This document shows positions 1 to 64,000 of a stretch of DNA of 64,000 nucleotides, piece after piece. The stretch covers positions 4,661,001 to 4,725,000 of the forward strand of contig NC_092568.1 in assembly GCF_037975245.1 (NCBI RefSeq), given 5' to 3'. The DNA is from Apostichopus japonicus (taxonomy: Eukaryota > Echinodermata > Holothuroidea > Aspidochirotida > Stichopodidae). The notes under the pieces are model-generated. The model was given only the letters and a program-made list of their open reading frames with translations. It had not been told where the DNA came from and made no database searches. The first letter of the stretch is position 1, and each line of letters starts with the position of its first letter. The translations under genes were made by a program, and so were the position numbers.

Positions 1-576
1 AAGAAAGGCAGACTAAGCTTAAGATTGTTGGAGAGCTCTGGGTACCAACTCACGAGATCTGGGTGGAATTCTCCATTCAGCAACATTGAGTGATATTCGA
101 GGACATGAATCCTAAGATGTGTAAGCCGTAACCAAATAGAGCCACGATACTACTCTTTTTCCAAATGTGTGTGTGTGTGTGGGGGGGGGGGACATTTGAT
201 ATTGTTTCCCCCATCCATCAAAATGTGGGGGACGTGTGCCCCCGTCCCCACTGGATTGACGCCCATGATCGGGCCTGATGTTCGATCCTAGCATGATCAA
301 CTTCCGAAGGGTAAACATGGATCCTCATCAGCTGTCCAGTAACGTATACCACAGGTTCTAGTAAGAAGATTAATCAATAAAGGACACGTAACTTTTAATT
401 AAATTTCTCTCAATTTTTCTACAATAGGTTCGCAATTTCCCCATTAAATTTCACCTCAAAGGTCTTTTCAAAACTATTTCTAAATATCATGGTTTTGTAG
501 TGTATCTATGTTTGTTTATAATTATATGTTTAATAATTATGTCCCCCCTATAGCTGTGACTGCGGATTGACGCCCC
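1..576. other. Gene-free left edge
   Basis: No coding region is recognisable. The stretch holds a (GT)n/poly-G run near 168-191. The 12-base string GGATTGACGCCC occurs twice, at 253-264 and 564-575. The second copy lies directly at the start of the dispersed repeat that follows, so it probably marks the end of another interspersed element. Confidence 0.5.
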
Positions 577-803
577 TGAAATAGACCATGGTTATCCTTC
601 AGAAACTATCGATCATCGGCAATATGTCATTTTACAAATCGGAAATGCTTTACACCTTCGCTATTCTGATATTTGATGTATAGGGCTACATCTCTCTGTA
701 GAGTTTCCAAAATTACATGTGGTTTACCTTCTTAAGGAAACTAATACATGCATCTTAAGCTATGAAGCTTTAAGCTTGAAAATTAGAACAAAATAAAGTA
801 TGT

Positions 804-972
804 ATTCTATTATGTAAGCTATTCACGTATCCATCTCAGCATCAGGATATTATTACTGTATATTTAATCCTTACGTATATACTGTATTATATAGGCCTAT
901 ATTTGTACATTTTTCTTTTCTTTTCTCCCACGGAGTCTCCTATATCTTGTTCAGTCTTTTTAAGACTTCATA
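804..972. other. Left half of a probable short retroposon insert
   Basis: This piece, together with 5631-5685, is absent from the uninterrupted copy at 45984-46506. Joined across the CACTA-like element, it is about 225 bp and ends in an A-rich stretch containing AATAAATGAATA. Both outer edges carry GTAT. That is consistent with a LINE or SINE tail with a short target duplication, but I cannot assign a family. Confidence 0.4.
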
Positions 973-1365
973 CACTGAAAACTTAAATTGGTTCACCGAC
1001 TAACATAACGTTAGTCCATCTGGTGCCTCTCCCGACTAACATAGCCTTAGTCACTTGCTATACCGACTAATTTATTCCTTAGTCAGTTGGATTTCTTAGT
1101 AGGTCATCTTAGTCCGTCAGCTTAGTCGATCAACAATTTCTTAGTCGGTAAATGTATATTAGTCAGTTACATTAATTGGTGACATTAGTCGGTCTTTACC
1201 GACTAATTTATATGAGCCACCGACTAGTTTATAGCAGGTTTTACATTAGTCAGGATGGTGCCTCTCCCGACTAACCTTTCTTAGTCGGTATCGACTGACT
1301 AGTTGCACTGACTAGAATCACTGAAAGAATTAAACCCGACTAGTTTCACTGACTAGCATCACTGA
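973..1365. repeat. Left subterminal TTAGTC/GACTAA repeat cluster
   Basis: More than a dozen copies of CCGACTAA-type and TTAGTCGG-type words occur in both orientations within about 390 bp, often as small inverted pairs. The mirror cluster lies near the other end of the element. In known CACTA elements, subterminal arrays like this bind the element's own proteins. Confidence 0.75.
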
Positions 1366-1985
1366 AAGAAAAGAGAGCAGAAGAAACACAAATAATGTGT
1401 ACGTTGGCAGTATTTATTTCTGATAAAACTTCTGATGTCTGCAAAGGCTGACTTTCAACAGATAGAGAAGAAATCACTGTAAACAAAAATCTGAAAATAT
1501 GATTTTATTCCAACAAAGTTAAGACAAGTTCATGGATCAAACATGAATCGCAAAAGTATAGCACTGCACAATAATGCAAAGTTGAATCTTGGGCAAGGGT
1601 TCCTCATGACTTTCGTTTTAAAGTGGTACCCCAAATCGACACCAGTTAAGTCTTCACGAACAAAGAGTGTTTCTCTTAACTACAAATGGCCTCCCACTTG
1701 TCTTCAGGAAGCCCAAATCTGCACCATTATTGACCTGTGAACAGAAAATATGATATACGTGTAAGCGCAGATACAGATATAGCACATGATAACTCACATT
1801 ATCATAAACATATATTTACATTAAAATTTTATAACATATTGGGAGGTATACATTTAAATCTAGGTCCCTCAAATTATAAGCCAGGAATAACAGCTTTACC
1901 AAATAATTATTAGCTTTGAACAGCATAACACCAAGTTATTTTTCAAAGCTTAATAATTATGTTAATCATGTTAATAATGAGCCCA

Positions 1986-3372
1986 ATAGACCGGGAGCCC
2001 AGCGGGTTTGGTTAGCTGGGAAGGTAACCAATTGCCTTGTACATCACAATGTTCACAGTGCATTCCTGTATATGAAACCAGACGACTGGCAACCGACTGT
2101 GGTGAGTGTGGCTGGGAGAGCAATTTTAAAGTCACCTGATAGCTAACCTAGATCAGTTTTCATGGTAACACATCAAAGTAAGTACAATGTGTCAGGTATG
2201 GCCCCAAGAGCAACAAATGGCCATTGCCAGTAATTATTGGTGGTGGGGTACCCCTGCCAGTGATCTATAATTGACCCCTCACGGCTGACCTAGGTTAGCT
2301 CATGAGGTAACCACTTGAAACCTACTGGAAAATGTTGGTTAGGACTTCAGATACAACTGATGGGCATTGCCAGTAATTTTTATTAGTGGGGTACCCCTGC
2401 CAGTAGATCCCCAAAATGCCCATCTCCCAGTGACCTAGATGAGCTCATGATGTAACCAGTTGAAAACTACTGGAAAATTGTATCACTTCATATGTAAGGG
2501 ATGGGCATTTCCAGTAATTTATATTGGGGGGGGGGTACCCCTGCCAGTAGACCCCCAAAATGCCCATTCCCTCATTGACCTAGGTCAGCTCATGAGATAA
2601 CCAGTTGAAAAATTACTGGAAATGATAGGTATCACTTCATATGTAAGGGATGAGCATTTCTAGTCATTTACATTGGTGGGGTAACCCTGCCAGTAGACCC
2701 CCAAAATGCCCATCCCCCATTGACCTAGATTAGCTCATGAGGTAACCAGTTGAAAACTACTGGAAAATGATTGGCAGGATTCTATATGTAAGGGATGGGC
2801 GAACTCTGGCAGTGGTGGCCCACCAATATAAAATACTGGAAATGCCCATCCTTACATATGAAGTGATACCTATCATTTTCCTGTAGGTTTCAACTGGTCA
2901 AATCATGAGCTCACCTAGGTCAATGAGGGGATGGGCATATTGGGGGTCTAATGGCAGGGGTACCCCACCAATAAAAATTACTGGCAATGCCCATCCCTTT
3001 TATCTGAAGTCCTAACCAACATTTTCCAGTAGGTTTCAAGTGGTTACCTCATGAGCTGACCTAGGTCAGCCGTGAGGGGTCAATTGTTGATCACTGGCAG
3101 GGGTATCCCACCACCAATAATTACTGGCGATGGCCATTTGTTGCTCTTGGGGCCATACATGACACATTGTTCTTACTTTGATGTGGTTACCATGAAAGCT
3201 GATCTAGGTTAGCTATTGCAGGGTAGGTGACTTTAAATTGCTCTCCCAGCCACATCCACCACAGTCGGTTTGCCAGTCGTCAGGTTTCATATACAGGAAT
3301 GCATTGTGAACATTGTGATGTACCAGGCAATTGGTTACCTTCCCAGCTAACCAAACCCTCTGGACTCCCGCT
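1986..3372. repeat. Foldback: long inverted repeat with ~147 bp internal tandem units
   Basis: The stretch starting with GTTTGGTTAGCTGGGAAGGT near 2008 recurs in inverse orientation near 3355. Pairing continues inward to a centre near 2810-2825. The left arm is longer (about 810 versus 540 bp) because it carries extra copies of a unit of roughly 147 bp containing GGATGGGCATT and GGGGTACCCCTGCCAGTA. The long apparent open frames here are shadows of the repeat, and the same peptide string appears from both arms. It lies wholly inside the CACTA-like element. Confidence 0.85.
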
Positions 3373-5374
3373 CTACAGATCAGTGAAAATTTGACCAAAC
3401 TTATGAAGCTTGCACGTAAATGATATACTAGACTGTTTTTTTTTTTAAAACAGGTTATGATAAGTATCTTTAATATCATTAAACAGTTGGGTACAATAAT
3501 TAAACTCACTCTTCCATCTTTTTTCTCTATGGTACTTGTTCCTTTGCTTTTTGGACTCTTGGATAAACTCTTTTGTTCTGCGAAGGGTACCAATATATCA
3601 TCTTAAAACATGTCTTTAAGCCATATATAACACAGTTCTCCTCTTCTGTTGTTGCCTCCACACTGGTGTCGTACATCACAGGAAACCTCACCCTTGACTT
3701 AGATATTTGGCTTTTCAATTCCTGCTGGAAAAAAAAAACAGCAAAGTATTCATCATTTGAAAAAGAACAAAAAAAAAGTTGTCACCACAAAGTTATGTGA
3801 GATTTGCTTCCACTATAGTCTCAAAAAACAATCCCAAAGTTTGAAGCAGACTGTATAAAGCTGAAAATTTGAAAGAGAGTGTCATCACCATTGCAACCAG
3901 AATCAAATGCCCAGAATACAGAGATAATAAAACATGGGCTAAATCTTTGTTTGTTTTTATGATCTTTAATAATATAAAATTTTAGAAACAGAAATGCACT
4001 GAGCCAACTTATTTATAGGCATAATCGTTTTTAGTTGTTATTTTGCTTGCTCACATAACAAGCCTGTTTAGACCTAGGCTAGAGGAGAATCAGTACTTTG
4101 TTACACTAAGTTTGTCTTTCGGTCGTCTTGATTTAGTCTTACTAGTAGTACTAAAGTATATAATGGACTGGCAAAGACTAGAGAATACCCAGAGTTTTAG
4201 GAACTGCGTTAAACTGTATGATCTGATCAATTATTTACGTCAATGAGTTTCATTCAATCTAGGATCAAAAAGAGAAAACTAATTAATCTTAACCTTTAAA
4301 CTTTGCTACTAAACAGATATGCTTGAATTACAAATAAATGTCAAAAAAACATCATAATCTACGAATCGATGCATATACATATACATAAACAGAATAATTT
4401 GAATTCGCGCAAGTGAACCCTGCACTACATTGGACAGAAGAAAAAAAACGTGCAATTAGACCAAACTAAACATACTAAATTTTCCGTTACTTCTACATAA
4501 AATATCAATACAAATACAACAACTTACTCTTTTGGCAGTATACTAAAAGCACATGTTATAATAACTTCAGACTATCAAGCTTTCCTGAGAAAAAACGGTT
4601 AATACTTCTTACAGTAAACAAGTCGACCGTGAAGGAATGTCGCAATTGTTTCCTGAGTGTGACCGGAAATTAAATACTAAAAAATGATAAATGAGAAGGT
4701 TAAATAGAACTGAAGCGTGCATCCTGACTGCTCGCAACATATAATACCGTTGACTAGCCAACATAATTTGTTCAGCCTACTGTGACTGTACGTTTGAAGG
4801 TCTAGCCTTGCTTATTCAATATCACAAAGCCTACCCATTTAGATTCACATGGGAAATTACAGGAAATTTTACCAAATGAGTGTAGACTTCAAATAAACTA
4901 TTGAGACTTATAGTTCCAGCATTTGTTTGGGAACAAATTAGAAGATTATGTGCCACTGTTCAATCTAGCCCAATACACACATAACACATTGTTAATTGGT
5001 GTTTAGAATGCACACTTTAGTGTTGAGAATGCACTGCAGTACCCAATAGAAGCCTATAGGCTACTCACTGTCATTGCACTTATGTATTGCGAAACGCCAG
5101 CGTGACAACAGTAGCGTTACAACGGTAGCGTTACACTAACCATAATACAGTACTAGTGCCAGTGGCCTAACAATTAACTTTAATTTTACCTTCAAGTTAA
5201 AGAAATAACAGGTAGGCCGACGATGGCAGTTAATACCTCCATTCTTCTAAAGACCTTCTTGGGTGATTTACGGTTGAAAGTTGCTTAGAGTGATCGTATG
5301 AAACTATGCCAAGTCCAGCAAGCTGCCGTTGCCTCTCGGTTTCCAAATTGAATTGAATCGAAGTGGTCCGTCAT

Positions 5375-5630
5375 ACATTAGTCCGTCGACACCGACCAAG
5401 CTACGATTATGGCGTAACTTGGGGTGTCCGTATCGGTCTTAGTCCATGGGTTAAAATACCTTAGTCCGTCGCCACCAACTAAGCTGCGATTATATTTTCC
5501 TTAGTCAGTGTAAACTGACTAAGAAGCAGCGATGAAACGAAGATTTTTGGTAGTCCGTGTGCATTGGCTAACGTTACAGACTAATTTAACGTTAGTCCGT
5601 GGCAATATTGACTAGTTTATTTTTTCAGTG
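5375..5630. repeat. Right subterminal TTAGTC repeat cluster
   Basis: The words TTAGTCCGTCG, TTAGTCAGTGT, GACTAAG and TTAGTCCGTGG recur over 250 bp next to the right terminus, mirroring the cluster at the left end. This supports both the element boundaries and the CACTA assignment. Confidence 0.7.
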
Positions 5631-5995
5631 TAGGAGACCTCCTTTCCCATTGTAAACAATTGGCGATAAAACAAATAAATGAATATGTATTAGTTATGAC
5701 CACAAACATTGCTTAATTAGTCTATACCAGGTGCAACATGTAACGTAAGTTAGTAGTTTCCTATCTATTACTTTATCCTATTGAGGTCATGTGCTTAATA
5801 AGAAGAGATCTTTAGAACATTGCATCATTGTTCACGGATCATTTCCATCATGCAAACTGCATTAACAGGGAAGTTTGACCGGAGGGGGGGGGGGGGGGAC
5901 TGAGTGGGGGAGGCAAAGCCCCATCGTTTCTGCTTATTATCTCCACTGAACGGGAACATGTGAAGTACATATAATCTCGTTTCAATGTATTTATT

Positions 5996-5999
5996 TATA

Positions 6000-6076
<77 letters not shown>

Positions 6077-6080
6077 TATA
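5996..6080. repeat. (TA)n microsatellite
   Basis: An almost pure TA tract that forms the left border of the Penelope-like fragment. Open frames reading Tyr-Ile repeats across it are not genes. Confidence 0.95.
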
Positions 6081-6577
6081 AGCGACTGAACAACCTGGCG
6101 GATCATTTGGTGAGGGCATCGCATCCTCAGCCCATCCCTGTCGACACTCCCGGCACCTACCCTTGTAACCGTAGTAGATGTAATACCTGCAGATATGTCA
6201 CCTCAAACACTATGCTTCGTATCACTGGCCCTAAAAACTCTTTTATAATTAAACATCACTTTTCTTGTATTTCCACTAATGTAATTTATGTTATCATATG
6301 TAAACGTTGTAATTTACTTTACATAGGTGAAACCAAGCGTAGACTGGCAGATCGTATTACCGAACACTTACGCTCCATCAAATCCAAGTTTCCTGGTTAC
6401 CCTGTCGCCTCTCACTTCAATTCCCCCTCCCCCTGTAAGATCACTGACTTTTCAGTTACGTGTGCTCTGTCTTCCAGAGGCACTGATATCGATCGTCTTA
6501 AATCCGAAAATAGACTAATTTTCCGACTTGGCACCTTATCCCCTTATGGTTTAAACTCTAAATTCGATTTGTTGTAA
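6080..6577 (+). pseudogene. Penelope-like element, C-terminal GIY-YIG endonuclease fragment
   Basis: The open frame encodes the end of a Penelope-like reverse transcriptase. It opens with NNLADHLVRAS and a Cys-rich PCNRSRCNTC segment. A GIY-YIG nuclease core follows, with VIYVIICKRC, LLYIGET and the basic KRRLADRITEHL helix. In this family the GIY-YIG domain sits at the C terminus and nicks target DNA. The reverse transcriptase half is missing: the frame starts directly out of the (TA)n tract, so this is a 5'-truncated copy. An untranslated tail of about 180 bp follows, including a TTTATACCCGAAACGTCG string, and runs into a second (TA)n tract. The domain call is firm; activity is not expected. 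Confidence 0.85.
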
Positions 6578-6755
6578 GTCCTTTTACCCTGCTACTTTTC
6601 GCTTCTTTCATGTGTGTGCATTAGACCATTTTATCTTTCTTCGTTCGCTGTTTACAGTTTTAGTAGTCTTTTTGCTCACTTTGTTAAAGGGTTTATACCC
6701 GAAACGTCGTGTTAGTTTTCTTTATCATTAGCACTAGCAAACTTTACTATTTTTC

Positions 6756-6897
<142 letters not shown>

Positions 6898-6924
6898 ACC
6901 GTAATGAGTTGGAAAATCAAGATA

Positions 6925-9900
6925 TATATCCTGGTCAGTCTTTTTTGCTCTTCTTCATGATGTTTTTATTCTGTTCTCACCATTCTCTGCACCAATCCGT
7001 TTGATCTAGGATACCTTGGTGATGAGCTGTTGTATGTGATTCCCCACGTCTCACATCATTCCTCGTAGGGCTTCCCGGAAAACTGACGTCTGAGATAATC
7101 TCTGAAAGTTTCTGCTGCTAGCTTTGCGATTGGGTTGCTTGAGGTGTTGTGTAGTTTATGAACTATTGGGTACTTATATGGTAATCTGTGATTATTAAGT
7201 GGTTATCGCATTTGATTTGGAATAGGTCAGGACCTAGCATTGTCGAAGGAGCTGATGGGGTGTCATGTGGTTCCCATAGTTTCGTTCTGTTGACTGGGTT
7301 GACTTTCCTGACAAGTACTGCATGCTTTAATCATGTGGTCTATGTCACTGTTAATTTTTATCCAAAGAACTGACTCTCTTGCAAAGCGACGTGTCTTTTC
7401 AATTCCTAGATGTCCAAAATGCATGAGACGATGGATATCCGCCTGAAGTGGTTGAGGGATTAGGATCTGTCTGCCTTTGAAGATGACTCCATTTGCAATC
7501 CCGATTTGGTCTCTTAAAGACCATTCAGGACGCATGTCACCTCAATTGAGGTGATCCTCCATTTTGTCCGGTCACCCGGAATTGATAACTTGGGATAGCG
7601 AATCTTAGAACCGGGTCATGGGTTGTTTCCAGTCGTAGTGTTTCTTGTTTACTTGTACCGAAGTTGATAAGATCCAGTTGGGTGGGATCTTCCTGCTTAT
7701 CAATGACCAGTTCCTACACTCTGAGATCCATGGGTATGTTGCTGCATAATTTTGTGTTTGGGAGTCGGCTGAGCGCGTCGGAGAGTCTTGTAGCCTTGTA
7801 TAGTGACATTAAAGTTGTAACCTTGAACCTTGATCAGCATCCTCTGGAGCCTTGGAGGTGCACTGGAAATCGCTCTATTCACAATCATTTCAAGGGGTTT
7901 GTGATCTGTGTAGATTATGAAGGTAGGTAAGTATTGAATCTGGTTACCCCAAATACTAGTGCTAATGTCTCCCTCTCAATGTTTGAGTAATTTGCCTGTG
8001 CTGGTGACAGTGACTTTGATGCAAGTGCTACTAGCTTTATTAGCAGTATTGTTTGGATCAAACGAGCTCCGACACCTTTCCATGATGGCTCAAGATGGTT
8101 GGTAGGTTAGGATTGTAGTACTGGAGACATGTGTTGGGAGTAATAGATTGCTTGATTGCTGTGAATGATGCCTGATGATCCTTCTGTCATAAGTATGGTG
8201 TGTTCTGCCTCAGAAGCTCTCAGAGAAATTGGTCATGTATGGCGACAGGAAATTCATGGCACCGAAATTTGTTTGCAGATCCTCTTTATCCTGATGTGTA
8301 GGCATGGCCATGGATATTTTCAATATTGTTTGGATCTGGGCTGACACCTCTGTCTGAGTACACGGACCGGAAGAATGTTATCTGGTTTCTCTTTATCGTG
8401 CACTTTGAGATATTGAAGACTAAGCCTTCTCGCCGTGCAGCCTGAAAGAGCTTGAGTATGCTGTCATCGTGCTCTTTCTCTGTTCGGCCGTAGACCACTG
8501 TATCCTCTGCGATTCCAACGGATCCGGGGACTTACTCTATAATGTTATCTATTTGTTACTGGAATACATCCTGACTAATGGGAAGTCCAAACTGGTTAAT
8601 CGTTGAAAACAGTATCGCTCGAAGGGTGTCCTGAATGTGGTAAGTTCTTGGGATATTAGGGGTATGGGTACAGACCAGTACCCTGCCTTCGCATGTAGCT
8701 CGGAAGAAAACTCTTGGCAGTTGAGAATTCGGGATTAAATTCCTCCAGAGTGGGGGTCCTGTGAGGGCATCTTCTCAGGTTTCAATGTTATGGGTCTAGG
8801 AAGCACCGGGTTCCCTATTTTTTTCGTTACAACAGTTAGGGAGCTGCACCAGTCTGTGTGACTGTTCACTAGTTTACGAATGCCGGCTGGTCGTTCCAAG
8901 CTGTCTAGTTCAGATTTAAGTTGCTCCTTGAAATCGATGACATACTTTCTCGACAGGTCAATGCTGGGTTAAGCGTCCTCTTTCCGGCAGAGTTTTGCCT
9001 GTGTTCGGAAATTTCCAATTGCGTCAAAGCAATCTGGATATTGAGTCATTAGGTCCTGTATTGATCTACTGGTTTCTGGTGAGTCTGTAAGGGTCTTTTG
9101 TGGAGGTGTAACTGTTGCTGTATGAAGAGTATACCTCAAGTCTGTCACATGTCGGCGGGTCCAGGTACGTTTACGACATAAAATCCTTGGTTAATCCACT
9201 TAGACTACCTATGCTTGCATTTAAGGGTAATAACTCCAAGACATGGAACAAATGTATGATAGTATGCCTTAAAGTAGTGTCTGTGATGACCTTATGATGG
9301 TTTTCTATTCGTCATTTGGATACATTGGACAGATGGTGTGCACGGGTAGAGTATTGCCGTTCGCACCTGTATCTACCTTCACACTAAGCTTATGCTTGCC
9401 CGGGAGCTGAGGGCATATTACACCTATATTTGCCAATGCTTCTTTACTATCCATAGGTTCAAGATACATGCTAGAAATGGAAACACTCTTAAACTGAGCA
9501 GTGCACTGTTCACCTCCACTCTCAATGGTATCGTCGGGATCTTCATGATCAATTCCGTGAATCTTTGCCTGTTTTGGTGTTTGGCTTGGCCCTTTTTTGC
9601 GTCTCCCTTTATCATGACGATTTTGTTTGTCCTTGATTCCTGTTGCTAGTCTTACGTTTGCCTTTGTGTTTCGACAATACTTTACCTAATGACCTGTCGT
9701 TCCACGTGCTTTACACTTATCGTAATATGCCGGACACTGCCGTGGTGCATGAGAAAAGCCACAGGTACCACATTTCTTTTGAGGATTTCTGAGGACACGG
9801 ACTGTTAATCTGAATCAAGTGTGTTAAGTGATCTTCTGCTTGCAAAAACTGCTTCATATTTTCTTCATTCTTGACGAACATTCTCGATACTGTACCTCTT

Positions 9901-9960
9901 AGGTGTATCTAATAAATGATTCACATTTTCAAGGTAGCTGACAGATATGAACACCCAATG
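6925..9960 (-). mobile_element. Decayed Gypsy retrotransposon (Mag/SURL-like), gag-pol remnant, copy A
   Basis: Read on the minus strand from about 9790 downwards, the order is as follows. First are zinc knuckles (CGTCGFSHAPRQCPA). Next is a retropepsin motif (VDTGANGNTLP) near 9370. The reverse transcriptase spans about 8960-8280, and its catalytic site now reads IAED instead of IADD. An RNase H end (APPRLQRM) follows near 7850. The integrase HHCC zinc finger lies at 7535-7270 and the integrase core, with a GPDLF motif, runs down to 6930. The order gag-PR-RT-RH-IN is that of Gypsy elements. Frameshifts and stops break every domain, and no LTR is visible at either side. The remnant stops at the edge of the duplicated block. 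Confidence 0.85.
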
Positions 9961-10728
9961 AAACGATATCTATCTCTTCCCTTAATTGGTAAAAGAGACA
10001 CAAGAAAGAAAGCGAAGGGAAACGTGCAGAGGAAATTTCAGGGAGATTTCACTTTCTAAATCATGTAATTTGCCGCTTTATAATTATCTTCAATGCGTAG
10101 TCTGCCTGTGCAGGACTCTTACCAGACGATAGCACACGCAGCTGACGGGGATCCGCAGCGTTATCATACCTATGCCTAACTTAACTGGATACATCAGCTA
10201 ATATTATAGAAAAATATATTGACATTGCATGGGTAGCCTAGAGATGTCAAAGGATGGGCCCGAGCTGGGTATGAGGCACAAGTTTGATTTACATACAATC
10301 TCATCTATACTTGCAAATGGCTAGTGAAATAACCAGAGTTTGCAAATACAGGTTCTATGTTTAGCTTCGAATTTCATCAATATAGAGGTAGGCAGTTTTA
10401 AAACAGGGAAGGATCCTATTGGGCGCGTTTTAGCTTACCAACTTATGCTTTATTTTGGTGTCAAGAATCAGGGTGATTTGTTACGGGGCCTGGCAAAGTT
10501 CAAAATGTTGCCGAACTGTTATAAATACGTATGTAATTGAATGTGAAAAATCTTGCAGAATTGGAAAGCGCCACACGATACGGAACATTTACTTGTCTAG
10601 GAGTAGGCAGGTTTGACAATCGCAGTTGTTTTTCACTCTCTATGATTCAGCGCATGTGTGTAGACATGCGTAATACGGTTTATGTTTACACTGAAGTGTA
10701 AACGCTATTCTTGACCAATATTGGCACC
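9961..10728. other. Non-coding stretch between the Gypsy remnant and the candidate exon, copy A
   Basis: No gene is recognised. The sequence is conserved in copy B. Close to the right edge is an ACCAATATTGG palindrome that includes a CCAAT box, about 15 bases before the ATG of the candidate first exon. This could be promoter sequence, but no TATA box is obvious. Confidence 0.4.
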
Positions 10729-10795
10729 ATGTCAACCGCATATCAACAATTTTGGAAGGGGATAAACTCCTCGTCGAGGAGATTATTCACGAGAG
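10729..10795 (+). CDS. Candidate first coding exon of the Ig-type gene, copy A
   Basis: An ATG in the context CACCATGT opens 22 codons (MSTAYQQFWKGINSSSRRLF, then TR) that end exactly at a strong donor, GAG|GTAAGT, in phase 1. Copy B keeps the ATG, frame and donor, with a single Trp-to-Arg change. A phase-1 acceptor at 30241 would join it to a hydrophobic exon (CVFWLCITLHLLLSVVP). Together they would form a plausible signal peptide, with basic residues followed by a hydrophobic core. If this is right, copy A has a first intron of about 19.4 kb containing the whole CACTA element, while copy B has one of about 4.2 kb. The link is inference; no transcript is available. Confidence 0.45.
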
Positions 10796-11556
10796 GTAAG
10801 TGATATACATCCACAAATCCTTGATTGATTTGACAAACCTATAGCAGCATTTCTACTCAATGGATGCAGTCTTAGGTTGATAAATAATGTCTCCGCCATT
10901 TATGTATCGCCTACGTGCACAATATGGTACAATATGGTGTACGTAGTATATTATAACGCAAATGCCTAAGCTAATGATTACATGGCTTCATTATGTTGGT
11001 CTTGAATCAATATTCTATGCACATCATGTTTCATGAACATTGAATTGAATATTTATTTCCATTTTCTACATTTGCAGTATTAGAAATACAACCTTAACGA
11101 ATACATTATGTAAGAGAACAAGAAATTGAATGGATGATATAGCAAACAGAGATTATAAACTATTTGGCTTTCTTATCTTAAATTATTGACTTTTTGTCTC
11201 AAAATGTTGTCTTTCATATGTCGAAAGTGACATTTTTATCTCGTCAACTGTCATGTTGAACATAGTACTTACGATACATTTTGAGAATTGAAAATTCAAC
11301 ATTTAATAGTAAGATTGCTATAGTTTTGAGATATGTATAATCAAAACTTTGAGATATAGTGTTACCCCAATTCCTTTTAATGAATCACCGCATGAAAAAA
11401 AGCTATTATTAAATGTAAATGGGATGTGCCTGGTATACGGAGCAGTATGGATTCGACCTAGACGCTGTGTTGGCGTTTGATGGAATTCGTAAATATTGTC
11501 TCCTGAATAAGTTTTCAAACGTGGCATTTCCATGACGACGAACAAGTTAAAGACTA
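10796..11556. other. Putative intron sequence left of the CACTA insertion, copy A
   Basis: No gene is seen. It matches 51885-52648 closely. It ends in the TA dinucleotide that became the target duplication of the CACTA element. Confidence 0.5.
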
Positions 11557-11670
11557 CACTGTAAAAACTAAAAGGGTTTATTTACCCCAAAATAGGGTAA
11601 ATGTAAATCCCGCATGTGGACACAAAGTATGGGTATATATAACCACATTTAGATGTGCATTTACCCTTTA

Positions 11671-12365
11671 TTGTGTCGCTATGCAGGATTTACATTTACC
11701 CACTATTTGGTTTCTTTTACACAATTTAGGTGTGAATTTACCCATTATTGTGTTGCTATGCAGGATTTACATTTACCCACTTTTTGGTTACTTTTACACA
11801 ATTTATTTGTAAGTTTACCCTTTATTGTGTTGCTATGCAGGATTTACATTTACCCACTATTTGGTTACTTTAACACAATTTAGGTGTGAATTTACCCATA
11901 TTTGTGTTGCTATGCAGGATTTACATTTACCCACTATTTGGTTACTTTAACACAATTTAGGTGTGAATTTACCCATATTTGTGTTGCTATGCAGGATTTA
12001 CATTTACCCACTATTTGGTTACTTTAACACAATTTAGGTGTGAATTTACCCATATTTGTGTTGCTTAGCAGGATTTACATTTACCCGCTATTTGGTTACT
12101 TTAACACAATTTAGGTGTGGATTTACCCATATTTGTGTTGCTATGCAGGATTTACATTTACCCACTATTTGGTTACTTTAACACAACTTAGGTGTGAATT
12201 TGCCCATATTTGTGTTGCTATGCAGGATTTACATTTACCCACTATTTGGTTACTTTAACACAATTTAGGTGTCAATTTACCATTATTTGAGTTGCTAAGC
12301 AAGACTCACATTTACCCACTATTTGGTTACTTTTAAACAATATAGGTGTAAATTTATGACTTAGT
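11671..12365. repeat. 77 bp tandem repeat, about nine units, subterminal in element 2
   Basis: The word TTGTGTTGCTATGCAGGATT or a close variant recurs at 11671, 11748, 11825, 11902, 11979, 12056, 12133, 12210 and 12287, exactly 77 bp apart. Each unit carries two TTTACCC or TTACCC words. The same short word is scattered over the last 450 bp of the other end of the element, suggesting transposase-binding subterminal repeats that became amplified. An open frame through the first three units is a by-product. Confidence 0.93.
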
Positions 12366-14531
12366 TGTGTTGATGTGTGGGATTATTCCATTAGATCTTT
12401 TGGTACTATTATGCTTAAGATGTACAACTACCTCTTTGATGCTGCTGCACATAATTTACAATTATATTAAAGGTATTCTGTATTGGCCCAAAATTATAGC
12501 ATGCTATAATCGCTAGATGTTTTCAAAGAATACTTTCCTGGAGGTCACTACCCTCCAATGGTTCACAGACATTCTACATTGAGCACACAAGATGACTGAA
12601 TGTCTCAGTGAGAAAAATTTCCTCAAGAGTGGTAATAAAAACAGTTCAGAATTTTAAGCAAAGGTGACCATATTTGGCCAACACAGCATACCTTCATTGG
12701 GCTACATAACACAATGCAATTTAATTGTGCAGATTCTTGAATTAATATAATGGGTAAGAATGTTAAATTAGGAGAAAACTAGAAACTTCAAACATGAATA
12801 CTACACTGCATAAACGTGATATGAATAATCAATGCAATAGCATGTTTATATCAATCTAGGAATATTCATGCATAATGTACAATATGGTGAAGCAACACTT
12901 AAAGTTGGTAACATATGTGTATACTAGTGAAACCTTGACTAAAAAATGTTACATTTACTAATGTATGATCACATTTTCTCAACAATTAGAAACTGCCACA
13001 ACCCATTACAAGGCATGTCAGGTATTAAACCATGTAACAATTTTCATTTACATCGATGAATACATTTGTAAAATTAAGGTGTGCCAATCTTTTAACATTA
13101 ACATAAATCTCTATTGACCACAAATATTACTTTCAGGTTGTCTGTTATGATTATGCTGTATCACTGTCACCTTAAAAATCTGGTATCACTCAAAAAGTGC
13201 ATTACTTTGGCATAACATTGGTAAAAAAGACCATAACTCCCACTTTTTTAAAATGGCTCAGCAAAAAATTGAGAAACTTGGAGAATATTAAGATAAACAA
13301 TAATAACTTACTAATAAAAACAATTTGTATGTAAACAACTAACTTTGCAAATCAATGCAGGTACATCAACATGCTTTTGTTTATGATCAAACCCATCAGT
13401 TCTCACTGACCATGAATGTTGCATCAACACAATAAAGGTTTACATGATAAGACCTGTATGTTACTAAGTTGTAAATTAATAACTCTAAAACATACCTTAA
13501 CTCTAATGTATGATTAATTAATACAGTTCTTAGTGCTTTAACATTTCATGTTGATTTATCTTGAATACAACAGTACACTCAAAAAGTTGCATTAGAGTGG
13601 TGCATGTTTATGTGCACCACCCCCACCCCACCAACCAAATTTTGTTGTGACAGAACAAGCCACAATATATGGAACTTTCTTGTCACTGATCTAATTGTTC
13701 CAGCAATTGTCTCCATGATTTTATTTATATGTGCATCAAGCATTACAAAGATTATCGATAACAACTTCCTGGTCTTGGTATAAATTGACAAAAACAAAAT
13801 CAAATCGAGCAAAGATACGGTGATGCTTAAGTTTAGGCCTATGATTGTGAATGATCACCATTAACCATCTGTGTTGAGTGTAACCGAGGCTAACTGAGGA
13901 AGACTAGCATACAATTAGTCTACACTAAGCTTGCTTCAACTAGGCTGAACGTTAAACCTTAATCACTATACCCCTCTATGTTTATTGTAGACCCCACAAT
14001 TTATCACAAAATATTACTGTACACAATTTGCTATTCTTAATGCTCATCAATCTTGGTTTGAATGTATAAAAAATTTACTGGCTTAGATAATTTGCTTAAT
14101 ATCAACTAATTGCTGTTTGGCCTTCTTATTACACCCAGTTCTAATTGTATTAACAGCTTATTATTGACTTTACTATATGACACCTTTTATAAAGTTGCAT
14201 TAGTGTTCCAACTAAATTTTCGCCCCCAACTTTGCTCTTCGTCATAACAAGGCATGTCACAGCACTTCAAACTTGTAGTTGCCCCTGATCTCACTGTTTC
14301 ACCAATATTGTAATGTTTAGTATTATATATCATTTAAGTGTATTAAGAATTACCCAAATTATCATTTTACACATTATTTGTCTTGTAAAATTATGCTAAC
14401 AAACTAAATCCCTGAAAACAACACTATGCAAATCCAGCAAACAATCTGAAAAACATAACTAACAATAATTCTGGGTCAACAAATAACAGAAAAACAATAG
14501 AACTTGAAGAAAAGTCACAAAATGAAATAAA
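12366..14531. other. Element 2 interior downstream of its second gene
   Basis: AT-rich sequence with no gene that I can recognise. It lies 3' of the minus-strand gene that stops at 14532 and presumably includes its untranslated tail. Confidence 0.5.
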
Positions 14532-17500
14532 TCATGCTTGAAGTTTTGCAATTAATGAAATGATCTTTTGAGGCAATTTCCCCTTGTCTTTGCATTGCAG
14601 CAGAACATTTTGCAGAAATGTCAGTGTTCCTTTTACTTTGCCGTTATACTGTATGTTGAAAACATAATATGTTGCCAGCAGGATTAGAACTGCCTCAGGG
14701 AAAGATGCTGCAGTACTGCATTTTTCGTTTTCTGCAATGATTGTTATGTTTGATGGGTCCAGCGGATCCCCAGTGTATGTTATGACCGGTGTGTTGATTT
14801 CAACATCCGAGCTAACCTATCAAACAATGAAATAAATAGGATGATTAATTCCTGATAACACATTTTCAAAGGTAATCCAGCTTCTTCAGAATCACATACA
14901 CTAAACTTGCATTTGATAATATTACTTGGGAGCTGATTTGAATAAGCATCATTTCTAGCTATAAATGAATATTGCGAATGTTTCTATAACTCAGGGTATA
15001 TATAAACCAGAATGTCAAATAACTTAGTGATTCCTTGCCATTATGAAGCAACATTAGATGGCAGATTTTCCAACTTCCACCGTGCTGACCTGATATCACC
15101 AGAAGTGCCATTGGCCTTAGAGTATCGAATAATAGGTGCCTATATAAGAAGATTGAATTTGAAACCAACTATCATTTCTTCAGCGATCAACTTTATTAAG
15201 ACTTGGCTCTAATTGAAGACAAGTGAACTGTGACCTCCATACAAAACATTCGGGATTTGCTACTTACCAAATGCTACCTAAATTCAATTCATGATATGTG
15301 GTGGTAATTAAAGGGTTCAGGTTTTCATGTTTGTTGATCTCAAATGACCTCTGACCACAATCAAAAACAGGAAGAACCACCTACTCACCAAGGGTTACCT
15401 TGTGTTATCTTTTAATTCAAAGAAAAAATAGGGATCATCTGCTCACCAGGGCTATCTACATATTACTCTTGAAGTGCAAACCATCTTTCACTTCTTGAGG
15501 TATAGTGTTTACAAACCGAGGCCTCACACACACCCCGATCAGCATTGCATAGATTTCTTTGGCCTTAGAAGGCTTATCGACATATTACTCTTTACATCTT
15601 TTGCAAGTTTACAAATAATACACCAACTAATGAAAGGGTTATTAAAATGGGAAGCTTACATCATCATCACTGTTTATAAACAGAAAGTTGCGATCTTCTT
15701 TCAGGAAGCCAGGTAGTATCCAGAGAGCTGCGGTCCATGTAGCATCTGTAGCAGAATAAACACAGAAGTTATTGTCTTCATTCAGTGTAAATGAATGTAA
15801 AATGTAACACAACAGTAAAAAATTTCATGCTGATTTCCTGAAAATAACATAATGATTTAGTAAGTTGATGTAGTGTATCAATGCAGTTTTATCTCTGCAC
15901 TCTTAAAAATAACTACATTGAAGTGTTTCTTAATTAATGTTTTATTGCAGGATTCAGTAAACCATCTAATTCATCCAATGACGACACTGTTGCTACTTTG
16001 CCTCATATGGTCACAACTTGTCTCCTTGCTCAGATTATCCTGTATATATGAAACAGGATTGGCCACATTTTTCTTCATTATCTTGAAAGACCTTGGATTT
16101 TTTTTTAAGTTTTCAAACATCTGCCATCAGTTTAACTAATTTACATTTTAAGAAGCTGACAAAATGCTTGTCTCAACTGAAACTGTTAAGACATATCTCC
16201 TAGTCTACATAATAGTAAACTTTTTTATTATTTTTGGTAATTAACTCAGCACTTTGAGATGTTAACTTACCCCTTTTGTCTTTTTCTGTCAATTGCTGAA
16301 TAAAGTTGTTGTATTCAACAAGGAATCGAAGAGTGCCCTTTGAGTGATTTGTGTTGTAGGTGATGATCTTTGCTGCAATGTCATCAAGATTTTTGTAGAA
16401 CATCTCCGACACTGCATCCCAACTGATGATGGCTGAAAAATCTTCTATGATCTATGAATTAAGGTAATAAAAAGGATGATAATGACATTGTATTAATAAA
16501 CAACTTTCAAACAGGAACTTTCAGCCAAGTATTCGTGTTAGATCATTAAGTCAGTAAAAGAATCTTGTTTTGGCAGTTATTCATGATTTTCTTCAGTTAA
16601 ACCTCTATTTTAGTAGAAATTCTAAACATTCAAATACTCTTACATATCATCCATGGTATTTAGATTCACCTACTTTTTGAAAATCCCTGTCAAAGCTAAC
16701 AATGTGTTTCTTCCATGGTAAATAAAACAGCTATGATTAGCTCACTTGGCAGGTTAATTTGTGGCAAAATACACTCATGACCCTTTTCCTTGAACTTTGT
16801 CTACCTCAAATGATTCTTGAACTAAAAAAGGTAGGAATCATCTACTAACCAAATGCAATCAACATTCTAAGGGATTTTTAAGAAGCCAGTAACTGACAAT
16901 TTTTCCACTTATTGCACTGTGTTTCATGAATATCAGCTATGATTCAAGGAAGCTTCCCTTCCTGAGAAATCCTGAGAGCAAGCTATGCAGCATGAACACA
17001 AGTTCATTCACCCTTACATACACAAGCCTTAACATTGGCTTATGATTTCGTCAAACCAACAATTTCCAGTGTAGAACATTATAATCATAAGTCTTAATAA
17101 TTAGGAATCATTTGTTTGAAATTACCTGTTCTGCACAAAATAGAGTAGGAAATTTGCCTCTGATTTCTGCTATTGGTGGTTTCTCCTCAAGTACAAGTCT
17201 CCTTCTCTCTCCAAATGTCAGTGCCATTAATGACTTAATTTTGTTCTTGTCTTGTTTTTTCTTTGTTGATTCCTTTTGTAGTTCCTTAATGTGCAGTTTG
17301 ATAGTCTCCTCTGTTTCACCCTCAGGTAGAGTCCAATCAGCTCCCTCTTTTCGTTCTCCCTCGTCAGTTGTTGCATGTGTAGATGTCTTCCTCTTCTTCA
17401 CAACTACATCCCTCGTCATGTGTCTCCTCTCATTTCTGAACTTATCTTTGAGTGCATTTTTCAATGCATCCTACAAAACCAAGATGCAAAAATGAATGGA

Positions 17501-20500
17501 AGCAGCAGTATGATGAGATAATCTGATATCAATGTTACATATTCTGTTAAAATACCTTTCTTCAGTCTGGACTTGTAATTTAAAGAGCTATGAAATTGTG
17601 ATGAACACTTGAACACAAAGTATATTGTAATTTTGTTACAAGGTCTTAAAAACAGCTGAACAATTCAAATTAAACTTCAACACTATTGTTAGGTATAAAA
17701 CTCGGCAACCTCACAATGTAATTTATGCACATGTTTCATCATGTCACCTCACCCATTTTAAAGAGTAGACACCTTGATCTTACAAGTATGCACATCTGGA
17801 CATTCATGTCAGATGCATGCACAATGTGTACTGGTTCATGCATCTTCTCGGGTAGGCCAGTAAATTATATGAATATGTATGTATACATATATGTCACAGG
17901 AGGGGGCTAATGTGCAAACATCTGCATGTATACAAGACCCCAGACTACAATATCCCCCACCCCCCAACCCACCCTGTGCTGCAGCAGTTCAACCCTTGCA
18001 TCCACCCAGTTAAGTTCCCTCAAACTGAAAAGTACTTTTACAAACCAACAGCAAAATTAATCTATAGTGGATGTAAGATGTTGCCCTTGAAATGGCAGGA
18101 CAAACAATCTAGTTTTGAATGCCCCATCATTTGATGTCTTTATTAAAAAGATCCAGCTGTACATAGTTCTTCACTAGCACCAGCTACTGGATATAAAAAT
18201 GGCTTTTGACAATTAAGCAAATACAGTGAAAATAGTCTCCTGTCTACCTGAATAGCACCAATTTGACTGATACCATTAGTAGTGGTAGTTTTGTACAAAG
18301 TAGTCGAAATTACACAATCTAGTCAGGTTCTTTTTATATGTACATATACGCCCACCTTCTAGATAATAAATGAAGAGCTTAATCATATACTTACATAAGG
18401 CTCACAGAATGGTAATTTGATTGCCAAGTTTGGAAAGGACTTTATGACTGCTTTAGCTGCTGTATTGTATTGATCTGTAGTAGGATACCTACAAAAAAGA
18501 ATATCACTTTATAGTTGATTCACATACAGGGTTAGTGCCAGCTGTAAAATTTAGGAGGGGGGGGGGGGGGGCAATTACCCACTTGACCAACTCTTTTGGG
18601 GGGGATTTAGTATATTGGGGGAGCCTTTTTAAAATGTGGAGTGAAAGGAAAAGATGGTACTGTCTGGGGCTCCAAAAGCTCCAGTTTTTAACCTTCATAT
18701 CAGCAGGACAGGGCTTGGTTGGGTGAGACTCATACAGGCCCAATGATCTCCCATAATAGAAATTTCTTATGTTACGGGATACTGCGGACTATCTCTATAG
18801 TGGTCTCTTGTATCATTCTTGAAGATATATTGTCTAAATTGTTTTGTTTTTACTATGTAATTCTTAATTCCTTGTTTTAGTCTGATGTTGATCTGGGAGT
18901 GAAATAAACCTTACACACACAAACACCAAAAATTACATTTTTAAAATAATATCAACAACTTATTTTGCAACTTAATAATAACAGTGAAAAGTTCACCCAT
19001 TTACCCACTAACCATCAAGTCCTGCTTGTACTAAGTACCTTACCTAGCACCCCCATTCCCCCCAGACAGGCTGAGTCAGCTAAAAGGCTATGATTTTATA
19101 TTTGAGGTCGCTGCCTGAGCTTGTTTGTTTTGGTAATGTGGATATCCCCATCTGAAGTTAAAATATGAACAGAACTTTAACAAAGTTGTAACCACATCAT
19201 TCCAAGGTTCCACAATATTAAAATCTGTAGGTTATTGACACATGACGTCTTTATATGCAAAAAATCAAATGCGAAAATACAGGCTTCCAAAGGTGTTATT
19301 GTTCCAGGTTAAATAACACCACAATTTCAAAGATGGCATACTTACACATTGACATATTTCAAAGCTAGTAATTCTGAGATGTTGAAAAGTCAAGATTCCA
19401 AAGACTTGTGCATTATGCATGCGTATGACATTTGAAGGCAAAAATTTACACTGGTTTAGCATTAGTGATTGAAAAGACAAAATATTAATATTCAAATAGG
19501 GAAAGGTACTTACACAGTAAACAAGCACATTTTGTCAAATGTAGCTTGGATTACAGCAGATTTAATTCTGTTGCTGACAGGTCCCCCTTTTAATAGTTCT
19601 ACCAAGATGTCTCTCCTAACATCATCTTGATGCAGCTCAAACTTGTGTGGCCATGGCAAGAACTTTTCTTCTTCATGAAAACTATCAAGCATGCAAAAAG
19701 GGTAAACAAAACTTTATTAGCAAAATGTATAGAATTAGCACTTTCAATAAAGTGACCCTAAACAAATTTTACATGAACAATACAGATTATACTTTGACAC
19801 AGGTTGAACAGCTTGATTTTCACTACTTCAGCTGTAAGTTGTTGAACATGCATGTCAGTACTTAGCAAAATGTGACTTCATATTAAATGGCCTCTTCAAA
19901 TAAGGGGCTTTGTACTGAACTTCTTTAGGGAATGTGTGGGACTTACTGTTAACCAACCAAGTTCCACCAACCCCCCACCCCCCATACCCTAATATATTGT
20001 AGTGATAGCTTAAAGAGAAAATGCAGTCACCCTGATTTGAATTAGTATACTGTAGTATAATATTTCTATTATGGCTCTTCCTACTCATGTGACAATGTAT
20101 TTGTTACTGAATTGTTGAATTCATTCACCATAACTCTTAGATTTGTCTTTTATATGCAATATTTATGTTCTAAAATGCCATAAAATATAATTGTAAGGTC
20201 AGCACCAGAAATTTGCAAGGTTTAGCTGATATTGCAAATTAGTTTGGGGCAACTGCTTATTCCCTTAAATAAGCTCTTTTTTGCTTCTGTCAAGGTAGGA
20301 TAATAATTCAAACATGAAATGTTACATGTCTTACCTGTCTGAAACATCACTGGTACAAGGTACATCTCTTTCATTTCCAGCCAATATAACGGTGTCATCT
20401 GAACTTGAAGAGCTTGTAAATGAACTGGCACTGAGGCATGCAACTGACAAAGGAAAGGAGTGTCCAAAATATGTATTATAAATTATTTTTCTAATTTGCA

Positions 20501-21313
20501 AAACCCCAGAATGTAAAGATTAAATATGTGTTGCTCATAAGTACAAGAAACAAAATAACTGGATTTGCATTGCAATTTGCTACTTACTATTAAATCTTCA
20601 ACTGCTAACCAATTTGATATTGATTAGCACTTTCATTAGACAGTAATGCTTTTTGATTGATATTGCAAACTGTAAACTGTTACAATGAAAATTTGAAGTA
20701 GTATTCAACTTTGGCATACCAATTTGTCCCTTGCAGAATACCTTCAGACTGTGATAATTTCTTATCTTAAAGCTTCCCTGAAATTTCAAATATGAATACT
20801 ATAGTGACTTCCTCCTGTCAAATATCCCAAAACTTTCCACTACTGTAGGGGGAAAGCCATGAGGAGAGGTTATGACAATGTACATGCATTCATACAAGAA
20901 TGTTTTATGTGCATATATTATCCTTGGAACTACCCAAGTACCAATAAGTTCCAAATGGGGTTCACACATCACATTATGCCAATAAGGCTCCTTCATGAAA
21001 TGGTAATAAACATGCTGCTGATAGGCAAATTTTTCTGGACAACAATCTTTTTGCAATCGTGTACAAGAAGCATTTATACTTACCTTCATCCCTTTCACCA
21101 ATCACATTCAGTTTAACTGCTTTATCTTCCATCTGCTCTTCTTCTATATCACCGTCAATGTCCACCCAGTCGTCAAAGTCTTTATCAAAGACCTGAAGCC
21201 GAAATTTCTTTATCCCAAATTGAGATTTGATTTCTGGTTCTACATCACTTGCACTACATAAGAAAACCCTTTTTCTGGATCCATAAGTTACATGGTACCA
21301 TTTAAGTGCTTCA
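14532..21313 (-). CDS. Second gene of the CACTA element: SAMD3-like protein, eight exons assembled
   Basis: The exons, in transcript order, are 21313-21084, 20443-20335, 19681-19514, 18488-18395, 17470-17126, 16451-16271, 15745-15660 and 14816-14532 (TGA). Each lies between an AG acceptor and a GT donor, and all phases match. The assembly gives about 499 codons without a stop; a starting exon is missing. The N-terminal part (IKKFRLQVFDKDF, then WVDID) resembles a PB1-type fold. A Ser-rich acidic linker follows, then FLPWPHKF, YPTTDQYNTAAKAV, KNALKDKFRNERR, GERRRLVLE and the C-terminal LLATYYVFNIQY segment. This order matches the 'sterile alpha motif domain 3-like' proteins carried by animal EnSpm elements. 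Their role in transposition is not established. The intact frame suggests recent constraint or a young insertion. Confidence 0.82.
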
Positions 21314-21421
21314 CTGAAGACACAAATATATAGAAACTAAAAAGTTGTTTCTTCTAACCTTTGAAGTTCAAAGTAACAATGATAAGGAATGAGATGCTCT
21401 ATTTTAAGTATTAATGTTTCT

Positions 21422-24018
21422 CTAAACAAAGTACTTAAGTGTTACCATTCTCTGATTTTGATTTGTGTAAATTGATAAGGGTAAATGACAAGCAAAATCT
21501 TCATAAGCAAATATGACCCATTTTTGTTGAAAACACAATACATAGCTATGGAAATGTTGACTGTAACCAATAGTGTGCAAAACCATCAAAAAAAAAATAC
21601 ACTTTACCACCTTTGATAAAGATTGCATCTATTTTGCCAAATTCATGCAACCTATTTTCTCTTGCCTCTAGAACCATGCAACAACCTTTTGCATACAATG
21701 AACTGTGTAATTCAACAAAAGCTAATGTATGCACTTCTTCAATGCTTGGAAATTGACTTTTCAAAGCTCTCTGAATCCCATCACAAAACTGATGTAACTT
21801 TTGAATGTCCCCTCCTGAGTTGGATGTCATTTTGTCATCCAAAAAATTCTGACCAGCTCCATAATAGCACATAAGTAATTGATGACGCCTTGCCAATGTC
21901 TTACACAAATTCCGCCTGTTTTTCTGCCTATTGGCAATTTCTTTGAAATATGCATGTTTAGCTTCAAACCTCATTGTCCAGCAGTGAACAAGAGGTCCAT
22001 ATTTCAATATTGAACGAGGGTAATGCAATAAGTAATGACGTTTGGGTTTAATTCTATTTTCAGGAAAGAGCTCTTTCAGAGCAACCAGAAATCCATGCAC
22101 CAAATATTCCAAGTATGCAACCATTTCACACGGTATAGAGGGAGCAAATGTAATTTCACAAATATCCATAAGTGACAAAACTAGTTCCCAGTATTCATTT
22201 CCCTCTGGAATTGAGCTTCCTATGATTAACGGCAATAATCTCATCAGGCACCATGTTTGAGATGCTGTTTGTTTGATTTTGAAACTTCCCAGGTTAGCAG
22301 TGGTATTGCAAGTTGGTTTGCTTTTCTGATCACTTTTTCCAAAGGGAAAAAGTTTCAAAGCACTGTTAAAAGATTCCAAAGTGAAAAAGCCATCCTGAAT
22401 AAATGTTGTCACAACCTTCGTCATTAATTCTGGAACAAGTCCTTTGAGCAAATCATGAGCTGGATCAGGTGGTAGACAACTGATTACATCAAAGTATTGC
22501 AAATCTGACAAAACAGATTTAGAAGCTACTCCATAAACATGCCTAAGACCTTGATTTTCCATAACTAACTGCACCTGATGTTTGTGACCAACACTTGTTC
22601 TTTCGATTAAACTGGATGAATCAAAATGATCTTGAATGTCATTACTACTTGCCATGCAAAATCTACATATTCTACCAGCATGAAAATGTTGCTGAAAGCC
22701 TCCTAATTGATGTGCTGCCAAGTTATCCATGGAAACCAAACTAATGCAACCCTTGAATGTAAACTCCTCCTGGTTTAAAGTTGTTATTGTCACCCCCTTA
22801 CTTTCTAAGACTTTAACATCCTCAAGAAGCGGTTTGAGCACTTTCCCAAAGCCATACTGTTTTATTAATCTTGTACAGCAGAGGCAAACAAGCTGAATTG
22901 ATGACAATTTTGACCGAAACTTTGGGGATAAATTTCCAAGAACAAAATAAAATGCAGCAACTTTGTAGCTGTTAGCTTTATTTCTAAGTGGGTTCACCAC
23001 ACCAAAATCATCATAATAAAAATGAACTTGGAGTGCATGTGGTTCCAAAGAGAATAGGGGATGATTTTGAAATGCTTCACCATCACAGTAATCCTCATAT
23101 CGCTTGTCCCCATGTCTAGAACGGGACTTCAGAACTTCTGCTAAAATATCATCATGACTTAAAAGACTTTTTAGAGTATCAAGCAACGGTACATAAATGA
23201 ATGTATCATCTTTCCCACAGGTGGAACCTAGCACATGTTCAACTGGCTCAACTAAACCAAAATGCTCCTTATAAAAAGCTGTCTGTTTATAGTCTGAGGC
23301 CAACTTTTCAAAGATGTTATTTTTCTTTTCAAACTTTTCATCGATAAAGTTAAAGATATCAGGATTTTTAGCCACTGTGAAACCAGAAGCTGAAAGTTTT
23401 TCTTTGATCTCTGTGCTATCATCCCTTGAACTGTTATAGATGAGTTCAGATAGCTCTAATATTATGCTATTTGTAACAGTAAGTGGTAGTTTATGCTTCT
23501 CTTTCATGCCTAAGATGAAAAGAGCAAAGTCTCTTTCCGTGGATCTTTCACCGATTTCTCTGATGTGTGATCCATCACCCAGAGCAGCAGCATCAATAGC
23601 ACTTATTCCAGTGGATTCTGCAAGACTATTTTTATGCGAATAAACCAATGTTTTCCGTCACTAGACTTGTGCCTACTTCAGTATCCTCATGCCCACCAGA
23701 GTTACTGTCATGCCTTATGTTAACATCGAACACTCTTTTATGAAATTTCCGCAGATGGGAATAAAACGTGCTGAACACCCGATATTTTCTTTCACAACCA
23801 TCTATTCCACATCTTATGGAGAAGTTGGGTTCAATACTATGTGAGAATCTTATGTGATGTAACAACTTTTTGAAAATAATGGTCCTGAAAGTGTTACATA
23901 TTGAGCAACTTTGCATCTGCAAGGATGCCATAAGGCCTAATCTAACAAAACCTTGGCTAGGCTTTATTAGGATGGCTTGGCATATAAACTGGACAAACCT
24001 CACAGCATTAATGCACAC
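21422..24018 (-). pseudogene. C2H2 zinc finger + CACTA/EnSpm transposase, frame-broken
   Basis: The minus strand first encodes two C2H2 fingers (CSICNTFRTIIFKKLLHH, then CGIDGCERKYRVF with SHLRKFH). That frame stops at 23632 and overlaps a 700-codon frame that starts without an ATG. The long frame has the animal EnSpm transposase landmarks in order: YYDDFGVVNPL, LGNLSPKF, SMDNLAAHQLGGF with CRFC, the PDPAHDLLKGL block, and LHYPRSILKYGPLVHCW followed by FEAKHAYFK. The Asp residues and the final Glu are plausible DDE catalytic positions. A second break lies at the run of ten A/T pairs around 21589-21598. One base fewer there would let translation continue to a stop at 21422, through a FHSYVL-type C terminus. 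It is either a dead copy or an assembly with homopolymer errors. The likely start Met lies near 23929. Confidence 0.88.
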
Positions 24019-24728
24019 TCAGTTTTAATAGTTCAGTCTTGGCCTGCGCTAGCTAGGCTTATAAACTTTGATACAATGGTAGGCCACAGTGTAGGCCCTG
24101 CATTGTACTAGTGGCTGTTACTTGTAAGACATAGCCTAGGCTTAGTTATAAAGTCTTCTAATCTTATATAGGCGAATAAGTAGCAGAACAGTTAGGCTAG
24201 TAAAGCCTAGGCATAACAGTTATTTAATCTGTACTTTTATAAACCAAACAACCCTTTCAAGGGCTTAACGTCAACTTACACTTGTGACATGTTGCTTTAG
24301 ATTCATATAAAAATACAAGCGGCCGTTGAAGGTGAAGTCCAGTCGTGTCAAGTCTCGTCAAATGTGACGGCGAAGCGCTTCTGCGGGAACAAACTATGAA
24401 ATACTAGGATTGGTCGCCAAGCAGTGCAGTGATGACAGTATACTGTACTGTACGTATGTAGGTCTAAGGCATTGTGTTAGCGCCAAGCGCCAAGCGCGAA
24501 CGAACCACCCTTTGTGAAAGAAAACTTGTCATTGGCTTAAAGTTTGAATCTTTCATTTGATATTATGTGGGGTTCTTTCTAATTTTTCAGATATGCACCC
24601 ATTTTCTGGAATACCAACTTTGAATCTTTTACATTTTTACCAATATTTATTACCACATCCACATTCTTGAAAGGCTGTATTCAGTGAATTAATGTAAAGT
24701 AGTGTTTTAGGAAATTTGTTTTTAACCA
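24019..24728. other. Element 2 sequence upstream of the transposase
   Basis: No coding region is recognised. Because both genes of the element read away from here, this region should hold the promoter and any 5' exon, including the missing first exon of the second gene. I see no clear TATA box. Confidence 0.4.
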
Positions 24729-24960
24729 ATGAGAAGTAAGAACACTTCTGAGACGTATAGTCTGTCATTATTCTCTCGGCGCGGCCTGGCTGCAAACGTA
24801 ACTTTTATTTCTAGTACGAATGGAAAAATAAAGTCGCAATTCAAGGACATTAATATTAACAGTTTCGAGGAAGCAATAAACCTTGCGCAAGATCGTGATA
24901 CGTGGCGGAGGTTAATCACTGAGCATGTCGAATAGACGAGACTCAACTTACTACTACTAC
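24729..24960 (+). mobile_element. LINE (non-LTR) 3' fragment nested in element 2
   Basis: A 68-codon frame ends with SFEEAINLAQDRDTWRRLI. This pattern is typical of the extreme C terminus of many non-LTR reverse transcriptases, where an Ala-rich helix precedes a DR-x-x-WR motif. The stop is followed within 20 bases by a short (ACT)n tail. Only the last part of the element is present. The family cannot be fixed from so short a piece. Confidence 0.5.
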
Positions 24961-26179
24961 TAATGAGTACATCATTGTAGAAAATTCTATAGAAGTCACA
25001 ATGAAAAAAATGTTTCAGCTATGGTCGACGTTTAAGGGCCAGGCATTGTTATCATCCGTTGTGGGGATAAATGTATGCTGGCCGTCCGAAAAAGCACAAA
25101 ACACTTAAACGTACACAATCATGACAAAAATATTGTTCCAGCTAGCACAAGCTGTACTTCTAAGAATATTTTGTAAACAAGTGTCTCGAGAAATACTCAC
25201 GTTTAGGCTCTATCAGTTTGAATTGTGAGTCAAACCGTCTTCATGGGCCAATCCAGAAGGGGAGGGATTCAGTGTTTCGAGAAAATGATCGCAGTAGCTT
25301 ATATACTTTCCGTTGTTTTGTTATGTACATAAGCGTACGGGACTACCTTCGTTGAGGTGGGGGGGGGGGGGGTTGGTCTGACGCAACACAAGCTAGCATG
25401 CTCGAAAAAGAGCGGCTGGTCTGAAGAAAAGGGTACCTTCTGATCGATGGGTTGCAAACCTTCACCCCGTCTCATACGCGCCCATGGTTAGACCTATGTA
25501 GATCTTATAGATAATTGTCTGCACCCCTTAATCAGGTGTTGGTATTTATAGGTTGGGCGCCGCTCCTTATCTGTTCATTACCTCAGGATCATTTGCTATT
25601 TTGACTGTATTAGTTAGTCTTGCCTTATTAAACTTTCACGAAACTTCATATAGGGCTATCCTACGACTCCATTCATATCCTCTCACCCCCACATAAGAAA
25701 CAGTTATTATTTTACTAATAACCATGCAGACATTTCCACGGGGAAATTCGGGGATACTCCATATATCTGTACAGTTTGCCGTATATTTATAACACGATAT
25801 AGGCTATTAATAAATAAATGTCAAGCTAAACAGCTGGCCTATTGTCGCCCCAATTCCTTTTGACAGTAATTTGCATTGGTTGTTGGGACTTTAGAAATTG
25901 GGCCTATAGTCGCCGGGGCAGCTCTGTGTTCCAAAATGTACATGTAGGGTACTATAGGGTGCATACAAATAATGACGGGCTAAGACCCGAAAATACTGGT
26001 AGTGATATATATTAACCCATGAACGAGTAAATTTATACTTCAGTACATAAATACTGGGTGATTATTCCCCCAGGGTGGCATTTTAAACTAATCACAAGTG
26101 TATAGAACAAATACAACCACATGAAGTGTATAAATAGCTCTTATCTTGTGTGATTCTACCCTCTTACGATACTTCAAAA
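24961..26179. other. Element 2 interior, no gene seen
   Basis: Non-coding sequence with a poly-G run near 25361-25372. Nothing else was recognised. Confidence 0.5.
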
Positions 26180-26625
26180 TAAGTGTTGTTGGTGTTATAC
26201 CCTTTTTGATTTAAAACAACATACTAAGAAGGGTTATTTTACACCTTGTTACTAAGGTATACATTATTCGTGCAAAGTACATGTTATGTGGGTAAAATTA
26301 CCCTATTGGTTAAAAAGGGTACTTTTTTGAAAAGTGAGTGTAAAATAAGCACTGTAAATGTGTAAATGTACATAAATCATTGTGTCTTATTACACGCACA
26401 GTATGTAAATTTACCCACAAAGATCAGAAATACACAAACCGGCTTTACCTCGGGGTATATGTACACGTTAATCGGGTAATGGCCAAGGCAATGGTTATGT
26501 TTACACTTTGTGATGGTATAACTACATTGTGGATGTTTATTATACACTTTTCCAGTGTTTAATAACAATCCATGTGTTAAAATACCTGACAACAGTGTAG
26601 AACTACCCGTTTATTTTTTAGAGTG
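26180..26625. repeat. Right subterminal region of element 2
   Basis: Words of the TTTACCC/GGGTAA type recur here (for example GGGTAAAATTACCC near 26290 and ATTTACCCAC near 26409), ending in the inverted terminus CACTCTAAAAAATAAACGGG. They echo the words in the 77 bp satellite at the other end. Confidence 0.65.
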
Positions 26626-26758
26626 TACGGTAATCAATTGTAACCATATAAAATCAACCTAACATATTATGCAATGTTTCGGTTATTTGATACAACCGTA
26701 TGATGCAAAAGTCATGAAGGCAATACAACCCAAGCCGATACACATACCATTAAGTTTG

Positions 26759-27163
26759 GAGTCCATTAGTTTTATGCAAAGGGGTATACTGAAATGCTCT
26801 AATCACGTGACTTCTGTCGTTCACATATATTAATTGTAAACGTTGGAAGGTTTCGGCCACTTTTTCATGCTAAATGCTGTTTTGGTTCGAAAATAAGTTT
26901 TCAAAACACTTTTTCACACAAATTTGGCCGAGTTTGACCATTGACCTCCTTTGATCACGTGAAATTTGGCGGTTGCCCTACTTATTAATGCACAGAGTAA
27001 ATGTAGAGTTTGCAAAGTTTGATATTCTGCCTATCAAAATGACCATTTGGCCGAACTCCTCAAACCAGAGTACTTAAGTAGTATATAAGACTCTACATAA
27101 TCAGAGGAGAACAGCGTTCACGAACTTCTCCTTAGCCATAAAAATGGGTGGATAATCATAATT
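26759..27163 (+). repeat. Intragenic direct repeat, unit 1 (pairs with 28459-28905)
   Basis: Shared landmarks are TTTTATGCAAAGG, TGACTTCTGTCGTT, TTTGGCCGAGTTTGACCATT, GATCACGTGAAATTTGGCGG and CAGAGGAGAACA. The two units are about 1.7 kb apart and clearly diverged, so this duplication is older than the A/B block duplication. In copy B most of unit 1 is replaced by unrelated sequence. Confidence 0.8.
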
Positions 27164-28239
27164 GGCAGGTCGTACGATGTAGTGTTCGTATTACTTAACG
27201 ACTTCATATACTAAAAGGTCAGAGTTACAGGGAAAAAGGCATGTCGGCCGTTATTCATATATACCCATATGACTGAAACCTTTAAACCCATGCCTAGTAT
27301 AAGACTCTGTATATCTATACAGCGGTACGGTATTTACTTGTCAGTACCGTACATAAAATCATTATAACATATTATGCACTGTTTCAGTTATTGGCCAATC
27401 GATTAAGTTTGATCGATATCGACTTTTTTGGCGCCTCTCTTGTGCCGACGCAACTCCCAATTGTTCTTTCCTTTCCATACCGTCTTTTAATATACCTTAT
27501 ATGGACAGTTTTATGTATTTCGTTTGTGCAATATGTATTAAATGGCTTGGAGGGTTGTCTTGGTGATGTTATTACTCACATTATGTCTCTGCTCTGTGAA
27601 AAGCAACCAGTTCTTTTCACCAGGAAAGACTTCATATTCATCGGCTGAGCTACATTCTCTATGTAGTCAGACAATGGCGTGTATACATTCAGCTATATAG
27701 ACACTCCAAAGGAAATTCGAAAAAAGGAAACGAGATAAAGCAGGAGGGGAGGAAACGATTGCGCAGTCAGAAATATAAACCTTGTCATCAATGATAATGG
27801 GTTTCGTACACACTCTGAGCAATACAATGGATGCTAATGTTAAATTTGTACAACAGTATCGTAACGCAAGCATGCTATCCTTTTCTGAGACCGGGCTCAC
27901 AGATAACCACATGCATTGATGCCTATTTGTCTATTGAAGGTTTTAGATTGTTACGAGTATGGTTGGCCACAATGGACAACATTCGATATATTCGATTTAA
28001 TGCTGATATTAATTTGATTTAATGATGACATTTTCTCGATTTTATGCAGACATAAATTCGATTTTATCCAGATAAATATTCTGAGCCAAACGGGAGGCAA
28101 TTTTATATGTCTACATAAAATTGATTTATTATGGATATAGATTCGAATTCATACAGACATATATTCGAATTAAAGCTGGCATACATTTACATTAATGCTG
28201 ACATCTAATAAATAGGGGTGTTGCCAGACTAAGACTTCC
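27164..28239. other. Non-coding, copy A
   Basis: It pairs with 53355-54390 in copy B, with many small indels. The short open frames are not conserved between the copies, so none is supported as a gene. A run of ATTCGA/TTCGAATT words near 27985-28170 forms a loose array that is mostly deleted in copy B. Confidence 0.5.
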
Positions 28240-28458
28240 TTAGCTTAATACTAATCGTTATCGGAATTCTTCATCCCTCGTGCAATTAAAGTTTACAACA
28301 ACAACTTAAGTCGTTAGTCCTCATATAGTGTGTATGTTTTACTGCTTTGTTTTTAAATCTGATCTTACATTTTTATTACTATTATCTGAATACTTGTTCT
28401 TTGATTTATATATTTGTATTTTAATGACTTGTGGAGTAATAAAGTTTAGTTTACTTTG
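28240..28458 (+). mobile_element. LINE 3' tail, copy A
   Basis: A short frame reads FFIPRAIKVYNNN just before a stop. This is a common ending of CR1/Rex-type reverse transcriptases. A T-rich 3' region follows, with AATAAAG close to its end. Copy B has the same tail at 54405-54632 with an indel that breaks the frame. The call rests on a short motif. Confidence 0.4.
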
Positions 28459-28905
28459 AAGTCCATCGACTTTATGCAAAGGTGTAGTTGCTGAAACGTT
28501 TTTACCCACACATTTGACCTTTGACCTCCTCTAATCACATGACTTCTGTCGTTTTACATTTAGTGTAAAAGCTTTAGGATTTCGGCCATGTTTTCATGCA
28601 AACTACTTTTTTTTGTTCCTTAACAAGTTCGTAAAAAACTTGTTCACACAAGTTTGGCCGAGTTTGACCATTGACCCCTTTGATCACGTGAAATTTGGCG
28701 GTCGCATTAATTATTAATGCACAATAAACATGTAGAGTTTGCAATGTTTGAATTCTGCCTATCAAAATGACCATGTGGTCGAAGTCCTCAACCCGAGTAC
28801 TCAAATAGGACTCTTCATGCCTTCATTGTATTCATTAATATACAAAGACAAAAGTCACGTGATCAGAGGAGAACACATGTCAAATTTGTAATCTAAAGCA
28901 TTTGA
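28459..28905 (+). repeat. Intragenic direct repeat, unit 2
   Basis: Diverged second unit of the repeat at 26759-27163. It contains a perfect TGACCTTTGACCT (28515-28527), which is a direct repeat of the nuclear-receptor half-site with one-base spacing on the other strand. Confidence 0.75.
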
Positions 28906-29050
28906 CGAATTGTTTCCTAACGGTAACACCGACGGAATTTAAATGAGTGGATATTGCCTAGTCATAAGATTAATGCCTAGTCATAGATGTAATGTTCTTA
29001 TCAGTGGTAACGGAAAATATAATTGTTGCCGTTATGCATATACTAAAATG

Positions 29051-29465
29051 ACTGAAACCTATAAACCCATGCCTAATATCAGGCTCTGCGTGTCTACAGT
29101 GCATGTAACATACCGCAATGACTGAAACCTATAAACCCATGCCTAATAATATCAGGCTCTGCGTGTCTATAGTGCATGTAAAACACCGCAGAGACTGAAA
29201 CCTATAAACCCATGCCTAATATCAGGCTCTGCGTGTCTACAGTGCATGTAACACACCGCAGAGACTGAAACCTTTAAACCCATGCCTAATATCAGGCTCT
29301 GCGTGTCTACAGTGCATGTAACACACCGCAGAAACTGAAACCTTTAAACCCATGGCTAATATCAGGCTCTGCGTGTCTACAGTGCATGTAACACACCGCA
29401 GAGACTGAAACCTTTAAACCCATGCCTAATATCAGGCTCTGCGTGTCTATAGTGCATGTAAAACA
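29051..29465 (+). repeat. 70 bp tandem repeat, six units (copy A)
   Basis: Units beginning ACTGAAACCTWTAAACCCATG start at 29051, 29121, 29194, 29264, 29334 and 29404. The period is 70 bp, and one unit has 3 extra bases. Copy B has only one unit at the same place (55231-55295). A diverged single unit also sits at 27271 and 53471. Confidence 0.95.
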
Positions 29466-30183
29466 TAAAAATTCACGTGTTCAAAGGAGGTCACCGGTCA
29501 AACTTGGCCACATTTTGTAAAACAAGAAACGCTTCGCAAAATATACTCCTTAACCATAAGGTCGAGTTACTCTAACTTGTGGGTTTATGACTCGGCATGT
29601 GTTGTAGTGTCACCGTGATTTACGACGTCATAGGGTCAGAGGTGAAATAACCCCACCGATGTGACAAAATGGTCAACAGCACACACACCATGTATGATAT
29701 CAGAATATGCACTACTACAGTGTGTTAATTTATAATGTATAACGCTACGCCAAAGGTCACTTGATTACAGGAGGTCAAAGGTCAGACTTTGTTAAACTGG
29801 TGTACGTACTGAAGACTGCCATTGTACGGTTCACTTCTTTCAAGGTCACGTTGAAAGGAATATTCCAGCACAACAAAAAATTCTGGAAATTTATATTTTA
29901 TATGACTATAATTATAGCTGTTGTTCATATGCCAATAAAATACCAAATATCTGCAAGAGTCGTACCCGTAAGGAAGTAAATGATTATTTGAATAAATTAT
30001 TGGAAAGTTGAGAACGCAGTAATATAATATACCAAAGATCATGGGGTCAATAAAATTCAACACTCATGTACTTCACACTTGGTATGACCATCCACCCTAA
30101 TTTGGGATGAGATTTGCAATTCCGTTGATTGCCTGATAGGCTATTTGTTTAGGCATCGCTGTATTATTTACTTGGGCCTTAAT
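29466..30183. other. Intronic or upstream sequence, copy A
   Basis: No gene is seen. The stretch is conserved in copy B. It holds several GGTCA words, including a perfect DR1-type AGGTCAAAGGTCA at 29772-29784. Confidence 0.45.
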
Positions 30184-33100
30184 ATGTTCAAACCAAACCA
30201 CTCGTCATGTCACATTATCGTCTGCCATTTTGTCCTTTCAGATCGTTGTGTGTTTTGGCTTTGTATCACTTTGCATCTGCTGCTATCAGTTGTGCCGAAT
30301 ACATTAGGTAAGCACGATATTATAATGAACGGTTCAATGTTATTAGATATAAGATTGATCTTTGAAACATTGACGAGAATTGTATTGCAAAAAAAAAATC
30401 ACATCAGGATTTTTTTCAAAGTAAACAGATTACAGCAAAGGAAAGAAATATCATACTAGTAGTACTGCTCTTCATTCACAATATTGGATTTATGTTTAGC
30501 TCCGACTGTCACGACAGCGATTTTTGCTCCTCGACGGAATATATTCAGGCTTAATTTGATATAGACAACTGGATGGAAATGAATGTGTACTTAGAAGATT
30601 GCCATTCACTGCCTAATATTAGCATTTTGTACAAATAAACGTCTCCTAGAGGTTACATATCCGCAGTCAGATTTGACTCTTCGTAGGTATTACGATATCA
30701 CTGATTCATCCTTAAATACTTGTTAATGTTTACTCTTTATCTGCTCCCAATCTGATCTTCAAAAAGCCAAAATGAGAGGATGCAAGAAGCATGGGAGTGA
30801 CTTAATCATTTGGAAATTTTGTTTAATTAATTTACTTTTATTTTGTTTGTTTTATATTATATATATAAACATCAGTAACTCACAAAAGGGAAATTTGCAT
30901 TTAACAATATTTGAATACTCTCAATTTTATTTATCAGGGAACGTGCTCTCATGTAAATCTCAGCAGGGAATTGAATTGCACCGACCAGGCATCATCAACT
31001 GTAGTCTTAATGAATCTAATGACGGCATCTACTGGTATTTTGAGGATGACCCAATATCCATAGTAAGATTGAAGGGGAATCAACAGAAGGGCCCTAGAAG
31101 TGGTGATCTGACGATTGCTCAGAACGGTTCCCTGATATTTAGCAACGTAGCAATGAGTGATGAAGGGAGGTATCGTGTTGAAGCTAATATAGGAGCTGGC
31201 ACTGTATCCATGTCCATAGACGTACTTGTTGTAGGTAAGTACCGTGCGTCTATCTCGATGATACATAGTGTGGCCATTTACACTCTCGTGTGAGGCTATA
31301 TGTACCTCAATAGCAAACCCGGGTATACCAGACAACATGTTCGTCTTGTATAAATATCTGATTTTGGAACTATGGGAAATAGCGTTAAATACAAAATCAC
31401 CGAAAGAATATGATATCAGGGTAAGCTGCTATTTTCGTCAGACGTCATATTTTCTCACAATTACAGTAATCATGTTAATAAAAGGATAGAAATTGAAAGA
31501 ATGTGATGTCTTCATATTCATAAGTACGTTATATTAGTATCACGTTAAGTCAGACAGAGTTAATATGTTGAAATAAAAGCACTAATAGGCTGATTATATG
31601 TTTAAACAGCTTAATGATGTTTACTTTCCGAAGGTATCTTTTTCTATTTTTCTTGCTGTTAAGTTCTCACAACACAGATGTTTCCCGCGATAGATGGTTG
31701 TCAGGGTGATGATTGCCGTTTGTTTCGGTATGGTGAACTCAAGTTGACTTGTACAATGAGTGGACGACCAGCAGTAACTCTTACTTGGTACAATGATACC
31801 GCAGAGGCGCCAGTGACGGACGCCACTGAACAGAGTTACAAGGACCCATCCTCAGATATGTTTGTGTCTTCTACCATCAATGTAAAGATAGATATCGAAA
31901 ACGTACAAAACTTGACATGTATCCCATCAGGTTTATCAGTTTCCGAAAGGACGAAGAACGCGTCGGTTCTTTTGATGGGACCTTCAAATCTTGCTAATGT
32001 ATACAGGGCCAAATACATTGATATTAATGAGGACACTGGATATAATGAGCTACTTAAAAATACTTGTGATAGAGAAACAATGTTTATTCAAACATCAGAA
32101 CCTAGTGGTAAAGTCATTCATGTAGCAGATACATATGATGATCACGGCCCACTTATACTTACGTCAATATGTCTTGTGAGTCATACTTACACAAGAACTT
32201 CGATTAAATTGCTTCGTTACAAAACACCAGATGACGATAGTGTATCATTCGTTGAACAATGTCAAAGTAAAAACAATTGCATTATTGTTGCTGACGATGG
32301 TAACACAACCTTGACATGTGTTGTCAATAACACTCGTCCTGCAGCAGAAATCTTATGGAAAATAGGTAACCAACATGTGTCGATCATTGAAACATCAGGT
32401 TCTTCGTCATGTATCTTTGATGTGTGCAATTCATCTGTGACTATCCGAGTTAAAGTTACCAGCTATAACGGCCAAATCCTGTATCCGCAATGTCTGATGT
32501 GTCTTGTTACTCTCCCGGGATCTGGCTTTAGTGACGTGTCGTCTGTTACATTACAACTGAATGGTAAGAAGATCTTACTGAGTGACAGTAGATTAAAGGG
32601 AAGAGTTAACTTGGTGCTGGTCTTCCTAGTATTTCTATATGTACATTTGCTAATGATTGTATATCCTTAACAAAGTTCCCTACTTCCTTAAAGTGATATT
32701 CCCATGACAGAGAATATACGGCTTACACTTAAGGGAAATATTCCACACTATTAGTTGGAACCCCCATCGCAGTATCTTATCCCTAACTCGAGATATGGTT
32801 TCTTGAATGAACCTATTTTGACTGGTTAAACCTCCACCACCAGGAAGTGAACCACAATACAATATATGATATGTGATGTCATCAGGACAAATGATCTCCA
32901 AAGCTTTTCTACGGTTACTATAATCTTATTCTTTAATCCTTAAAACCTGATACATTTAGATTGCTCGATTAGCTGGCAACGTTCCCTGTAGGGTTGCATT
33001 CAAATGCAACTTTTTAGAAATATTACTTTCCTCTGTGGATATATGGTTGAAATAGTAACCCACATTATAAAACACTCTCTCCCCAAAAAGATTTTTCTTT

Positions 33101-34631
33101 TGACGATAACTGATGTGAAACTAAGACTTTTTATGACAAAATTACCAATGAAAACTGGGATCATGCATGTATTAAACCAGAATGATGCTGACTCTGCATA
33201 TTATTTATTTTTCGAGAATTTTCCTCAACTTACTATAGTTTCCGTTGGAACGTCACAAACCAGGTAAAAGCAAATCTTGGTGGACCAGTGGCATTTCTAA
33301 TTCTTGTCGTACCAAGCAAAAGTTGCACATAAATACATTAAGTTTCATATGACAGCAACCGCCGTGATAACGTTTGATTTCGTAGTAGACTAAATACTGT
33401 TAGTAAATTAGTACGGCTTTAAGACTTCATGTTTGCTCGCTTTTAAGCGACAATATTCATACCAAACGTTATTGGGGTGTATTAAACTCAATTATAAATG
33501 GAACTTAATCAATCTACCAACCATTTACCTTAGAATATACACTATAATGATATCGAATAGGACGATCCCACTGATATTTACACCAAACTCAATAATTATT
33601 TGATCAATATCGGACCATCTCTTTAGCTGATCGACTACAAGATAGCTATCACTTCTTTAACGTTTTTCGTCGTACTGCAAATCCTGCCAGTTTCTGCGAT
33701 GCCAGATTACATATAGTCTTATCTAATTTAAAAGTCATTTATAGCGTTTTCTAATTTCAAAGTATATAACCGACGAACAATTTGTTTTAATTTTCACTTT
33801 GCCTTTGTGTTTTTCTTTTTGCATCTTGTGCTTGTTTATTGTTGTTGTTTACTTTTTCCGTTTAACTTGTATTTGTCTATTGTTACATAAGCTAGTTATA
33901 GCTTCTCTGGATTATCCTCAACCCATTGTTTTTTAATTTACATTCATCAATTCTTTACCTTTAAGCTGCTTAAAGGTACAGCTTGTCTCATGTTTACTAT
34001 TCATACTTACTATGTCAAGCGACGATGGTTGAAATAAAGTTTTCCAAATAAAAGATAAGGAAAACAAACTATTATGTTGATAAACAAACACAAGTTCATT
34101 CGAATTGCCATAATAACCTATTACATTCTTCTGTTGCCAGATATAAAATATCACCAAATTTAAAAACAATCTACTATGAGGATGCGGATTTACAAAGGGC
34201 CGTAGTAATCTGTTTAGAAGTATTGCACCTTCACCAACTTTAATGTTGTAAAATATCAGTGCGCCCTGCATTAATTTGAAAGAAACTGTAATGGGCCCAG
34301 CCTTTGAAATGTTTGGTGACTCCTCGGATGGATCGATTGTTCTATGTAAGTTTCAGATATTTATTACAACTGCGGTAAGTGTTTGTTTTCTCAGGACATG
34401 GCTCTGATATTGTATAATTTGTTTATTTCCAGGGACAGATAATGGGAATCTTTCATTGGATGATGTGAATACTTCATCGGTGCCATTCACCATACCTGTA
34501 CCTTCACAGTCACCCTCGACATCACCAAATGAAGTGAATAGAAAGTGCGGTTGTCATTGGATCGTTATCAGCCTCCTGGTCATCAGCTTTATCATTATCC
34601 TAATCGGTGTGATAGCCTATATTTCAAGGAG
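30184..34631 (+). CDS. Ig-superfamily transmembrane protein, copy A
   Basis: Coding exons: 30242-30307 (or from an ATG at 30184), 30938-31234, 31664-32563, 34301-34345 and 34433-34631. All internal junctions are phase 1, as is usual for Ig domains. The first exon gives a hydrophobic leader (CVFWLCITLHLLLSVVP). The next is a V-like Ig domain with INCSLNE, YWYF and SDEGRYRVE, in which the usual second Cys is Val. The 900-base exon holds at least two Ig-like units (LKLTCTMSG with LTWY; TTLTCVVNN with ILWK) around a less typical middle unit, with several N-glycosylation sites. The final exon carries a Ser/Pro/Thr stalk and a membrane helix (WIVISLLVISFIIILIGVIA). The product is about 500 residues plus a tail. 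An adhesion or immune-type receptor is likely, but no named orthologue is recognised. The 45-base exon is the least certain. Confidence 0.8.
32564..34300. other. Intron of Ig copy A, with possible retained-intron tail
   Basis: If the donor at 32564 is not used, the frame runs on to a stop at 32668-32670 and adds a strongly hydrophobic end (VNLVLVFLVFLYVHLLMIVY). The rest of the intron is non-coding, and its short open frames, although shared with copy B, show no protein features. Confidence 0.45.
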
Positions 34632-37125
34632 GTAAGGATGTAAGTGGAAAGACGGCGGAAATAAGGTACAGTACAGTAAAACTGCGCAATCAGTTGACTA
34701 AGGGGGCAAAGAGTTCGAGTGTGGGGGGGGGGGGGGGGTTGCACGCGACTGGTTCAGTCATTTAAGGTACTTTTGCAGTACGCCCCGTTCCCAAACACTT
34801 GGATAATGGTAACGTTACTGGTATGTTTCTTTACCAAAATTGAACAGTTTTTTCCTGAGTTCCGTCCTCTAATTTGTCGAAGGGATAGTCCAACTAAAAA
34901 TATGAACTTGATGTATTGTAGCGAAAGTCAATCGCGTAGCCAGGATTTCATCTTAGGGGGTGGGGCGGATTCAATTGATTGACCTGTCAAAGAAAACGCT
35001 GCGCGCTATATCTGAGTGGGGTCCAGGGGCCCGCTATAGAGCCCCTATACAATATGGTGGACTTTAGAGGCTTCAGGGCTTTCAAATTTGATACAATCAC
35101 TAGAGACTTTAGCCATGTAAAATTGTATTCAAATGTTAAAAAAGTAGGTAATTTCTCGCTCAAAATAGCAGCTGATTCTAGGATGGTCTGGTCTAATCCA
35201 TGACACTGTGGCAGTAGCCAGTAAAACAAAACAAACAGTACGATGGGGTCAAGGTTTGATATCAGTTTGATGTTTACAGCCTAAAGCAGGGTTGCAATTT
35301 TTCCTGTAACACGACCGGTCAAAATTTAAAGAATAAAGCTGGCCAAATCGAGTGAATAAAGGCCCAAAACTGCACTGTTGTTCGATTTCTGCTCCTGTAT
35401 ACGTAACCATACAATTTGTTAATTTGCATTCCTTTTCTATAGGGTTACTCTGTGTAGGCTACCTACAACGATAGTTTAAACATACTGCTATGCCTTTGAA
35501 ATCTATTTTTAGTCATAAATGGGAATGAGATGTTCCATATTCTACACTTCTGAAACTTTGTGTGAGATCTCTCTACGTTCTTATCCAAATTCTATCCTGC
35601 TTTTGGTCCCTTTTTTTCCCTCTCTCTCTCTCTCTATTTTCACGTTTTCTTTCTCTTTCCACTTCCACCGACCTCCCCCTCTCTCTTGCTTTTCTCTCAT
35701 TCGGGGGTGGGTGGGGGTGGGGCAAAGTCACTATACCCTTAGCTGATAACCCTATGTGCTCTGTTCTTATACTGTTTGCAGTACATAAAGGTATCGGTCA
35801 CACTTTGTTCACCAAATCCTTTGTGTATTTTCCTTATAATTGGACGATTCATGTTTTTCAGTAAAATTTCTTAATTACCGAATCTAATTTAGAATTTAAA
35901 ATAAACTTAAAAAGTCAAAAATGCTATTGCAAGGGGATTTGACAATTGGGTTCACCTTTTTCGTACTCATTTTGGTCTGCACTATTCTTTCAACAGTACT
36001 GTTTAAGCAAATTCTTTGTCTATGATTTACTATAATTATGATTTAAATAAATTTTTATATGAAGCTTCATCGACTTAGGCTTCATTCACTCAGCCTTTGC
36101 CCAGGGCCATAGTCCATCGGTTTTATGACATTAATCGGCTTAACTGTATCGTCGTTGGAAAAAAAAATATTTCGGTTAAGCCTCTTCAAACGACCGATCA
36201 GTCTGTATGAGTTCACATGTGCGATGTTGAAATTAAGTAATATATCATACTGCAGCTTCCAAGTAACAATATCAGATAAACTTCGGACGGTCGATATAAA
36301 CGAGGGAATAAACTAATATACATACACATGATATTACAAACATGGTGGCTGGTTATCTCGTTGGGTAGAGTGTGGCGAGGGGAGGTGGATGGCAGAAATT
36401 AAAATGAAAGGATAATATTTAGGTTGAGACCTAATTTGCTGGTATTAATTTAAGAATTCCCATCAATTACGGATTAGCGTCAACCTCGAAATGATTGAAC
36501 TAAGTCTTGAAATGCGTTTTGTAACTTTAGTCCAATATTTCTTGTTGCCCACCAATGTCATTTGGAGGCAAGTGGGGGGGGGACAAGACAATGGACTGGG
36601 GACCCAGCCCCTCACCCCTGCTGGTAACGCCACTTGCATTTACGCTGACGGCAAACTACAATAATAGAGGCACAAAAATTGTAAAATATGTTGCTACGAA
36701 GATGGTTGCAACACTGTTCATGTTTCGAGGGGTTCGGGCTATCCCCTCTCCCACTCTCGGACTTCGGTCAGCGAATGCACAGACCTACACATATATGGAA
36801 ATTTATGAGCAACGTACTTAAATCATCGTCTCAATATATGTATACCCTTAATGTACCACGTGACTATAGCATCCGGAATAGTGTTAACAGTCGAGTGCAC
36901 CCCTCCCTCACCCCATCCCCTCCAGCATGATGTGACAATAATATTTTTGTCGTAAATAACGAGACAAGTAAATTTTGATCTCTTTCAGCTTGATAAATTT
37001 CAACTAAATTAAGAAAATGTGTTTAGCTCTATATTCAGTTACACGTTGTATTTACAGCCATCCATGGAAGGCTATGTAACCCTTGTCATATTCAATCAGT
37101 TTGCAGCCCTATTTTGTTTGTTTAG
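34632..37125. other. Intron or 3' region of Ig copy A with dispersed repeats
   Basis: It contains a poly-G run (34723-34738) and a repeat-like block at about 34929-35220 starting GCGTAGCCAGGATTT, a string typical of interspersed elements in marine invertebrates. A CT-rich tract lies near 35618, and a G-rich block near 36545-36655 ends in GTAACGCCACTTGCA. All are shared with copy B, so they predate the duplication. No exon could be firmly placed. Confidence 0.45.
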
Positions 37126-37197
37126 ATTGTAGAAACGGAGTCCGAAGAGGAAAATGAGATGATTGAAAAAAAAGACACAAGAAACGGAAATTGCTGA
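37126..37197 (+). CDS. Possible cytoplasmic tail exon, copy A
   Basis: After a pyrimidine-rich TTTGTTTAG, an acidic frame opens (IVETESEEENEMIEKK) and then reads TRNGNC before a stop. In copy B the corresponding frame is longer and ends in FTDNKV; copy A has one extra A in an A-run. The phase does not join directly to the membrane exon, which ends in phase 2, so another exon is needed. Alternatively the acceptor eight bases further on is used, giving a short basic end (RNGVRRGK). Neither tail has a Tyr-based signalling motif. Confidence 0.35.
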   Translation: MVETESEEENEMIEKKDTRNGNC

Positions 37198-37509
37198 CAA
37201 TAGAGAGTAACCCTCACTTGGACTTCACTTATTTTAGCCCGTATACATCCCTTACGCGTGACAAATTGTGGGGGAATGGGACAGAGCTTTTTCTAATACG
37301 GATCACCGAGAATACATATATTCATGGACGTGATAAAACCAGCACCCTATGTTATATACTGTTGTGGAAGATTTTAGGAGAGCGTTTAAAGGTAATATTA
37401 CCCGATAAGTTATGACGTATTACCTCCGGTCTAAAACCAGATAATTAGAGAATATTAAAGAAGAAATGATTGAGTCAGATCAGATCACACCCGTTTATAG
37501 ATACTGACT

Positions 37510-38305
37510 CTACTATGTGTTTCACTATGTCAAGGTCGAGTTTACTCCCAAATTCATTCCAAAGGACACGAATGTGTGGCTTAAGAAATTTAAATCGTTG
37601 ATAACATCATCCAAACACTCAACATGACAGAATACAGTAGAATAAAACCTAATGTGAAGGACACTACTAAACAGTAATACTGTTAACAAGGCTATAGTGA
37701 CAATTAAAAAAGATGGGCCAAAAGCAAAACAAATATAGGCTTCAATTCAACAAAGATCTTGACAGATTATAGACAAGAAAGGGACTGGACAGGAGAAAAC
37801 TGAAAAGAAAGGGGAAACAGAAACAAGGAAGGGATGGGTAGAGATGAGTGAAGAAAGAATTAAATTGTAAAAAGAAAGAACACATCAACATGAGATGGAT
37901 CACATTAACGTGTGGAGAGGAATGTGAGTACCTAACAAACATTCAATTTCATCTTAAAAGAGTTTTAGAGAAGAAGAAGAAAGGACTGTCACAAGTTGAG
38001 GCAGTAGTTGTCGAGAAGTAATTTACCATTCCGAGTATTGTAGCAGGTGACTGTAAATACATTTTCTAGTATTTCTGAGTATATTGTAGCAGGTTACTGT
38101 AAATCATTTCTATTACGAGTAGTGATGGAATAATTCAAATGGCTCACAGAACATGCAGTAAGAAAGAATTCTCTGAGCAAATAGCGCTCCTTGTAAAGAC
38201 GACAAGTAGAATAATGACCGGGTTTATAAGTAAATATCTTAATTAATATATTTTGTAGAATTTGAAGTCGTCTTAAGTATGATCCTTTAGCTGTACCATC
38301 AATAT
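37510..38305 (+). repeat. Segment present three times (also 42470-43290 and 63380-64000)
   Basis: The landmarks GTGTGGCTTAAGAAATTTAAAT, AACAAAGATCT, GCAGATTATAGACAA and ATGATCCTTT occur in the same order in all three copies. The copy inside the palindrome is clearly more diverged than the A/B pair. No protein coding is recognised. Confidence 0.85.
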
Positions 38306-38325
38306 ATATATATATATATATATAT
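38302..38325. repeat. Short (TA)n tract
   Basis: About twelve TA units lie right at the end of the thrice-repeated segment. Confidence 0.9.
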
Positions 38326-39460
38326 TACTTACTTTATTCAAGATACAAGATATGTCAAACATAATACCATTTATAAAACAGATCATTCAAAAGGATCTGT
38401 CAGCTCAAATCCGAACTTTTCCTTTCTTTGCTGACCTAGTCATTCATTTTATGTAACATCTCAGTGCAATTTGATTTGTTTTTTGTTCCTTCAGTTTTAT
38501 TTTCCCATTCGTATTCCTAAGGGTTTGAAGCCTCAAATCGTTTTGCTACAGTGAACTATTTATTTAGTCATTAAGTTTTATTTTTATCTCATTTAATATA
38601 AGGGGAAGAAAGACTATGAAATGTCTGATATATTAGTAGACGAGTAAACCCAGATTTCGCGTTAAACTCTGAGTAACAACTACTAGTGCTCCACTAGTCT
38701 CAACTAGTCTCAACCTATATATTTTCACTTTCTTACCCGAGTGGACGATATAAGAAGCTATACGTTTGATTTGATGATCACCATGGGTAAATGCTTGTTG
38801 TATCACCGGTCATTGACCTTTTCTTTACCCTGTTGCTTCTGTTAGTTTGCTTTTAGACATTGTAGCCTATGAGTGATTGTGAAAATTGTTAATATAAGTT
38901 GGTGACTATTTAAATTGCATACACTTGTCCTCATTTCGCAACTATTAATTTTGTATCATTTCTAACTTTAATTAGAAAATGAATAAATGTTTTAAAGTCC
39001 CAGTTCATGGACCAGACAACCGTATGAGTAGGGATTAATTGTAATTCTTAGTTATCAATGCAAACAATCAGTTATCTGTTTTAGATACACTTATATATAA
39101 ATATTTAGAGGGACAGTGTATGGTGAGAAAGGGTTACAAAAAAGCCCAGAGCTGGGAAATTGAAGGCAGATAGTGACATTTATGAGGACTAATCCATCAT
39201 TTATTTTCTGATTGGTCATCATATTAGTTAGTCAATCGCATCTTTGCTAAAAGTAACCAATAGGATGGGGAGAAGTCATGTGACCCACAGTTGCTGTCAC
39301 TTAGTTTTGGTAAAATTGTATCTTGTTTAAGTTCTGGATAGTTTGATTCTTCATCTATACAGGGCGAGACTTCTCTTGCTTAATCTGTTGTACTTAATAT
39401 TTAATAATACTTGTTTACTTAATTTATACTTTAAAAATACTTATAATATTTTTGTTAATA
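38326..39460. other. Unique AT-rich sequence
   Basis: No gene is recognised. Near 39210-39270 there are two CCAAT boxes in opposite orientation (ATTGGTCA and ACCAATAG), upstream of the TATA-like site below. Confidence 0.4.
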
Positions 39461-39478
39461 TACCCAGGAAAAGTATTG

Positions 39479-39487
39479 TATAAATAG
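39479..39487 (+). promoter_or_regulatory. TATA-box-like TATAAATAG
   Basis: A textbook TATAAATAG lies about 210-270 bp downstream of a CCAAT-box pair. An ATG with only ten codons follows about 110 bp further on, so if this is a promoter its transcript is either non-coding or part of an old LTR. It was found by motif alone. Confidence 0.25.
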
Positions 39488-40226
39488 AGAGTTTTGAAGA
39501 TGTCCATCAAGTAGAACTTTATTCTTAAATTATGTTGAAAATGTCATAATAGTATCTTTTTTGGCCACTGTTCTGGATCTTGCCGAGATGGTAACCATGA
39601 ACGTTTCACCGGAACCTTAATTCGCGAAAATGAACTTTCCGCGTTTAAGCAAGAGAGCGAGCAGTTCGCGACAGCACAAGTGTAAAATCAGATAAGTTTA
39701 AGTATATATTCCTTTTCTTGTAACCTTTGTCATGGCCATAGACAATAAGTTTAAGTTTTTTTCTAAGTTCTAAATGTTTAGTGTATAGTACAGTGCACAT
39801 TGTAGCCTTATTATTGTTAATATTGTCTACACCACTTGTGCTGCATCTTGATGTACAGTGTTCAGTACCACAGTAACCAGTATGTTATGTAACTGCAAGA
39901 ATTAATATTTAAGAGTGTGGTCAAGTTATCATAATTGTAATGTAGATCCTTTTTATTGTTTTGTGCCATTAATAGCCTTACAACATCCCCATTTCCCACA
40001 ATTGGAGGATTGAAAATATAAGTAGTTCATGGTACATTTCTTTGTGTTTTGTGTCTCTCATTGTAAACCTGTGTAGAACTGACTCAGCAGTTGTTTTGAA
40101 TATCAGCATTGAACCATTCGGACATGGAGACAATGTTATCCTGTCTTGAGGCCTAGGCCCACTTGATGCACATATTGCTGACCCATTGTCCTAATTACCT
40201 TGACCGAATTAGGAAAGGAGGGTTAC

Positions 40227-40382
<156 letters not shown>

Positions 40383-41189
40383 CCTGTGCACCCTGTTAAC
40401 TGTCCCAATATATCCACCCATGCAGTAGGCTAAACTGTGCCTAATTTACGCTGATTTTATTTTTAAAGTTTAATATATCAGTATCATCATCTTATTGCTC
40501 TCAACCCAAAAAATGACATCTTAGTATCTGTATGTCTTATCTATATCTTCACCAGTTCCTCGAATACATGCATTCATACGAAGATAAAAACAACAACAAT
40601 AACAAAGAAGCACTATTTTCAACGTTATCGTTACCATATTAATTTATGTAAAACATCAATCAATCAACAATTACCAGATGACTACATTTACCTCATCGAT
40701 TTGATAATTCAGTAGCGCCCCCCCCCCCCTCCCACAACATCACATTCAGTAATGTCATACAGAAGCAAATAGTTTTCAATCACTCTTGTGCAGTTGGAAA
40801 TAATATGACAGAAGTGAACAAACCATTTCTTTTCGACCGACTGTAATGATGTAGATATCGGAGTCCTCTTGTATACGTATCGTATGTTATTCTTATGAGA
40901 CGATGACCGATACTAGACCAATACGTGGTAAAAGCTGGGATATCCAATAGTAAATACGGTACATGCTATTACGATGAGATCTTAGTTTAGTTTATTAGTT
41001 TTGCTGATAATGGTAGTAACTAAACATAGATATCTTAGTACCAAATAAGATAACTATAATGCCATATAACAGGGTGGGATTATACTCTGTTCAGTCCCTT
41101 ATATCATCCCTCAAAATCAATTATAAACAAAAACATATTAACAAATTGTTTTCAACATAATACAGTCTTCCGGAACAGTTCGAAAATGT

Positions 41190-41341
41190 ATTTCGCGATA
41201 ACGAACTGAAATTCGTTATAGCGGATTTTAAACTCATATTTACGACTTCCAAACCCGTTGTTGAACAACATTTGTATTATAAAGAGTTTGAATCACGTTA
41301 ACTTACGAGTTTCAAACTCGTTATAACGGAATTAAAACGAG

Positions 41342-41345
<4 letters not shown>
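41190..41345. repeat. Array of alternating inverted AACTCGTTATAACG-type words, left arm
   Basis: Short words such as AACTCGTTATAACGG, CCCGTTGTTGAACAAC and GAGTTTGAATCACG occur in alternating orientation, so the array itself can fold into several hairpins. The counterpart lies at 46500-46640 in the right arm. Confidence 0.6.

Positions 41346-41386
<41 letters not shown>
41344..41386. repeat. (TA)n tract in left palindrome arm
   Basis: About twenty TA units next to the hairpin-word array. They are absent at the mirror position near 46490. Confidence 0.9.
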
Positions 41387-41388
<2 letters not shown>

Positions 41389-42469
41389 TTCAAAAGTTCC
41401 CTACTGGGCCAGAGTACGTACACATAATCATTGGAGATAATAAGCAGACACGGCCGGGCTTTGCACCCCCACTCAACACACCCTCCCCCACCCGGCTCAA
41501 CCTTCCCTATTAAGGCAGTTCGCATGATGGAAGTGATCCGTGAACAATGATGCAATATTCTAAAGATCTCTTCTAAAACACATGACCACAATAAAATAAA
41601 GTAATACATAGGAATTACTAACTTACGTTACATGCTGCACCTGGTAAAAAAAGCAATGTTTATGGTGATAACTAATAGATACTTTAGTTTGTTCTATTTT
41701 GCAATATAGCTTAAGATGCATGTAGCAGTTTCCTTAAGAAGGTTAACCACATGTACTTTTGGAAACAAGTTACAACACACACAGACATGAAGCCCTATTA
41801 AACATCAAATATCAAAAAAAGCGAAGGTTTAAAGCATTTCGATTTATAAAATGACATATTGCCATTGATCGATAGTTTCTTAAGGATAGCCATGATCTAT
41901 TTCATTTGCGTTATACAATAAACGTTAACACTAGAAAACCGTGATTTTTAAAATTGTTATCGACTACTTTTATTAATTGATGTTGAGATAGAGCGCCATA
42001 AGACCAAAACGCGGTATACTTATTCAGCTACAACAACACCCGGGGTACGTGAGGCACTGAATTTGCAGTTCGCACCGCTTCGTCAACTTTTGCGGTAGGT
42101 ATGAGCTGTTTTCTTTTACTGGGCATTTGCACTATGCAGGCATAAGAACTGATTTGGATCCAACATCTTTTTCTATAATTTATCTTACTTAAATAACCTT
42201 TGTTTATTTCAAGTGGAAAAGGTTCAGTTTTGACATGCATCTTGCAACTAACAGTTTGTTACTCATGACCATTGGTGTGTCAGGTTTCACACACATTTTT
42301 TTGTACTTGTTGGTATGTCTATAAAATAACAATTTCTAACAAATGTTAAAGAATAACCAAAAATTACATAAAATATTGGGTGAAACTTGTTGCTATTACT
42401 TTTCCTTCTAAAATCACAGAGATCTTTGTACGGTGGATTATAATACTTTTTTCACTGTGGCCTGGTCGA

Positions 42470-43290
42470 GTTTACGTACAAATTCATTCAATGGAAAAGA
42501 AACGAGGACCAGAATGTGTGGCTTAAGAAATTTAAATAGTGGATAACATTATCAAACACTCAACAGAACAAAAACAAGTAGAAAAATGCAACGTGAAGGA
42601 CACCAGGAAACAGAAATACTGTTAACAAGGCTAGTAATAATTACGAAAGAGCTATGGAAAAGAAGCAAAACAGGCTTCAATTCAACAAAGATCTCGGCAG
42701 ATTATAGACAATAAAGAGACAGGACAGTGGAAGACTGAATAGAGAGGAAAATAAAGGGAAAAGGAAATGAAGACGGGATGAATAGAGATGAGTGAATAAC
42801 GCATCAATGGATAAAGAAAGAACAGATAAACATGAGATGGAACAAATTAACGTGACAGGGATAGAAATGTGAGTCCCTTACCAATAAGCGATTACAAGTT
42901 CTACCTTTAATTTACTGTTAGCAGAGTTTTAAAGAGTTTTAAATGAAGAAATGGGCTACCACAAGGTGAAGCAACAGGTGTCGAGGAGCAATTTTTACCA
43001 GGCTGAGTATTGTAGCGAGTTACTGTAAAAGCAATACTAATACAAGTGGTGATAGAATCACCGGAAATACTCACAGCTGCAGAAACAATATTAGGTAACT
43101 TATTTTTACAATATGTAATATTGAATAAAGTTGCACAGGGTAGTAAGAATGAATTACTCTGATCATGAACAGACTTATCTCCTTTTCAAGGCGACAAGTG
43201 GGATAACGACTGGGTTTGTAAGTAAAGACTTAAATGAGGCTTGAAGTGGTCTTACGTATATGATCCTTTTGTTGTACCATACATTTCAAA
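42470..43290 (+). repeat. Older third copy of the segment that ends copy A
   Basis: It lies inside the palindrome spacer, directly against the left arm, and follows the order of 37510-38305 with many substitutions and indels. It links the palindrome to the duplicated blocks. Confidence 0.8.
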
Positions 43291-45255
43291 TGCGTACCTT
43301 AGCTTAGAGTAATTAAACGAAAAGAAATTTGAATAATTACTAGTTTTGATACATATATATATGATGGTCACTGTGAAGAATTAACCACAGGTGAAGGGTA
43401 ATCTCATTCCTTTCATTGTTGTTGTTCAAGTGTCTTTTCTCTTGATGTAAAAATCTAAATGACATACAATAATCACGACCAAAATTAAAGTATACTAAAT
43501 TACCGAGCTAGTGTATTGATTCCTTGCAAAGGCTGAATGAATCTATGCGATGGTGATTTCGTGTCTGTGGGCTTAATTAATACCATTAATGAACAAAATG
43601 ACGATTTAGACCTACAAGATTACTATCGGTTAGTGTTTTGTTATAATGGGATTTATTATTCCACTTAAAGCGTTATAACCAAAACGATAGATCTGAACAG
43701 GTGTTAACCATGATATATTCACAGGAACGCAGAAGGGTTGTGTACCTGTGAGCTTATGTAGTGCTATAACAAGTTTATTACCTCTAGCAGTGATCAAGTT
43801 CTTGTTAATATATTGCACGTTATGAAACGATGTCTCTTATTTGTGTATTACTTGTGTTCATCTCTGCAGGAAAAGCGCCCACGAAATGTTGGAAAAGCAA
43901 TAAATGCTGACCTATAAATAGATATAAACAATCAAACCCCTGACCATGCATTATTGACCCTGTTAATATGTTTTACAATTTCAAAAAAATTGCAACCTAC
44001 ACACAGTCATGGAATACAGTGTTATTTATCAACAATACAATATATTGGTAGAAACAACACTTAAGATCTTTACACTTATGAAAAAAATTATACAAGACAC
44101 TGGGTATTGTAAAGAACATGAGGAAATTTTACATGATAAAAATGCAACAGCAACCCAAATAAATATATTGCTTTATATCAAACACTGTATCAAAGCAAAA
44201 TGAAAAACGTTTTCATCCTGGCTTGAGCCCCCTCCCCCTCCCCCCCCCCACAAATACACACACCCTGCATAAATGGAATCTAAGAACACTCTCTGAATCA
44301 AGTTCTAGAAAATCAACGAAATATTATCAAAATTAATGCAAAATATGTTAAACAAACCCTTGCATAATATGAAGGAGAAATTTTTAAACTGAACGAAACG
44401 GAATAATTATTGTGGGTACGAAACCCATTATAGCCCTCATGCACATAACAACCATGAATCTATGTCTTAGTAATGATTAATCAATGCAAACTTTGTAAAA
44501 ATTGAAAGATAAAACCTTTGAAAGCATGACATTCATCTTACTATTTTATATCCATGCACTAGCTAATTGTTTAGTCACATTTTGTATTCAAGTTCAAGGA
44601 GACCTTATGCAATTCACAGTTTTGACCCATATCTACGGAAGTCTCATATTTTTGTGTCATATAATGTTAAATTGCTGTTTGTGTCATGGTTCTAGATCTC
44701 TCCAGAAGGTCCAACCCCTTAATATACTATGTGAGCACAAAGTTGTATTTCCAAACTTTCAAAATTGGCCAAATTGATAGATATTTCAAACAAAGTTATA
44801 ATGAATACAGTGGAAAAACTTTCTTGGCAGTTATGGCCATCATAGTAAGAGTCCTTCAAAAGTATAATCTCAAGGCATATTGCAATAATACCATTTGAAA
44901 GTAAGTTTCCTTAAAAATACATTTGCCACCTCAAACTGGTGGTGACAATGTGTCCTCCTTTTGTCAGATAAAATGTTATTTTTTTTATCAAAAACAAAAA
45001 TCCACAAATTTAAGGAGACTAACTCCGCTACTACGAATAGTCATGTTCAACTTTGATTAATAATCCAGTCTTGCAACTGTTGAATATTTGCCACTTGGAA
45101 AATGTTTATGCAATGAATTTGTTGAATTTCACAAGAGCAGAATAAATTATCTCTTTTTATATCACAAGGTACATACAGTCACTCTTCCCTTGAGGAATAT
45201 AAGCGTTTATCTGTAATGAAGAAACAACGCTTGCCTTCAAAATAACACTGCATAA
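43291..45255. other. Palindrome spacer, right part
   Basis: Apparently single-copy, AT-rich sequence with a C-rich run near 44225-44250. The open frames are short and have no recognisable domain. Nothing here is supported as a gene. Confidence 0.5.
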
Positions 45256-47412
45256 CATCCCTGAATTTGGACGTAAACTCGACCAGGCCACAGTTAAACA
45301 CGTATTACAACTCGCTGTACAAAGATCTTTGTGATTTTAGAAGTAAAAGTACCGGCAACAAGTTTCACCCAATATTTTATGTAATTTTTGGTTATTCTTT
45401 AACATTTGTAGTTAATGTTATTTTACAGCCATACCAATTATTACAAAAAATGTGTGTGAAACTTGTTGTCAAGACCGTTTACTGTTAAATTACAGATTCT
45501 TTGCTCAGAGTGGAAATGTTCTGTTATTTAACAAAAACTGAAGACAGAATCATGCAGCAGGCTTTGAAAGATTTATCAAATGGCTTTTTGTTCAAAGCAA
45601 ACTTTAAGGCCTACTAAGAAGGACAAACAGTGAGTTGCAAGATGCATGTCAAAACTGGAACTTTTCCACTTGAAATAAACAAATGTTACTTAAGTAAGTT
45701 ATATCTGTAGAAAAATATGTTGGATCCAAATCAGTTCTTATGCCTGCAAAGTGCAAGTGACCAGTGACCAGCAGAAGGAAACAGCTCAAACCAACCGCAA
45801 AAGTTGACGAAGCGGTGCGAACTGCAAATTCAGTGCCTCACGTACAACGGCTGTTGTTGTAGCTGAATAAGTATACCGCGTTCTGTTCTGATGGCGCTCT
45901 ATCCCAACATCAATTCGTAAAAGTTGTCCATAACAATTTTCAAAATCACGGTTTTCTAGTGTAAACGTTTCTTGTGACGTCAATGAAATAGGTCATGGTT
46001 ATCCTTTAGAAACTATTAATCAACGGCAATATGTCATATTTACAAATCGAAATGCTTAACACCTTCGTATTTGATGTTTACTAGGGCGTCATGTCTGTGT
46101 GTAGGTTCCAAAATTTCATGTGGTTTACCTTCTTAAGGAAACTGGTCCATGCATCTTAAGCTATATTGCAAAATAGAACAAAATAAAGTATCTTCTAGTT
46201 ATGACCACAAACATTGCATTTTACATCAGGTGCAGCATGTAACGTAAGTTAGTAGTGCCTATATATTACTTTATATAATTGAGGTCATGTGCTTCAGAAG
46301 AGATCTTTAGAACATTGTATCATTGTTCACAGATCACTTCCATCATGCGAACTGCCTTAACATTGAAGGTTGTGCTGGGAGTGGGGGAAGGGGGTGGGTG
46401 CTGAGTGGGGTGACAAACCGGATCGTGTCTGCTTATTATCTCCACTGAGTATATGAACATACACTGGCCCAGTGGGGAACTTTTAAGGTATATTTAATCT
46501 CGTTAAGTTCGTTTGAAACTCACCACAAGTTGACGAGATTCAAACTCGTTATAACACAAACTGGTTGTTCAACAACGGGTTTGAAAGCCGTTATTACGAG
46601 TTTAAAATCCGCTATTACGAATTTCAGTCCGTTATCGCGAAATTCATTTCCGAACTGTTCCTGAAGACTATATTATGTTAATAACTATTTCTTAACATGT
46701 TTTTGTTTATAATTGATTGTGGGGGGGGGGGTGATATAACGGCCTGCACAGGGTATAATTCCACCATATTACATGTCATTAGTTGTCTTATTTAGTACTA
46801 AGAAATATGTGTAGTAATGCCTTTAAAAGCAAGCTAATAAACTAAACTAAGATCTCATCGTAATAGCATGTACCGTATTTACTATTGGACATCCCAGGTC
46901 ATACCACATATAGGTCTAGTATCGGTCACTGTCACATAAGAATACAATACGAACCGTAGACAAGAGGACTCCGATATCTACATTATCGGCATAACAGTCA
47001 AAAAGAAATGATTTGTTCAACGTCTGTTATATTATTTCCAACTGCACAAGAGTGATTGAAAACTATTTGCTACTGTATGACATAACTAAATGTGAAGTTG
47101 TATGAGGGAGGCTGCTGAATTATCCAATCGATGAGGTGAATGTATTCATCTGGTAATTGTTGTATGGTTGATGTTTCACAGAAATTAATATGGGAACGAT
47201 AACGTTGGCATTATTGCTTCTTTGTCATTGTTCTTGTTGTTTTCTACGTTGCAATACATGTAACCGAGGAACTGTTGAAGATATGACATGCAGATACTAG
47301 ATATCTTTATTAGATTGAGAGCAATAAGATGATGTTACTGATATATTTAACGTTAAAATAAGACTCAGCGTGAATAGGCACAGTCTAGCCTACTACACAG
47401 ATGGGTATAAAG
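45256..47412 (-). repeat. Large palindrome, right arm (~2.15 kb)
   Basis: Inverse partner of 40409-42490. It carries roughly 165 extra bases near 45475-45640 not found in the left arm. Its middle (45984-46506) is also the uninterrupted version of the dispersed repeat at 577-5995, so the arms are made at least partly of repetitive DNA. Confidence 0.9.
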
Positions 47413-47994
47413 GAACAGATCGGATTCGTCTTTTTGGGACTCGTCAGGCGAAGGTAGGAATCGAATCCCGGATCTCATGTCAAAGACCTTGATATATTTT
47501 TGGTCATCATCATCTCATCGATAAAATTGACTCACCCTCTACGATGAAGATTGCCTATACCTTCCTCATCCTTACCTATATTCTGCTAAGATGTACACGT
47601 ATAATACACACAAAAACACCCACGCGCACATACACACACTCATCCACCTGCATGACTACAAAGGTTACGATTATCGTCAAAACCAAAATGACTGGGAAAT
47701 TACGTACTTTACATGGTTGAAAAGAGCAAGCAAATAATTGGCTAGTGCAGAATTAATGCCGTTGACCTAAGGATTGGAAGCCCTACGATATACCGAGTGA
47801 ACTAAGGTGACCTCTACAGCCCATGGTTGCGATCCCCATCTTGTAACTAATGATCCCAATATACCCAAATACCCAATCCCCATGCAATTCCTTATGACCT
47901 GAGGTGGCATCTACTACCCATAGTGGCGATCCCCATACAGTAACCATTATGCTGTTCCTATTGACCTGCGTGATGCGAAAGGTATGTTAGGCAA
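47413..47994 (-). mobile_element. Possible tRNA-derived SINE remnant near 47720-47815
   Basis: On the minus strand, about 47810-47755 reads TTAGTTCACTCGGTATAT, then GGGCTTCCAATCC. This resembles the D-arm (A box) and anticodon arm of a tRNA with a TCC anticodon, but the T arm is not convincing. The plus strand also has two imperfect copies of a 36-base segment ending GCGATCCCCAT, at 47802 and 47900. Nothing else is recognised before the duplicated block begins. Confidence 0.3.
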
Positions 47995-47999
47995 TCTGA

Positions 48000-50960
48000 T
48001 TATCCTGTTCAGATTTTTTTCCTCTTCTCCATGATGTTTTTCTTTCTGTTCTCACCATTCTCTCCGCCACTCCATTTGATCTAGGATACCTTAGTGATGA
48101 GATGTTGTATGTGATTCCCCATGTCTCACATCATTCCTCGTAGGGCTTCCCGGAGAACTGACGTCCATTGCCTGAGATAATCTCTCTTAGTGATCCGAAG
48201 AAGATGAAAGTTTCTACTTGAGGTGTTGGGTAGTTTATGAACAACTGGGCACTTATAATGGTAATATGTGATTATTAAGTAGTCATCGTCTTTGATTTAA
48301 TTGGTCTGCAGCTAGGTTTGTCCAAGGCGTTGATCGGATGTCATGTGGTTCCCAGAGTTTCGTTCTGTTGACTGGGTTGACTTTCTTGATAAGTAATGCA
48401 TGCTTTAATCATGTGGTCGGAGTGACTGTTTATTTTTATCCAAAGGACTGACTCTCTTGCAAGGCGAGGTGTCTTTTCAGTTCTTTGATTTCCAACATGC
48501 AGGTGGCGAAGGATATCCGCCTGGAGAGGTTGAGGGATTAGGATCTGTCTGCCTTTGAAGATGACTCCATTTGCAACCCCGATTTGGTCTCTTAAAGACC
48601 AGTAAGGACGCATGTTTTGAGGTGATCCTCCATTTTGTCCGGCCACCCGGAATTGACAACTTGGGATAGCGAACTTAGAATTGGGTCATGGGTTGTTTCC
48701 AGTCTTAGTGTTTCTTGTTTAATTGTACCGAAGTTGATGAGATCCAGTTGGGTGGGATCCCCCTGCTTATCAATGACCAGTTCCTCCATTTTGAGATCCA
48801 GTGGTATGTAGCTGCATTATGTTGTTTTTGGGAGTCGGCTGAGCGCGTCGGAGAGGATCCTCGTGCTTCCAGGCTTGTAGATGACATTAAGTTGTAACCT
48901 CTTGATCAGCATCCTATGAAGCCTTGGAGATGCACTTGTAATCTCTTTCTTCACTATCATTTCAAGCGGTTTGTGATCTGTTTAGATTATGAAGGTAGGT
49001 AAGTATTGAATCTGGTTACCCCAAATACTAGTGCTAATGTCTCCCTCTCAATGGTTGAGTAATTTGCCTGTGCTGGTGACAGTGACTTCGATGTAAGTGC
49101 TACTAGCTTTATAAGCAGTATTGTTAAGCTCCGACACCTTTCTGTGATGAGTCTACTTCCAAGATGGTTGGTAGGTTAGGACTGTAGTACTGCAGGCATG
49201 TGTTGGGAGAAATAGATTGCTTGATTGCTGTGAATGATGCCTGATGATCCTCCTGACGCAAGTATGGTGTATTCTGCCTCAGAAGCTCTCAGAGAAATTG
49301 GTCATGTATGGCTACAGAAAATTCATGGCACCGAGAAATCTTAGCAGATCCTCCTTATTCTGAGGTCAAAGCATGGCATGGATATTTTCAATATTGTTTG
49401 GATCTGGGCTGACACCTCTGTCTGAGTACACGGACCCGAAGAATGTTATCTGGTTTACCTTTATCGTGCACTTTGAGATATTGAAGACTAAGCCTTCTCG
49501 CCGTGCAACCTAAAAGAGCTTGAGCATGTTGTCATCGTGCTCTGTCTCTGTTCGGCCGTAGACCACTATATCATCTGCGATTCCAACGGATCCGGGGACT
49601 TACTCTACAATGTTATCCATTTGTTACTGGAATACATCCTGACTAATGGGAAGTCCAAACTGGTTAATCGTTGAAAACAGTATCGCCCGAAGGGTGTCCT
49701 GAATGTGGTAAGTTCTTGGGATATTAGTGGTGAGAGTACAGACCAGTACCCTGCCTTAGCATGCAGCTCGGAAAAACTCTTGGCATTTGAGAATTCGGGA
49801 ATAAATTTCTCCAGAGTGGATGTCTTGTGAGGGCAACTTCTCAGGTTTGAATGTCATGGGTCTAGGAAAGCACCGAGTTTCCTATCTTTGTTTCGTTACA
49901 ACAGGGAGCTGCACCAGACTGTGTGACTGTTCACTTTACGGATGACGCCTTGCCGTTTCATGCTGTCTAGTTCAGCTTTAAGTTGCTCCTTGATATGGAT
50001 GTCATACTTTCTCGACAGGTCAATGCTGGGTTAAGCGTCCTCTTTCAGGCAGAGTTTGCCTGTGTTCGGAAATTTCCAATTGCGTCAAAGCAATCTGGAT
50101 ATTGAGTCATTAGGTCCTGTATTGATCTACTGGTTTCTGGTGAGTCTTTAAGGGTCTTCTGTGGAGGCGTAAATGTTGCATATGAAGAGTAACTACCTCA
50201 AGTCTGTCACATGTCGGCGGGTCCAGGTACGTTTACGACATAAAATCCTTGGTTAATCCACTTAGACTAACTATGCTTGTATTTAAGGGTAATAACTCCA
50301 AGATATGGAACATATGTATGATAGTGTGCCTTAAAGTAGTGTCTGTGATGACCTAATGATGGTTTTCTATTCGTCATTTGGATACATTGGACAGATGGTG
50401 TGCACGGGTAGAGTATTGCCGTTCGCACCTGTATCTACCTTCACACTAAGCTTATGCTTGCCCGGGAGCTGAGAGCATATTACACCTATATTTGCCAATG
50501 CTTCTTTACTATCCATAGTTTCAAGATACATGCTAGAAATGGTAACACTCTTAAACTGAGCAGTGAACTGTTCATCTCCACTCTCAATGGTATCGTCGGG
50601 ATCTTCATGATCAATTCCGTGAATCTTTGCCTGTTTTGGTGTTTGGCTTGGCCCTGTTTTGCGTCTCCCTTTATCATGACTATTTTTTTTGTCCTTGATT
50701 CCTGTTGCTAGTCTTACTTTGTGTTTCGACAATACTTTACCTAATGACCTGTCGTCTCACATGCTTTACACTTATCGTAATATGCCGGACACTGCCGTGG
50801 TGCATGAGAAAAGCCACAGGTACCACATTTCTTTTGAGGATTTCTGAGGACGCGGACTGTTAATCTGAATCAAGTGTGTTAAGTGATCCTCTGCTTGCAC
50901 AAACTGCTTCATATTTTCTTCATTCTTGACGAACATTCTCGATACCTTTTAGGCGTATGT
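48000..50960 (-). mobile_element. Decayed Gypsy retrotransposon (Mag/SURL-like), gag-pol remnant, copy B
   Basis: Same domain order as copy A. A 121-codon frame (50732-50367) keeps part of gag and the retropepsin motif VDTGANGNTLP. The reverse transcriptase catalytic site, read near 49575-49560, still has the paired Asp (IADDIVVYG). In the integrase zinc finger (48646-48341), however, one His and the last Cys are lost (ITYQ for STCQ). Copy A shows the opposite pattern. No LTRs are visible. Confidence 0.85.
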
Positions 50961-51817
50961 AATAAATGATTCACATTTTCAAGGTAGCTGACAGATATGA
51001 ACACCCAATGAAAGGATATCTATCTTTTCCCTTAATTGGTAAAAGAGAGACAAGAAAGAAAGCGAAGGGAAACGTGCAGAGGAAATTTCAGGGAGATTTC
51101 ACTGTCTAAATCGTGTAATTTGGCGCTTTAGAATTATTTTCAATGCGTATTCTGCCTGTGCAGTACTCTTACCAGACGATAGCACACGCAGCTGAAGGGG
51201 ATCCGCAGCGGTAACATACCTATGCCTAACTTAACTGGATACATCAGCTAATATTATAGAAAAATATATTGACATTGCATGGGTAGCCTAGAGATGTCAA
51301 AGGATGGGCCCCAGCTGGGTATGAGGCACAAGTTTGATTTACATATACGTATAGGTATATATGTATACATTCTCTTCTATACTTGCACATGGCTAGTGAA
51401 ATAACCAGAGTTTGCAAATACAAGTTCTATGTTTAGCTTCGAATTTCATCAATATAGAGGTAGGCAGTTTTAAAACAGGGAAGGATCCTATTGGTGCGTT
51501 TTAGCTTACCAACTTATGCTTGATTTTGGTGTCAAGAATCGACAAAGTAACCAGAATCAGGGTGATTTGTTAAAGGGCATTGCAAAGTTCAAAATGTTGC
51601 CGAACTGTTATAAATACGTATGTAATTGAATGTGAAAAATCTTGCAGAATTGGAAAGCGCCACACGATACGGAACATTTACTTGTCTAGGAGTAGGCAGG
51701 TTTGACAATCGCAGTTGTTTTTCACTCTCTATGATTCAGCGCATGTGTGTAGACATGCGTAATACGGTTTATGTTAACACTGAAGTGTAAACGCTATTCT
51801 TGACCAATATTGGCACC
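50961..51817. other. Non-coding stretch, copy B
   Basis: Counterpart of 9961-10728. It has the same CCAAT-containing palindrome before the candidate exon, plus a small private TATACGTATAGGTATATATG insertion near 51344. No gene was recognised. Confidence 0.4.
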
Positions 51818-51884
51818 ATGTCAACCGCATATCAACAATTTCGGAAGGGAATAAACTCCTCGTCGAGGAGATTATTCACGAGAG
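51818..51884 (+). CDS. Candidate first coding exon of the Ig-type gene, copy B
   Basis: Counterpart of 10729-10795, with the same ATG context, length, phase-1 end and GTAAGT donor. One residue differs (QQFRKG here, QQFWKG in copy A). A phase-1 acceptor for it lies at 56065, about 4.2 kb downstream. Conservation of frame and donor supports an exon, but two recent copies are weak evidence of selection. Confidence 0.4.
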
Positions 51885-52815
51885 GTAAGTGATATACATC
51901 AACAAATCCTTGATTGGTTGGACAAACCTATAGCAGCATTTCTACTCAATGGATGCAGTCTTAGGTTGATAAATAATGTCTCCGCCATTTATGTATCGCC
52001 TACGTGCACAATATGGTACAATATGGTGTACGTAGTATATTACAACGCAAATGCCTAAGCTAATGATTACATGGCTTCATTATGTTGGTCTTGAATCAAT
52101 ATTCTATGCACATCATGTTTCATGAACATTGAATTGAATACTTATTTCCATTTTCTACATTTGCAGTATTAGAAATACAACCTTAACGAATACATTATGT
52201 AAGAGAACAAGAAATTGAATGGATGATATAGCAAACAGAGATTATAAATTATTTGGCTATCTTATCTTAAATTATTGACATTTTGTCTCAAAATGTTGTC
52301 TTTCATATGTCGAAAGTGTGACATTTTTATCTCGTCAACTGTCATGTTGAACACAGTACTTACGATACATTTTGAGAATTGAAAATTCAACATTTTATAG
52401 TAAGATTGCTATAGTTTTGAGATATGTATAATCAAAACTTTGAGATATAGTGTTTTCCCCAATTCCTTTTAATGAATCACCGCATGAAAAAAAGCTATTA
52501 TTAAATGTAAACGGGATGTGCCTGGTATACGGAGCAGTATGGATTCGACCTAGACGCTGTGTTGGGGTTTGACGAAATTCCTAAATATTCTCTCCTGAAT
52601 AAGTTTTCAAACGTGGCATTTCCATGACGACGAACAAGTTAAAGGCTACGGTAATCAATTGTGATCATATAAAATCAACCTAACATATTATGCAGTGTTT
52701 CGGTTATTTTGATTCAACCGTATGATGCAAAAGTCATGAAGGCAATACAACCCAAGCCGATACACATACCATTAAGTTTGGAGTCCATTAGTTTTATGCA
52801 AAGGGGTTTACTGAA
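51885..52815. other. Putative first-intron sequence, copy B, with empty CACTA target site
   Basis: No gene is seen. The single TA at 52647-52648 is the unoccupied target of the 15 kb element found in copy A. Confidence 0.6.
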
Positions 52816-53293
52816 ACGAAGTGATTATTCGCAGGGCAGCCCGGCGAATAACGTACACAGACACCTTATTCGCAGGGCTGTGACGATTTTGAAAATAGGT
52901 TTATTATTAGGTTTTGCTATTGATACCAGTCAGTTTAGGGGCCTTGAAAAAGCCAACCTTTTGGGCCCAAATAGTCTTAGCCACTTCATAAGCTAATTTT
53001 TGGAGCCCCAGCAGTTCAAGTTTAAAAGCTTATTTTAAGGGAGCTTATCTTGGGATTCCCCAAAAGCCGATATTGCCTGAAAGCCAATATGGTCAAACCT
53101 CCCACACCTTTACATGCAAATAAGCAGTCACTCTGCAAAAACAAAGGTGAAAATGATCGAGGGATGACATTTTTATGTTGGCGGTACTAATGCTAGACTG
53201 GTTCAATCTTAAGGCCCTAGGCTCCCAAAACCAACCCTAACAGCATTAAGATAGGAATCCCAAAGGCCAATAAATTCCTCAAAATATAGAGGC
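52816..53293. other. Copy B-specific segment replacing ~300 bp of copy A
   Basis: It begins inside the sequence following TTTTATGCAAAGGGG and ends just before CTACATAATCAGAGGAG. Near its left edge, TATTCGCAGGGC and GGCGAATA form a hairpin-like inverted pair, and TTATTCGCAGGGC recurs 40 bp on. No terminal repeats or coding region were recognised. Confidence 0.6.
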
Positions 53294-56007
53294 TCCCTAC
53301 ATAATCAGAGGAGAACAGCGTTCATGAACTTCTCCTTAACCATAAAAATGGGTGGATAATTGGCTGGTCATACGATGTAGTGTTCGTATTACTTACCGAC
53401 TTCATATACTAAAAGGTCAGAGTTACAGGGAAAAAAAAGCATGTTGGCCGTTATTCATATATACCCATATGACTGAAACCTTTAAACCCATGCCTAGTAT
53501 AAGACTCTGTATATCTATACAGCGGTACGGTATTTACTTGTCAGTACCGTACATAAAATCATTATAACATATTATGCACTGTTTCAGTTATTTGCATATC
53601 GATTAAGTTTGATCGATATCGACTTTTGTTTGGCGCCGCTCTTTTGGCGACGCAATTGTTCTCTCCTTTCCTTACCGTCTTTTAATATACCTTATATGGA
53701 CACTTTTCTGTATTTTGTTTGTGCAATATGTATGTAATGGCTTGGAGGGTTGTCTTGGTGATGTTATAACTCACATTATGTCTATGCTCTGAGAAAAACA
53801 ACCAGTTCATTTCACCAGGAAAGACTTCATAGGCTGAGCTACATTCTCTATGTAGTCAGACAATGGCGTGTATACATTCAGCTATATAGACTCTCCAAAA
53901 GAAATTCGAAAAAGGAAACGAGATAAAGCAGGAGGGATGAGGAAACGATTGCGCCGTAAGAAATATAAACCGTATTTGCCATCGATTTTAATGGGTTTCG
54001 AACAAATTCTGAGCTATAAAAGGGTTGCTAATGTTAAATGTGTACAACAGTATTGTAACGCAAGCATACTATCCTTTACTGAGACCGGGCTCACAAATCA
54101 CCACATGCATTGATGCCTATTTGTCTATTGAAGGTTTTAGATTGTTACGAGTATGGTTGGCCACAATGGACAACATTCAATATATTCGATTAAATGCTGC
54201 TTGTAATTTGATTTAATGATGACAATTTTTTTTCGATTTTTTTTCGGAGGCAATTTTGTATGTCTACATAAAAATTGATCTAATGTGGATATTAATTCGA
54301 ATTCATACAGAGAGGTTTCCCCATAATGCTGGCATACATTCACATTAATGCTGGCAACTAATATATAGGGGTATTGCTAGACTGAGACTTCCTTAGATAA
54401 TTACTAATGAATTCTTTCATCCCTCGTACAATTAAAGTTTACAACAACAACTTAAGTCGTTTGCTCTCATATTGTGTATGTTTTACTGCTTCGTTTTTAT
54501 ATCTGATCTTACATATTTCTTACTATTATCTGTATACTTGTTCTTAGATTTATATATTTTGTTTTTTAATGACTTGTGCGAGTACTACAATTTTCCTTAT
54601 GTTTATGGAGTAATAAAGTTTAGTTTACTTTGAAGTCCATCGGCTTTATGCAAAGCTGTAGTTGCTGAAACATTTTTACCCGCAAATTTGACCTTTGACC
54701 TCCTCTCATCACATGACTTCTGTCGTTTTGCATTAATTGTAAAAGTTTTAGAATTTCGGCCATTTTTTCATGTAAACTGATGTTTTTTGGTCCCTAAACT
54801 AAAACCTAAAACTTTTTTACACACGTTTGGCCGAATTTGATCATTGACCCCTTTGATCACGTGAAATTTGGCGGTCGCATTAATTATTAATGCACAGTAA
54901 ACATGTAGAGTTTGCAATGTTTGATATTCTGCCTATCAAAATGACCATGTGGTCGAAGTCCTCAAACCCGAGTACTCACAAAGGACTCTTCATGCCTTCA
55001 TTGTATTCATTAATATACAAAGACAAAAGTCACGTGATCAGAGGAGAACACATATCAAATTTGTAATCTAAAGCATTTGACGAATTGTTTCTTAACGGTA
55101 ACACCGATGGAATTAAAATGAGTGGATAAATGCCTAGTCATAAGATTAATGCCTAGTCATAGATGTAATGTTCGTATCAGTGGTAACGAAAAATATATGT
55201 AATTTTTGCCGTTATGCGTATACCAAAATGACTGAAACCTATAAACCCATGCCTAATATCAGGCTCTGCGTGTCTCTCATGCATGTAAAACACCAAAATC
55301 CACGTGTTCAAAGGAGGTCACCGGTCAAACTTGGCCACATTTTGTAAAACAAGAAAACGCTTCGCAAACTATACTCTATAAGGTCGAGTTACTCTAACGT
55401 GGTGGGTTTATGACTCGGCATGTGTTGTAGTGTCACCGTGACTTACGGCGTCATAGGGTCAAAGGTGAAATAACCCCACCGATATGACAAAATGGTCAAC
55501 AGCACACACACCATGTATGATATCAGAATATGCACTACTACAGTGTGTTAATTTAATGTATAACGCTACGCCAAAGGTCACTTGATTACAGGAGTTCAAA
55601 GGTCAGACTTTGTTAAACTGGTGTACGTAATGAAGACTGACATTGTAGGGTTAACTTCTTTCAAGGTAACGTTTAAAGGAATATTCCAACATAACAAAAA
55701 CAAATCTGGAAATTTATATTTTATATAACTATTATTATAGCTGTTGTTCATATGCCAATTAAAATGCCAAATATCTGCAAGAGTCGTACCCGTAAGGTAG
55801 TAAATGACTATTTAAATAAATTATTGGAAAGTTGAGAACGCATTAATATTACATACCAAAGATCATGGGGTCAATAAAATTCAACACACATGTACTTCAC
55901 ACTTGGTATGACCATCCACCCTAATTTGGGATGAGATTTGCAATTCCGTTGATTGCCTGATAGGCTATTTGTTTAGGCATCGCTGTATTATTTACTTGGA
56001 CCTTAAT
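53294..56007. other. Non-coding sequence upstream of the Ig exons, copy B
   Basis: Counterpart of 27100-30183. It holds the LINE tail (54405-54632), a perfect TGACCTTTGACCT (54689-54701), a single 70 bp unit (55231-55295), and a DR1-like site with one mismatch (55593-55605). No gene is recognised. Confidence 0.5.
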
Positions 56008-59000
56008 ATGTTCAAACCAAACCACTCGTCATGTCACATTATCGTCTGCCATTTTGTCCTTTCAGATCGTTGTGTGTTTTGGCTTTGTATCACTTTGCAT
56101 CTGCTGCTATCAGTTGTGCCGAATACATTAGGTAAGCACGATATTATAATGAACGGTTCAATGTTATTAGATATAAGATTGATCTTTGAAACATTGACGA
56201 GAATTGTATTGCAAAAAAAAAAATCACATCAGGATTTTTTTCAAAGTAAACAGATTACAGCAAAGGAAAGAAATATCATACTAGTAGTATTGCTCTTCAT
56301 TCACAATATTGGATTTATGTTTAGCTCCGACTGTCACGACAGCGATTTTTGCTCCTCGACGGAATATATTCAGGCTTAATTTGATATAGACAACTGGATG
56401 GAAATGAATGTGTACTTAGAAGATTGCCATTCACTGCCTAATATTAGCATTTTGTACAAATAAACGTCTCCTAGAGGTTACATATCCGCAGTCAGATTTG
56501 ACTCTCCGTAGGTATTACGATATCACTGATTCATCCTTAAATACTTGTTTATGTTTACTCTTTATCTGCTCCCAATCTGATCTTCATCCGAGAGAAAAGC
56601 CAAAATGAGAGGATGCAAGAAGCATGGGAGTGACTTAATCATTTGGAAATTTTGTTTAATTAATTTACTTTTATTTTGTTTGTTTTATATTATATATATA
56701 AACATCAGTAACTCACAAAAGGGAAATTTGCATTTAACAATATTTGAATACTCTCAATTTTATTTATCAGGGAACGTGCTCTCATGTAAATCTCAGCAGG
56801 GAATTGAATTGCACCGACCAGGCATCATCAACTGTAGTCTTAATGAATCTAATGACGGCATCTACTGGTATTTTGAGGATGACCCAATATCCATAGTAAG
56901 ATTGAAGGGGAATCAACAGAAGGGCCCTAGAAGTGGTGATCTGACGATTGCTCAGAACGGTTCCCTGATATTTAGCAACGTAGCAATGAGTGATGAAGGG
57001 AGGTATCGTGTTGAAGCTAATATAGGAGCTGGCACTGTATCCATGTCCATAGACGTACTTGTTGTAGGTAAGTACCGTGCGTCTATCTCGATGATACATA
57101 GTGTGGCCATTTACACTCTCGTGTGAGGCTATATGTACCTCAATAGCAAACCTGGGTATACCAGACAACATGTTCGTCTTGTATAAATATCTGATTTTGG
57201 AACTATGGGAAATAGCGTTAAATACAAAATCACCGAAAGAATATGATATCAGGGTAAGCTGCTATTTTCGTCAGACGTCATATTTTCTCACAATTACAGT
57301 AATCATGTTAATAAAAGGATAGAAATTGAAAGAATGTGATGTCTTCATAAGTACGTTATATTAGTATCACGTTAAGTCAGACAGAGTTAATATGTTGAAA
57401 TAAAAGCACTAATAGGCTGATTATATGTTTAAACAGCTTAATGATGTTTACTTTCCGAAGGTATCTTTTTCTATTTTTCTTGCTGTTAAGTTCTCACAAC
57501 ACAGATGCTTCCCGCGATAGATGGTTGTCAGGGTGATGATTGCCGTTTGTTTCGGTATGGTGAACTCAAGTTGACTTGTACAATGAGTGGACGACCAGCA
57601 GTAACTCTTACTTGGTACAATGATACCGCAGAGGCGCCAGTGACGGACGCCACTGAACAGAGTTACAAGGACCCATCCTCAGATATGTTTGTGTCTTCTT
57701 CTACCATCAATGTAAAGATAGATATCGAAAACGTACAAAACTTGACATGTATCCCATCAGGTTTATCAGTTTCCGAAAGGACGAAGAACGCGTCGGTTCT
57801 TTTGATGGGACCTTCAAATCTTGCTAATGTATACAGGGCCAAATACATTGATATTAATGAGGACACTGGATATAATGAGCTACTAAAAAATACTTGTGAT
57901 AGAGAAACAATGCTAATTGAAACATCAGAACCTAGTGGCAAAGTCGTTCATGTAGCAGATAAATATGATGATCACGGCCCACTTGTACTTACGTCAATGT
58001 GTCCTGAGAATAATACTTACACAAGAACTTCGATTAAGTTGCTTCGTTACAAAACACCAGATGACAATAGTGTATCATTCGTTGAACAATGTCAAAGTAA
58101 AAACAATTGCATTATTGTTGCTGACGATGGTAACACAACCTTGACATGTGTTGTCAATAACACTCGTCCTGCAGCAGAAATCTTATGGAAAATAGGTAAC
58201 CAACATGTGTCGATCATTGAAACATCAGGTTCTTCGTCATGTATCTTTGATGTGTGCAATTCATCTGTGACTATCCGAGTTTAAGTTACCAGCTATAACG
58301 GCCAAATCCTGTATCCGCAATGTCTGATGTGTCTTGTTACTCTCCCGGGATCTGGCTTTAGTGACGTGTCGTCTGTTACATTACAACTGAATGGTAAGAA
58401 GATCTTACTGAGTGACAGTAGATTAAAGGGAAGAGTTAACTTGGTGCTGGTCTTCCTAGTATTTCTATATGTACATTTGCTAATGATTGTATATCCTTAA
58501 CAAAGTTCCCTACTTCCTTAAAGTGATATTCCCATGACAGAGAATATACGGCTTACACTTAAGGGAAATATTCCACACTATTAGTTGGAACCCCCATCGC
58601 AGTATCTTGTCCCTAACTCGAGATATGGTTTCTTGAATGAACCTATTTTGACTGGTTAAACCACCACCAGGAAGTGAACCACAATACAATATATGATATG
58701 TGATGTCATCAGGACAAATGATCTTCAAAGCTTTTCTACGGTTACTATAATCTTATTCTTTAATCCTTAAAACCTGATACATTTAGATTGCTTGATTAGC
58801 TGGCAACGTTCCCTGTAGGGTTGCATTCAAATGCAACTTTTTAGAAATATTACTTTCCTCTGTGGATATATGGTTGAAATAGTAACCCACATTATAAAAC
58901 ACTCTCTCCCCAAAAAGATTTTTCTTTTGACGATAACTGATGTGAAACTAAGACTTTTTATGACAAAATTACCAATGAAAACTGGGATCATGCATGTATT

Positions 59001-60458
59001 AAACCAGAATGATGCTGACTCTGCATATTATTTATTTTTCGAGAATTTTCCTCAACTTACTATAGTTTCCGTTGGAACGTCACAAACCAGGTAAAAGCAA
59101 ATCTTGGTGGACCAGTGGCATTTCTAATTCTTGTCGTACCAAGCAAAAGTTGCACATAAATACATTAAGTTTCATATGACAGCAACCGCCGTGACAACGT
59201 TTGATTTCGTAGTAGACTAAATACTGTTAGTAAATTAGTACGGCTTTAAGACTTCATGTTTGGTCGCTTTTAAGCGACAATATTCATACCAAACGTTATT
59301 GGGGTGTATTAAACTCAATTATAAATGGAACTTAATCAATCTACCAACCATTTACCTTAGAATATACACTATAATGATATCGAATAGGACGATCCCACTG
59401 ATATTTACACCAAACTCAATAATTATTTGATCAATATCGGACCCACTCTTTAGCTGATCGACTACAAGATAGCTATCACTTCTTTAACGTTTTTCGTCGT
59501 ACTGCAAATCCTGCCAGTTTCTGCGATGCCAGATTACATATAGTCTTATCTAATTTAAAAGTCATTTATAGCGTTTTCTAATTTCAAAGTATATAACCGA
59601 CGAACAATTTGTTTCAATTTTCACTTTGCCTTTGTGTTTTTCTTTTTGCATCTTGTGCTTGTTTATTGTTGTTGTTTACTTTTTCCGTTTACCTTGTATT
59701 TGTCTATTGTTACATAAGCTAGTTATACCTTCTCTGGATTATCCTCAACCCATTGTTTTTTAATTTACATTCATCAATTCTTTACCTTTAAGCTGCTTAA
59801 AGGTACAGCTTGTCTCATGTTTACTATTCATACTTACTATGTCAAGCGACGATGGTTGAAATAAAGTTTTCCAAATAAAAGATAAGGAAAACAAACTATT
59901 ATGTTGATAAACAAACACAAGTTCATTCGAATTGCCATAATAACCTATTACATTCTTCTGTTGCCAGATATAAAATATCACCAAATTTAAAAACAATCTA
60001 CTATGAGGATGCGGATTTACAAAGGGCCGTAGTAATCTGTTTAGAAGTATTGCACCTTCACCAACTTTAATGTTGTAAAATATCAGTGCGCCCTGCATTA
60101 ATTTGAAAGAAACTGTAATGGGCCCAGCCTTTGAAATGTTTGGTGACTCCTCGGATGGATCGATTGTTCTATGTAAGTTTCAGATATTTATTACAACTGC
60201 GGTAAGTGTTTGTTTTCTCAGAACATGGCTCTGATATTGTATAATTTGTTTATTTCCAGGGACAGATAATGGGAATCTTTCATTGGATGATGTGAATACT
60301 TCATCGGTGCCATTCACCATACCTGTACCTTCACAGTCACCCTCGACATCACCAAATGAAGTGAATAGAAAGTGCGGTTGTCATTGGATCGTTATCAGCC
60401 TCCTGGTCATCAGCTTTATCATTATCCTAATCGGTGTGATAGCCTATATTTCAAGGAG
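56008..60458 (+). pseudogene. Ig-superfamily gene, copy B, with premature stop
   Basis: The exons match copy A: 56066-56131 (or from ATG 56008), 56771-57067, 57491-58393, 60128-60172 and 60260-60458, with the same phases. The first Ig exon encodes exactly the same residues as copy A. In the long exon, codon AAA of copy A is TAA at 58282-58284, inside the last Ig-like unit, so the stalk and membrane helix are lost. The result could be a secreted protein with leader, V-like domain and most of the following units, or simply a dying copy degraded by nonsense-mediated decay. There is one extra Ser codon, and a cluster of replacements occurs between about 57911 and 58068. The membrane exon downstream is still open. 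Confidence 0.75.
58394..60127. other. Intron of Ig copy B
   Basis: Closely matches 32564-34300, including the hydrophobic read-through frame. It has only scattered substitutions relative to copy A. Confidence 0.5.
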
Positions 60459-62995
60459 GTAAGGATGTAAGTGGAAAGACGGCGGAAATAAGGTACAGTA
60501 CAGTAAAACTGCGCAATCAGTTGACTAAGGGGGCAAAGAGTTCGAGTGTGGGGGGGGGGGTTGCACGCGACTGGTTCAGTCATTTAAGGTACTTTTGCAG
60601 TACGCCCCGTTCCCAAACACTTGGATAATGGTAACGTTACTGGTATGTTTCTTTACCAAAATTGAACAGATTTTTCCTGAGTTCCGTCCTCTAATTTGTC
60701 GAAGGGATAGTCCAACTAAAAATATGAACTTGATGCATTGTAGCGAAAGTCAATCGCGTAGCCAGGATTTCATCTTAGGGGGTGGGGCGGATTCAATTGA
60801 TTGACCTGTCAAAGAAAACGCTGCGCGCTATATCTGAGTGGGGTCCAGGGGCCCGCTATAGAGCCCCTATACAATATGGTGGACTTTAGAGGCTTCAGGG
60901 CTTTCAAATTTGATACAATCACTGGAGACTTTAGCCATGTAAAATTGTATCCAAATGTTAAAAAAGTAGGTAATTTCTCGCTCAAAATAGCAGCTAATTC
61001 TAGGATGGTCTGGTCTAATCCATGACACTGTGGCAGTAGCCAGTAAAACAAAACAAACAGTACGATGGGGTCAAGGTTTGATATCAGTTTGATGTTTACA
61101 GCCTACAGCAGGGTTGCAATTTTTTCTGTAACACAATCGGCCAAAATTTAAAGAATAAAGCTGGCCAAATCGAGTGAATAAATGCCCAAAACTGCACTTT
61201 TGTTCGATTTCTGCTCCTGTATACGTAACCATACAATTTGTTAATTCGCATTCCTTTTCTATAGGGTTACTCTATGTAGGCTACCTACAGCAATAGCTTA
61301 AACAAACTGCTATGCCTTTGAAACCTATTTTTTGTCATAAATGGGAATGAGATGTTCCGTATTCTACACTTCTGAAACTTTGTGTGAGATCTCTCTACGT
61401 TCTTATCCAAATTCTATCCAGCTTTGGGTCATTTTTTCCCTCTCTCTCTCTCCACCTCTCTCTCTCTCTCTCTCTCTTTCTCTCCATCTCTCTCTTTATT
61501 TTCACGTTTTCTTTCTCTTTCCACTTCCACCGACCTCCCCCTCTCTCTTGCTTTTCTCTCATTCGGGGTGGGTGGGGGTGGGGCAAAGTCACTATACCCT
61601 TAGCTGATAACCCTATGTGCTCTGTTCTTATACTGTTTGCAGTACATAAAGGTATCGGTCACACTTTCTTCACCAAATCCTTTATGTATTTTCCTTATAA
61701 TTGGACGATTCATGTTTTTCAGTAAAATTTCTTAATTACCGAATCTAATTTAGAATTTAAAATAAACTTAAAAAAAATAAAAAATGCTATTGCAAGGGGA
61801 TTTGACAATTGGGTTCACCTTTTTCGTACTCATTTTGGTCTGGAATATTTTTTCAACAGTACTGTTTAAGCAAATTCTTTGTCTATGATTTACTATAATT
61901 ATGATTTAAATAAATTTTTTTTATATGAAGCTTCATCGACTTAGGCTTCATTCACTCAGCCTTTGCCCAGGGCCATAGTCCATCGGTTTTATGACATTAA
62001 TCGGCTTAACTGTATCGTCGTTGGAAAACAAATATTTCGGTTAGGCCTCTTCAAACGACCGATCAGTCTGTATGAGTTCACATGTGCGATGTTGAAATTA
62101 CGTAATATATCATACTGCAGCTTCCAAGTAACAATATCAGATAAACTTCGGACGGTCGATATAAACGAGGGAATAAACTTATATAAATACACATGATACA
62201 TGGTGGCTGGTTATGTCGTTGGGTAGAGTGTGGCGAGGGGAAGTGGATGGTAGAAATCAAAATAATAGGATAATATTTAAGTTGAGACCTAATTTGCTTC
62301 CCATCAATTACGGATTAGCATCAACCGCGAAATGGTTTAACTAAGTCTTTAAATGCATTTTGTAACTTTCGTCCAATATTTCTTGTTGCCCACCAATGTC
62401 ATTTGGAGGCAAGTGGGGGGGGGGCAAGACAATGGACTGGGGACCCAGCCCTTCACCCCTGCTGGTAACGCCACTTGCATTTACGCTAATGGCAAACCAC
62501 AATAATAGAGGCACAAATATTGTAAAATATGTTGCTACGAAGATGGTTGCAACACTGTTCATGGTTCGTGGGGTTCGGGCTACCCCCTCTCCCACTCTCG
62601 GACTTCGGTCAGCGAATGTAGGATTACATAAACAGCTGCAAAAGGCACAGACCTACACATATATGGAAATTTATGAGCAACGTACTTAAATCATCGTCTC
62701 AATATATGTATACCCTTAATGTACCATGTGACTATAGCATCCGGAATAGTGTTAACAGTAGAGTGCACCCCTCCCTCACCCCATCTCCTCCAGCATGATG
62801 TGACAATAATATTTTTGTCGTAAATAACGAGACAAGAAAGTTTTGATCTCTGTAAGTTTGATAAATTTCAACTAAATTAAGAAAATGTGTTTAGCTCTAT
62901 ATTCTGTAACAGGTTGTATATTTACAGCCATCCATGGAAGGCTATGTAACCCTTGTCATATACAATCAGTTTGCAGCCCTATTTTAATTGTTTAG
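60459..62995. other. Intron or 3' region of Ig copy B with dispersed repeats
   Basis: Counterpart of 34632-37125, with the same GCGTAGCCAGGATTT-type block. The CT tract is expanded here (about 61438-61498, against about 20 bp in copy A). A 19 bp extra piece occurs near 62618-62637. No exon was firmly placed. Confidence 0.45.
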
Positions 62996-63079
62996 ATTGT
63001 AGAAACGGAGTCCGAAGAGGGAAAAGAGATGATTGAAAAAGAGACACAAGAAACGGAATTTACTGACAACAAAGTGTAA
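62996..63079 (+). CDS. Possible cytoplasmic tail exon, copy B
   Basis: A 27-codon acidic frame (IVETESEEGKEMIEKETQET, then EFTDNKV, stop) follows a TTTAG acceptor. It is longer than in copy A, where one extra base shifts the end. Acidic composition and position suggest a tail exon. The same phase problem as in copy A applies, and the upstream stop means this copy would not reach it in a full-length transcript. Confidence 0.35.
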   Translation: MVETESEEGKEMIEKETQETEFTDNKV

Positions 63080-64000
63080 TCCTCACTTCGACTTCACTAA
63101 TTTTAGCCCGTGTATATACCTTACGCGTGACAAATGGTGGAGGAATGGGGCAGAGCTTTTTCTAATACGGATCACCGAGAATACATATATTCATGGACGT
63201 GATAAAACCAGCACCCTGTTAATGTTATATACTGTTGTGGAAGATTTCAGGAGAACGTTTAAAGGTAATATTACCCGATAAGTTATGACGTATTACCCCC
63301 GGTCTAAAACCAGATATTTAGAGAATATTAAAGAAGAAATGACTGAGTCCGATCAGATCACACCCATTTATGGATACTGACTCTACTGTGTGTTTCACTA
63401 TGGCAAGGTCGAATTTACTCCTAAATTCATTTCAAAGGACACGAATGTGTGGCTTAAGAAATTTAAATCGTTGATAACATCATCCAAACACTCAACATGA
63501 CAGAATACAGTAGAATAAAACCTAATGTGAAGGACACTACCAAACAGTAATACTGTTAAGAAGGCTATAGTGACAAATAAAAAAGATGGGCCAAAAGCAA
63601 AACAAATATAGGCTTCGATTCAACAAAGATCTTGGCAGATTATAGACAAGAAAGGGACTGGACAGGAGAAAACTGAAAAGAAAGGAAAAGAAAGGGAAAA
63701 CAGAAACAAGGAAGGGATGGGTAGAGATAAGTGAAGAAAGAATTAAATTGTGAAAAGAAAGAACACATCAACATGAGATGGAACACATTAACGTGCGGAG
63801 AGGAATGTGAGTACCTTAAAAATATTCAATTTCCTCTTCAAAGAGTTTTAGAGAAGAAGAAAGGACTGTCACAAGTTGAAGCAGTAGTTGTTGAGAAGTA
63901 ATTTACCATTCCGAGTATTGTAGCAGGTGACTGTAAATACATTTTCTAGTATTTCTGAGTATATTGTAGCAGGTTACTGTAAATCATTTCTAATACGAGT
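63080..64000. other. Downstream non-coding sequence, copy B
   Basis: Matches 37198-38120 of copy A closely, including the start of the thrice-repeated segment. It is cut by the window end. Confidence 0.6.

Follow-up and report, generated by a model that had tools for sequence, protein, structure and literature searches.

The 64,000-nucleotide window that we analysed (C8:4661001-4725000 of the Apostichopus japonicus assembly) carries two neighbouring copies, A and B, of an immunoglobulin (Ig) domain gene, lying 26 kb apart. In copy A, a V-set Ig exon of 99 codons (hereafter Ig1; 30938-31234, forward strand), found by its Pfam match, is followed by a 900-base exon (31664-32563, forward strand) that matches C2-type Ig domains twice; the splice sites of both exons were placed by eye. 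The V-set and C2-set_2 matches exceed the Pfam cut-offs, indicating that Ig domains are present. Further downstream, an exon at 34433-34631 (forward strand) encodes a stalk rich in Ser, Thr and Pro and a hydrophobic, transmembrane-like stretch, with no Pfam match over the cut-off. A regular-expression look for tyrosine motifs downstream, made without a gene model, returned scattered matches. Copy B has the counterpart of Ig1 at 56771-57067 and a 903-base counterpart of the 900-base exon, and a TAA stop codon (58282-58284, forward strand) interrupts it upstream of B's own hydrophobic exon. Of the family's 11 full exon copies, B and E3479 each carry a single in-frame stop.

The assembly (672 Mb, 35 contigs) includes a mitochondrial contig whose COX1 has one uninterrupted frame under genetic code tables 4, 5, 9 and 13; table 9, used by echinoderms and flatworms, yields the conserved residues of this protein and points to a probable echinoderm. 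To place A and B within their family, we searched the whole assembly. At least 15 DNA matches to the Ig family were found genome-wide, all on contig C8, and at least 18 protein matches, 15 on C8 and three weak ones on C11 and C12. The family occupies at least 13 loci on one contig, comprising the 11 full exon copies, G3439, in which the exon is in pieces, and the partial copy N4864. A, B, C4747 and D4771 form a tandem series spaced about 24-29 kb. For copies such as E3479, the DNA alignment to A is limited to the 900-base exon and about 50 bases on each side; their flanks (L013-L020 compared with L009) are either unalignable or 75-80% alike to A. A sequence search of the PDB returned general Ig proteins only, titin being the best (2.7e-5). 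None of the literature titles and abstract openings that we searched named this Ig family, which does not prove it unpublished, and the portion of PMC13428168 available to us did not treat such Ig genes.

Across 6247 alignment columns, 91 bases distinguish A from B. A near-identical block on the forward strand (30065-35283 in A and 55889-61105 in B, with edges drawn from the listed substitutions) contains 23 differences in 5037 bases (0.46%) outside a diverged patch, which alone contains 15 in 182 (32055-32236 in A, 57885-58066 in B, forward strand). At the rate of the remaining block, 0.83 changes would be expected in the patch rather than 15 (Poisson p = 2e-14, with the edges of block and patch taken from the same data as the tests). 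A sequence-only reading of this DNA had called the patch a replacement hot spot, counting 11 replacements and three silent changes between 32078-32237 of A and 57905-58070 of B. We confirmed these 14 substitutions and found a fourth silent change just outside that range, at 32055/57885. That reading was also correct that Ig1 carries zero amino-acid changes between A and B, and it overestimated the background, which it put at about one base per hundred in the introns. Elsewhere in the exon, its single replacement (at 31681), the 3-base difference and the nonsense change at 58282 all held up, but the serine it saw as added in B is a codon missing in A, being present in B and nine other full exon copies (as Thr in K4877). 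The N-glycosylation site credited to B as a gain is likewise a loss in A, which reads SHT where the 10 other full copies read NHT or NNT. Our structure model of the 900-base exon (mean pLDDT 43.6; residues 87-208 below 50) was too poor to place the patch.

The patch resembled a hot spot because the baseline against which it was judged is A and B homogenised around it. Outside the block the divergence of A and B is about 4-6%: they differ at 57 of 1003 bases in the near flanks (patch compared with these, p = 0.18) and at 235 of 4576 in more distant blocks (p = 0.087). Relative to a wider right flank reaching 36862, where 94 of 2207 bases differ, the patch is elevated (p = 0.024). The patch is therefore at, or modestly above, the ordinary divergence of A and B, and it is the near-identical surroundings that are unusual. 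A homogenised background can in this way disguise ordinary paralogue divergence as a hot spot of selection.

Substitutions within the patch do not favour replacement sites. NG86 counting gave four silent changes over 43.7 sites and 11 replacements over 142.3 sites (dS 0.098, dN 0.082), and a neutral simulation (kappa 2) yielded about 11.2 replacements in 15 changes, compared with the 11 seen. Silent changes are themselves in excess in the patch over the block (p = 6e-5), and this joint rise of silent and replacement sites favours conversion as the explanation. The pairwise maximum-likelihood (ML) omega between A and B was 0.56 (p = 0.36 against 1). By exon part, ML omega across the 11 full copies, with the partial copies G3439 and N4864 left out of these exon tests, was 0.64 before the patch segment, 0.54 within it and 0.84 after it; seven near copies gave 0.61, 0.43 and 0.94. 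The sequence-only reading had offered diversifying selection at the patch, to be checked by a codon alignment over the genome's paralogues with dN/dS. The neutral ratio and the A-B omega run against that proposal, and in the alignment the patch segment has the lowest omega of the three exon parts, not one above 1.

Its other proposal, conversion from a third paralogue, fared better. We ran a 3SEQ-type exact triplet test on 990 ordered triplets from the 11 full copies. After correction 81 were significant and 10 of the 11 copies appeared as the child, that is, the mosaic sequence; many of these triplets reflect one pattern, in which I, J, K and M lie close to the other copies over the exon's first half and distant from them over its second. 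B, tested with A and F3517, is mosaic (p = 1.2e-8; multiplied by 990, 1.2e-5), with a tract at 32155-32236 in A coordinates, so that the conversion tract test suggested earlier is significant after correction. Over 88 bases (57979-58066, forward strand) B is identical to F3517 (L014:2776-2863) and has eight mismatches to A; F3517 lies 1.2 Mb away, and B-F mismatches are dense on both sides of the tract. The A-B block and this B-F tract are both stretches of near-identity with diverged DNA on either side. Of the motif types, CPENN occurs in B, C and F; CRSNH is shared by D, E and H, and CLVNH by I, J and K; M has CFVNH and A has CLVSH. A conversion from I, J, K or M into A, considered for the states they share at 32155-32177, was not significant after correction (uncorrected p = 0.0016); these may be old states kept by A.

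The support for third-paralogue conversion concerns the patch's right-hand part. The left-hand part, 32030-32150, has 7 A-B differences in 120 bases, a rate similar to that of the flanks (p = 0.84 and 0.36) but not to that of the block (p = 4e-6). Here both copies are 19/96 to 27/120 away from the remaining full copies, whose own pairwise differences run from 3/120 to 19/120 or from 8/96 to 17/96. Neither G3439 nor any of the nine further full copies proved to be a donor for the left part, which N4864 does not reach, and the left-part type of A and B is the least explained piece of the patch.

We consider it probable that interlocus conversion homogenised the block between the neighbours A and B, and that the patch was either skipped or took its sequence from a different copy of the family; the analysis shows the homogenisation of the block, the neutral ratio, the F3517-identical tract and the family-wide mosaicism. 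A and B would be older tandem duplicates, about 5% diverged, of which about 5.2 kb was recently homogenised by interlocus gene conversion that skipped some 180 bases. In its left part this gap would retain ordinary A-B divergence, and in its right part B would hold 88 bases of F3517/C4747 type, received or kept through a similar exchange. Replacements would then have moved with their segments, with no selection on them at the patch. From the pattern of differences we infer the order of events, B as the recipient and exchange in the germ line; at 29700-30000, B differs from C at 3 of 301 bases and from A at 16 of 298, a contrast suggestive of transfer from A into B within the block. Two observations fit this account less well, namely the excess of patch divergence over the widest right flank (p = 0.024) and the left part, in which A and B are farther from the other full copies than nearly all of those are from each other and for which the donor was not found. 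The account is also built on one genome assembly, with block edges read from the data. Unequal crossing over or a double crossover may have acted in place of non-reciprocal exchange.

Islands of this kind have precedents. In the portion of the paper available to us, the Tigriopus paralogues GOT1p1 and GOT1p2 are described as having divergence lowered by conversion and broken by diverged islands (PMC3728101). As in that pair, divergent segments here passed between paralogues; GOT1 is an enzyme gene studied in population samples, whereas the present case concerns an Ig family of a single genome, among whose copies at least three motif types have been exchanged. Human red and green opsin genes, in the part of PMC3924837 we drew on, are likewise homogenised duplicates, spaced about 24 kb, that carry a diverged stretch within an exon.

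The opsin comparison raises the possibility, to which we assign a small chance, that selection keeps A and B distinct by removing conversions at the patch. The shape of the pattern matches the description available in PMC3924837, the family retains the alternative motifs PENN, RSNH and LVNH, and in a codon permutation over the seven near copies including A and B, replacement diversity peaks at the patch, from codon 121 (p = 0.007-0.014). An omega near or below 1 is compatible with such selection because linked silent changes would rise too. However, the opsin peak is tied to known functional residues (PMC3924837, as far as available), whereas replacements are not in excess at the A/B patch by NG86, simulation or ML omega. 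The near-copy peak also weakens without B (p about 0.05) and disappears without A and B (p = 0.23-0.45), in which case the patch segment accounts for 20% of the replacement diversity and 21% of the length, and across all 11 copies the peak lies elsewhere, from codons 226 or 258. The stop codon in B makes its retained function doubtful as well. By analogy, the island between A and B would work like those of GOT1 and the opsins.

An assembly error, either a chimera or a false duplication of two haplotypes, seems quite improbable. Near-identical tandem copies 26 kb apart could arise in this way, the evidence is assembly sequence, and another pair contains a mismatch-free stretch. However, the window contains no N, the A and B units are about 5% different, with indels, outside the block, and a chimera would require two switches within 200 bases, one of them to a copy 1.2 Mb away. 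The mismatch-free stretch lies between C4747 and D4771 (L011, L012), which have zero mismatches in their last 3690 aligned columns, from A coordinate 33209, and differ by about 10% before it; it may be a recent conversion, a duplication or an assembly effect. The least probable reading of all, and a very improbable one in itself, is that selection diversified a binding surface through point mutations. The 11 replacements within about 55 codons would speak for it; against it, 11:4 is the neutral ratio, the A-B omega is 0.56, the patch segment has the lowest omega of the exon parts, and the right-hand part of the patch in B is copied sequence.

The patch pattern is real but ordinary for duplicated gene arrays, and Ig1 is the better candidate for selection. 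Identical in A and B, Ig1 is strongly diverged from that of C4747 (L011:1551-1853), with dS 0.092, dN 0.212 (z = 2.35) and an ML omega of 2.71 (p = 0.025, uncorrected, the pairs having been chosen after seeing the data). Other pairs, picked post hoc and also uncorrected, gave 2.22 for C-H (p = 0.058) and 1.35 for A-H (p = 0.49). Replacement-site differences between A/B and C4747 (42 of 228) exceed those in the surrounding non-coding DNA (349 of 4401) 2.3-fold (p = 9e-7). They cluster at residues 23-54 and 83-97, which we take from V-domain anatomy to be the CDR1/CDR2 and FG sides. These comparisons point to A/B versus C4747 as a candidate case of diversifying selection, against which stands an omega of 0.48 over 10 copies; pairs not among A, B, C and H ranged from 0.13 to 0.79. 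The test was run without D4771, F3517 and N4864, for which no Ig1 match at 1e-3 was found within 7.5 kb. Tests for diversifying selection in this family are better directed at Ig1 than at the patch.

A germ-line diversity system could be imagined, in which the V-type Ig1 diversifies (A/B versus C), exon-2 tracts are exchanged over distances of up to 1.2 Mb and selection circulates PENN, RSNH and LVNH; we regard this as unlikely. The SpTransformer (Sp185/333) genes of the sea urchin are not known to be Ig genes. In the part of PMC8634487 available, they form a cluster of echinoderm genes whose coding exon is mosaic, as here, and gene conversion is named as one possible process; their mosaic consists of elements present or absent, whereas that of the A/B family consists of short sequence tracts.

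Elsewhere in the window, a 703-codon open frame (21549-23657, reverse strand) has a weak Transposase_21 match below the cut-off. Fragments matching GIY-YIG (5975-6574, forward strand) and Integrase_H2C2 (48344-48685, reverse strand) above the cut-offs are retroelement-like, and tandem arrays lie at 11647-12356 (77-base units) and 29050-29465 (70-base units).
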